Assembly (NCBI GenBank): GCA_030622135.1
Contig: JAUXGL010000005.1
Coordinates: 1-53,712, forward strand
Origin: Deltaproteobacteria bacterium
GTDB taxonomy: Bacteria > Myxococcota > B64-G9
Length of the DNA: 53,712 nt
Direction of reading: 5' to 3'
Below the pieces are notes generated by a model. It was not told the DNA's origin, searched no databases, and saw nothing but the letters and a program-made list of their open reading frames with translations. Of the stretch, positions 1-53,712 are shown piece by piece (position 1 is the first letter of the stretch; each line of letters starts with the position of its first letter). Both the position numbers and the translations under genes were made by a program.

Positions 1-294
1 CATGGTTACCCATGCCTACGCATGACTCGGAGCTGCTGTGACTCGCTACATCCTCAGCATATGGAACTTTCATCCACAACACCTCGCCGGTTTATGCCGG
101 CGCACGCAACGTCCCCTTTTTGATCCCAGTACGGCCAAACTCTCTGCGAGTACTGGTCGCGTCCCGACTCGAACCGCGACCTCTTCGCAGACGACGAGGA
201 AAGCACCGCGGCCCGCTGATCGCCACGCGATCCACGGCGCGGTGTCCGCCCGCGACTTCCGCCAAAATCCCGCGCTTTCACGAAGCCGTCAACA

Positions 295-1644
295 CTAGTC
301 ATCTAGCACCCCGAAAGAAATTGGTGTCCCTGCCATGCCCTCCTGGAAGCTGTTGAATTCTGAAGCACTTGAGAAATCCCGCTTGTATTTTGCCTGGAGG
401 AAGTCCCTCAGCTCCAAGAACATCTCTTCGGACACAAATCCATCTATCCACTCGCATTGTCGAAGGTTTTCCCAGGGTGCCAGGAAAATGTAGCCTCTAC
501 AGATGTCACCCAGGACGACCGCTGGCTGATAGTGAAAGTAGTAGGTGTAACTGTCTCGAATTGTGGCGAGAGGAGAATTGAAAAGGTCGAATCCAATCGG
601 TGCATTTCCCCGTCTATTCATAATGCCCTCGATTACATCGATGAGAACAGGTTCTTTTCCATTGTATGTGGGATCATAGAAAGCAGGTGATGATGGCTCC
701 AGATGCAGCGTTATTTGAAACACCCGATCTCCATGTCTCTCGCGCAAGATGTATCCCATTCTAGGTTCCCGGTCGGAAACATACTTTTGGTCCTTTACAA
801 TCGGTGGTAGATAATGTGTAAATGCGTGCATGTTGCCTACCAGAACAATTCCTCGTGTCTCTTTCTTGATGATCTCGGTCTCGACCTGCTCGGCCATCAG
901 CAGATCTCGTTTTATAATAAAGGGAACCTTTTCTTTTAGTTCGGCCACCTTGTCGGGATTTTTCAACAAGCCTTTCTTTAACATGAAAATAGATACAAGA
1001 TCCATCTCCCGATCTATGCCGACCACTCGCATCTTGGGTTGATCTGGACGCAAGCTCTGGTTCAGCTTCCAGACTTCTCGGAGGAGATCCCAGTACTCCT
1101 TGGATCCCCATATGTGCCAATTTTGGGAACGTGCAATATCGACTGCAAGGCTCTCCTGGTAGTATGACGCAGAAACAAGACGTTCGAGTTTCGAATTGAT
1201 TTCAGCGTTACAGACTTCAAGTCCGATCGTCGTTACTCCTGCCTTTTCATATAGTATCGGCAGGGCAGCCTTGACAAACTGGAGGTTTTGTTTAACCTCG
1301 TGGTATTCTCCCAGGATGACAACCTGGTGCTTCTTGCTCTTGGATACAAGGTAGTCAATCGGGGACATTCCGTGCCTGTCCATCCATTGGGTAATTGCGG
1401 CAATATCTCGAGCATCGAGTGCCGCGGCTTCCTTTGTTAATTCTTCTCGTATCCCGTTGGGTTTCCTCTGTGCAGTTGGATCGCAAGCCACAACCGCCAA
1501 CGCTGCCACGAGAGTACTGGTCACGAAGGCCGCCAGCACATAAGCAACAGCAAATACCGATGCAAGCAAGGCTTCAAATTTTGGACGCTTGATACGAAGG
1601 TGTTCGATCGGAACCCGTTGCCAAGTGATCTGTTTCCAAGACAT
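295..1644 (-). CDS. Tiki/TraB/ChaN-like (haem-binding uptake / erythromycin-esterase-like superfamily) protein with N-terminal membrane segment
   Basis: 449 aa ORF; motifs VILGEYHEVKQN, TIGLEVCNAEI and GIVLVGNMHAFTHY resemble the conserved H/E motifs of the Tiki/ChaN superfamily; hydrophobic N-terminal segment. Confidence 0.55.
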   Translation of the reverse strand: MSWKQITWQRVPIEHLRIKRPKFEALLASVFAVAYVLAAFVTSTLVAALAVVACDPTAQRKPNGIREELTKEAAALDARDIAAITQWMDRHGMSPIDYLVSKSKKHQVVILGEYHEVKQNLQFVKAALPILYEKAGVTTIGLEVCNAEINSKLERLVSASYYQESLAVDIARSQNWHIWGSKEYWDLLREVWKLNQSLRPDQPKMRVVGIDREMDLVSIFMLKKGLLKNPDKVAELKEKVPFIIKRDLLMAEQVETEIIKKETRGIVLVGNMHAFTHYLPPIVKDQKYVSDREPRMGYILRERHGDRVFQITLHLEPSSPAFYDPTYNGKEPVLIDVIEGIMNRRGNAPIGFDLFNSPLATIRDSYTYYFHYQPAVVLGDICRGYIFLAPWENLRQCEWIDGFVSEEMFLELRDFLQAKYKRDFSSASEFNSFQEGMAGTPISFGVLDD

Positions 1645-1705
1645 GCAGAATCCTTTCTCGCCTGTCAGGACGTGTATAAAATGTTATGATCCTCCCAATC
1701 TGAAG

Positions 1706-3121
1706 TCAGAGATCTTCCACCGTCAGGATCGCGGAGAAGTAGCCCTCGTCGTTCAATTCGTCACTTGGTGGGAACGCGCTGATGAGGACTCGTTCGATGG
1801 TAAAGTTGCCGAAGGCTGACAGCGCTTCGGCTTTTTTGTCGACCTCTTCGATGATCTCCTTGCCTACACGCTCCCGGAACTTCACCTCGCAGAGGGTGAG
1901 CACTTTGTCCGCCCTCTTGAAGAGCAAGTCGACCTGTGCGCCGGTGGACAGATCGCTTTTCCTGAACCAGGATCCGTAGTCGTACGCGATGGCCGAGAAT
2001 CCCAGCCTTTTGGCGATCAAGTGAGCGTGCTGGTAGCAGAAGTGCTCGAACGCCAGCCCCAGAAAGACGTGGTAACGCTTCTCCGGCAGCGCCTGGTGCA
2101 GCGGAAGGCCTTCGGGTGAACGCCCGATCTGGCTCTTTTGCGAACGGATGAACCGGAAGTAGAACCGCAAGAATGAGTCGGCGATGCGATATCGCCTCAG
2201 GTGCGCCGACTCGGGATTCTGGACCGGGCCGTAGCCTTCGATGAACCCGGCCAGGCAGAGGTTCTCCAGAAACCCGCTGATTCGCCCTCCGGACTTCAAG
2301 CCGATGCGCTTGGCGATCTCGTCCCGGGTCGCAAATCCCCTCAGGGCAAGGAACTCGACGATATTTCGATAGTGACGCACCTTTCCAAAGTGGCTTACGA
2401 ACAATCTGTCGAACTCGTCGTGGAAATATGCGCCGGGGCGGAAGCAAAGGTCGATCAGGTTCAGCCGCACGGACCGTCTCTTATCATACAGTTCAAGGTA
2501 CTTGGGGACCCCGCCCATCACCAGGTAGTATTCCAACGCCTCGCGTGTGCTCCTCGATGCAAAGAACCCCGCTCTCGCCTCGCTGAACCCAAGCGGCCCC
2601 AGATGCATGATCTCGTCGATCCTTCCGTAGAGTGCACGGGAACGAATGACATTCTTGACCAAGAACGACGATATCGATCCGCACAGGATGAGGTGGACCC
2701 GGGCATTTCGAACAAGGTAGTTGTCCCAGACGAATTTCAGTTTGCTCACCAGCTCGTTGCGCCCTGCTGCCATCCACTGGAACTCGTCGAAAAAGACGAC
2801 GCAGGGCTCGCCGGCGATGTGCTCGGCGAGAAGGATCAGGAGGTCTTCCCAGTCGGAGGTGGACGCCAGGCGATGTGCTTCCATGTTAGAATGGCGATAG
2901 AGGGTCTTGAGGAAATGCTTCTTCTGCTGAGCGGAGCTGGCCCCATCGAGACCCTCGAAGTGGAGAACCTGAAAATCGCGGTAGGCCTCCATCACCAGAC
3001 GGGTCTTGCCGATGCGCCGCCTTCCGTATATGGCCGTCACGCGGGAACGTGAAGGATTGTCGCAGAATGCGCGAAGCGCCTTGAGCTCTACTTCTCGTCC
3101 AATGAATGCTGTCAGCTCCAT
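1706..3121 (-). CDS. AAA/STAND-type ATPase with C-terminal DUF234/PD-(D/E)XK nuclease-like domain (ORF open to 3175; likely start MELTAFIGREVE)
   Basis: Walker A IYGRRRIGKTRL, Walker B CVVFFDEFQWM, C-terminal QVDLLFKRADKVLTLCEVKF typical of DUF234 restriction-like fold. Confidence 0.8.
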   Translation of the reverse strand: MELTAFIGREVELKALRAFCDNPSRSRVTAIYGRRRIGKTRLVMEAYRDFQVLHFEGLDGASSAQQKKHFLKTLYRHSNMEAHRLASTSDWEDLLILLAEHIAGEPCVVFFDEFQWMAAGRNELVSKLKFVWDNYLVRNARVHLILCGSISSFLVKNVIRSRALYGRIDEIMHLGPLGFSEARAGFFASRSTREALEYYLVMGGVPKYLELYDKRRSVRLNLIDLCFRPGAYFHDEFDRLFVSHFGKVRHYRNIVEFLALRGFATRDEIAKRIGLKSGGRISGFLENLCLAGFIEGYGPVQNPESAHLRRYRIADSFLRFYFRFIRSQKSQIGRSPEGLPLHQALPEKRYHVFLGLAFEHFCYQHAHLIAKRLGFSAIAYDYGSWFRKSDLSTGAQVDLLFKRADKVLTLCEVKFRERVGKEIIEEVDKKAEALSAFGNFTIERVLISAFPPSDELNDEGYFSAILTVEDL

Positions 3122-3160
3122 TTCCACCCAGTTTTGCGGCCGATAGAGATATTTATTGTG

Positions 3161-3225
3161 CCCAATTGGCCCCAATCTGTCAATTGATTTGGGGCCAGTT
3201 GGGGCTTAATATCACCCAATTGGCC
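3161..3225. repeat. Inverted/direct repeat cluster upstream of the ATPase gene
   Basis: CCCAATTGGCCCCAA (3161-3175) pairs with TTGGGGCCAGTTGGG (3189-3203) with one G-T wobble; third copy CCCAATTGGCC at 3215-3225. Confidence 0.75.
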
Positions 3226-3352
3226 GGCATTCGGTCAGCAGAGATGCCACCAGCAGTAGGCGCCATTTCAAAAAATCACGCAAATCAGTAACTTGCGGAG
3301 TGGGTGGCACTCATCTGGGCGGGGGGCGGGTGAAGTGGGAAGGCTCGCTGAG

Positions 3353-3694
3353 TCACTTCTGATTTTTTGCCTGGTAGCGGGCGGGTTCGGCAAACAGGTC
3401 CAGGGCCAGGACGCGGGTGCGGAATACGGCCGAGTGCAGAACTTCCTCGGGGATGAAGTAGGTATCGCCCTTTTTGACCGTGCGGGTCTCCCCACCGATG
3501 GTCAGATCCATTTCCCCTTCCAGCATGACCCCGAACTGGGCAGCGTGGGAGTGGACCGGGACTTTCGCCGTCGGATCTATGTCGAAGAAGGCGAGTTGAT
3601 GGTCGCTCGCCTGCAGCAGCTTGCCGCGGACGCCTTCGATGGAAATGTCGATGTCGGGCAGGTTCATGATTATTTCGGGGTAAAAGTCGTTCAT
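3353..3694 (-). CDS. Cupin domain protein
   Basis: VPVHSHAAQFGVMLEGEMDLTIGGETRTVKKGDTYFIPEEVLHSA cupin motifs. Confidence 0.85.
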   Translation of the reverse strand: MNDFYPEIIMNLPDIDISIEGVRGKLLQASDHQLAFFDIDPTAKVPVHSHAAQFGVMLEGEMDLTIGGETRTVKKGDTYFIPEEVLHSAVFRTRVLALDLFAEPARYQAKNQK

Positions 3695-3704
3695 AAGTCC
3701 TCCT

Positions 3705-4760
3705 TCAAACCATGTGGGTGCGCAACTCCCTGAAGACTTCCTCGGGATCGACGCCTTTCTTCTTCAGCTCAGAGACGATCCGGTCGATCTCCCGGTCCAG
3801 GGCGGGCGTATCGATGTGCTTCAACGTACCCGTCCAGCCCATCCGCCGGGCCAGGATAAACTTCAGCTTGAGCCGGTCGTCGAGATTGAGAAACTGGTCG
3901 CAGACGCCGATGAGCTCGTCGAGATCGCCGGGCAGGTCGCCGCGGAGCTCCATGAGCAGATTGAGGATGTGATCGCTCTCCAGCCGGGTGGTCAAGCCCC
4001 TCAGCCCCGAGAGGAACCCGCGGATCTCTTTCACCAGCTCCAATTCGGTGAGCGGTTCGAACTCGCCTTTTTCCTGCATCTCGAAAAGCGGCGTTCCCGG
4101 AATCACCGCGGTGGTGCGCAGGCGCACGAAGTCCGGCTGGATTTCGACCAGGGCCGCGGCCGAGTCTTCGGCGTGGGCGTCGGTCAGCGCCCGGCCCCCC
4201 AGGCCGGGCATGACGTACTCGGACAGATCGAACCCGGCCTGCTTGGCCCGCCGGCCGCCCTCAATCTGCTCGGCCCGGGTGACGCCCTTGCAGATCAGCT
4301 TCAAGACCGCGTCGCAACCCGACTCCATCCCCACGTGGATCCGATCCAGGCCGGCCTGGCGGATTCGCTCCAGGTCCTCGACCTTCCGCCTCGCCAGAGT
4401 ATGCGAGCGAGCGTAGGCGGTGATGCGGCCGGCATTCGGAAAACGTTCGCGCACCGCCTCGACGATTCTTATAAGATCGTCCGGCCGGGTCAGCAGGGGA
4501 TTGGCGTCCTGCAGAAACACCGTCCGGACCGCATCCCCGTAGAATTCTTTCATTTCATCCAGGTCGGCAATCACCTCAGCGGGGGCGCGCAGTGAGAATT
4601 TCGAGCCCTTGTACACCGAGCAAAAGGCGCAGCGGTTCCAGGGGCAGTTTCTCGATACCCGAACCAACAGGCTTCCGGCTTCGGAGGGGGGACGGATGGG
4701 GCCTTGCTCGAAATTCACCATGTACCACAAGAGACTACGGAACGCTGACAACCCTGTCAA
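3705..4760 (-). CDS. Radical SAM protein
   Basis: CPWNRCAFCSVYKG (CxxxCxxC), downstream GMESGCDAVL. Confidence 0.85.
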   Translation of the reverse strand: MTGLSAFRSLLWYMVNFEQGPIRPPSEAGSLLVRVSRNCPWNRCAFCSVYKGSKFSLRAPAEVIADLDEMKEFYGDAVRTVFLQDANPLLTRPDDLIRIVEAVRERFPNAGRITAYARSHTLARRKVEDLERIRQAGLDRIHVGMESGCDAVLKLICKGVTRAEQIEGGRRAKQAGFDLSEYVMPGLGGRALTDAHAEDSAAALVEIQPDFVRLRTTAVIPGTPLFEMQEKGEFEPLTELELVKEIRGFLSGLRGLTTRLESDHILNLLMELRGDLPGDLDELIGVCDQFLNLDDRLKLKFILARRMGWTGTLKHIDTPALDREIDRIVSELKKKGVDPEEVFRELRTHMV

Positions 4761-4838
4761 CGAAAGCGTTCTTTCCTTGACCCCTTGGGAATGTTATGAT
4801 CGATTGTTGGGAAACTCGCAAAGGGAGGATTTTAGAAA

Positions 4839-6911
<2,073 letters not shown>

Positions 6912-6920
6912 TCCATTCCC

Positions 6921-8024
6921 ATGAAGATCGATGCCGACCACGCCCGCTTCCGCCACATCGTGCGGGGAAAGATCAAGGAGAATCTCAAGCGCTTCATCAC
7001 CAAGGGCGAGATCTTGGGAAAGAAGGGCAAAGACGTCGTCTCCATCCCCCTGCCCCAGATTCAGATCCCCCGCTTCCGCTATGGCCACAAGCAAACCGGG
7101 GGAGTTGGCCAGGGGGACGGCGAGGTGGGTACGGTCCTGGCCCCCGACTCGGTGGAGGGCGAAGGCGCGGGTCAGGCCGGGAGCGATCCCGCCGAGCACG
7201 TCCTGGAGGTGGAGATCACCATCGAGGAGTTGGCCGAGATCCTCGGCGAGGAGCTGGAGCTGCCGCGGATCGAACCGCGGGGCAAGCACCGGCTGGAGGC
7301 CGAGAAGAGCCGCTATACCGGCGTGCACCGGGTGGGCCCGGAGTCGCTGCGCCATTTCAAGCGGACCTACAAGGCGGCGCTGAAGCGCCAGATCGCCGCC
7401 GGCGCGTACAACCCCGATCGGCCGGTGGTCATCCCCATTCGGGAGGACCGGCGCTACCGCTCCTGGAGGGTTGCCTGGATCCCCGAGTCCAACGCGGTGA
7501 TCATCTACATCATGGATGTCTCCGGCTCCATGGGTGAAGAACAGAAGGAAATCGTCCGGATCGAGTCTTTCTGGATCGACACCTGGCTACAAAGCCAGTA
7601 CGACGGCCTGGAGGTGCGCTACATCACCCACGACGCCTCGGCCCGGGAGGTGGACCGCCACACGTTCTTCCACACGCGGGAGAGCGGGGGCACCATGATA
7701 TCGTCCGCCTACAAGCTGTGCGCGGAGATCATCAAGGCCGATTATTCCACCGGCGAATGGAACATCTACCCGTTTCACTTCTCGGACGGCGACAACTGGT
7801 CGACCGACGACACCAAGGCCTGCATGGACCTGCTCAAGGCAGGGGTCCTGCCCCATAGCAACCAGTTCGGATACGGCCAGGTGGAGAGCCCCTACGGTTC
7901 GGGTCAGTTCATCAAGGACCTGGGCGAAGCCTTCCCCGAGGAGGAGAAGATCGTCCTGTCCGAAATCCCCGATCGGGAGGCTATCATCAAGTCCATCCGG
8001 GAGTTTTTAGGGAAAGGCAGGTAA
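6921..8024 (+). CDS. YeaH/YhbH family (DUF444) protein, VWA-like
   Basis: [17 protein letters not shown]..., [20 protein letters not shown]; conserved synteny with prkA and spoVR. Confidence 0.93.
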
Positions 8025-8028
8025 TCAC

Positions 8029-9558
<1,530 letters not shown>

Positions 9559-9574
9559 TGGAGACCGAGAAGAC

Positions 9575-10867
9575 ATGAAACCACATGCACATATCGTGGC
9601 TAGGTTGCTGATAGTCGGGTTAGCTATCTGGGCTATGAGTTGCGGCTCGAAGCGCCGACCGGCGGTGAGCCCCTTCGACGAGGACATGGTCGTAGGCTCG
9701 CTGGCCATCCTGCCGATTCCCAGCCAGGCGGTCCCGGAGCACAAACAGGACCGGATCCTGATGAATCTGGCCGAAGCGCTTGGAAGGAAATACAAGATAC
9801 CCGTCATAACCGGCCTCACGCTGGGACGGGCGGTGTTTGGCGAGCTCACTTCGGACGGCGGCAGGTGCACCCGAACGTTTAGCGCAACCGCGGCGAAGGC
9901 CCGCGAGGCCCAGAATAGGCTCCAGTTCAACAAGGCCATCGGGTTGTTCGAGAAGGCCAGCGGCTGCCTGCCCCGATGCGGGGCCGAGATCCGCGAGCCG
10001 AAGCAACTGCGGGACGTGTTTATGTACATGGGCCTGATGCTTTACACCCTCGAGCGGGTGGAGGAGGCCGAGGCGGCCTTCAGGCAATTGGCGGCGCTTG
10101 ACAACGAGTTCCAACCGCCCGGCGACCTCTTCCGGCTCGAGCAGGTGGAGTGCTACGAGCGGGCCCGGCGCCAACTGCTGAGCGGAAACCCCTTCCAGGT
10201 GGAGATCCTCTCCTGGCCCGAAGGCGCGACTGTCTTCATCGACGGCCGCCGGATCGGAAAGGCGCCCGTCCGTGTTCCGCTATACCTGGCCAGGCACTTC
10301 GTGCGTATCGAGCTGAAGGGGCATGCGCCCTACTTCTTGAACATCCCCGACGCGGCGCCGCCCACATCCATCAAGGCCTGGCTGTTTCCGGTCTGGCCCG
10401 GCGACGATCCACCCGAGGATCTGATGGAAGAATTCGTAGAAGGCGAGGCCTTCTCCGATACGGCTTACCGGCAGCTAGCCAAGGTCGCGTCCCAACATGA
10501 AGTGGACGCGGTGCTGTTATCCCAATTCGGCATACAGGGCAAGGAAATCCAGCTGGCCACCCGGCTCTACATCGCCAAATCCGCCCTGGTTGTCCGCGAA
10601 GGCGTCTACAATCTGGGCGCCGTTGAGAAAACCCATAAGACCCGGATCGCCCACCTGATTAAGATTTTCAAAGAGCTCAAGCAGGGTCCGAAGAAAAAGA
10701 AGCTCGAGCCCAAACCCGAGAAGAAACCCGTTGTAAAGCCCGAAAAGAAACCAGAGCCTAAGCCTAAGCCTAAGTTTAAGAAGAAGAAGAAGAAGAAAAA
10801 AAAGAAAAAGAAGAAAAGGAATAGAAAGAAGAAGTCCAAAAAACCTCCCATAGAAGAAATCCCTTAG
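9575..10867 (+). CDS. PEGA-domain putative lipoprotein with lysine-rich C-terminal tail
   Basis: Lipobox-like LAIWAMSCGS; PEGA-like EILSWPEGATVFIDGRRIGKAPVRVPL; C-terminal KKKKKKKKKKKKKRNRKKKSKK. Confidence 0.7.
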   Translation: MKPHAHIVARLLIVGLAIWAMSCGSKRRPAVSPFDEDMVVGSLAILPIPSQAVPEHKQDRILMNLAEALGRKYKIPVITGLTLGRAVFGELTSDGGRCTRTFSATAAKAREAQNRLQFNKAIGLFEKASGCLPRCGAEIREPKQLRDVFMYMGLMLYTLERVEEAEAAFRQLAALDNEFQPPGDLFRLEQVECYERARRQLLSGNPFQVEILSWPEGATVFIDGRRIGKAPVRVPLYLARHFVRIELKGHAPYFLNIPDAAPPTSIKAWLFPVWPGDDPPEDLMEEFVEGEAFSDTAYRQLAKVASQHEVDAVLLSQFGIQGKEIQLATRLYIAKSALVVREGVYNLGAVEKTHKTRIAHLIKIFKELKQGPKKKKLEPKPEKKPVVKPEKKPEPKPKPKFKKKKKKKKKKKKKRNRKKKSKKPPIEEIP

Positions 10868-10937
10868 GAACAAGCTTGCCTCCACTAGTTGGTTGCGATA
10901 AAGACGACCCGGGCGGAGTAGCCAAAGGAGGGGGACA

Positions 10938-11480
10938 ATGACCGAACCGCAAGAACACCGTCAATTAGGTGATTTTCACGAAGATTGCCGAGATCTGGCC
11001 CCGGACGCTTTCGCCGATCGCCACGGCGATGCTTTCCTGATCCACCACGGGCCCATCGAGACTCTAAAGTCGCCCGAGGATCAGAAAAAAACCATGAACT
11101 TAGATTTCCCCACCACCGATCCGCGGATTGCTTTCAATCCCCGCAAGGACTTCCTGGTCTTCCCCGTGCGTACGAGCCCGGCCAACACCGAGGAGGAGAA
11201 CATCAGAAGCATCGGCAAGAACGAAACCAACGAGATCGTCATTTTGGACATGACCATCTCCGGGATACACGCCTTTTTGACGAAACGCCCGGACGGGAAG
11301 TTCTACCTACAGGACATGAACTCCACCAACGGAACTTCGATCAACGGCGTTCCCGTCCCCACCCAGGGCGAGGGCGCACCGGTAAGACTCAAAACCGGTG
11401 ATCGCATCCGCTTCGGCGGGGTGAAGTTCACCTTTCTTGAGCTCAAGGAGTTCCGCGGCCTGATCGCCGACCTGTTGTAG
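10938..11480 (+). CDS. FHA domain protein
   Basis: SIGKNETNEIVILDMTISGIHAFL...LQDMNSTNGTSINGVPV...DRIRFGG. Confidence 0.85.
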   Translation: MTEPQEHRQLGDFHEDCRDLAPDAFADRHGDAFLIHHGPIETLKSPEDQKKTMNLDFPTTDPRIAFNPRKDFLVFPVRTSPANTEEENIRSIGKNETNEIVILDMTISGIHAFLTKRPDGKFYLQDMNSTNGTSINGVPVPTQGEGAPVRLKTGDRIRFGGVKFTFLELKEFRGLIADLL

Positions 11481-11640
11481 CTATTGACAGTATTTCCGCA
11501 ACGCCGCGACGAGCTGTTCCCGGCGGAACGGCTTGGAGATGATCTCGGTCTTCTCCGGGTCGGCTTTCATCATCCGGTCGCCCCGTTCGGGGTAGGCGGT
11601 CACGAATCGGATCGTGCACCATGGATCGTCTGATTTCGAA
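11481..11640 (-). pseudogene. C-terminal remnant of a response-regulator receiver domain
   Basis: FVTAYPERGDRMMKADPEKTEIISKPFRREQLVAALRKYCQ* matches the receiver-domain end (K-P motif); phosphoacceptor half missing. Confidence 0.55.
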
Positions 11641-11689
11641 CCAAACCCGGCAAAAAAGACCGGAATGTGGTGATCCATGGAAGCCCTCG

Positions 11690-11949
11690 GGACTTTTTGC
11701 GAGGCCATCAAGTATTGCTATGAAAAATCGCTGACTGGAAACCCGATGATCGAGGGCCGGGTGGTCTTGAAGTTCGTCATCGATTCGGACGGAAACGTCT
11801 CAGGAGCCTCCGTCGAGGAGACGACCATCAAGAGCCCGGAACTTCAAGCGTGCGTGATCCGGGCCGCCAAGCGGATGGTTTTTCCGAAGCCCAAGGGCGG
11901 CGGCATAGTGATGGTGAACTACCCCTTCGTGTTTAAGGCGGCGAAATAA
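11690..11949 (+). pseudogene. N-terminally truncated TonB-C/AgmX-PglI C-terminal-like fragment
   Basis: CYEKSLTGNPMIEGRVVLKFVIDSDGNVSGASVEETTIKSPELQACVIRAAKRMVFPKPKGGGIVMVNYPFVFKAAK; only the C-terminal domain remains. Confidence 0.6.
11691..11712 (+). repeat. Dispersed repeat copy 1 (GACTTTTTGCGAGGCCATCAAG)
   Basis: One mismatch to 12100-12121. Confidence 0.7.
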
Positions 11950-12099
11950 AAAGATGAAAAATTGATCGCGCCGCTCTGCTCTTGAAGCTGTCCGAGAAAA
12001 AAGAGGGACGGAGACGGAGATTCGCTAAGTACCTGTTTTTTTAAGGAGTTAATGCACCTCCGTCCCCCAAATCCCTGTTTCAAGTAGTTAAAAAGGCTC

Positions 12100-12121
12100 G
12101 ACTTTTTGCGAGACCATCAAG
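12100..12121 (+). repeat. Dispersed repeat copy 2 (GACTTTTTGCGAGACCATCAAG)
   Basis: One mismatch to 11691-11712. Confidence 0.7.
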
Positions 12122-12131
12122 AAGAATATCC

Positions 12132-12163
12132 TTGACAAGCATACTATACAATACATAGTATGC
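12132..12163 (+). promoter_or_regulatory. Putative padR promoter with palindromic operator
   Basis: TTGACA at 12132-12137; perfect inverted repeat GCATACTAT (12139-12147) / ATAGTATGC (12155-12163) immediately before the padR start. Confidence 0.65.
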
Positions 12164-12540
12164 TTTCCATGGGTAATTCACATGGACGCAGCGACGGTCA
12201 GGTATTAAAGGGTTTGCTTGATACTCTAGTTCTGCACACGTTATCCAAGGACGATGATTATGGCTTCGGAATCAAGGAGAAGCTGGGGGCTGAACTCAAC
12301 GGCGCTTCCTTTGTGCTCCGTGAAACCACGCTTTACCCCCTTCTACATCGTCTCGAGGATCGCGGGTATGTGCAGTCATATTGCCAGCCAGGTAGCAAAG
12401 GAAAACCTCGTCGCTACTACCGCTTGACACAATCCGGACGTGAACACCTTTCTGAGCGAGAGACAGAGTGGCGCACGGTAAGCAGCGTTCTAGCCCGGAC
12501 AGTACTTAAGACCAAAGGAGATCAAGATGACGATCACTAA
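12160..12540 (+). CDS. PadR family transcriptional regulator (start may be at 12169)
   Basis: QVLKGLLDTLVLHTLSKDDDYGFGIKEKL...ETTLYPLLHRLEDRGYVQSY...GKPRRYYRLTQSGREHL. Confidence 0.93.
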   Translation: MLSMGNSHGRSDGQVLKGLLDTLVLHTLSKDDDYGFGIKEKLGAELNGASFVLRETTLYPLLHRLEDRGYVQSYCQPGSKGKPRRYYRLTQSGREHLSERETEWRTVSSVLARTVLKTKGDQDDDH

Positions 12541-13489
12541 CCTACTTCGTTTTCCTGGGATAGATTGTCCCAAAGAGGTTCTTACTGGAAATATGATTTT
12601 GGATAGCTACCTCATTAAAGTCGACCAACTCCTACTCGGCTCGGGTCTCATACGGCTTCCATATCTACTGGAATTGCGGGACCACTTGGAGGAATACAGA
12701 GAACGATTCATGGAAGACGGATTTAGCGAAGATGAGGCTGCCAAAGCCACTGTCGATAAACTCGACAATCCGGTTCTCTACTCGAAGCCACAACGCTCCA
12801 GAGTTTTACGAAGGTTTGTGCAGATCATTGCATCGATGACAGTAGTGGTGATCTTATTTGGCTTCTGCCTAAATCTACTGGAAGGTATGAGCATTACCGA
12901 AAGCATCGTAATGGGATGGCCGTGCAAGTTGGTTTGCATTTTGCTCGTTGCATGGTTTCTCACTTTCGCGTACCCAACGAAGGTCCTTCCCACCTGTCTT
13001 GGACCGGGTGGGACTTTTACGGTAGCTTATCCAAAGAGGACGATTATCCTTTCATTTGTTGTCATCCTTGTATGTTTGGCGTTATTGGCCGAATGTGTTT
13101 TCAGGATCATTGGGGTGAATTTTAATATCCCTTATACGAGGGAACTTTCCGCTAGCGCTTCTGTATTATCCGTGGCGTTTATCATCCTTCTTCTTATATA
13201 TGTTCTGTTGAAATGTATTGTCCGTCGTTACCAGGTTAGCCCTCAGGAACTAACCATCAGCAAGTGTTTTGGATCGACAGACGTGCCATGGGGAAATATT
13301 GATAAACTTACTTCCGTAGGTGAAAGACACTCCTGGTTACCGCTTAAGTGGTACTGGCGAGATGTATATATACTCGCCTATCGCGATGTCAGCGGAAAAA
13401 CAAAAAAAGTGCTGATACCATCAGAAATGGAAAACTATGATCAATTGATTCTGATCATCCGTGAAAAGTTAGGGCTCCCGAAGGTATGA
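12527..13489 (+). CDS. PadR-coupled membrane protein (HAAS/DUF1700-like N-terminus, C-terminal PH-like region)
   Basis: Overlaps padR by 14 bp; LLELRDHLEEYRERFMEDGFSEDEAAKATVDKLDNP N-terminal motif; multiple TM segments. Confidence 0.7.
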   Translation: MTITNLLRFPGIDCPKEVLTGNMILDSYLIKVDQLLLGSGLIRLPYLLELRDHLEEYRERFMEDGFSEDEAAKATVDKLDNPVLYSKPQRSRVLRRFVQIIASMTVVVILFGFCLNLLEGMSITESIVMGWPCKLVCILLVAWFLTFAYPTKVLPTCLGPGGTFTVAYPKRTIILSFVVILVCLALLAECVFRIIGVNFNIPYTRELSASASVLSVAFIILLLIYVLLKCIVRRYQVSPQELTISKCFGSTDVPWGNIDKLTSVGERHSWLPLKWYWRDVYILAYRDVSGKTKKVLIPSEMENYDQLILIIREKLGLPKV

Positions 13490-13659
13490 GGTGGACCCCT
13501 TAATCAAGACAAAAAAGTAGCCGTCGTAAGGTAGACCCCCAGAGGTTGTCCCCTGCCAAAAGGGCCTCAATGACGCACTGCGCCAAAGAGGGGGGGATCC
13601 GGGGGGGGGACTGAAAAACTGTGAATTACGGTTGATACAATGTTGATAATTTTTTGGCC

Positions 13660-14175
13660 TCATCGGCTTCCTCTGATCATGATTTCCGGAGCCTTCTTGC
13701 CTTCCAAATAAACTTCCGCTGGTGTCAGATAGGCAAGCGCTTGATGGGGACGTTCGTTGTTGAACAGATCGAAATAAGCGCTGAGTCCTCCATGCACTTC
13801 CGGTACATCGGTGTAGTCCTTCAAGTACACCTCTTCGTACTTGACGCTTCTCCATAAACGTTCGATGAAAATGTTGTCGTATGCTCGTCCTCGACCATCC
13901 ATGCTGATTTGAATATTTTGTGCTTCGAGGACTTTGGTGAAGTCCTTGCTCGTGAACTGAGACCCCTGGTCGGAATTGAAAATAATCGGCCGTCTGCAAG
14001 TTCCCAATGCTTCTTCCAGCGCCCATATACAAAAATGCGCGTCCAGGCTGTTGGACAGCTGCCAGGCTAAAACGTAGCGGCTGTACCAGTCGATAACCGC
14101 GGTCAGATAGACAAACCCGCTCACCATGGGTATGTACGTTATGTCCGTACAAACATTCGCCAGATTTTTTTTCAA
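13660..14175 (-). pseudogene. IS3 transposase OrfB, internally deleted (rve/DDE core retained)
   Basis: CTDITYIPMVSGFVYLTAVIDWYSRYVLAWQLSN...FNSDQGSQFTSKDF...GRAYDNIFIERLWRSVKYEEVYLKDY; N-terminal HTH_21 region absent. Confidence 0.85.
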
Positions 14176-14208
14176 CCACTCCAGTTCAACTTGGAGCTTG
14201 CCAATTTG

Positions 14209-14475
14209 CTAGTAGAGCTGTTCAATCAATTTCTCCTGGCTTTGGTCTCTTGTTGAAGCATTCTCGAACAGCTCTGGTAAACGGTCCAGCAGCTCCTTTT
14301 TCCATTTCTGAACCTGAGAAACATGGACCCCACTTCCACTGGCGATTTCACTCGCCGTCTTCCGCTCACGGACCGCCTCCAGAGCGATACGTGATTTGAA
14401 ACGCGAACCGTGTTTTTTACGCTTCCTGATTCCGGACACTGCCTGTCTCCTTTCTGTCTCCTGCTTCCGGATCAT
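14209..14475 (-). CDS. IS3 transposase OrfA (HTH_Tnp_1)
   Basis: GSRFKSRIALEAVRERKTASEIASGSGVHVSQVQKWKKELLDRLPELFE. Confidence 0.85.
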   Translation of the reverse strand: MIRKQETERRQAVSGIRKRKKHGSRFKSRIALEAVRERKTASEIASGSGVHVSQVQKWKKELLDRLPELFENASTRDQSQEKLIEQLY

Positions 14476-14519
14476 ACCTTAACCTACTGTCCAAATTTTG
14501 GGGTCCACTATACTTTGTC

Positions 14520-14891
14520 CGGACCCCCGACCGGAGGGAAGCGTGGTGGGTGACCTTGTGCGGAAGGGAACGCGAGGTCGAACCGGTCGATCTTGCAGGC
14601 ATGGGCAGGTTGGAACCGTTCGGCACCCAGGCGACCGGGTGCGACCTGGACGGTGACGGCATCACCGAGTTGCTCTTTTACGAACTGGTGTCCGGCACCT
14701 CCCATCCTTTCCTGCTGGCTCTGAGAAGAAGCCAGGGGCAGGACGGTGTTCAGGCGCTCTCGCTCGGCACCGCGGACATCGATCCCTGGTCATGGAGCTG
14801 CGCGGATCCGCGGGAACGCGGCGTCGACGACATCTTCCTGTTGAGTGCCCCTCCCAATTCGCTGTATGCAGTCCGTAATCGTTCCAGGTAG
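14520..14891 (+). pseudogene. FG-GAP/VCBS-like repeat protein fragment abutting the IS
   Basis: ATGCDLDGDGITELLFYELVSG...; open frame continues upstream toward the IS end without a clear start. Confidence 0.45.
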
Positions 14892-14894
14892 AGA

Positions 14895-15200
14895 ATGCGG
14901 AGCTTCGCGAGGAACACGATACGTAGACACATGACCCGGCTGGCCGGCCTGGGGCTCGTCCTGGCCTACGACTCCGGCTCGACCCGGACCCTGGACGGCC
15001 AGGTACCCACCCATGGCTTCGAACTCACCGCCGAGGGGTTGATGCCGTTCTACTTGGGGCGAGTGACGATCGACCTGGGCGGCTACCTTGGCGGATCGGT
15101 CGTGTGGCAAGAACTCCCAGGCTGGCCCAACCGGCACAGCCTCGGGTTCACCGCAGGGCTTTCCGCCTCGCTGACCTGGGTGGCGGCGTGCGCTTCTGAA
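14895..15200 (+). pseudogene. Outer-membrane/beta-barrel-like C-terminal fragment
   Basis: PFYLGRVTIDLGGYLGGSVVWQELPGWPNRHSLGFTAGLSASLTW, then apparently non-coding sequence. Confidence 0.3.
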
Positions 15201-15279
15201 TGCGTACCCTGTCATGTCGGTCCTCCCTGCCGGCGCAGGCGGAAAGAAAGCAGCCGGCCAAACAACGATGCCCGTATTC

Positions 15280-16185
15280 TCAACCCACCACGCAGTTACG
15301 GCCGGCGTTCTTGGCTTCGTACAGCTTGTCGTCGGCGGCGCGGATTAAATTCATGGGATCGGCGGCCATGGGAGAGAGTTCCGCGGCGCCCAGAGAAATC
15401 GTGAGCGGTATCCGGGCGCCGGCGAACTCGAAGACGTGCCGCTCGACCATCCGGCGGGACTTCTCGGCAATGGTACAGGCAGTGGAAAGGCCGGTTTCCG
15501 GCAAAACCTCGATGAATTCCTCACCGCCGTAACGAGCCAGCAACTCCTCCTTGCGGACCAACCGGGAGAGGACCGTGCACATCTCCTTCAATATATAATC
15601 GCCCGCCAAGTGCCCGTAGGTATCGTTGACCTGCTTGAAGTGATCGATATCCAGCATGACAACGGAGAGCGACCGGCCGAAACGGATGGCCCGCGCGATC
15701 TCCCGATCCAGAAACTCCACCAGGTAACGTTTGTTGGCCACCTGGGTGAGACCATCGACGATGGTCATGCGGTAGATCTCTTCGTGATAGAGACCCTCGA
15801 TGTTGCCGCCACTGATGAACTTGAAAACCACCTCTCCGATCTTGAGCAGGTCGCCTTGGCGCAAACGTTCGCGCTTGATGGGAACGTCGTTGACGTAGGT
15901 ACCGTTGGTGCTGTTCATATCTTCTATGAAAATGGCCCCCTTGATCCGATCGAGCTTGCAGTGGGTGCGCGAAACATTATCCCGATCGATCAGGATGGTG
16001 TTCGTCTGCTCCCGCCCGATGGTCATTTCTTTCCCGGTAACCCGGTAGTTTTTTCCCAGGTTGGGTCCGTGGATCTCGATGAGAGAACTTTCCTGGGGCG
16101 TCAACGGCTTTTGGATTTTGGACACCGTCGCCTTGCGGGTCTTGTCGTCCGACAGGGAACCGCCCCAGTTGTCCTTCGAGTCCAT
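15280..16185 (-). CDS. FHA-GGDEF diguanylate cyclase
   Basis: FHA: TIGREQTNTILIDRDNVSRTHCKL...DMNSTNGTYVND; GGDEF: DIDHFKQVNDTYGHLAGD, ARYGGEEF. Confidence 0.93.
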   Translation of the reverse strand: MDSKDNWGGSLSDDKTRKATVSKIQKPLTPQESSLIEIHGPNLGKNYRVTGKEMTIGREQTNTILIDRDNVSRTHCKLDRIKGAIFIEDMNSTNGTYVNDVPIKRERLRQGDLLKIGEVVFKFISGGNIEGLYHEEIYRMTIVDGLTQVANKRYLVEFLDREIARAIRFGRSLSVVMLDIDHFKQVNDTYGHLAGDYILKEMCTVLSRLVRKEELLARYGGEEFIEVLPETGLSTACTIAEKSRRMVERHVFEFAGARIPLTISLGAAELSPMAADPMNLIRAADDKLYEAKNAGRNCVVG

Positions 16186-16309
16186 AAGAAGGGATTATAA
16201 GAACAGTGACACCACACATCAAGCCACCACCGGCGAGTCGTCCCTCCGTGCTCCTATCTTGGCGACTTTTCTTGACTTTTAGGAATGCGGCTGCTATCCA
16301 ATCATTGTT

Positions 16310-17794
16310 GTGCATCCGTATCCCACAACCAACCGGCTCCTGGCGACACAACGACGCAGGAAAAAAGCGAAGTGGATTACCATCCTGCTGGCGATCGGAC
16401 TTGTGGCCCTGAATGCCTATCTCTTCCTGGTGCGCGGCCTGCCGCTCCCCGACGGGACCGAAATGCCAAAACCAGGGGGAAGCGCTTCAACCGCTGCGGT
16501 CGTCTTGCCCGAAGCGTTCCAAAACAGCCTGGGTCAGATCCGCGGGGTTGCCGGCATTCGCACCCTGGGAACCGCCGGAGCCGTACCCGGGCCCCACACA
16601 TCCTCGTTACGATTCGACTTCAAAGAAGCTCAAGGTGTGGCAGGCCAACGCGTACTGGAGCAATGGTGCCACCACATCCACGGCACCATGGAGCACCGAG
16701 ACACCGTCGCCACGGCAATGACCCGCCTAGGAATCGACCCGCCACAGGTGTTCTCGGTGATCAACGCACTGACGGGCAAGCTCGACTTTCGCACCTGCCA
16801 CCAGGGCGAGCGGTTCGAAATCCTGCGCACGCCCACCGGACACGTGGAACGCTTCATCTACCGGAAATCTCCGCTGGTCTCCTACCGAGTCGAACACCGC
16901 GAAGGTCGGCTCACCGCCCGGAAGGTCACGGAAACGGCAGAACGCAAGGTGGTTCCTATCGGCCTGCGCGTCAAGGGCCCGTTGTACACCACCTTCGATC
17001 GCGGCGGCGAATCTCCCCAACTGGTGACGATGTTCGTGGACATCTTCGCCTGGGACATCGATTTTTACATCGACGTCCACCCGGACGACAGCATCCGTCT
17101 CCTGGTGGAAAATTTCACCTTCAACGGCAAATTCGTACGGTACGGCCGGATTCTGGCGGCCGAGTACGCCGGAGACATCGGAGTCTACCGGGCATTCTGG
17201 TACGAAACCAACGATGGAACCATGGACTACTTCGACGAAAACGGCGACTCGCTGCGCAAGGCATTCCTGAAATCACCCCTGAAGTTCACCAACATCTCAT
17301 CCGGCTTCGGCAAACGGGTACACCCGGTCCTGGGGTTTTCGAAAATGCACCTGGGCGTGGACCTGGCCGCCCCCCGGGGGACGCCCATTTGGGCTCCCGG
17401 AGACGGGCGGGTCAAGTTCGCGGGACGCCAGGGGGTGAGCGGTAAGCTCATAGTTCTGCGCCACGCCCAGGGCTACGAAACCATCTTCGCCCACCTCCAT
17501 ACCATCGCGCCGGGCATTCGCAAGGGAACGCGGGTCCGGCAGAAGCAGGCCATCGGCACCGTGGGTTCCACGGGGCGCTCCACCGGGCCCCACCTGCATT
17601 ACGGCATGAAGATCACGGGCAAGCACGTCAATCCCTTCAAACAGCGCTTCCCACCGGCCAAGCCGGTTCCCAGATCCGAGCTCAAGACATACCGGCGGGT
17701 GACGGCGCCACTTCTGGAAAGACTCGACGAAGTCACTCTTCCACCGAGCGCTCACGCGGCGTCCGTACCTGCCGCGGGCAAGGATGCGGGATGA
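16310..17794 (+). CDS. M23 family peptidase (GTG start)
   Basis: SGFGKRVHPVLGFSKMHLGVDLAAPRGTPIWAPGDGRV...STGPHLHYGMKITGKHVNP. Confidence 0.93.
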   Translation: MHPYPTTNRLLATQRRRKKAKWITILLAIGLVALNAYLFLVRGLPLPDGTEMPKPGGSASTAAVVLPEAFQNSLGQIRGVAGIRTLGTAGAVPGPHTSSLRFDFKEAQGVAGQRVLEQWCHHIHGTMEHRDTVATAMTRLGIDPPQVFSVINALTGKLDFRTCHQGERFEILRTPTGHVERFIYRKSPLVSYRVEHREGRLTARKVTETAERKVVPIGLRVKGPLYTTFDRGGESPQLVTMFVDIFAWDIDFYIDVHPDDSIRLLVENFTFNGKFVRYGRILAAEYAGDIGVYRAFWYETNDGTMDYFDENGDSLRKAFLKSPLKFTNISSGFGKRVHPVLGFSKMHLGVDLAAPRGTPIWAPGDGRVKFAGRQGVSGKLIVLRHAQGYETIFAHLHTIAPGIRKGTRVRQKQAIGTVGSTGRSTGPHLHYGMKITGKHVNPFKQRFPPAKPVPRSELKTYRRVTAPLLERLDEVTLPPSAHAASVPAAGKDAG

Positions 17795-19506
17795 TCCACG
17801 CTATTCTGCAGCTGCTCTGGCTTCTTCCGATTTTGGCCGACCAGTCCGTCGATCCGGCGCATGCGCGGACCGAGGAAATCCTGCGCGGCATGAGCCTGGA
17901 ACAAAAGGTAGGCCAATTGATGATGGTGGGATTCGGTGGTCGAACCATGGGACCGGAGATCTCCCGCTTGCTGCTGGACCACCACATCGGATCGGTGGCG
18001 TTGTACAGCCGCAACATCTCGAACACCAAGCAGTTGGCTAAACTGGTCCGCAGCGTCCGCGAGACAATGCGAAATGACATTCAGCCGTTCTTGGCCATCG
18101 ACCAGGAAGGGGGCAATGTGGTCCGGGTCCGTACGGACGTCACCGTCCTGCCCGGCGCCATGGCCCTGGGGGCCACGCGGGATCCGGTGCTCGCCTACCT
18201 GGCCGGCCAAGCCAACGCCGTGGATCTGGGCCTGCTGGGCATCGACATGAACCTGGCGCCGGTACTCGACGTGAACCGCAACCCCGCCAATCCGGTGATC
18301 AACATCCGGGCGTTCGGAGACCATCCCAAGCTGGTAGCCGAAATCGGAGTTTGGTTCATCCTGGGTCAGCAACAGGCGGGCATGGCCACCGTGGCCAAAC
18401 ACTTTCCGGGTCACGGGGACACCACCCATGACTCTCACTTCTCCCTGCCGGTGACCAACGAAAACCTCGACCAGCTCCGCGGAATCGCGTTGCTCCCCTT
18501 CCGTGAAGCCATCGACGCCGGCCTGGACGCCATCATGACCGCCCACGTACGTGTGCCGGCGGTGGATAACAGCGATACCCCGGCATCACTGTCAAGAAAG
18601 GTGATCACCGATCTTCTCCGGGGGGAAATGGCATACGACGGCCTGGTGATCACCGACGATCTGGAGATGCGCGCCATCGCCGAGAAAATGAGCGCGGGCG
18701 AAGCGGCCGTGAAGGCCATTCTTGCCGGTGCGGACGTGATCATGGTCATCTGGACCCCCAGAAAGAAACACCAGGCTTACGATGCGCTGGTGGCGGCCGT
18801 AAAGGACGGACGCATTTCCCAATCCCGCATCGACACCTCGGTGCGGCGCATCCTCAGGCTCAAGGCCCGCAGGGGAACCCTGGACGCCCTGTCGGGCCAA
18901 GTTGCGTCGCTCTCCGACCGCTTTCCCAATCCATACCATTCGCGCCTGGTCAGGACGATTGCCCGTCGCGGCATCACCCTGGTGCGCAACCGGCAGTCCG
19001 TCCTGCCCCTTTGCCAAAGCCGGGGCGTTCTGGTGGCCGGCCCGCAGAAGGTATTCCTCAACGAAATGAAAAACCTGTTGCCCGACGCCACCATATTCAA
19101 CCTCAGCCGGGTGCCCTCACGAAAGCGCCGTCAGGAGGATCTAAAAAGGCTGACCAGGCTCGCCGGGCAGCACCGCGTGGTAGTGATCGCGGTGGTCAAC
19201 GCCTACCAGGCCTGGCTGGTGCAACGACTGTCGCACAACACCAAGGTTCCGCTGGTGGCGGTCTCTTTCGGCTCTCCCTATTTCCTGAGAAACTTTCCCC
19301 GAGTCACAGGCTACCTCTGCGCGTATTCCTACCTCACCTCCGTACAGAAGGCCGCCGCCCGGGCGTTGTGTTCCCGCATCTCCATTACCGGCCGACTGCC
19401 GGTGACCATCACCAAGCTCTACCCGCGCGGCCACGGCATGACGCTTCCCCGAGGCGCATGTACAACCGCCGCCGCTTGGGATAGACTCCCTGTGAATGGA
19501 CGCTGA
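17791..19506 (+). CDS. Glycoside hydrolase family 3 / beta-N-acetylhexosaminidase (NagZ-like)
   Basis: FLAIDQEGGNVVRV, VAKHFPGHGDTTHDSHFSLP, GLVITDDLEMRAI; ATGA overlap with the M23 gene. Confidence 0.93.
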   Translation: MIHAILQLLWLLPILADQSVDPAHARTEEILRGMSLEQKVGQLMMVGFGGRTMGPEISRLLLDHHIGSVALYSRNISNTKQLAKLVRSVRETMRNDIQPFLAIDQEGGNVVRVRTDVTVLPGAMALGATRDPVLAYLAGQANAVDLGLLGIDMNLAPVLDVNRNPANPVINIRAFGDHPKLVAEIGVWFILGQQQAGMATVAKHFPGHGDTTHDSHFSLPVTNENLDQLRGIALLPFREAIDAGLDAIMTAHVRVPAVDNSDTPASLSRKVITDLLRGEMAYDGLVITDDLEMRAIAEKMSAGEAAVKAILAGADVIMVIWTPRKKHQAYDALVAAVKDGRISQSRIDTSVRRILRLKARRGTLDALSGQVASLSDRFPNPYHSRLVRTIARRGITLVRNRQSVLPLCQSRGVLVAGPQKVFLNEMKNLLPDATIFNLSRVPSRKRRQEDLKRLTRLAGQHRVVVIAVVNAYQAWLVQRLSHNTKVPLVAVSFGSPYFLRNFPRVTGYLCAYSYLTSVQKAAARALCSRISITGRLPVTITKLYPRGHGMTLPRGACTTAAAWDRLPVNGR

Positions 19507-21199
19507 ATACCTGCCGACTTTCGAGTTCGAGGGGAATCTGCAAAAGATCTCCCTCCCGATGCTTATCGCCCACATACTGGACGAGCGGCTCACCGGAATG
19601 CTGCACATCGAAGCGGAGGAAACTACCCAGTGGATTTATTTCGAGGACGGGTTCCCCGCCGGTGTCCATGCACCCCACTCGCAAGACTTCCTGGGCTCGG
19701 TCCTGCTGGAAATGGGAATTTTGGACGATGCCGGTTTCAACGAATCCCTGATGATCATAGCGCAGACCAAGCAGCTACAAGGCGAGATCCTGCTCAAGAC
19801 GGGCAAGATCACCGAGGAGCAACTGGAGCACGCGCTCTCATTGCAACTCGCCCGCAAGCTGGCTAAAATGTTTACCCTCAAGACCGGCGACTATCGTTTC
19901 GTTGAGGACGAAGATCTCCCGTCTCCCATGGAACCGATCCGCATCAACCCATACTCGCTGATCCTCAACGGTATCAAGAACTGCTACAGCACGGACGACC
20001 TGAAGAAGGGCCTGGGTTCCCTGGTGGGAAAGTCCTGCAAGCTAACCTCCGAGTTCCACGAGCGCAGAGACCTGTTCGAGCTGCCGGTCGATGAAATGAA
20101 CGAAGTCGCGTTGCTCCGCGAGTTCCATCTGCCCCAGGACTTCGTCCGCCGCTCCGACCAGGGAACCACGTGGGCCATGATGATGCTGATGGCGTTGCAA
20201 AGTTGCGGAATGCTGGAGCTTGGAAGGCCCGACCAGGCAATTGAGTTCGCCGCGGCAAGCGTGAAACCGCCCGAACCCGCAAGCGGAGCGCACCCAGGGG
20301 CAGCGCACAAACCGCGGGAGCAGAGCGGCACTCGTGGCGAGCCCGCCCAAAGACCGGCGCCCATACCGGCAGCGGCCCGACCTCAAAAGGCCGCGAGGCC
20401 GGCGACGCCACCGAAGTCGAAACCGCGTAAGGCCGCTGCCCGGCCATCGCCGCAAAAGACGGCCGGATCGAAAGTGCCCCGCGACCTCACAAAAAAGATC
20501 CAGGAGAAGCACCGGAATATCCAGAGCGTCAACCTCTTCGAGGTCCTGGAGGTGTCAGCGAAAGCCAGCACTGAGCAAATCAAGAGATCCTTCCTGAAGC
20601 TGGCCAAGACCTTCCACCCCGACCTGGTCGCCAGCAGCGGGGACAAAGCGATCATCGATCGGATGGACGAGATCTTCGCCCGGCTCAACGAGGCCCACGA
20701 AATCCTGACCGACCCCAAGCGCCGCATGGAGTATGAACGCGCGCTGGCCGCGGAAAACCGGCCAACGGGAGCACGCCCGCAGGAGGCCCGGATCCACTAC
20801 GAAAAAACGCTAGTCTTCTACAAGAAGAAGGATTACCACAATGCCGCCAAGACCATCCAGCGTGCCACCGAGCTGGATCCGGAAAACGCCGACTACCTGG
20901 CCTACCAGGCGTGGATCGACTTCCAGAAGTGCGAGCAGAACGAAGCAAACACCCGCAAGACCAAGAGCGATCTTTACCAAATCGTGAGGATGAACAAGAA
21001 ATCCTTTCCCGCGGTCAGGTTCCTCTCGCTCCTGTACAATAAGCTCGGCGACATGGATGACTACGAGAAGTGCCTGTTGATGGCCAGCCGGCTGAACTCC
21101 AAGGATATCGAAGTCACCCGGGAACTGCGCCTGCTCCAGACCCGCAAGAAGAAAGCAGCCAAGCACGGACGGTTTCTAGGAATCAAGTTCAAAAAGTAG
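19496..21199 (+). CDS. DUF4388 (PATAN-like) - DnaJ domain - TPR protein
   Basis: N-terminal GNLQKISLPMLIAHILDERLTGMLHIEAEETTQWIYFEDGFPAGV; J-domain NLFEVLEVSAKASTEQIKRSFLKLAKTFHPDLV; TPR-like C-terminus. Confidence 0.85.
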   Translation: MDAEYLPTFEFEGNLQKISLPMLIAHILDERLTGMLHIEAEETTQWIYFEDGFPAGVHAPHSQDFLGSVLLEMGILDDAGFNESLMIIAQTKQLQGEILLKTGKITEEQLEHALSLQLARKLAKMFTLKTGDYRFVEDEDLPSPMEPIRINPYSLILNGIKNCYSTDDLKKGLGSLVGKSCKLTSEFHERRDLFELPVDEMNEVALLREFHLPQDFVRRSDQGTTWAMMMLMALQSCGMLELGRPDQAIEFAAASVKPPEPASGAHPGAAHKPREQSGTRGEPAQRPAPIPAAARPQKAARPATPPKSKPRKAAARPSPQKTAGSKVPRDLTKKIQEKHRNIQSVNLFEVLEVSAKASTEQIKRSFLKLAKTFHPDLVASSGDKAIIDRMDEIFARLNEAHEILTDPKRRMEYERALAAENRPTGARPQEARIHYEKTLVFYKKKDYHNAAKTIQRATELDPENADYLAYQAWIDFQKCEQNEANTRKTKSDLYQIVRMNKKSFPAVRFLSLLYNKLGDMDDYEKCLLMASRLNSKDIEVTRELRLLQTRKKKAAKHGRFLGIKFKK

Positions 21200-21332
21200 A
21201 CCCCAATCTCCCACTGGTGCCCCTACGTTTCGGGATAACATATTGACTACCCAGGGGAACTCAATATACGCGGTGCCACTATACTGGTGAGATAATTTTC
21301 TCGTGGTCCTCTCGCAAGTGTGCGGTTTTGCG

Positions 21333-21391
21333 CCGTCCGATGAAACGGACGGTGTAAGTGTCTCTTTTTACGCGGGAGACGCGTTTTTTGC
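21333..21391 (+). terminator. Possible stem-loop terminator region
   Basis: CCGTCCG/CGGACGG hairpin (21333-21352), then a GTCTC/GAGAC stem followed by TTTTTT. Confidence 0.3.
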
Positions 21392-21524
21392 TGCACCCTT
21401 GTGGTGTTGGGATCGACCGGAAATGGGGTGGGAGATCCTGGGTAGACCCGGCCGCTGCACAACTTATGGGCCCAGACAACCGCACGGTCAATTATGCGAC
21501 TGGCGGGTAGACGCCGATGCGGGG

Positions 21525-21737
21525 CTAGTCTGTAGAGTCGTCTTCGAGAGGATCTTCCCTGTAGCGAACTTTTCCGGCGGCAATCTCCCTCAAGGAGATG
21601 ATGGCAACTTTGTTCTTCGCGCTAACCAGCGGACGGGCACCGTCTAGCAACTGGCGGGTGCGCCGGGTGGCCAGCAGCACCAGAGCAAACCGGTTGGGTA
21701 CATTCCGCAAGCAATCTTCAACTGTTACACGAGCCAT
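21525..21737 (-). CDS. rpoZ: DNA-directed RNA polymerase subunit omega
   Basis: [57 protein letters not shown]. Confidence 0.9.
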
Positions 21738-21821
21738 GGTCAAAACTCCTTGATCGGTCAAAAAAGCCGGAGAAGTCTAGCACCGCAAAAATCGCGACAC
21801 AAGCTTAATCAGGGGCCGGCT

Positions 21822-23273
21822 TCACTTCTCGGCCTCGAGATCCTTCACACCTTCCAAAAAACGCTCGACTTTCTTGCCGTCCAGCAGACACACCTGGGGC
21901 CGGGCGGTTCCGATCGCATAAGTACCCGCGGGCGTGCTTTTTCCAATCCTCACGGCCCCCAATTCCCGATCGTCCCGACCGTACAGGGTAATTGTCCTGG
22001 TCGGCTGGTCCAGGCCGAACACCCCCAGATCCACTTTCTGCTTGTCGCCGGCAAACTTGACGGCCTGCAGGCCCGAGAGGCCGGAGAGAAACGAGTTGAC
22101 CTTGTAACTCTCAGCCTTTACCGAGCGGGGGGAAACCAGCGTCCAGGTCTCAACCGTCCGCGGCGGCCGGCCCGGCTCGGCGGGCTGTTCTTCTACCTCC
22201 TTCTCCAGCACCAGCAACTGCTTGTCCGAGGCCGACTTGATCTTGAACACCTGCCTGGATTCGAACCGCAAGGGAGCCTTGGCTTGGAGATCGAAAGGGG
22301 TCTTCTGGAGGTTTTTCAACTGGTACTCGCGAACCTCGGCCACCGGCCCCGCGGGCTGCAGGCGAGCAAATGTTTTTCCCCGGTTGGACTTCAGCGTACC
22401 TCTTCCCAGAACAACGGCCCGGCGGGCCGAGTCCGGGCCGAGGAAAATCTCCACCGTGGTCGCCGGCGGCTGGAGCCCATAGGCCTCCAGACCCGCTTTC
22501 TCGCCCACGGGAAAGGCAGTGGCCCGCAAGTTCGATACGGTGTCGAGGATCCGGTTCACCTCACCCTGGTCGGCCTGGTCTTTCAGGGGAGCAGTGAGCC
22601 GCCAGGCTTCCCCCTCTTTTTCCAGCTCGATCTTGTCTCCCTGGCCACCCAGGGTCAGTCGACGCGCCAGGCTTTTCTCGAAGCCAACCAACTCCTTGCG
22701 CCTCAGATCGAAGGTTTTCTTGAGCAGAGAGTCTTCCACGTAGCCCTTCACCAGCAAGACTTCCTCGTCGCCTCCGCGCTGAACGTAGAGACGGTTATCA
22801 AAGGCGCTCTGCTTGCCAACCAGCAGCGACTGGGACTTCGCATCCTTTGCGGTCAGGACGATCTTTCCCCGAGGGGGATCGAGCCCGTAAACGGAAAGAG
22901 GCTCCCGGTCCCTTCCCTCGATCACCCGTTCGGACTCCAGCCGGTCCACCACGCCCAGCAAGCTGTTGATGGTGGTATTGTCTCCGTCCGTCTTCACCGG
23001 CTCGACCAGCGTCCAGACAAAAAGACCCTTATCGTCCCGCCCGGTCCTCTCGACAACCGTGCGCCGGCCGTCCCGCTCCAGCACCAGGCGAGTCACCTGC
23101 TCCTGGTCGAAGCGCAGCACCTCGCGGGCTTTCGACTCGGCACGCCTTTCGTTCTTATCGGCCGCATAAACACCGAAATAGGCGACCAGGCATAGGCCGG
23201 TGATAAACAGCAACCCCAGGGCGGCTTTTATGAGGGTCCGGGTGCGATAGGACATGGAAGCCACTACGACCAC
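21822..23273 (-). CDS. DUF4340 domain-containing protein
   Basis: N-terminal TM; repeated VYGLDPPRGKIVLTAKDAKSQSLLVGK, AYGLQPPATTVEIFLG and VFGLDQPTRTITLYGRD motifs; 3' of GldG. Confidence 0.85.
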   Translation of the reverse strand: MVVVASMSYRTRTLIKAALGLLFITGLCLVAYFGVYAADKNERRAESKAREVLRFDQEQVTRLVLERDGRRTVVERTGRDDKGLFVWTLVEPVKTDGDNTTINSLLGVVDRLESERVIEGRDREPLSVYGLDPPRGKIVLTAKDAKSQSLLVGKQSAFDNRLYVQRGGDEEVLLVKGYVEDSLLKKTFDLRRKELVGFEKSLARRLTLGGQGDKIELEKEGEAWRLTAPLKDQADQGEVNRILDTVSNLRATAFPVGEKAGLEAYGLQPPATTVEIFLGPDSARRAVVLGRGTLKSNRGKTFARLQPAGPVAEVREYQLKNLQKTPFDLQAKAPLRFESRQVFKIKSASDKQLLVLEKEVEEQPAEPGRPPRTVETWTLVSPRSVKAESYKVNSFLSGLSGLQAVKFAGDKQKVDLGVFGLDQPTRTITLYGRDDRELGAVRIGKSTPAGTYAIGTARPQVCLLDGKKVERFLEGVKDLEAEK

Positions 23274-24880
23274 CTCCGCATCTGCCAGACGGCGATTCCG
23301 AAAGCCAGAATGAAAAGCGGCAGAATGTCGGTGGTGAAAAACGTGATGAACTTCATCTGAGACTCGTTCAAGCGCAGCAGGGAAGCGGCTCGGAAACGCG
23401 GGCGAATGGCGATCTTCTTCTCCTCGAATGTCAACCAGGCCAGTGTGTTCATCACCAGGTTGCGATTGAAGGGAAACACTCGATAGGCGGCGTCCACCAC
23501 CAGCAGCGAGGACCCGAATACGGCCAGGCGCGGTCCGGGCCCACTACCTCCGGCCGGCTGCACCTCCGCCACCGCCGCCAGAGGGACCGGGCCGGGGGTA
23601 TCCTTCCCTTGATCGAAGGTGACCGAGATCTGCTCCCCCCCGGTGATTGTATCGGTTTCCGCCCAGGCGTGGTTGCTCGAGGCCGCCAGCTCGGTAACCT
23701 CGATTCCCTGCGGCGGACTGAGGGACTTCTTCACCGAGCGGGTCATGGGAAAGATCGCCTGGAGTTCGTTCAGCATCACCACGCCGCCCTTGAAAAACCG
23801 CGAGAAAACCGGATGGGTCCGGGGATAGCGCATGGGATCGGTAACCACCTCGAGAGGGCGGCGGCTCTGGGTGTAAATAACCGTGTCCCGGCCCACGACG
23901 ATGCCGTAGTCCTTCAGCAACCCGGCCGGTGACAACGAGTCGCCCACCCCCAAAAATGCCAGCAACCGTCCCCCGGACCGCAGGAAATTGTCCAGGCTCT
24001 CGATCTCGTCCTCGATCAGATCTTCTTTAGGACCCGCCAGCACCACCACCTCGCAGGCGGCGGGCACCCGGGGCTGCTCGAGCAACGAGATCGCATCGGC
24101 CCAGTAGCCCTCGCTCAGAAGGTCTTGTTTCAACAGCGAGAGGATCCCCCGGGGATCCTCGCCTTCCAGCGCCTTCTCGCCGTGACCGGTGGTAAAGCAG
24201 ATCTTCTTCTTGTCCCCCGAGGCGGTGATCTTTACCAGGGCGGTGGTGATAACCTCCTCGGGACCGCTCTGGCCTTCCTCCCCCAGCCTGACCCGCTCCT
24301 CCCTTTCCTGGTACCGGACGATGATCCTGGGCCCGTTCTGATGGATCTTGTGCTGCTCCACCAGGTCCTGCCGAACCACCGGATCGATAAATTCGAACAC
24401 GAAGTGACTGGAGCCGTACCGGTAGCGTTCGAAGAAGTTCTGCAGCAACCCGTACTCGCGTTCCTTGGGCCCATAAAACGCCGTAACCGTCACGTCGGCT
24501 TCCAGCTCTTCGAGAATCTTGGTGGTCTGATCGGAAAGCGAGTAGATCCTCTGCTCGGTCAGATCCCGGCTCCACGGGTGCTTGTGGGCGGCGTAGTTGA
24601 CGATCGCCACACCCGCCAGGGCCATGAGCGTGAAAAGTGCGGTGAATCCCCCGTAAAAGGCGGAACGTCCCTGGAACCTCTCCCGGATTCCCCGGAAGTT
24701 GGTGGACAGCCAGAAGGCGATCAGCACCAGGCCGAAGATCAGCTTGGCCACCAGAACCCAGGTGAACTGCCAATCCCAGAGAAACAGGGTCAAGGGAGCC
24801 GAAAGCAGCGAGACCAGACCGACGATACCCGCTATCCGCCCGAGCTTGATCATTTTCCCGCTCCTCCTCACTACCGCCAT
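23264..24880 (-). CDS. GldG family protein of an ABC transport system (start possibly 24853)
   Basis: RDLTEQRIYSLSDQTTKILEELEADVTVTAFYG; VVLAGPKEDLIEDEIESLDNFLRSGGRLLAFL; TM segments at both ends. Confidence 0.88.
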   Translation of the reverse strand: MAVVRRSGKMIKLGRIAGIVGLVSLLSAPLTLFLWDWQFTWVLVAKLIFGLVLIAFWLSTNFRGIRERFQGRSAFYGGFTALFTLMALAGVAIVNYAAHKHPWSRDLTEQRIYSLSDQTTKILEELEADVTVTAFYGPKEREYGLLQNFFERYRYGSSHFVFEFIDPVVRQDLVEQHKIHQNGPRIIVRYQEREERVRLGEEGQSGPEEVITTALVKITASGDKKKICFTTGHGEKALEGEDPRGILSLLKQDLLSEGYWADAISLLEQPRVPAACEVVVLAGPKEDLIEDEIESLDNFLRSGGRLLAFLGVGDSLSPAGLLKDYGIVVGRDTVIYTQSRRPLEVVTDPMRYPRTHPVFSRFFKGGVVMLNELQAIFPMTRSVKKSLSPPQGIEVTELAASSNHAWAETDTITGGEQISVTFDQGKDTPGPVPLAAVAEVQPAGGSGPGPRLAVFGSSLLVVDAAYRVFPFNRNLVMNTLAWLTFEEKKIAIRPRFRAASLLRLNESQMKFITFFTTDILPLFILAFGIAVWQMRRWS

Positions 24881-25650
24881 CGTTGCGCTTCAAGGGCGCG
24901 GTGGGTAAGGAACACGCCCAGAAAAACCAGCGATAGGTAATAGACCAGATCCTTCGAATCGATCACGCCCTTGGCGAAACTCCGGATGTGCTCGATGGCA
25001 CTCATGCCGCTGAGCAAGTCTCGGGTAACCCCGGTATTATCCGTGGCCGCCCATCCCACCACCCAAAGCAACAAGAGGGTGCAGAAGGTGATGGCGGCCG
25101 CGACGATCTGCGAGCTGGTCAGCGACGAAATGAACAAACCGATAGCGGTGAAAGCGGCCCCGACCAGGAACAACCCCAACAAGCCCGTGAACACGGTCGA
25201 CCACTCCGGGCCTCCGTGCTCCGCATAGGCCCAAACCAGTACGGGATAGACAACCACCAACACCACCATGACCAGGACAACCACCAGGATCGACAGGTAT
25301 TTACCCACCGCGATCTGGAAGGGAGTGACCGGACTGGTCAGCAACAACTCGAACGTCCGGGAACGACGCTCCTCGGCAATCAGGCGCATGGTGACGAACG
25401 GCACCACGAAGATCAAGATAACCGCAACGTTGTAAAACAGGGGCTGGAGAACTTGATCGGTAAAGTTCATGTACTGCAGCATCTGCGGCCGCATCTGCGT
25501 GGCGATCATGATCTGGCGCTGAAACTCGGAAAGGATGCGCAGGAAGAAAAAGCTCGAAACGATCGTGAAAACCGTCAAGGCCACGTAGGCCACCGGAGTA
25601 GCGAAGGTGATCTGGAGTTCCTTGCGGAAGATGGCGAGGATGTTTCGCAT
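24871..25650 (-). CDS. ABC transporter permease (GldF-like)
   Basis: MRNILAIFRKELQITFATPVAYVALTVF; multiple TM helices. Confidence 0.88.
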   Translation of the reverse strand: MRNILAIFRKELQITFATPVAYVALTVFTIVSSFFFLRILSEFQRQIMIATQMRPQMLQYMNFTDQVLQPLFYNVAVILIFVVPFVTMRLIAEERRSRTFELLLTSPVTPFQIAVGKYLSILVVVLVMVVLVVVYPVLVWAYAEHGGPEWSTVFTGLLGLFLVGAAFTAIGLFISSLTSSQIVAAAITFCTLLLLWVVGWAATDNTGVTRDLLSGMSAIEHIRSFAKGVIDSKDLVYYLSLVFLGVFLTHRALEAQRWR

Positions 25651-25671
25651 TCCGGCCTCCCGTTCCTAATC

Positions 25672-26379
25672 CTATTGCTGGGTCAACTCGAAGAAAGTCT
25701 GCTCCAGCGACATCTCCTCGGTAGTGAGATTCTCCAGGCTGTCATCCGCCACGATCAGGCCCCGGTGGATGATCACCACCCGGCTGCAGATCTGGGCCAC
25801 CTCGGGAAGAATGTGGGTGGACAGAATCACGGTATGGTTCTCCGACAGTTTCCGGATCAAGCCCCGGATCTCGACGATCTGGTTCGGGTCGAGACCGATG
25901 GTGGGCTCGTCCAGGATGAGCACTTCGGGATCGCCCAGCAGTGCCTGCGCCACACCGATACGCTGGCGAAAACCCTTGGAAAGATTTCCGATCCGGCGGC
26001 GGCGCACCTCCCCCAGGTTGCAGGTAGCCAGCACCCGATCCACCTCGTCGGCGAGCTGCTTGCGGGGAATCGCCTTCAGCCGGCCCACGAACCGGAGAAA
26101 GGCGCTCGTGCTCATGTCCTCGTACAGCGGCGGCACCTCCGCCAGATAACCCACTCGCCTCTTCGCCTGAAGGGGCTGTTCGAAGACATCGTAGCCGGCC
26201 ACTTTGGCCCGGCCCGAAGTCGCCGGCAGGGCACCGGTGAGAATCCGCATGGTGGTGGTCTTTCCCGCACCGTTGGGTCCGAGAAAACCCAGCACCTCTC
26301 CCCGGTCCACCTTGAAGCTGATGCCGCCGACGGCCACCAGCCGGTGATAGCGCTTGACCAGGTTGGACACCTCGATCAT
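25672..26379 (-). CDS. ABC transporter ATP-binding protein (GldA-like)
   Basis: FLGPNGAGKTTTMRILTG; NLSKGFRQRIGVAQALLGDPEVLILDEPTIGLDPNQ; ORF open to 26475 but MIEVSNLVKRY is the likely start. Confidence 0.93.
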   Translation of the reverse strand: MIEVSNLVKRYHRLVAVGGISFKVDRGEVLGFLGPNGAGKTTTMRILTGALPATSGRAKVAGYDVFEQPLQAKRRVGYLAEVPPLYEDMSTSAFLRFVGRLKAIPRKQLADEVDRVLATCNLGEVRRRRIGNLSKGFRQRIGVAQALLGDPEVLILDEPTIGLDPNQIVEIRGLIRKLSENHTVILSTHILPEVAQICSRVVIIHRGLIVADDSLENLTTEEMSLEQTFFELTQQ

Positions 26380-26589
26380 GACACTTCCTCCCACGAAGCC
26401 CACTACCTCGGAATACCGGGGTCTTTTGCCGATTCGGATACTGTATGTCCGGCCGAATGTCAAGCTCGGTGTCAAACTCGGTGTCGGTGAATCGGTATCT
26501 CAATCCTCCTCGTCCAGGCTGGGCCTGGCGCAATAAAAACTCCCAGAAATTGACGATCCCCGACCGGGTCTGCTAACTTTATAGGACGG

Positions 26590-28230
26590 ATGGATAAAGA
26601 ACGAAAACTGTACCTTCCCTACCTCCTCAGCGCCCTGTCGCGAGCGTCGTTCGAGGGAGAACTCACCCTCGTGGAGGGGGACATACAGCGCACTCTCCTC
26701 TTTCGCGGCGGCAAGCCGATCAACGTCATCTCGCGGCTCCAGAATGAAACTCTGGGCCGCATCCTGATGGAGGAAGGCAAGATCTCCTCGGCGGACTACA
26801 ACAAGCTCCTCCAGCAATTGCTGATAACCAAGAAGCCCACCGGCGAGACCCTCATCGCAATGGGCCTGCTGGGACCCCAGGACGTGTACCTGGCCCTGGA
26901 GTTCCAAACGCGCAAGAAGCTCCTCAACTGCTTCAAGATGGTCGACTTTGGATTCAGCCTAAAGCAGAAGTCGATCCCTCCGGAAGAGATGATCGCCAAC
27001 CTGGAGGTCGAGGAAACCATCTTTACCGGCATCCAGACGTTCTACTCGGTTGACCGGCTGCTGTCCGAGTTCCCGGTAGACGAAGAAACCGTTTTCCAGT
27101 CGCGCAAGCTCCCGCAGGAACGCACGATCAAGATGGGCCCCCGGGAAAGCAAGCTCTACCGCTCCATCGGGACCGGCAACTCGATGAACAAACTGATGGT
27201 CGTCGAGAGCGACCTGCAGCAACTTCTCTCGACGCTCTATGCCCTGCACGCGCTGCACCTACTGAATGTCGCCGGCGTCTCCCGTCCATCGACGAAGGAT
27301 CTTGAGCTACCCGACCTAGAAGACGAGGAACCCGCCCCGGCAACCACCCCATTCGCGCCCGCACCGCAAGCGGCAGCTAAGCAGACCCAAAGGCGCCGCA
27401 CCCCTGAAAAGACCGGGCCGCTAAAGAACGCGGCAAACCGCGGAAGCGAAGCAGCAACCTTGGGTGAACCCGCGCCCAGATCACATCCCCGCGCCCCCAC
27501 CCTAAACGACGTCCTGCAAAACAGCGGAGTCACCGCCCAGCTGGCCGAAAAGGTATTGTCCCTGTCCCGTGGAGATCATTTCACGATACTGGAAGTTCCC
27601 CGGAACATCCCGACCCACGAGCTCAAGAGTGTTTTTTATGCGGTGCTGCGGAAGTACAAGCTGCAGGACATCAACTCCTCCTATTCATCCGACAAGGACC
27701 GCGATATGGCCCAACGGCTGCTCGACCGAGCCACCGTGGCATACCGTGTGCTGGAAAACGAGGAAACCCGGAAAGCATACGTCCGGGCACTCAAGCAAAA
27801 CGAAGATCTCCAGTCCAGCAAGGTCCCCCCTCGCATTCTGGCCGACGTGGAAGCCCAAAAGGGAGAACTCGCCTGCGGCGCCAAGCGCTACCAGGAGGCC
27901 ATGGATTTTTACGTGGAAGCCATCAAGCTGTACCCCAACGAACCCAGCTACTACTTTGAACTGGGCCTGGCCGGATACAATAAAGCCCTGGGAGAAATTC
28001 CAGAAGCCCAGAGAATCCCGGACCGCATCCGCAAGCCGTTTTTGAAGGCCATGGCCATGAATCCCCGCTACGACATGCCGCGTCTGTATCTGGGATACAT
28101 CTCGAAGCGAAATGGCGACCAGAAGAGAGCCTTGAAAGAATTCGAGGGCGTCGTGGAGTGCAACCCGGAGAATTCCCGGGCCCGGTCGGAGATCCGCATC
28201 ATGAAAAGGCGCCTGGAAGACGACAAATAA
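26590..28230 (+). CDS. DUF4388 (PATAN-like) - divergent DnaJ-like - TPR protein, paralogue of 19496-21199
   Basis: SRASFEGELTLVEGDIQRTLLFRGGKPINV; DHFTILEVPRNIPTHELKSVFYAVLRKYKL (no HPD visible); TPR-like C-terminus. Confidence 0.75.
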   Translation: MDKERKLYLPYLLSALSRASFEGELTLVEGDIQRTLLFRGGKPINVISRLQNETLGRILMEEGKISSADYNKLLQQLLITKKPTGETLIAMGLLGPQDVYLALEFQTRKKLLNCFKMVDFGFSLKQKSIPPEEMIANLEVEETIFTGIQTFYSVDRLLSEFPVDEETVFQSRKLPQERTIKMGPRESKLYRSIGTGNSMNKLMVVESDLQQLLSTLYALHALHLLNVAGVSRPSTKDLELPDLEDEEPAPATTPFAPAPQAAAKQTQRRRTPEKTGPLKNAANRGSEAATLGEPAPRSHPRAPTLNDVLQNSGVTAQLAEKVLSLSRGDHFTILEVPRNIPTHELKSVFYAVLRKYKLQDINSSYSSDKDRDMAQRLLDRATVAYRVLENEETRKAYVRALKQNEDLQSSKVPPRILADVEAQKGELACGAKRYQEAMDFYVEAIKLYPNEPSYYFELGLAGYNKALGEIPEAQRIPDRIRKPFLKAMAMNPRYDMPRLYLGYISKRNGDQKRALKEFEGVVECNPENSRARSEIRIMKRRLEDDK

Positions 28231-28233
28231 GGA

Positions 28234-29016
28234 GTGGCCAAAATGGGCTCTTCCTCCGAACGCAAGAAGGTGGCCGTCTTCGATCCCGAAGAACGCTCCC
28301 GCATCCTGTTGGGGAAATTGCTCGAGCGCCTGGGTTACGCAATCGAGGTGCACCGGACATCCCAGAAGATCTCCCGTCGATCGCGCGGCAAAAAGGTCTT
28401 AGACCTGCTAATCGTCAACCTCTCCGTTTTCGGCGACACCTACCGGCAGGTGACCGAGCAGATGAGTAAATTGAAACTCGCCGGCGAGGATGCCCCGCCC
28501 CTGATCGCCGTGACCACCCTGCGTATTTCCCAGGACGCCCGGGAGCGCCTGGAGCAGCTGGGCGCCCGGGCGGTGCTGTCCCACGACGCCCAGTTGATGG
28601 ATCTGCTGTTCACGGTCAACCGGTTTCTGTTTCCCAAAATCCGTGAGCTGCGCCGCTACACGCGTGTGTTCGGCGGGTTCCCGATCCGGTTCCTCCACCA
28701 GGAGCAGTGGCTGGCCGGCGCGGTATACAACATCAGCCAGGAAGGCGCCTTCATCCAGTGTGAAAACCCGCTGGAGGAAAACTCCACGCTTCAGGTCCGG
28801 TTCGTGCTCCCCGGTCTGGATGCCCCCATCCAGGTGCAGGCCCACGTAAACTGGGTGCATAAACCCACCGGAAAGCCGGATCTGCTCTCCCCGGAGGGCA
28901 TGGGCATAAACTTCCTCACGCTAAACCAGGAAGCCGGTACTTCTTTGATCAAGTTCATCGCCAGGCGAGTCAACGGAAGCGATCTGCCTCCCGGATCTCC
29001 TTCATCTTCTCCTTGA
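28234..29016 (+). CDS. Pseudo-receiver + PilZ domain protein
   Basis: N-terminal receiver-like fold KKVAVFDPEERSRILLGKLLERLGYAIEVH...; C-terminal PilZ-like GGFPIRFLHQEQWLAGAVYNISQEGAFIQCENPL. Confidence 0.7.
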   Translation: MAKMGSSSERKKVAVFDPEERSRILLGKLLERLGYAIEVHRTSQKISRRSRGKKVLDLLIVNLSVFGDTYRQVTEQMSKLKLAGEDAPPLIAVTTLRISQDARERLEQLGARAVLSHDAQLMDLLFTVNRFLFPKIRELRRYTRVFGGFPIRFLHQEQWLAGAVYNISQEGAFIQCENPLEENSTLQVRFVLPGLDAPIQVQAHVNWVHKPTGKPDLLSPEGMGINFLTLNQEAGTSLIKFIARRVNGSDLPPGSPSSSP

Positions 29017-29656
29017 CCTGGCGGGTCTGTTCGCTGACCAGTTTTTCCACCACCTCGCGCACCTTCTTGCGCTGGCGCCCGCTCTGGAAGATGAATTCCA
29101 CCCCCATCCCCTTGGGCCGGCCGGTTTTCTTCACCCAGGCCACCCGCCCCTTCAGCTTGAGACCCATGAGATACCCCGGCGGCTTCAGCCGACATTCCAC
29201 CTCGGTGCCCACCGCGAAGATATTTTCCGTCCGGATGAAGGTGCCGCCTTCCCCGATGTCCTCGGCGAACTCGCGAACGAAGTCTTCGTCGCTGCGATAG
29301 GAAACCACGAACGAGCATGACATCCGCTTGCCCCGGCGATCGATAAAGTCGATCTCCTTGCCCTCGACACAGTCGAGCACCAGCTGCAGGGTGTGGTTCT
29401 CGTCAGCGGGAAACTCCACATGCGTCCCGGGCGGCAGCGACTCCCGCGAGGAGCGCCGGCGCGCAATCACCTTGCCGTGAAGCCGGAAGGAGCGCTTGTC
29501 GGCCGGAAACTCGATCACCACCAAGACCTGCTCGGCCAGCTCCAGCCGGCGGCCGGTTTCGATAAAAAGCACACCCCGGGGACCGTTGCGGGTGAAATCG
29601 GCCAGCAGGTTCTCCTTCCGGCCGTAGCGGGCATTAATGGTTTTCTTCCCAGTCAT
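28970..29656 (-). CDS. PilZ domain protein
   Basis: SFVVSYRSDEDFVREFAEDIGEGGTFIRTENIFAVGTEVECRLKPPG...GRVAWVKKTGRPKGMGVEF. Confidence 0.8.
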   Translation of the reverse strand: MTGKKTINARYGRKENLLADFTRNGPRGVLFIETGRRLELAEQVLVVIEFPADKRSFRLHGKVIARRRSSRESLPPGTHVEFPADENHTLQLVLDCVEGKEIDFIDRRGKRMSCSFVVSYRSDEDFVREFAEDIGEGGTFIRTENIFAVGTEVECRLKPPGYLMGLKLKGRVAWVKKTGRPKGMGVEFIFQSGRQRKKVREVVEKLVSEQTRQVKEKMKEIREADRFR

Positions 29657-29704
29657 GGTGCTTTATATTACCCAGGCACCACTAAATAGTGCAAGATTTG
29701 GGAC

Positions 29705-31228
29705 ATGCTCCGGCAAATCACCCTCCTGCTCTTATCCTGTTCATGCTGGCTGGCTCCCTGCGCCTGCTCCAATAAAACCGAGCCACCGGCCGGCCATCGG
29801 GCCATCCTATCCTCCTTCGAACCCTTTCCCGAGGACTATGGAAAGGCGGAAATGGACCGCTGGCTCGTCATCGAGCTGCAGGGAAACCCGGCCGGCTGGG
29901 CCCACTCCCGAGTTTCCAGGCACGAGACGAAAAGAGGGCCCCGCTGGGTCACGACCTCGGAGAAGCTCATCGCGGTGCGCCGGGGAAAGGAAAAGATGGA
30001 GGCCCGCACCAAAGAGAGGTACCTGGAGAATGCCCGCGGCCAGCTCCTGCGCTTCTGGCAATCGGAGCAGGAGCACGGCGACGAAAAGGTGGTAACCCAG
30101 GCCGGCAAGAGCCGCTCCGACATGGTTACCGTCCGGGGACCGGAGATCCGCCGGGTGCCCTTCGAGCCTCAGGCTTATGGCTCTCAGCGCAGCTTCCAGA
30201 TCCTGCTGGCCGGAAAGACGCCCGAAGTCGGGGAGATCCTAAAGCTCCGTTCGTACGACCCCATGCGGGCCGGATACGTCGATAACCGGATTACGGTGAA
30301 GGCAACCGGCCCGAAGCTCACCGAGTTGGAAACTACCACTACGGCTCTGCCCGGCGTTGTCACCCAGGTCAAGCTGGATACGACCTTTTCGATCGCCCAT
30401 ATGGAAACCCAAATCGGGGCCCTGCATCTCGTCCACCGGCAAGTGGACCGGAAACCCGATCTGGACAAAGCCGGCGCCACGCCGGACATCGCTCCACTCA
30501 TGGTCATTCCATCCAACATCCAGATTAAAAACCCCCGGGCTGTCGACCGGGCGTGGTACCGCATCGAGGGCCTGCCGGAGTATGTGGACTCGAGCTGGCT
30601 CGGCGCTCCGGGTCAGTGGGTGCTGGAAAAACCCGCGCCCGGCGTGTTCCTCGTCAAGGTGGAGAAAATGGACGAACCTCCACCCGCTCCTTTCCCGCTG
30701 GACATCCAAAAGCCGGAGTTGCATAAATACCTGGCCTCGACCTCGCTGACCAGGCTGGAAGATCCCGAGATTGAAAAGACCGCGAAGACAATAACCGCCA
30801 AGGCCCCGGATGCCTGGACCGCGGCAAGAAGGTTGCGCCGGTGGGTAAGCGAAGAGATCGAAGGCAGCCTGGGCATGGGCTTTGCCTCGGCCTCACAAGT
30901 CCTGCAAAAGCGGGAGGGGGATTGCTCGGAACAGTCCGTCCTGCTTGCCGCCCTGGCCAAATCGGCGGGCATTCCGGCCCGCTGCGTAATGGGGCTGGTC
31001 TACCAGGACGGGGCTTTTTTCCGTCACATGTGGACGGAGGTATGGGTGGGCCGCTGGCAACCCCTGGATCCCGCCCAGGGCACCGACTTCATCAGCGCGG
31101 CCTGGATTCGGCTGGCGGTCCACTCCCTGCGGTTGACCGACGACGACAAAACCGGCGCGGGCGGACTGTTGCTGTTCGGTGCCAAATTGAAAGTAACCGT
31201 AGAAAAGGTCGAAAAGACTAAACGCTGA
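29705..31228 (+). CDS. Transglutaminase-like domain putative lipoprotein
   Basis: REGDCSEQSVLLAALAKSAGIPARCVMGLVY...HMWTEVWVGRWQPLDP; N-terminal CSCWLAPCACS. Confidence 0.88.
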   Translation: MLRQITLLLLSCSCWLAPCACSNKTEPPAGHRAILSSFEPFPEDYGKAEMDRWLVIELQGNPAGWAHSRVSRHETKRGPRWVTTSEKLIAVRRGKEKMEARTKERYLENARGQLLRFWQSEQEHGDEKVVTQAGKSRSDMVTVRGPEIRRVPFEPQAYGSQRSFQILLAGKTPEVGEILKLRSYDPMRAGYVDNRITVKATGPKLTELETTTTALPGVVTQVKLDTTFSIAHMETQIGALHLVHRQVDRKPDLDKAGATPDIAPLMVIPSNIQIKNPRAVDRAWYRIEGLPEYVDSSWLGAPGQWVLEKPAPGVFLVKVEKMDEPPPAPFPLDIQKPELHKYLASTSLTRLEDPEIEKTAKTITAKAPDAWTAARRLRRWVSEEIEGSLGMGFASASQVLQKREGDCSEQSVLLAALAKSAGIPARCVMGLVYQDGAFFRHMWTEVWVGRWQPLDPAQGTDFISAAWIRLAVHSLRLTDDDKTGAGGLLLFGAKLKVTVEKVEKTKR

Positions 31229-31232
31229 ACTC

Positions 31233-33023
31233 TTAGATCTCTGCCAGCGTCTGTTTCATGGAAGCAAAGGCCTGTTTGTATGGCGTGGCCGTCCGCATGT
31301 CCACTCCGGCCGCTTTTAGAAGCTGCACCGGGTACCTGGACCCGCCGGCCTGGAGCAGCTTCAGGTAGCAAGCTCGAGCCCGGGTGTCGCCGGCGTGGAT
31401 CCTCGCGGCAATGGCGGTGGCGGCGATGAAGCTGGTGGTGTACTGGAACATATAGAAATTGTAGTAGAAATGCGGGATGAAGGTCCATTCGACCGCGTAC
31501 AGCGGATCGATTTGGACCGTCCCCCGAGCCTCGCCGTAGTACTCGCGCAGCAACTTCAGATACAACTCGCTCAGGGAGTCGGCGGTCAGGGGCTCACCGC
31601 TCTGGGCCAATTCGTGAATCTTCAGCTCGAACTCGGCAAACATGCACTGCCTAAAGACGGTGGTGCGGAAATTTTCCAGGTGTTGACTGAGAAGAAATGT
31701 TTTCCTCCCACGGTCCGACTCTCTTTCGACCAGGTGAAGCCTCAGCAGGTTTTCGTTCACGGTGGAAGCCACCTCGGCCACAAAGATTGGATAGTCGGCC
31801 AGGTGGAACGGCTGGCTGCGGTTGCTAAAATAGCTATGCAACGCGTGGCCGTACTCGTGGGTCATGGTGCTCATGCTCTCGTAGTCGTCGTTGTAGTTGA
31901 GCAACACGTAGGGATGAACGTCGTAGGCGTCCCCGGAGCTATAGGCGCCGCTGCGCTTTCCTGGGGTGGGATAAACATCGGTCCAGCGCTGGTCGTAGGC
32001 CCGCACCAACGCGTCGGTGTACTCCGTGCCCAGCGGCATGAGGGACTGCAGAACGGTCTCCTGGGCCTCCGCGTAGGAAATTTCCATTTTAACCGCCGGC
32101 ACCATGGACGCGTACAAGTCGTGGTAGCCGAGATCGGCGATGCCCAGGGCATCCTTGCGCAACTCCAGATACCGCCGCAGCAGGGGCAGGCCGGCCCGGA
32201 CCTGCTTGATCATGTTGGTGTAGATGGAAACCGGCACGTGACTGTTATCCAGAGAGGCCTGTAGGTCGCCGGGGTACCCGCGCGCATCGGCATGGTAGCG
32301 GTCCCGGCTCACCACTCCGGAAAGCAAGGCGGCGAAGACTTCCTTGAACCGATCGTGCAGGCCCCAAAAGGCTTGAAACACCCGGAGGCGGTCCCCGCGA
32401 TCCTCAAGTGTGCGGTAGCGGTTGTACATGGGCGGCGTCAGGGTCACCCGGCCGACGTTCCGGAGCTTTACCTCCGGGTAGGGCAGGTTAACCGCGGACA
32501 GCGTCTGGTAAACGTCAGAGGGCACCGCAGCCAGGTTGCCCACCCGAGCGATCAACTCCTCCTGCTTTGAATCGAGGATGTGGGCCCGGCGACGGGTGAC
32601 GTTGTAAATGTTGTGGCGGTACGTCTTCAGACGCTTCGACTTCAACCAGGTCGACAGTTTCTTCGGCGAAATACTCAGGATCTCCGGCTCCACGAAGGAC
32701 AACGCAGAACTCACCTCCGTCGCTACCTTCTGGATGCGGTCCTTGAGGGCCTGCCCCTCGGTGACGCGGGCATCCTGGTCATGGAAGCGCATGGCATACA
32801 CATGCAGGCGGTAGAGACGCCGGGTGAGCGCGTACAGCCGCTCCAGACCTTCGGCCAGTTGCTTGGCGCTCTGGCCCATTTTACCCCGGCGCCGGACGAA
32901 CGCCCGCGTCTCGGTTCGCAGCATCTTCAGGTCCCGGGCCCATGCGGCTTGAGAAGGATACAGATCCCCGAGGTTCCATTTGTATTTATCGGGGCCCACG
33001 CCCCGCTTGCGAGCCTGTGTCAT
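31233..33023 (-). CDS. pepF: M3 family oligoendopeptidase (PepF-like)
   Basis: TMTHEYGHALHSYFSN (HExxH variant HEYGH), M3 family architecture. Confidence 0.92.
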   Translation of the reverse strand: MTQARKRGVGPDKYKWNLGDLYPSQAAWARDLKMLRTETRAFVRRRGKMGQSAKQLAEGLERLYALTRRLYRLHVYAMRFHDQDARVTEGQALKDRIQKVATEVSSALSFVEPEILSISPKKLSTWLKSKRLKTYRHNIYNVTRRRAHILDSKQEELIARVGNLAAVPSDVYQTLSAVNLPYPEVKLRNVGRVTLTPPMYNRYRTLEDRGDRLRVFQAFWGLHDRFKEVFAALLSGVVSRDRYHADARGYPGDLQASLDNSHVPVSIYTNMIKQVRAGLPLLRRYLELRKDALGIADLGYHDLYASMVPAVKMEISYAEAQETVLQSLMPLGTEYTDALVRAYDQRWTDVYPTPGKRSGAYSSGDAYDVHPYVLLNYNDDYESMSTMTHEYGHALHSYFSNRSQPFHLADYPIFVAEVASTVNENLLRLHLVERESDRGRKTFLLSQHLENFRTTVFRQCMFAEFELKIHELAQSGEPLTADSLSELYLKLLREYYGEARGTVQIDPLYAVEWTFIPHFYYNFYMFQYTTSFIAATAIAARIHAGDTRARACYLKLLQAGGSRYPVQLLKAAGVDMRTATPYKQAFASMKQTLAEI

Positions 33024-33136
33024 GAATCTCCTCCACCCCCTCTTGGTTACATCAAGAACGCACCGGTTTCAACTTCTCTTGACTTCGGCATATAAAATGT
33101 AAGATATCTCCTTTCTGGAAACGGAGGAACAATTTC

Positions 33137-33328
33137 ATGAAAAACGTCGATCTAAAACTGGATGGAAACAAGCTGGTTATCACCATCGACCTCGAGAAGG
33201 ACTTCGGCCCGTCGGCCTCGGGAAAGAACATTATCATCGCCTCTACCGAAGGCAACCAGAGCATTCCGGGGAAGGAAGAAGAGGGAGTCAAGATCGGGCT
33301 GAACATTTACAAGCGAACGAATAATTAG
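33137..33328 (+). CDS. Small conserved hypothetical protein (63 aa)
   Basis: MKNVDLKLDGNKLVITIDLEKDFGPSASGKNIIIASTEGNQSIPG...; RBS-like GGAGGA upstream. Confidence 0.7.
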   Translation: MKNVDLKLDGNKLVITIDLEKDFGPSASGKNIIIASTEGNQSIPGKEEEGVKIGLNIYKRTNN

Positions 33329-33470
33329 GTGCTTGTCGGGTAATTCCAGGAGAGTATCCCCTCGTTGCTTTGCGGCGGCTGCTCCGAATCACAGGGCTTG
33401 AAAAAGTCACTTGTGGCCGCCTACACGTGGTGTTACGTTTTTCTCCGCGGGGGATGCAAGGAGACCAGAC

Positions 33471-34649
33471 ATGCGAGAGGTCGTGATCGTCGGCGCCTGC
33501 CGGACACCCATCGGGGATTTTAACGGCGCCCTGAAAACCACCCCGGCGCCCAAGCTGGGGGCCGTGGTGATCCGCGAGGCGTTGAGGCGCGCGAAGGTGG
33601 AGCCGGAGCAAGTAAACGAACTGATCCTGGGATGCGTATTGCCCCACAACCTGGGGCAGAACCCCGCCCGGCAGGCCGGCTTCACCGCCGAGCTTCCCTT
33701 CGAGGTGGAATGCCTGACCATCAACAAGGTCTGCGGCTCGGGGCTCAAGGCGGTCATGCTGGCGGCGCACGCCGTCGCCTGCGGCGATGCGGAGATCGTG
33801 GTGGCCGGCGGAATGGAAAACATGAACCTGTGCCCCTACATGCTGGCCAGAGCACGGACCGGCTACCGGATGGGCACCAACGAGATCGTCGACGGGATGG
33901 TCCACGACGGGCTGTGGGACGTGTTCAACGACTTCCACATGGGCTACACCGCCGAGCTCATCGCCGACAAGTACAACGTATCGAGAGAGGACATGGACCG
34001 CTTCGCCCTTTCCTCCTACCAGAAGGCGCTCAAGGCACAGGCGGAGGGCAAGTTCAAGGAAGAGATCGTCGCGGTGGAAGTCCCCCAGCGAAAGGGACCG
34101 CCAAAAATCTTCGACGTCGACGAAGCTCCGCGGGAGACTTCTCTGGAAGCACTTTCCGGGCTCCGGGCGGCATTCAAGCAGGACGGCACGGTGACGGCGG
34201 GAAACAGCTCCAAGATCTCCGACGGGGCCAGCGCCCTGGTAGTGACCACACCCGAAAAGGCCAAGGAGCTGGGGGCGGAGATCATCGCGCGCGTGGGCGC
34301 CCAGGGGGCCGCCGCCCAGGATCCCAAGGACGTGCTGGTCACGCCGAACCTGTCGATCCCCAAGGTGCTGAAGAAGGCCGGTCTGGGCATCGGCGACATC
34401 GACCTGCACGAGGTGAACGAGGCCTTCTCGGTTTCCACCGTGGCGGTGATGCGCACGCTTGAAATTCCCGAGGAGAAGCTCAACGTACACGGGGGGGCGG
34501 TGGCCCTCGGGCACCCCATCGGCGCCTCCGGCGCCCGGGTACTGACCACGCTGCTGTATGCTCTCAAGGACCGGGGGCTGAAGCGGGGAATGGCGTCGCT
34601 CTGCCTGGGAGGCGGAGAGGCGGTCAGTCTGATCGTAGAAAGAGTATAA
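33471..34649 (+). CDS. Acetyl-CoA acetyltransferase (thiolase)
   Basis: [64 protein letters not shown]. Confidence 0.93.
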   Translation: MREVVIVGACRTPIGDFNGALKTTPAPKLGAVVIREALRRAKVEPEQVNELILGCVLPHNLGQNPARQAGFTAELPFEVECLTINKVCGSGLKAVMLAAHAVACGDAEIVVAGGMENMNLCPYMLARARTGYRMGTNEIVDGMVHDGLWDVFNDFHMGYTAELIADKYNVSREDMDRFALSSYQKALKAQAEGKFKEEIVAVEVPQRKGPPKIFDVDEAPRETSLEALSGLRAAFKQDGTVTAGNSSKISDGASALVVTTPEKAKELGAEIIARVGAQGAAAQDPKDVLVTPNLSIPKVLKKAGLGIGDIDLHEVNEAFSVSTVAVMRTLEIPEEKLNVHGGAVALGHPIGASGARVLTTLLYALKDRGLKRGMASLCLGGGEAVSLIVERV

Positions 34650-34661
34650 GGAGAACCAGGC

Positions 34662-35843
34662 ATGGCAAACGACGCAGTGATCCTTTCCGGGGTGAGAACG
34701 GCGGTGGGAACCTTCGGCGGAACGCTCAAGACCGTACCCCCGGTCAAGCTGGGGGAAATCGTGGTGCGGGAGGCGCTGGCTCGAGCCAAGCTACAGCCCG
34801 GCCAGGTGGACGAGGTCATCCTGGGCTGCGTGCTTCAGGCGGGCCTGGGACAGAACGTGGCCCGGCAGGTATTGGTCAACTCGGGCATCCCGGTGGAGGT
34901 CCCCGCCATGACGATCAACAAGGTGTGCGGCTCGGGGCTGAAATCGGTCATGCTCGCGGCCCAGGCGGTTTTGAGCGGCGACGCGGAGATCGTCGTAGCC
35001 GGAGGCATGGAAAACATGAGCGCGGCCCCCTACGCCATTCCCAAGGCCCGCTGGGGCGTGCGGATGGGCAAGACTGATTTCATCGACCTGATGATACACG
35101 ACGGCTTGTTCGAGATCTTCAATGACTACCATATGGGCATCACCGCCGAGAACGTCGCCGAGCAGTATGGCATCACCCGCGAAGAACAAGACCGGTTCGG
35201 GCTCCAAAGCCAGGAGCGCGCCAAGCAGGCCATCGCCTCCGGCAGGTTCAAGGACGAAATCGTCGCGGTGCCCGTGCCCCAGCGAAAAGGGGATCCCAAG
35301 CCGTTCGACACCGACGAGCATCCCCGGGAGGCCAGCCTGGAGAAGATGGCCGCGCTCCGGCCCGCCTTTAGAAAAGACGGCACGGTCACCGCCGGAAACG
35401 CCTCGGGGATCAACGACGGGGCCGCGGCGGTGGTGGTCACCACCGCCGGTAAAGCCAAGGAGTTGGACCTGGAGCCGCTGGCCCGCATCCGATCGCATGC
35501 GGCGGCGGGCGTGGATCCCAAGGTCATGGGCCTGGGCCCCATCCCCGCGTCACAAAAGGCACTTAAAAAGGCCGATCTGACAATCGCCGACATGGAGTTG
35601 ATCGAGCTCAACGAAGCCTTTGCCGCACAGAGCCTGGCGGTGATCAAGGACCTTCAAATCGACACAACCAAGACCAACGTCAACGGCGGGGCCATCGCCC
35701 TGGGACACCCCATTGGCGCCTCGGGAACCCGCATCCTGGTGACACTGCTCTACGAAATGAAGAAGCGAGACGCGAAGAAGGGCCTGGCCACTCTGTGCGT
35801 CGGCGGGGGAATGGGCTGCGCCATGGTCGTGGAACGCGATTGA
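34662..35843 (+). CDS. Acetyl-CoA acetyltransferase (thiolase), tandem paralogue
   Basis: [65 protein letters not shown]. Confidence 0.95.
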
Positions 35844-35853
35844 CAGGCCCCAC

Positions 35854-36207
35854 ATGGAACCCGAAAAGCTACTCAATAAAAGGATCGAAAACCTGCTGGA
35901 CCAGGGCCATCTGACCCGGCGGGAGGCCGATCGCTTTTTGGAGTTGGACGAGCAGATGCGCTCGACGGACCGCAAGGCCATGCGCGCCTTTCACCAGGGC
36001 CGCGAGTACCGGTTCATCCTGGAAAGGGTGCTGAACGGGCTGGTCGACATCGATGAGCCACACGCACAAGAAAAGCAGAACGAGTTTCTCGCCGAGATCG
36101 GAACCATGGGATCGGGGGTGTTTCTAACCCCCTGGGAAATGACCCTCCATTACCTGGACGAGCAGTTCGGGAACTTCGCGGACGTCTTGAAATTCTACGG
36201 CGCATAG
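35854..36207 (+). CDS. Conserved hypothetical protein
   Basis: 117 aa ORF 10 bp downstream of the thiolase. Confidence 0.6.
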   Translation: MEPEKLLNKRIENLLDQGHLTRREADRFLELDEQMRSTDRKAMRAFHQGREYRFILERVLNGLVDIDEPHAQEKQNEFLAEIGTMGSGVFLTPWEMTLHYLDEQFGNFADVLKFYGA

Positions 36208-36435
36208 ACCGGAGCGCAGGTAGAAACGCCGGCGCCCACGCAGACGCGGTTAAGGTACACGTTTGTGAGCAAACGGTGCCGTTGGGTGCTTGGCAGATCA
36301 TGGCGGGCTGCTGCGATTTTGTAAGCCTCATGGCAGTTGAACGGAGGCGGGGAGCTTCCATGGACAGGGCATTTTCCATGCTGGCAGACAATGCAAGCCA
36401 AGTCCTGGCCCTGCAACCTGCATGGTCAATTCCCG

Positions 36436-36597
36436 GTCGTCATAATCCGCAAGGAGGTCAAGACCGTGCTGAGCCGGTTGTCCGGTGACATGTGGCTCGT
36501 GGTAAGTCTCATGTGCGGCGCGGGCCTGCGACTCATGAAATGCCTGCAGCTGCGCGTGCAAGGCATCGACTTCTCCGCCAATCAGGTCAAGGAGTGA
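36436..36597 (+). pseudogene. Integron-type tyrosine recombinase (IntI-like) fragment
   Basis: VVIIRKEVKTVLSRLSGDMWLVVSLMCGAGLRLMKCLQLRVQGIDFSANQVKE; matches the start of the catalytic domain (REEV..LL..L.G..WL...[22 protein letters not shown]) then stops. Confidence 0.8.
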
Positions 36598-36625
36598 TCA
36601 GTGGGACGTAGACTCAAGTTGCCCT

Positions 36626-36632
36626 GTTGGGT
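36626..36632 (+). other. Putative attI/first cassette junction core site GTTGGGT
   Basis: GTTRRRY core between the integrase fragment and the first cassette ORF. Confidence 0.4.
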
Positions 36633-36712
36633 TGATGGTGTATTATACCGACAAACAGTGATAGTCGGGGTTTTATACGGATCGGTATACTCACTGTTAT
36701 ACCGGAGAAACG

Positions 36713-37627
36713 ATGATGGGTCCCCTCAGCGAACTACGCGGGCTGTGCCACGAGAGTAGGCACCGAGATGAGGAGTTGCGCCGCGGTTTTGTGGAGCTGA
36801 AGCAGAGGTTGGTTGATGCCACCGAGGGCGTTGATGCCTACGGGAGCAGTGACATTTGCACGCTTGAGACTTACGGAGATGACGAAGCAATTTATGGTTA
36901 CCTCTTTTTCCGAGGATCCGCACTGGAAGTTGCCTACCGATCCACCGAAGAAGATCTGACTGATTCTCTGAACGACAACCGGGGTGACCCGACTTATTCC
37001 GTTAGTAAGCCACTGAAATGCAGTGCTCTGTGGCTGAGGGTGCTCGCTGCTCCGCCAATCATTGAGTCCCTTGTTGCGAGCCTCCATGAAACAATGCGGA
37101 CATCGATTAGCGCTACCGCTGACGGGATTCAGGCGCTTGCTGCGACTGCCAATCTATCTGTACGCGACCTTGAGTCGTCGTTTGTGGCCGTTGCGAAGAG
37201 CCTTACTTACGAAGCCGTACTGGAAGATTGGCGCCACGCTCAAGCTGCTCTTGGTGTGGATCCCTCGGACGCAGCGACGCGAGCTTGCCGACTCTTGGAG
37301 TCTCTTTGCAAGCATATCTTAGAGACACGAGGGCGTGAGATACCCGCCACTCAGACCATCCAAAAGCTTTTTAAGTCCGCTGCTCAGTCTCTGGACTTGA
37401 GTCCCGACCCGCAAACGTCGCGAGATCTCCAAACAATCGCTTCAGGAATCTCTTCGATTGTACAAGGGATCGGGTCTCTTCGTACGCACTCGGGCACCGC
37501 TCACGGTCGATCCGCTGGACATCACAAGGTTACATTCTCCGAAGCGCGGTTGGCAGTCAATTCGGCTGGAGCTGTGGCCACGTTTTTGATGGAGGCTCTG
37601 CTGTCCTTAAGCGGAGACTCGGCATAA
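36713..37627 (+). CDS. Abortive-infection (Abi_C-like) family protein, integron cassette ORF
   Basis: C-terminal YEAVLEDWRHAQAALGVDPSDAATRACRLLESLCKHILETRG...LFKSAAQSLDLSPDPQTSRDLQTIASGISSIVQGIGSLRTHSGTAHG...ARLAVNSAGAVATFLMEAL matches the Abi_C pattern. Confidence 0.75.
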   Translation: MMGPLSELRGLCHESRHRDEELRRGFVELKQRLVDATEGVDAYGSSDICTLETYGDDEAIYGYLFFRGSALEVAYRSTEEDLTDSLNDNRGDPTYSVSKPLKCSALWLRVLAAPPIIESLVASLHETMRTSISATADGIQALAATANLSVRDLESSFVAVAKSLTYEAVLEDWRHAQAALGVDPSDAATRACRLLESLCKHILETRGREIPATQTIQKLFKSAAQSLDLSPDPQTSRDLQTIASGISSIVQGIGSLRTHSGTAHGRSAGHHKVTFSEARLAVNSAGAVATFLMEALLSLSGDSA

Positions 37628-37687
37628 CACGTCGCTGCACCAGACAGCCGACTTCGCCAGCTGCAGGTGAGCGACAGGACGTTGGGC
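37622..37687 (+). other. attC-like site of cassette 1
   Basis: GCATAACACGTCGCTGCACC...GGTGAGCGACAGGACGTTGGGC: imperfect inverted repeat with 3' core GTTGGGC; ORF stop codon lies inside it. Confidence 0.75.
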
Positions 37688-37755
37688 GGACGAGTGAGGA
37701 CTCTTCCAGGCGGCCGAACTCAACGGTTGCCCGCGAAAGACATCGGAGGTAGTAT

Positions 37756-38247
37756 TTGGGTATGGCTGCTCGTGGAAAGCTGCTTCGGGTTTACGTAGAC
37801 ACCTCCGTAGTCGGGGGATGTCTTGATGAGGAGTTTCTGAATGCGTCGATTCGGCTGATCGAACGAAGTCGCACAGGGGACGTACTGCTTGTGATATCGG
37901 ACACGACGCTGGCTGAACTCGCTGGCGCCCCACCGCAGGTACGGCGTGTGATCGAAGACCTGCCGAAGGGATGTATCGAATTCATCCACCAAGACGAGGA
38001 GTCCGTGGCTCTGGCAAAGGAGTACGTCAGGCTGGAGGTAGTGCCTCGTCGAATGCTCGCGGACGCCCAGCATATCGCGGTGGCCACTATCGCCAATGTG
38101 GACGTTCTGGTAAGCTGGAACTTCAAGCATATCGTCAACCTGGATCGTATTCGTGGATTCAATGCGGTGAATCTCCGGTTGGGGTATCCAATGTTGGAGA
38201 TCCGCTCACCTCTGGAGGTCTGGAAAGATGACAACGAAGGCATTTGA
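37756..38247 (+). CDS. PIN-domain protein (putative toxin)
   Basis: RVYVDTSVVGGCLDEEF...ISDTTLAELAGAP...LADAQHIAVATIANVDVLVSWNFKHIVN. Confidence 0.8.
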   Translation: MGMAARGKLLRVYVDTSVVGGCLDEEFLNASIRLIERSRTGDVLLVISDTTLAELAGAPPQVRRVIEDLPKGCIEFIHQDEESVALAKEYVRLEVVPRRMLADAQHIAVATIANVDVLVSWNFKHIVNLDRIRGFNAVNLRLGYPMLEIRSPLEVWKDDNEGI

Positions 38248-38437
38248 CGCTGTAAGGCTAATGCGTCAGCTCCGCGACAAGCTCAGCCAAGAGATGGAGG
38301 GAATGACACCAGAGGAGCGATTACGCTACATTCGAGACAAAGCCGCCTCCACTACTCTTGGTAAGACGCTTGCTCAATACGAGAGCAAGGCCGCCCAACA
38401 GGGCGATGCAACGGACCGGCCTTCGGCCGGCCGCTGA
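38228..38437 (+). CDS. Putative antitoxin partner of the PIN protein
   Basis: 69 aa; overlaps the PIN ORF by 20 bp; MTPEERLRYIRDKAASTTLGKTLAQYESKA; ends inside attC2. Confidence 0.6.
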   Translation: MTTKAFDAVRLMRQLRDKLSQEMEGMTPEERLRYIRDKAASTTLGKTLAQYESKAAQQGDATDRPSAGR

Positions 38438-38454
38438 TCGCCAAATCGTTAGGC
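38393..38454 (+). other. attC site of cassette 2
   Basis: GCCCAAC (38393-38399) ... GTTAGGC (38448-38454) with GGGCGATGCAACGGACCGGCC/GGCCGGCCGCTGATCGCC arms. Confidence 0.9.
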
Positions 38455-38479
38455 CCCTTATCGGAGGAGGACGACCACG

Positions 38480-38724
38480 GGGTCGGAGGGTCTCATATCT
38501 CACTTCGGAGTACCAGTTGGCAATCCTGGTTCGCACTTCGCTGCTCACCTGACCGCTGCGAATCCCGTGAATGAGACTGGTGATTTGGCGTTGTGACCCG
38601 TGGAGTACCTCCGCGACTTCGCACAGTGAGTGTCCGAGTTGTGCTGGTGTCTGGGTGTGTCCGCTATCCGGACACACCACCCAACCGGACGGACAGGAAA
38701 ATGAGATATGAGACCCTCCGACCC
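38480..38724. repeat. Segment bracketed by a 23-bp perfect inverted repeat
   Basis: GGGTCGGAGGGTCTCATATCTCA (38480-38502) is the exact reverse complement of TGAGATATGAGACCCTCCGACCC (38702-38724); internal hairpin GGTGTGTCCG/CGGACACACC at 38654-38678. Confidence 0.85.
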
Positions 38725-38781
38725 TCCATTCCCAGACCGGACATATTGCGCTCGGGGTAGGTCAAGAGGCAGCGATGGTTC

Positions 38782-38955
38782 TTGCTCAACCTACAGAAGG
38801 GTAATCAGGTCAGGCCTATAGACATCGCAACAAGGTTCGAGGTCTCCGAGAAAACTGCCAGGAGAGACGTAAAAAGGCTTAGAGAACACGAGGTTGTAAA
38901 GTACGTCGGCTCACGGAAGACTGGACATTACCAGTTGAAGGGGACTGATGAATGA
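38782..38955 (+). CDS. Short DeoR-like HTH protein or fragment (not in the supplied ORF track)
   Basis: Open frame 38761-38955 translates VKRQRWFLLNLQKGNQVRPIDIATRFEVSEKTARRDVKRLREHEVVKYVGSRKTGHYQLKGTDE*; first usable start is TTG 38782. Confidence 0.5.
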   Translation: MLNLQKGNQVRPIDIATRFEVSEKTARRDVKRLREHEVVKYVGSRKTGHYQLKGTDE

Positions 38956-39171
38956 ATAATCATACAGTTGCGGGTAGCGGCCTTAACGTAAGGTCTTTTG
39001 AGAGGAGTTTGGAGGAGTGACCTTCCCGTACTGAGGGTGTTATTAGGGAGAAAGCCGCCTTTTCTGTCTTGCTGTTCCTATCTCCCGCTACAGAACGAGC
39101 CCGTCCGTGACGATGGCTTCATCACGTTCGGATCCGAGGAACCCCTGTAGCCACGCGCATCCCGGCCGCGC

Positions 39172-40437
39172 TCACCGGGTGCTCTGGAGTTCGGCGCCCA
39201 GCCATTCGTGGATCAGCCGGATGCGGTTCGAGTTGTTCTTGGCGGGAAAGCGGTCGTGGAATGCCCCGGCTCGGAAGTAGTAGTGCACGTAGTAACGGCC
39301 CCAGGCGGCCGCCAGGGCCTGATCGAAGACCTCCGGGTCCGAGTCCTTCGCCAGGTAGGTATCGACCAGCCCCTCCTCGCGAAGCTCGTCGCTCAGCACC
39401 CGCAAAATCGCCTGCAGGGTGGCCGGCTGGGTGAACATGTACTCCTCGCTCCCCCAGCACTCGCCGAAAGCCCGGGCGGCCGCGGCGTACCAGTCGGCGA
39501 TCAGCCGGAACACGAGGCCGGCCACCTTGTCCAGGCGTGCCGATTCCCGGTGGGGGCGCTCCCCCAGCTTCTTCAGACCCAGTCTCTGGAGGCAAAACTC
39601 ACGGCGATACTTGGGCTTGGTCAAGGACAGCATGCGACTGATTTCGGAATACAGCTGGCTCTGGAGGATCCACTTGTCCCGGTCGGAGCGCCCGCCCAGG
39701 CGGTTGATGCGGTAGCGTAGCGGGCTGGACGCATTCTTGTACAGCTCTCCCACCACTCGTGCGGCCACCAGTTCCTCCCGGGTGGCGGTGCGCACCTGCT
39801 CCATGAGATCGATCAGTAGAGACTTGGAGATTTTGGAGTGGGTGCTGTTGACGATGACGAACATCTCGGCGGCGAAATTGGCGGACTTGCCATCGAAGAC
39901 CGCCACCGGCACGTGCACCGAGTCGGCTTCCTCGGGGTAAGCGTCCAGATGGAGCTTGAGCCCGGCCAGACGATGCTGGCCGTCGACGATGGTGAAGGGC
40001 TCCCGGGGTTCGGCCAGATCGCCCACCGCGGCGGCCCGGCTCTGGGCGCGGAAGGACAGCTTCTCGGGCGTGTACAGGAGCACGGTAGAGGGTATGGGCG
40101 GCTGGTCCTCGCACAGACGGACGAAGTCGCGGATGGCGTGGACCTTCTTCTTGATGAGCTTGCGCTGGAATCCCTGGTCGCTCTCCACCACGTTGTGGAT
40201 GAACTGCTGGGCCCGGTCCTTGGTCCTGCGCGGAGCGGACACGGGGGCGTTCGCCTGCTCGGGCAACACCCTTGACTCGAACTTGACCTTGTTGAGCAGA
40301 TCTCCGGCCGGATAACTTACCAGGTACATCTCCGCCTCTTTCTGTCGCACTTGCAGCGCCAACATGACAGCCCTCCCTTCGTTCGAATTGGACGGATCGT
40401 ACCAATGCGCAACGGAATTGCCAGCTTTTTCTGTCAC
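39172..40437 (-). CDS. DGQHR domain protein (DndB-like)
   Basis: FTIVDGQHRLAGLKLHLD...PVAVFDGKSANFAAEMFVIVNSTHSKISKSLL. Confidence 0.85.
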   Translation of the reverse strand: MTEKAGNSVAHWYDPSNSNEGRAVMLALQVRQKEAEMYLVSYPAGDLLNKVKFESRVLPEQANAPVSAPRRTKDRAQQFIHNVVESDQGFQRKLIKKKVHAIRDFVRLCEDQPPIPSTVLLYTPEKLSFRAQSRAAAVGDLAEPREPFTIVDGQHRLAGLKLHLDAYPEEADSVHVPVAVFDGKSANFAAEMFVIVNSTHSKISKSLLIDLMEQVRTATREELVAARVVGELYKNASSPLRYRINRLGGRSDRDKWILQSQLYSEISRMLSLTKPKYRREFCLQRLGLKKLGERPHRESARLDKVAGLVFRLIADWYAAAARAFGECWGSEEYMFTQPATLQAILRVLSDELREEGLVDTYLAKDSDPEVFDQALAAAWGRYYVHYYFRAGAFHDRFPAKNNSNRIRLIHEWLGAELQSTR

Positions 40438-40443
40438 TGCTCG

Positions 40444-42063
40444 TTAGAATCTTGTCCCCAGGCCAATTCCAGTGCCAATCGCCGGAGTAATTCTCCAACT
40501 GGTCTCATTGTCGTCCGCCATGCGCAGAAATGAAAAATCCGTTCTTATATAAACGCTGCCGAGAAAACCATGGCCAAGTGGTACCTGCCAATCGACATGG
40601 ATGCCGGCAGTAGGGGCTATGGTGGTGTGGCTAATATCTGGAGGTATTTCAATGCCGCCTTGATTTAGCCGGTCGGAATCGGAACGGCTTCGGTTTTGTA
40701 TTAGGACCGATATACCGGCACCTAGACCAAGACCGAGAGTTGTCGCTCCCATGCCGACTCTTCGTGCAATCACACCACGGGTACCGATTGCGATCTCATC
40801 TGTACGGTATGCTACTTGTTCGTCGTTGGAAAAAGTGACTCCGGTCTCCAAGCCGATTGCCCAATCTCCCAAAGAATGTTCAAGGAAAAAACGTGGACCG
40901 TGGCGCAACATCCAGTTACTCGGAAAACGCTCATACCGTATCAAGTACCCGCAACCAAGGATATTGGGGTAAAGCTCGAAAAGACCACCTCTCCGTGCCA
41001 ACTGTTCGTAAGGACGATCCTTGAAATCTCCAAGTGTCAACTTTCGCAGTCCTCCGAACGGAAGCTCAATTTCGGCTACTTGGTATCGCTGCATTACGCG
41101 GCGGTGTACGACCAAGCGTCCATGCGGCACGGCTAGTTGAACTGGATGGCTAGGTGAAGAGATTGCTTCGGCAACCAGGGAGCCGGATGGGTTTTGAAAA
41201 ACCAAGAAGCGGGCTTCTTCGCCGGCAGGCAACACAATTCTTGCGGAAGCAGCCCGTGGTCGTGTAAGTACCAGTTCTCCAGAACCAGCCAACTCCATCT
41301 CGAATGAAGGTACCTGGACAGTTGTTGAGCTGCGAGCTGAATGTTGTACAGTTTGTCGATACGCGAACGAGTAAGCCTCCAGCAAGGTAACCTGGCCGTC
41401 TTGATCCACATCCCCAGCTCCACGTAAGGCCGAAATGAGAAAGTGGGAGAAGACTGCTCCGCCCAGGGTATCCGATTCATGGGCGGGCTCACCGGTGCGA
41501 GCGGAATGAAGGATCACAAGTCCTTTGGTCATCGATGATGTGATCACACCAATGTCAAAGCTGGGCCCGGACTTGACTCCGAGCGGCCTGATAACTCGTT
41601 CGGTCTGGCAAGTGTCTAGAACCAAGATCTTCAAGCCGGCTGGAAGATCCCTGAGTAGACTCTCAAGAGACTTTCTAGAAAAACTCTCCCGGGCCAGGTG
41701 AAGATTGTTCTTATCTCCGTGACCCGCGAAATAAAGCAAGATCAAGGGAGCCTGGGCGGCAACACCTTCTTTTTGTAATTTGTTTCGTAGTCGTCCTACG
41801 GCGGCTGTTGATTCGGCAATTGTTGGGCCTTGCAGTAATAGTGTGTTTTCCTTCCTAAAACTACCCAGTTCAACCAAAACATCCCGGAATCGTTCGGCGT
41901 CTCTTTCGGCAAATCTCAGGGGATCTTCACCTGGGTAACCCAGATCGTGGCCGATAAGGATTGCATATCTATCCGAAGCGGCAGCATCCAGGGCGAACAA
42001 TACAGCCAAGCTGCAAACAAAGACCAGGTAAGAAGCATGGTTGCCAAGACCTTTGCGGTTCAA
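40444..42063 (-). CDS. Secreted caspase-family (C14) protease with C-terminal beta-barrel-like region (TTG start)
   Basis: Signal-peptide-like N-terminus; RYAILIGHDLG...; catalytic His LILLYFAGHGDKNN; catalytic Cys LKILVLDTCQTE; Gly/aromatic-rich strands to a terminal Phe. Confidence 0.8.
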   Translation of the reverse strand: MNRKGLGNHASYLVFVCSLAVLFALDAAASDRYAILIGHDLGYPGEDPLRFAERDAERFRDVLVELGSFRKENTLLLQGPTIAESTAAVGRLRNKLQKEGVAAQAPLILLYFAGHGDKNNLHLARESFSRKSLESLLRDLPAGLKILVLDTCQTERVIRPLGVKSGPSFDIGVITSSMTKGLVILHSARTGEPAHESDTLGGAVFSHFLISALRGAGDVDQDGQVTLLEAYSFAYRQTVQHSARSSTTVQVPSFEMELAGSGELVLTRPRAASARIVLPAGEEARFLVFQNPSGSLVAEAISSPSHPVQLAVPHGRLVVHRRVMQRYQVAEIELPFGGLRKLTLGDFKDRPYEQLARRGGLFELYPNILGCGYLIRYERFPSNWMLRHGPRFFLEHSLGDWAIGLETGVTFSNDEQVAYRTDEIAIGTRGVIARRVGMGATTLGLGLGAGISVLIQNRSRSDSDRLNQGGIEIPPDISHTTIAPTAGIHVDWQVPLGHGFLGSVYIRTDFSFLRMADDNETSWRITPAIGTGIGLGTRF

Positions 42064-42803
42064 GGTGCCCCCACCATTATAGTCAGCCGATGCCTCAAGC
42101 CATGAATATCAGTGGCTCCATTCTTGGTGGTTTTATGGGTTTTGACTTCATTGATGAGCTCTTGGATAGAAAACTTGTCCTCTCGAACAAACAACCATAA
42201 AAGTACCGGTGGACCGCCGGACTCAATCTCTACGGAACCCGGTAACCAGGTGGTACCTTTGACGGCATATGGTTCGTGGCTTGATTCTTGCGGCATGACC
42301 GACCATACCTTCGGGCCTTCAATGCCCAGAAGTGTGGCATAACCTTGCTTTCCCGGAGGGAGCACGACTTCATACCGCAACCGATCGCCGGCATGCAGGT
42401 GCTGATTATTAAACGGTATGGACTTGTTATCGCGGTTCAGTATAACATGTGCAATCGCACCGTCGCCCATCCAGCGAATTTCTTCGTGTTTATCGTCCGT
42501 TGGCTGAAACACAAGTAGCAATAGGACCACAACGGCAGTAGTAACAGCTCCGGCAATTGACCAACCCCATATCCTTTGTCTGTAATGACCTTGAACAACT
42601 TGCCCAATGCCGTTTTCAGCTTTTTTAGAAAACACGGCAGGGGGGGATTTCTCCAGCAGTGCATTTCTTTCCGACTCACGTTCGGCAAAGTAAGCACTGC
42701 ATGTCCGGCACTGATCTATGTGTTCTTGAATCGCAGCCTTGTCATTTGAGGCAAGCTCATCTGCTACCAGTCGGTCGATGTCGAATGGGGGCGGGTGCTG
42801 CAT
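42060..42803 (-). CDS. zf-HC2-type membrane anti-sigma factor with extracytoplasmic DUF4384-like domain
   Basis: IQEHIDQCRTCSAYFAERESE (HxxxCxxC); TM WSIAGAVTTAVVVLLLLVF; LHAGDRLRYEVVLPPGKQGYATLLGIEG. Confidence 0.75.
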   Translation of the reverse strand: MQHPPPFDIDRLVADELASNDKAAIQEHIDQCRTCSAYFAERESERNALLEKSPPAVFSKKAENGIGQVVQGHYRQRIWGWSIAGAVTTAVVVLLLLVFQPTDDKHEEIRWMGDGAIAHVILNRDNKSIPFNNQHLHAGDRLRYEVVLPPGKQGYATLLGIEGPKVWSVMPQESSHEPYAVKGTTWLPGSVEIESGGPPVLLWLFVREDKFSIQELINEVKTHKTTKNGATDIHGLRHRLTIMVGAP

Positions 42804-42809
42804 GTGTGG

Positions 42810-44945
42810 TTATTTCCTCCCACTATTCCTTGAGTTGCCACGATACGTCGGCCAAGGTGAGTCGGCCATCGGACTATCGCCCTCGATGGCGTACAATATG
42901 CCGGTAGTCGGCAACAGGTAAATGGTTCCATCCGGCCCGACATTGATCTGAGTTGCAACTACATTGTGAGTATCGAATATTTCATCGTGAGTATCGAATA
43001 TCCAATCCAGACTGCCATCCGTGTTCATGGCAAAGACTCCACCTCTGGCCCCAAGCAACACCGATCCATTGTCCAGAATGACCGGAGTAGATTTCATTGG
43101 CGAGCTTGATTTGTAGCGATTCCGAAAAGTACCCTCAGGTTCAAGGATTTCGAGCATCCATTCTGGGTTGAAAATCAAAATGGAGTCGTCTTGAGCAATG
43201 GCTGCAGGCCAGCCGCCGTAAGCCTCCGATACAGTCTCTCTTCTCCAGAGTTGCTCACCATCGATGGAGTATGCGTAACTGAATTTATCATAGGACAAGA
43301 AGTATATTTTGCCATTTCCAACAATCGGCGATGATACGATTGGGCATCCAAGTGCCTGTGACCAATTCAAGTTTCCTTCAGGGTAAAACGAGAGCAGGTC
43401 ACCATTGCGAAGACCAACGTACATATTATTGTTGCCGTCCAGAACCGGCCAGGTCATGATTGGAGCCCTGGTTTCCACCTGCCACAATATGGTTCCATCC
43501 GTACTGACGGCATTTAGTTGGTGGGTGATACTCTCCCAGTTATCATCCCAAGGGGGCCAAGTGATCCAAGGGGCTTCGCTGGAGATGAAGAAAATAGTGT
43601 TGTTCGTCCCTATTGTTGGTTTCCCTGATGTGTACCCGGTAGACAAGCTCCAGTTCAGAGTTCCCTCTGCCGCGATTGAATATAAGTGGCACTCTTGATC
43701 GGGGCTTCCATGATCATCGGAGATAATTCCGAGATAGTCGGATACATACACCGTGCCATCATCGCCGACGACCGGGACATCGAGGCCATCACCGCCGGTA
43801 TCAAGCTTCCAGCGGAGGCTGCCATCCGGATTGATGGCGAAAACGTGTTTGTCGCTTCTGAACGTCACAAAAACTGTACCATTTGGACCAATTGCCAACG
43901 CGCCGTCACACTCAGATGAAATACCTTCAGATAGAAAAGAAAAATGCCAGAGTTCTTCCTTCGATGGTGGTGGTGGATCTTCTTCGCCTTCGCAATGCCA
44001 TTCATCAGGAGGAATACCGGTCGTTGAATATCTGCATTCTCGAATCAATCTCGACGTGTGCATAATGTCAGCACAAGGTGGTAATGAAGATGAGCGGGTA
44101 CAGGTTACTTCACCTGGAAATATCAATGTAAATTTGGACATATCGGTATCTTCTATACACCGGGCATCTTCTGGAATATTCGATAAATCACACTGGGTCT
44201 CACATTCGTACTCGGGAGGAGCATCGGGATCGAACCGAATAACATCTCTACACATCAGTTTTTGCATTTCGAAGTTGTCGACCAAGGTGACAGGTAATTC
44301 ATCTTCTGGATTGTGCTGCTCATAGCGGCCATACATCATCATGATACTAGAACAGCCGGCACCAATGTGTTCGAATAAGTTGTATCCAGGGATAAGTAGA
44401 CACTCCGGAGCCAATGGAGGGTCATAAATAATCGAATCCGAAGTCAGCCCTTCTACATACCACACCAAATACTCTTCTTCCGGGCCAAGTATATAATCCA
44501 CCCATTCCTCGGCGTCCTTGGGCAATAGATCGAGCTTGCCGTTTTGGTTGCGGTCGTCGTACACGACAAGCTTACCCCGGGCCAATGTCAGACCCGCCAA
44601 CTCCTCATCCAGGTCTTCACCCGGCTCCATAGCCTCAATAGGAGGCGGTTCGAATATATCGATAGTGAATTTCGACGGGAAATTTGGCGTTATGGGGACG
44701 TCTTGGGCCACGCGTACTGCGCCGGGGTGTGCCAGGTCTGATTCCGAAGAGGGCTTGTCCCATATGAAAGCTACTCGTGGGTTTTCAATGGAGATTTCTG
44801 AGTTTCCCTCAAAGACTTTGCCAAATATTGTAAATAGGGGTGGACCGTGCTTGTCATGCGTATCTACGTAACCACAACCACAGACCAATGTCGCAAAAAC
44901 AAGACTCATCAGGGTGTTCACTGCACCAAGGCTGTTGAATGACAT
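42810..44945 (-). CDS. PQQ/BamB-like beta-propeller putative lipoprotein (ORF open to 45089)
   Basis: Lipobox-like LVFATLVCGCGY; repeated VVGDDGTVYVSD, TIGTNNTIFFIS, VLDGNNNMYVGL and NVGPDGTIYLLP blades. Confidence 0.85.
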   Translation of the reverse strand: MSFNSLGAVNTLMSLVFATLVCGCGYVDTHDKHGPPLFTIFGKVFEGNSEISIENPRVAFIWDKPSSESDLAHPGAVRVAQDVPITPNFPSKFTIDIFEPPPIEAMEPGEDLDEELAGLTLARGKLVVYDDRNQNGKLDLLPKDAEEWVDYILGPEEEYLVWYVEGLTSDSIIYDPPLAPECLLIPGYNLFEHIGAGCSSIMMMYGRYEQHNPEDELPVTLVDNFEMQKLMCRDVIRFDPDAPPEYECETQCDLSNIPEDARCIEDTDMSKFTLIFPGEVTCTRSSSLPPCADIMHTSRLIRECRYSTTGIPPDEWHCEGEEDPPPPSKEELWHFSFLSEGISSECDGALAIGPNGTVFVTFRSDKHVFAINPDGSLRWKLDTGGDGLDVPVVGDDGTVYVSDYLGIISDDHGSPDQECHLYSIAAEGTLNWSLSTGYTSGKPTIGTNNTIFFISSEAPWITWPPWDDNWESITHQLNAVSTDGTILWQVETRAPIMTWPVLDGNNNMYVGLRNGDLLSFYPEGNLNWSQALGCPIVSSPIVGNGKIYFLSYDKFSYAYSIDGEQLWRRETVSEAYGGWPAAIAQDDSILIFNPEWMLEILEPEGTFRNRYKSSSPMKSTPVILDNGSVLLGARGGVFAMNTDGSLDWIFDTHDEIFDTHNVVATQINVGPDGTIYLLPTTGILYAIEGDSPMADSPWPTYRGNSRNSGRK

Positions 44946-44983
44946 CGTTTTTCCTCCTCTTCCAAAGAAAGTCGTTTGCTCAA

Positions 44984-45535
44984 TTACCTTACTGACCTCC
45001 TTGGTGCCGGAGAATGGGAACTTTTTTGCAGACGTTTGCCGCGTTGTCTCAGCTTTTTGATCTTCTTGCCAACCGTACGACGTGACCAACCCAATTCTTT
45101 GGCAATGCGCTCCTGGGAAAGACCGTCAACGTAATGTAAGAGCGCAACTTGTTTCAACTTGTCATCGAGTCTATGGAAAAAACGCAGCACGAGCTCAAGT
45201 GCTTCTCTCTGCTCTTGGCCATTCGGCATGGCCAGTGCGTTTGAGAATTCATCCGTTTTTTCTGGGGGTTCTCGTTTCATTTTTTTCAGACGGGTGAAAC
45301 AGCAGCGTTCTGCCGTGCGATAGAGCCAAGAAAGAGGTATTTTTTCTTCTTGCACGGACGAACCGTAGAGCATTACCCGAATAAATACTTCCTGAACAAT
45401 ATCCTCGGCTTCCGCTTTATCATTGAGCAGCATTTGACATCGTCTGAGCACCAAGGCACCAGTGCGCCTGTACAGCTCCGCGACTTGGTCGCGAGAAAGT
45501 TTAGGCTTGCGTGCAGAGCCAAACGCTAAGAACAT
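44984..45535 (-). CDS. RNA polymerase sigma-70 family ECF-type sigma factor (ORF open to 45679)
   Basis: DKAEAEDIVQEVFIRVM (region 2); LHYVDGLSQERIAKELGWSRRTVGKKIKKLRQR (region 4). Confidence 0.9.
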   Translation of the reverse strand: MFLAFGSARKPKLSRDQVAELYRRTGALVLRRCQMLLNDKAEAEDIVQEVFIRVMLYGSSVQEEKIPLSWLYRTAERCCFTRLKKMKREPPEKTDEFSNALAMPNGQEQREALELVLRFFHRLDDKLKQVALLHYVDGLSQERIAKELGWSRRTVGKKIKKLRQRGKRLQKSSHSPAPRRSVR

Positions 45536-45704
45536 ACCAACATCTCCACTAATACTGAACCCGATCTCTTGGCAAACCCAACCAGGACGAGCCGGAACAA
45601 AAAAAGGTTGGTTGCCGTTGACGTCGCCGGAGACTTTCCTGGGTACGATCGTCAAGAGAAGGACGTAGAGCAGTTCCACTCCGGGTGGGCTTGAAGCCCG
45701 CCCA

Positions 45705-47615
<1,911 letters not shown>

Positions 47616-47664
47616 CGTGCTCGCACTCCAAGAGCCGCCCCCCGGCGGCCGGGTCAAGGGGATA

Positions 47665-48489
47665 TTACCGGGTTCTTCTTTTAGACCTTTTTCGTTTCTT
47701 CTTTCTCTTGGCGGGCTTTTTCTCTTCTTTGGTCGTTATTTTCTCATCGGCCCGCGAAGCTGTATCCGAAGGGTGTTGAGCTTCTTCCTTGCCGGCATCC
47801 GCGGCCGGGGCGGCGGCACCACCGTCCTGGCTTTCGCCGGCCACCGGAACCGGAATAGTTGGCTCCGGCATCGTGGCTGCCGCGGCCGGTTTTTCGCTCA
47901 CGGTATCCTCGCGCTTCTCCTCCTGCTGCTGCATGGCAAAGCGAATCAACAAGAACAAGCCGGTGCCCACGATGATGGCGCCAAGCACGAAGATGAGTAC
48001 TCTGCGGATCTTTGCCCCGCTGGACACCTGGGCCGCGGCCATGAAGAACTGGGTCTGGCCCGGCGCGCCGGGAATGGGTTCCTTGGCGCTACCCTGTTGA
48101 GGCTTGACTTCGGGCGATTTCAACGCATCCTTGGCCGTCGCCGGCTCCGGCTTTGGCGCGGGAGCGAGAGCCGGCGGCGCAGTCGGCGCATCCGGAGCTG
48201 CCGCGGGCGGCTCTGGTGCCGGCGGCTCTGGATCTGGTTTTGGCTTGGGTTTCAGCGTAATCGGGGCAGCCGGTCCCGCCGGGGGTACGGGCTCGGGTGA
48301 AGAGGCAACCGAATGCGGAATTACCGGAGTCGGAGCCGCGGATGACGAAGCCGCTGGCGGCGGTGGCGACGGCATGGGCCGATGGGCCGGTTTCTCCAAG
48401 GCTGCCTCGGTTGCCTGCTTGGTCCCGCATTTGGCGCAGAATTTAGCTCCTTCGGGATTCTCGGCTCCACAGGAAATGCAAAAAGGCAT
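47665..48489 (-). CDS. Zinc-ribbon membrane protein with Pro/Ala-rich linker and basic C-terminus
   Basis: MPFCISCGAENPEGAKFCAKCGTK; TM RRVLIFVLGAIIVGTGLFLLIRF; terminal KKPAKRKKKRKRSKRRTR. Confidence 0.75.
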   Translation of the reverse strand: MPFCISCGAENPEGAKFCAKCGTKQATEAALEKPAHRPMPSPPPPAASSSAAPTPVIPHSVASSPEPVPPAGPAAPITLKPKPKPDPEPPAPEPPAAAPDAPTAPPALAPAPKPEPATAKDALKSPEVKPQQGSAKEPIPGAPGQTQFFMAAAQVSSGAKIRRVLIFVLGAIIVGTGLFLLIRFAMQQQEEKREDTVSEKPAAAATMPEPTIPVPVAGESQDGGAAAPAADAGKEEAQHPSDTASRADEKITTKEEKKPAKRKKKRKRSKRRTR

Positions 48490-48657
48490 GGGTTTCTCCT
48501 TGGTTGGCCTTGGGAAAACACACGGACAGCCCCGATATAACAACAGAAAGCCACCCGCGTCAAGTTTGAACAAGGAACCGGAGATATTACCTATCCCGAT
48601 GTTGCCCAAACGGGCGTGACAACGTGGCTACATGATGCGTGGGTGCAACTACGGGGT

Positions 48658-50286
48658 TTACTTGGCTGCGGACTTATGGTGGCGGGTATCCGGGTCCTCG
48701 CGGGACCACTCGGCAATGCTCTCCACGTCCACCTTGCAGCGGCCCTTGCAGGTGAAGCGCTGGTTGTAATTGTAGTTCCAATCCAGCAGGGTCGAGCCGC
48801 CGCCGCCGTGGGTGGTGATCAAGAAGTCGCGGTAGAGATGCCCAAAGGAGTCGGCCCGCTCGGCCTCGGTAGACTTGTCGCCGCGAGAGGGATCCACCGG
48901 CACCCAGCCGTACGGTGGCAGATACACCTCTACCCAGCGATGGTACACGTCGTCGTAGGAGGCATCGTCCTTGCGGACCACCAGGGAACCGACGTAACGC
49001 GCCGGCAAACCCGCCGCACGGCACATGGAAATAAAGACGTATGAATATTCGGAGCAGGAACCCGAACCCCGCTGAAGCAACTTCGGAGCCACGTCCCAGC
49101 CGCCCACCATCTCGTAGTGCATTTTCTTATGAATGTAACGGTAGATCTTGCGGGCGATCCAGTAAGGATTGCGTTCCGCTCCAACGGCCTCCTTCACGGC
49201 CTTCTGGATGACCGGGTTTTTCACGTCGTACTTGAGCGTATCGACCAGGTAGCGCCTACGGACGTCCGCCGGTATCTTCCAGAGGCTCTTCACTCTCTCG
49301 GGGTAAATTACCCAGTGCACGGTCTTGGAAACCAGATGGACTTTCATGCGGACGGTAGCGACGCCCGTCGCCGCGACGTTCTTGAATGTGAAACGGGCCA
49401 CCTTCTGGCCCCATTGGTCGGCCAACAGCTCGGCCGGTTTCGGCTCGAACTCCGGCGGCGAAAGCAAACGCTGGGTCTGAAGATCGCGGGGCACGGCCAG
49501 ATAGACATCCAGTTCGGGCAGCGGATCGGGACCGAAGTTGCGCACCTGATGCGTGAACACAACCCAGGCGTCCCGGGGATCCTCTTCGATTAAGAACTTC
49601 TTATCGTCCCGGCGGATGATGGAAATCCGATCGGACTGGTAGTCCACGCTGATCAGTTCCTTCCCGTTCCACCCCAGCCCGGTGGGGTGGGGCCCCGGAG
49701 ACTTGAGCGTCACCAGCACTTCACCGGTGGGTAGGTGCACGGCGAAAAGCCGGTCGGCCAGACGATCGGTAACCCAGAGGTAGCGCCCGTCGAAAGCCAG
49801 CCCATCGACGCTCTTCGAAGGAAAGGGAACTTCGCGAATGGTGGTGCCGTCCCGCGGATCCACCCGGTGGATGGTCCGGGTCTTATCGTCGCTAACCCAG
49901 AGAGCCCGGCCATCGAAGGCCAGCGCCCGGGGCCTATCGATCGGCGCGGGGATGGTGCGGGTCACCAGACCGTCTTTGAGGCCAATTCGATAGATTTTCT
50001 TCTCCTTGACATCCACATTCCACAGTTGCTCACCGTCGAAAGCCAGTCCCGCCGGGCGGTAACCGGGGCTCTTGAAGCGCTTTTGCACCTTTCCCGTCCT
50101 CGGATCGACGGCCAGCAACTCGTCGAGCGCGTGATCGGCCACCCAGATGTTTTTCCCGTCAAAGGCCAATCCCGTGCAGTTATTGCCGGGAGCCGGCAGA
50201 CCCCGAATCACGCCTCCAGGAAAAGCATTTAAAGAAGATGGGGAAATGCACAGCGTGAAGAAAATGATCGGAAAAAACCTTTTCAC
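48658..50286 (-). CDS. YncE/SMP-30-like propeller fused to a transglutaminase domain (probable GTG start)
   Basis: Repeats GLAFDGKNIWVADHALDELLAVDPRTGKV; transglutaminase GSGSCSEYSYVFISMCRAAGLPARYVGSLV...YHRWVEVYLPPYGWVPVDPSRGD. Confidence 0.85.
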   Translation of the reverse strand: MKRFFPIIFFTLCISPSSLNAFPGGVIRGLPAPGNNCTGLAFDGKNIWVADHALDELLAVDPRTGKVQKRFKSPGYRPAGLAFDGEQLWNVDVKEKKIYRIGLKDGLVTRTIPAPIDRPRALAFDGRALWVSDDKTRTIHRVDPRDGTTIREVPFPSKSVDGLAFDGRYLWVTDRLADRLFAVHLPTGEVLVTLKSPGPHPTGLGWNGKELISVDYQSDRISIIRRDDKKFLIEEDPRDAWVVFTHQVRNFGPDPLPELDVYLAVPRDLQTQRLLSPPEFEPKPAELLADQWGQKVARFTFKNVAATGVATVRMKVHLVSKTVHWVIYPERVKSLWKIPADVRRRYLVDTLKYDVKNPVIQKAVKEAVGAERNPYWIARKIYRYIHKKMHYEMVGGWDVAPKLLQRGSGSCSEYSYVFISMCRAAGLPARYVGSLVVRKDDASYDDVYHRWVEVYLPPYGWVPVDPSRGDKSTEAERADSFGHLYRDFLITTHGGGGSTLLDWNYNYNQRFTCKGRCKVDVESIAEWSREDPDTRHHKSAAK

Positions 50287-50539
50287 GACGCAACTCCTTG
50301 ATTGTTCGGCTTGCCGGTTCAACTCGGCCTGGTTAATCGGACATCCACCATCAAGCGGTCCCGATCTTCCACGCTGCACCCGCTCATGTCAATAGACCCG
50401 GCGTAGTGACCGCGGATTGGCCCCGGCTGGTTGGATGTCAGGGCGGGGTGTTAGCATCTTCGTGCCGCCGACGCAACCCGACCCTTGACTTGGCGTGGCC
50501 GGCGTGGCGTACTGCTTGGTATCGACTGGAGGGACTATC

Positions 50540-51028
50540 ATGGCTGGTGTGAACAAGGCGATCTTGATTGGAAACCTGGGGGCCGACCCGGAAGCCCGCT
50601 ACACCCAGGGCGGCTCGGCGGTAGCGAACTTCCGCATCGCCACGAGTGAAAAATGGACGGGGAAGGACGGCCAACCCCAGGAGCGCACCGAGTGGCACCG
50701 CATCGTCACCTTCGGCCGTCTGGCCGAGACCTGCCGAGACTACCTATCCAAGGGCCGCCAGGTGTACGTGGAGGGGCGCATCCAGACCCGCCAGTGGGAT
50801 GACCGCGACGGCAACAAGCGCTGGACCACCGAGATCGTGGCCCAGACGGTCCGCTCCCTCGGCCGCGCCGGCGACCGGGAAGAAGCCGCCGCCACCCCGC
50901 CGTCCGCCTCGGAGAGCAAGCCCTACTATGGCGGCGGCGACCAGGGCGGGGGCGACCAGGGCGGGGGCAACCAGGGCGGCGGCGAATCCAGCCCCCCACC
51001 CATCGGCGACGACGACGTGCCGTTCTGA
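50540..51028 (+). CDS. ssb: Single-stranded DNA-binding protein
   Basis: [39 protein letters not shown]; acidic tip IGDDDVPF. Confidence 0.97.
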
Positions 51029-51053
51029 TTACTCGAGCCTAATGTAGAAAAGC

Positions 51054-51079
51054 AGGGGCGTGCAAACTCGCACGCCCCT
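51054..51079. terminator. Bidirectional hairpin between convergent genes
   Basis: AGGGGCGTGC (51054-51063) / GCACGCCCCT (51070-51079), 10-bp perfect stem. Confidence 0.6.
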
Positions 51080-51113
51080 ACACATCTCATCCGGGTCTAT
51101 CTATCGCATCAGC

Positions 51114-52340
51114 CTATTGGCAATGTTCATCCGCGCAGCTCATATCGTTTGGGCAATCTGAGTCGCAGGCGCAGGCCAGCGGGTCGATGCAGAAACCATC
51201 GGTGCAGATCTGGCCTTGGGGACACTCGGCATCCTCGCAGCAGGGAAGCCTGCAGAAACCGTCCACGCACTCTTCGCCCGCGGGGCAGTCGCTGTTGAAC
51301 CGACACTCGGGCGGGATCTCGGAGACGTCACGGCAAACGCCGCAGTCGCAGAACTGGTCGGGCTCGCAGTCCTCGTCACTGTCGCAGAGCGACCGGCAGA
51401 TGGCATCCACGCAGATCTGGCCAGCGGGGCACTCGTCGTCGCGCAGGCACTGGGGATCGGGCGTGGGGCGATCCACGCAGACGAAGTTGTCGCAGATCTG
51501 GGCGGGCGGGCAATCGGCGTCGCCGCTGCACAGCAGCGCACATTCCGAGTCGATGCACACCTCGGGCTGCTCGCAGTCCGCGGTGGTTTCGCAGGTGTTT
51601 TCCTCGGAGGGCACACAGATGTGATCCTCGCAGACCATTTCATCCGGACAGTCCGAGTTCATCGAGCAAAGCTGCGCACATTGCCCGTCCAGGCAAACCT
51701 GGGCGGCCGGACAGTCCGCGGAGGTCTGGCAAGTAGTAGGCGGCAGATCGCCCGGGCGGCAGGTGCCGTGGTCGCACACTTCCGAATCGGCACAGTCGGC
51801 ATGACTCGCGCAATCCTTGGGAACGCAGGCCCCGCCACGGCAAGTCTGGCCGTCCGGACAATCGACGTCCGTCAGGCAGTCAACTCCCACGCACTGCTCC
51901 TGCACGCAAATGGCCATTCCCTCGCAATCGGCGTCGGTCACGCAGTCGGGAACCTCCACCGGTGCGGGCACGCAGAGGTTGCCTCGGCAAATCTGTCCCC
52001 CCCGGCAGTCGCTGTCGGTCAGGCACGACTGAATGTCTTCGAAGCACTGACCGTCCCGGCACACCTCGCCGGGAAAACAATCCAGGTCCCGATTGCATCC
52101 GGAAACACATTCGCCCAGCTCGCAGATCTCGCCGTAGTAGCAATCCCAGTCCTCCCAGCAGGAAGGGTATTCGGGATAGCAACCGTAGCAGTCGCACCAG
52201 TAGCATCCGGTGTCGTCGCAGTACTCGTCATCGCAGTCGAACTCGCAGAAGTCATCGTCCAAACAAGCGGGGCATCCCGTCAAGGCAATCGCCAGGACGA
52301 CGAATCCCGTCAGCATGCCCAATCTGATCAGCGTTTTCAT
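51114..52340 (-). CDS. Cys-rich repeat putative lipoprotein
   Basis: Lipobox-like VLAIALTGCP; about 10 tandem C-x-x-D-x-D-C-P-x-G-Q-x-C-x-x-x-x-C units. Confidence 0.85.
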   Translation of the reverse strand: MKTLIRLGMLTGFVVLAIALTGCPACLDDDFCEFDCDDEYCDDTGCYWCDCYGCYPEYPSCWEDWDCYYGEICELGECVSGCNRDLDCFPGEVCRDGQCFEDIQSCLTDSDCRGGQICRGNLCVPAPVEVPDCVTDADCEGMAICVQEQCVGVDCLTDVDCPDGQTCRGGACVPKDCASHADCADSEVCDHGTCRPGDLPPTTCQTSADCPAAQVCLDGQCAQLCSMNSDCPDEMVCEDHICVPSEENTCETTADCEQPEVCIDSECALLCSGDADCPPAQICDNFVCVDRPTPDPQCLRDDECPAGQICVDAICRSLCDSDEDCEPDQFCDCGVCRDVSEIPPECRFNSDCPAGEECVDGFCRLPCCEDAECPQGQICTDGFCIDPLACACDSDCPNDMSCADEHCQ

Positions 52341-52615
52341 CTCTTGTTCCTCCTCGGTAGATAGACAATCCAGAATTTAATCGGCATATGCCCTCTGGGG
52401 ATCGCACATTCTGTGCCAATCGGCAGAATTGCCTCTAACACTCCGATTTGAAAGTCTAAATTATGCTCAGGCACGCACATCCGCCCACTGGGGCCGGTAT
52501 CCCGACCAGCGGATCTCTCAACAGCTTGACTTTCCAGTGATTCCATTTACCATTGGTTCAGTTCTAGCCCGATTGGATTACAGTTAAAGTGACCCTTAGT
52601 CACGGAGTGTTCCAA

Positions 52616-53110
52616 ATGGGAACACCACGCCTTCCAGATCTGAAACCTCCCTCGGGCGGCGAATCCTCGATTTTAAAAGATGTTCCGAAAACCGGCCCGG
52701 TGTTGTGGATTTTGCTGATGGGCTTTCTGATCCCCCCTTGCGCGGTTGCCTTCATCGGCAACCTCAAAGGCGGAATTCCCAACCAGGCGCTATGGGTGAT
52801 CCTTCTGGGCATCCCCATCCCCCTGGTACTGCTCTCGCTTCCGCGAATGTACACGATCGACTCAAGGCACCTGACCATCTCGGGGTTTCTTTACAAAAAG
52901 AGAATTCCCCTCGAAGAAATCGAGTCGGTGGAACCCGTCAAGACCCACCAGGCCCTGTCCCACCCGGGCTCCCTGTTCTGCTCCGACCCGGCCCGGGCAT
53001 TGAAGCTGGTCCGCAAGCCGGGGCGTACTCTGATCATCAGTCCCACCGATCCGGCGCCCTTTTTGGCGCTATCGAAAGGCCACGATCGGTCCGAAGGAGG
53101 CAGGTCATGA
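52616..53110 (+). CDS. Membrane protein with bacterial PH-like domain (start uncertain)
   Basis: Two TM segments then MYTIDSRHLTISGFLYKKRIPLEEIESVEPV. Confidence 0.6.
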   Translation: MGTPRLPDLKPPSGGESSILKDVPKTGPVLWILLMGFLIPPCAVAFIGNLKGGIPNQALWVILLGIPIPLVLLSLPRMYTIDSRHLTISGFLYKKRIPLEEIESVEPVKTHQALSHPGSLFCSDPARALKLVRKPGRTLIISPTDPAPFLALSKGHDRSEGGRS

Positions 53111-53712
53111 GTGTCCGCGAGCCGTTCTTCGCCCACCAGGGCTGGTACCCGGCAAGCCCGGAGGCTTGCCGGCAAGCGGTGCATGAGTATCTTTCAAGCC
53201 ACACGGGTTCCGTCAGAGGATCCGTTGCCGGGATCGTCCCGCACGCGGGGTGGGTTTTCTCCGGTCGCACCGCCGGACTCACTTTCGCCGCTCTGGCGGA
53301 CACCTCCCCCGATCTGGTGTTCGTCTTCGGCGGACACATGCACCCCGGCCAGCGTTGCGTCTGCATGCCCACCGGATCCTTCGGCACTCCCGTCGGCAAC
53401 GTATCGGTTAACGAGGCCATCGCCCACGAGTTGGTCTCCCGCTTCGGCTGCGAGGAGGAGACCCCCGATCGTTTCCAGCCCGACAACACCATCGAGCTTC
53501 AGATGCCCTTCGTCCACGAAGTCTGGCCCCAGGCCAAGGTGGTGGCCGTCCAGGTGCCCCCCGATGACACCGCCGAGGCGGTGGGCCGGTGGGCCGCGGA
53601 TCGGGCCCGGGACGCAAAGGCCACCGCCGTGGCAATCGGCTCGACCGATCTGACCCACTACGGCGCCAACTACGGCTTTTCGCCCAAGGGTCCGGGCGAT
53701 GAAGCCCTGCGC
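53107..53712 (+). CDS. MEMO1/AmmeMemoRadiSam system protein B, truncated by window end (absent from ORF track)
   Basis: MSVREPFFAHQGWYPASPEACRQAVHEYL...GIVPHAGWVFSGRTAG...IELQMPFVHEVWPQAKVVAVQVP...AIGSTDLTHYGANYGF. Confidence 0.92.
   Translation, partial: MSVREPFFAHQGWYPASPEACRQAVHEYLSSHTGSVRGSVAGIVPHAGWVFSGRTAGLTFAALADTSPDLVFVFGGHMHPGQRCVCMPTGSFGTPVGNVSVNEAIAHELVSRFGCEEETPDRFQPDNTIELQMPFVHEVWPQAKVVAVQVPPDDTAEAVGRWAADRARDAKATAVAIGSTDLTHYGANYGFSPKGPGDEALR

Follow-up and report, generated by a model that had tools for sequence, protein, structure and literature searches.

The window analysed here, a stretch of 53,712 nucleotides that makes up one contig (C183) of a metagenome-assembled genome (MAG; 4.79 Mb in 280 contigs, 92.8% complete), carries what is best explained, at a probability of about 0.88, as a decayed integron, i.e., a CALIN with an intI pseudogene remnant beside it. 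A short piece of an integron-integrase gene is followed on the forward strand by two gene cassettes, each with its attC site. The two attC sites and the missing integrase are those of a CALIN, for which at least two attC sites are required, whereas a complete integron would have an intact intI beside the array, and none was found there. The element is of a known kind and represents a good example of it rather than something new. Like CALINs as treated in IntegronFinder 2.0 (PMC9024848), it comprises two attC sites with cassette genes between and before them and no intact intI; unlike them, it retains a recognisable intI scrap beside the array. An initial annotation had suggested a decayed integron or CALIN, and this suggestion is supported both by the strong scores of the attC sites and by the grouping of the fragment with IntI.

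The attC sites, which serve as the recombination sites of cassettes 1 and 2, respectively, were scored with an own-built covariance model (R1). The model was trained on 49 sites from elsewhere, comprising 41 diverse pattern matches from a degenerate attC pattern scan of GTDB species genomes (at least 119 stretches) and eight sites from class 1 integron plasmids; its secondary structure was set by hand, and the window was searched with filters off. Under this model, attC1 (37622–37687, + strand; R'' GCATAAC, R' GTTGGGC at 37681–37687) reached 44.1 bits (E 1.3e-9 in the window and 1.2e-7 in the whole genome) and attC2 (38393–38454, + strand; R'' GCCCAAC, R' GTTAGGC at 38448–38454) reached 45.3 bits (E 6.2e-10 and 5.6e-8), while the next-best place in the window scored 12.0 bits. 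Both R' cores listed in the initial annotation, at 37681 and 38448, are thus part of attC sites. The model recovered the known cassette sites of resistance plasmids, and false matches appear to be rare, since any match at E ≤ 0.001 was confined to seven of the 58 genomes of a phylum sample that includes the genome studied here, leaving 51 with none. Most training sites had been picked with a pattern that fits attC1 and not attC2, a bias that favours attC1 somewhat; attC2 outscores attC1 despite not fitting this pattern.

The structural features of the two sites are those of attC. Both bottom strands form the long hairpins expected of attC, and their folding is more favourable than that of dinucleotide-shuffled sequences (z −2.45 for attC1 and −4.51 for attC2); in the model alignment, both sites contain the L''/L' stem with its extrahelical base. 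The RYYYAAC/GTTRRRY consensus is matched exactly by attC2 and by the R' of attC1; the R'' of attC1, GCATAAC, deviates by an A at one of the Y positions, a variant that other attC sites share. The sites are 706 bp apart. No Rfam model matched at the locus, and a BLAST search of attC2 against plasmids gave partial matches only. Both attC1 and attC2 look as if an IntI provided in trans could use them.

The integrase remnant occupies positions 36424–36597 of the + strand, within an open frame at 36337–36597, and corresponds approximately to residues 103–156 of 321. It had been described at the outset as IntI-like, and the profile scores bear this out: 53.0 bits against TIGR02249, the integron integrase model (E 3.3e-14; model positions 95–150 of 315), vs 16.9 bits against XerA and 13.3 bits against a generic phage integrase. 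Its best PDB match is the integrase IntI4 (2a3v; E 1.1e-6). Pairwise alignments of about 50 residues gave identities of 54, 48, 42, 41, and 40% between the fragment and five IntI proteins, the highest value being for the intact IntI of a genome from the same phylum (G023) and 41% for IntI1, compared with 26–30% over 48–61 residues for Xer-type recombinases of its own genome and phylum. With 40–54% identity to IntI and at most 30% to Xer, a Xer or phage recombinase as the source of the fragment is ruled out.

What survives of intI amounts to about 57 codons, or roughly a sixth of its length; the insertion specific to IntI and most catalytic residues are missing from it. Judged by what is established for tyrosine recombinases, the fragment retains the box I arginine region (GAGLR) but not the other catalytic residues, and it is therefore dead. 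Neither a complete catalytic domain with the IntI-specific insertion nor a second IntI piece is present in 35400–39600. The possibility that the cassettes had inserted within intI and split it was also considered and is ruled out, as no IntI sequence resumes after attC2. A search of the whole genome with TIGR02249 gave nothing over the curated cut-off and hence no intact IntI, in an assembly whose completeness and fragmentation would allow an intact IntI to be overlooked; the fragment itself, used as a query against the same genome, found no other match. Because the remnant is so short and devoid of the IntI-specific insertion and most catalytic residues, the tie between intI and the cassettes rests on adjacency. 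The remnant lies on the same strand as the cassettes, a layout pointed out in the initial annotation that is uncommon but real in the sequence.

A cassette enters an integron as a circle, and its left junction is therefore expected to be the complement of its own R''. This expectation was examined in 68 pairs of adjacent attC sites, of which 67 were references and one was that of the window: left core and own R'' were exactly complementary in 48 of them (71%), vs 16.5% when shuffled, and had at most one mismatch in 58. The comparison of the left core with a cassette's own R'' thereby provides a simple check for genuine cassettes. Cassette 2 (37682–38448, + strand) has the left core GTTGGGC, an exact complement of its R'' GCCCAAC, which is the mark of closure that recombination leaves on a cassette; the limits of cassette 2 stand as originally drawn.

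For cassette 1, the limits given previously, 36627–37681, require a correction on the left side, where the edge probably lies 70 nt further right. A GTTATAC at 36696–36702 (+ strand), proposed here as the left junction and as the core of a former attI or upstream attC, has a single mismatch to the complement of the R'' GCATAAC, with 0.04 such sites expected in 86 nt, and is located 10 nt 5' of the ATG, within usual cassette spacing. The GTTGGGT core at 36626–36632 (+ strand), which had been taken as the edge, does exist but has three mismatches to the same complement; GTTRRRY cores are common, with five on the + strand in 36200–39200, and this one was rejected as probably a chance match. Cassette 1 thus probably spans 36697–37681 (+ strand), up to the cut point in the R' of attC1, an assignment made with moderate confidence. 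As for attI, the core at 36696, with its one mismatch, is the only candidate. A weak sigma-70-like promoter reading into the cassettes (36619–36646, + strand; TTGCCC-16-TATTAT, 9/12) is a possible Pc remnant, with 1.2 sites of this quality expected by chance in the scanned stretch.

Cassette 1 contains a gene (36713–37627, + strand) for a 304-aa protein whose C-terminal domain is of the abortive-infection type (Pfam Abi_C, 68.9 bits, E 4.2e-19) and which is AbiJ-like according to PADLOC (AbiJ, E 7.4e-15). Its stop codon, TAA at 37625–37627, falls inside the R'' of attC1, an arrangement that is common among 48 reference cassettes. Plasmids encode distant relatives of the protein that bear an abortive infection family annotation, and no relative was found in the genome collection. 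Among the matches listed, no Abi relative occurs beside an attC, distant Abi_C proteins being the only ones found. Recurrence in other arrays is not a strict requirement for a cassette, as many cassettes are unique. Judging from its family, cassette 1 resembles a phage-defence gene.

Cassette 2 carries two overlapping genes: one for a PIN-fold, VapC-like toxin of 163 aa (37756–38247, + strand) and one for a 69-aa partner, the presumed antitoxin (38228–38437, + strand). The AlphaFold2 model of the toxin (pLDDT 88.5) has VapC structures among its top fold matches, and the acidic residues D9, E48, and D110 are invariant in seven homologues. Pfam PIN_3 stays below its cut-off for this protein, and a PDB sequence search with the PIN alignment returned nothing, whereas structure comparison did match. 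Similar to VapBC, the cassette would combine a PIN-fold toxin with a small partner gene; unlike VapBC, the partner is located downstream of the toxin and ends inside attC2, its role as an antitoxin being putative. The pair is presumably a VapC-like toxin and its antitoxin, a function suggested by the families to which it belongs. On such family grounds, the cargo of the two cassettes may act against phages or in stabilisation.

The same type of cassette recurs elsewhere. Among the matches listed, the toxin is 52–56% identical to proteins in three MAG loci from the attC pattern scan: in L110 (Opitutaceae) and L115 (Vicinamibacteria), the homologue has an attC site on either side, and in L039 (labelled Bordetella), it is upstream of one attC. 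By their labels, which may be wrong for single MAGs, these loci belong to the Verrucomicrobiota, Acidobacteriota, and Betaproteobacteria, respectively. Within the genome studied here, contig C70 (L154:1–803, − strand) contains an attC followed by a second PIN and partner cassette, 55% identical and cut by the contig end, and another family member (G007) has a decayed toxin tail with the partner at 77% DNA identity, without a recognisable attC. The 69-aa partner is 59–65% identical to the partners in C70 and G007. The initial annotation had named cassette-like variation as something to look for, and the pair is indeed found beside attC in three other bacterial groups and again in its own genome. 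The partner ORF has a length of 69–70 aa in the window as well as in L115 and L110, with its stop codon at attC position 43, so the attC encodes the last residues of the partner (38393–38437, L115:825–869, and L110:980–1024, respectively). In the window, this stop is the TGA at 38435–38437; with the TAA of cassette 1, both cassettes thus have the stop codon inside the attC, as had been noted in somewhat looser terms before (in or just before it).

Beyond the two sites of the array, the genome holds two further attC sites, on contigs C145 and C70, giving four on three contigs without an intact IntI. The one on contig C145 (L153:9062–9133, − strand) is a lone, strong site (67.6 bits) located directly 3' of a type I restriction hsdR gene, which would be an unusually large gene for cassette cargo. 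At E ≤ 0.01, six of the nine genomes of the family have attC sites (G000, G001, G003, G004, G005, and G007), and none of the nine yields an IntI over the cut-off of TIGR02249. Among the relatives, attC sites at E ≤ 0.001 were detected in 5/8 family members vs 1/49 other members of the phylum (Fisher P 7.6e-5), the weaker sites of these relatives, at about 30 bits, being taken on their model score. A broader proposal, which we regard as doubtful, is that small attC arrays devoid of an integrase are a lasting feature of the family, fed and shuffled by the integrases of other cells, and that the attC of cassette 2 also serves to encode the terminal part of the presumed antitoxin, with site and antitoxin travelling as one unit across phyla.

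For the decayed integron, the following history can be proposed. An ancestral IntI would have captured at least two cassettes in tandem, each capture being a recombination between the folded bottom strand of the cassette attC and a recipient core (G|TTRRRY). Most of intI, and probably attI as well, would later have been lost through deletions, leaving the array frozen and unable to rearrange with an enzyme of its own. CALINs have been proposed to be degraded integrons (PMC9024848), and two routes to them have been described, namely loss of a recognisable intI and off-target insertion (PMC8618304). The second route underlies a different, unlikely explanation, in which the cassettes were inserted at a secondary position other than attI by an integrase acting in trans, the intI scrap being left over from an unrelated earlier element. 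The occurrence of attC on three separate contigs of this genome and in 5/8 other family members, with no intact IntI, would agree with such a process, as would the naming of off-target insertion as a CALIN route (PMC8618304); however, it would be a large coincidence for the intI scrap, which has no second match in the genome, to lie about 100 bp upstream of the first cassette. That there is no integron at all, and that chance hairpins or terminators happen to adjoin a fragment of a Xer or phage recombinase, is an explanation to which we assign almost no weight. Hairpins are common near gene ends, but a terminator-like site was found at neither attC1 nor attC2, and the attC scores, the junction signature, the recurrence of cassette 2 between attC sites, and the higher identity of the fragment to IntI than to Xer all speak against it.

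A further possibility, which refines the decayed-integron reading and whose chances are not exclusive of it, is that the ancestor was a same-strand ('reverse') integron with attI downstream of intI, as in Treponema; we rate this at slightly below even odds. It would account for the fragment and the cassettes being on one strand, and it has precedents in the same-direction intI of Treponema (PMC3607928) and in archaeal integrons, where attI is immediately downstream of intI (PMC9668308). On the other hand, with one sixth of the gene left, the remnant of a reverse integron looks the same as a piece flipped by rearrangement, and no attC accompanies the phylum's three intact IntI genes (G010, G017, and G023) in the contig stretches read, so that they do not display the ancestral layout.

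Known systems offer several parallels for a decayed integron of this type. In Treponema phagedenis, integron remnants without intI have been described (PMC3607928), and these resemble the locus in that the array is static after the loss of intI. The same-strand integrons of T. denticola and relatives have an intI that points to attI and shares the orientation of the cassettes (PMC3607928); the locus differs from the Treponema integrons in coming from another clade, in keeping a piece of intI, and in having attI as a candidate core only. With regard to cargo, toxin-antitoxin and phage-resistance genes are among the commonest found in cassettes (PMC8618304), and anti-phage activity has been demonstrated for cassettes of the V. 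cholerae integron, which has been called an anti-phage biobank (reviewed in PMC12409362). The locus is similar to these defence cassettes in its defence and toxin-antitoxin types of cargo and dissimilar in having two cassettes only and no resident integrase; its genes are known here from sequence.

From this perspective, the locus would capture a stage between a working integron and a CALIN at which the intI scrap is still visible, and this in a lineage none of whose sampled members has an intact integron. In addition, one cassette of the toxin-antitoxin type is shared by bacteria that are only distantly related; this lends support to the idea that genes for defence and stabilisation are carried by integron cassettes across large taxonomic distances. 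The interest of the locus is modest and lies in the preserved intermediate stage, in this shared cassette, and in the family-wide scatter of attC without an integrase.

The array is preceded by two thiolase-like genes, named from sequence, and a 117-aa gene, and is followed by a DGQHR-domain gene. The chromosomal location assumed in the initial annotation is inferred from housekeeping neighbours on a MAG contig. The integron elements occupy a stretch of lower G+C content (about 53–57% vs 63–66% just outside). As the 117-aa gene has no relatives in 38 related genomes, there is no empty insertion site for comparison. On the other side, a perfect 22-bp inverted repeat (GGTCGGAGGGTCTCATATCTCA), the sole such pair in the genome, begins 27 bp 3' of attC2 (38481–38502 and 38702–38723); it bounds about 240 bp and looks like a small transposon remnant, in which a transposase was not recognised. 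It is followed at 38770–38956 by a fragment of helix-turn-helix type (HTH_11/DeoR-like); a start codon is not evident, and the fragment is probably what remains of the 3' end of a decayed gene. The DGQHR-domain protein adjoining the array (39172–40437, − strand) is DndB/DpdB-like, a type associated with phosphorothioation or defence, and the next gene (40444–42063, − strand) encodes a protein with a caspase (Peptidase_C14) domain.
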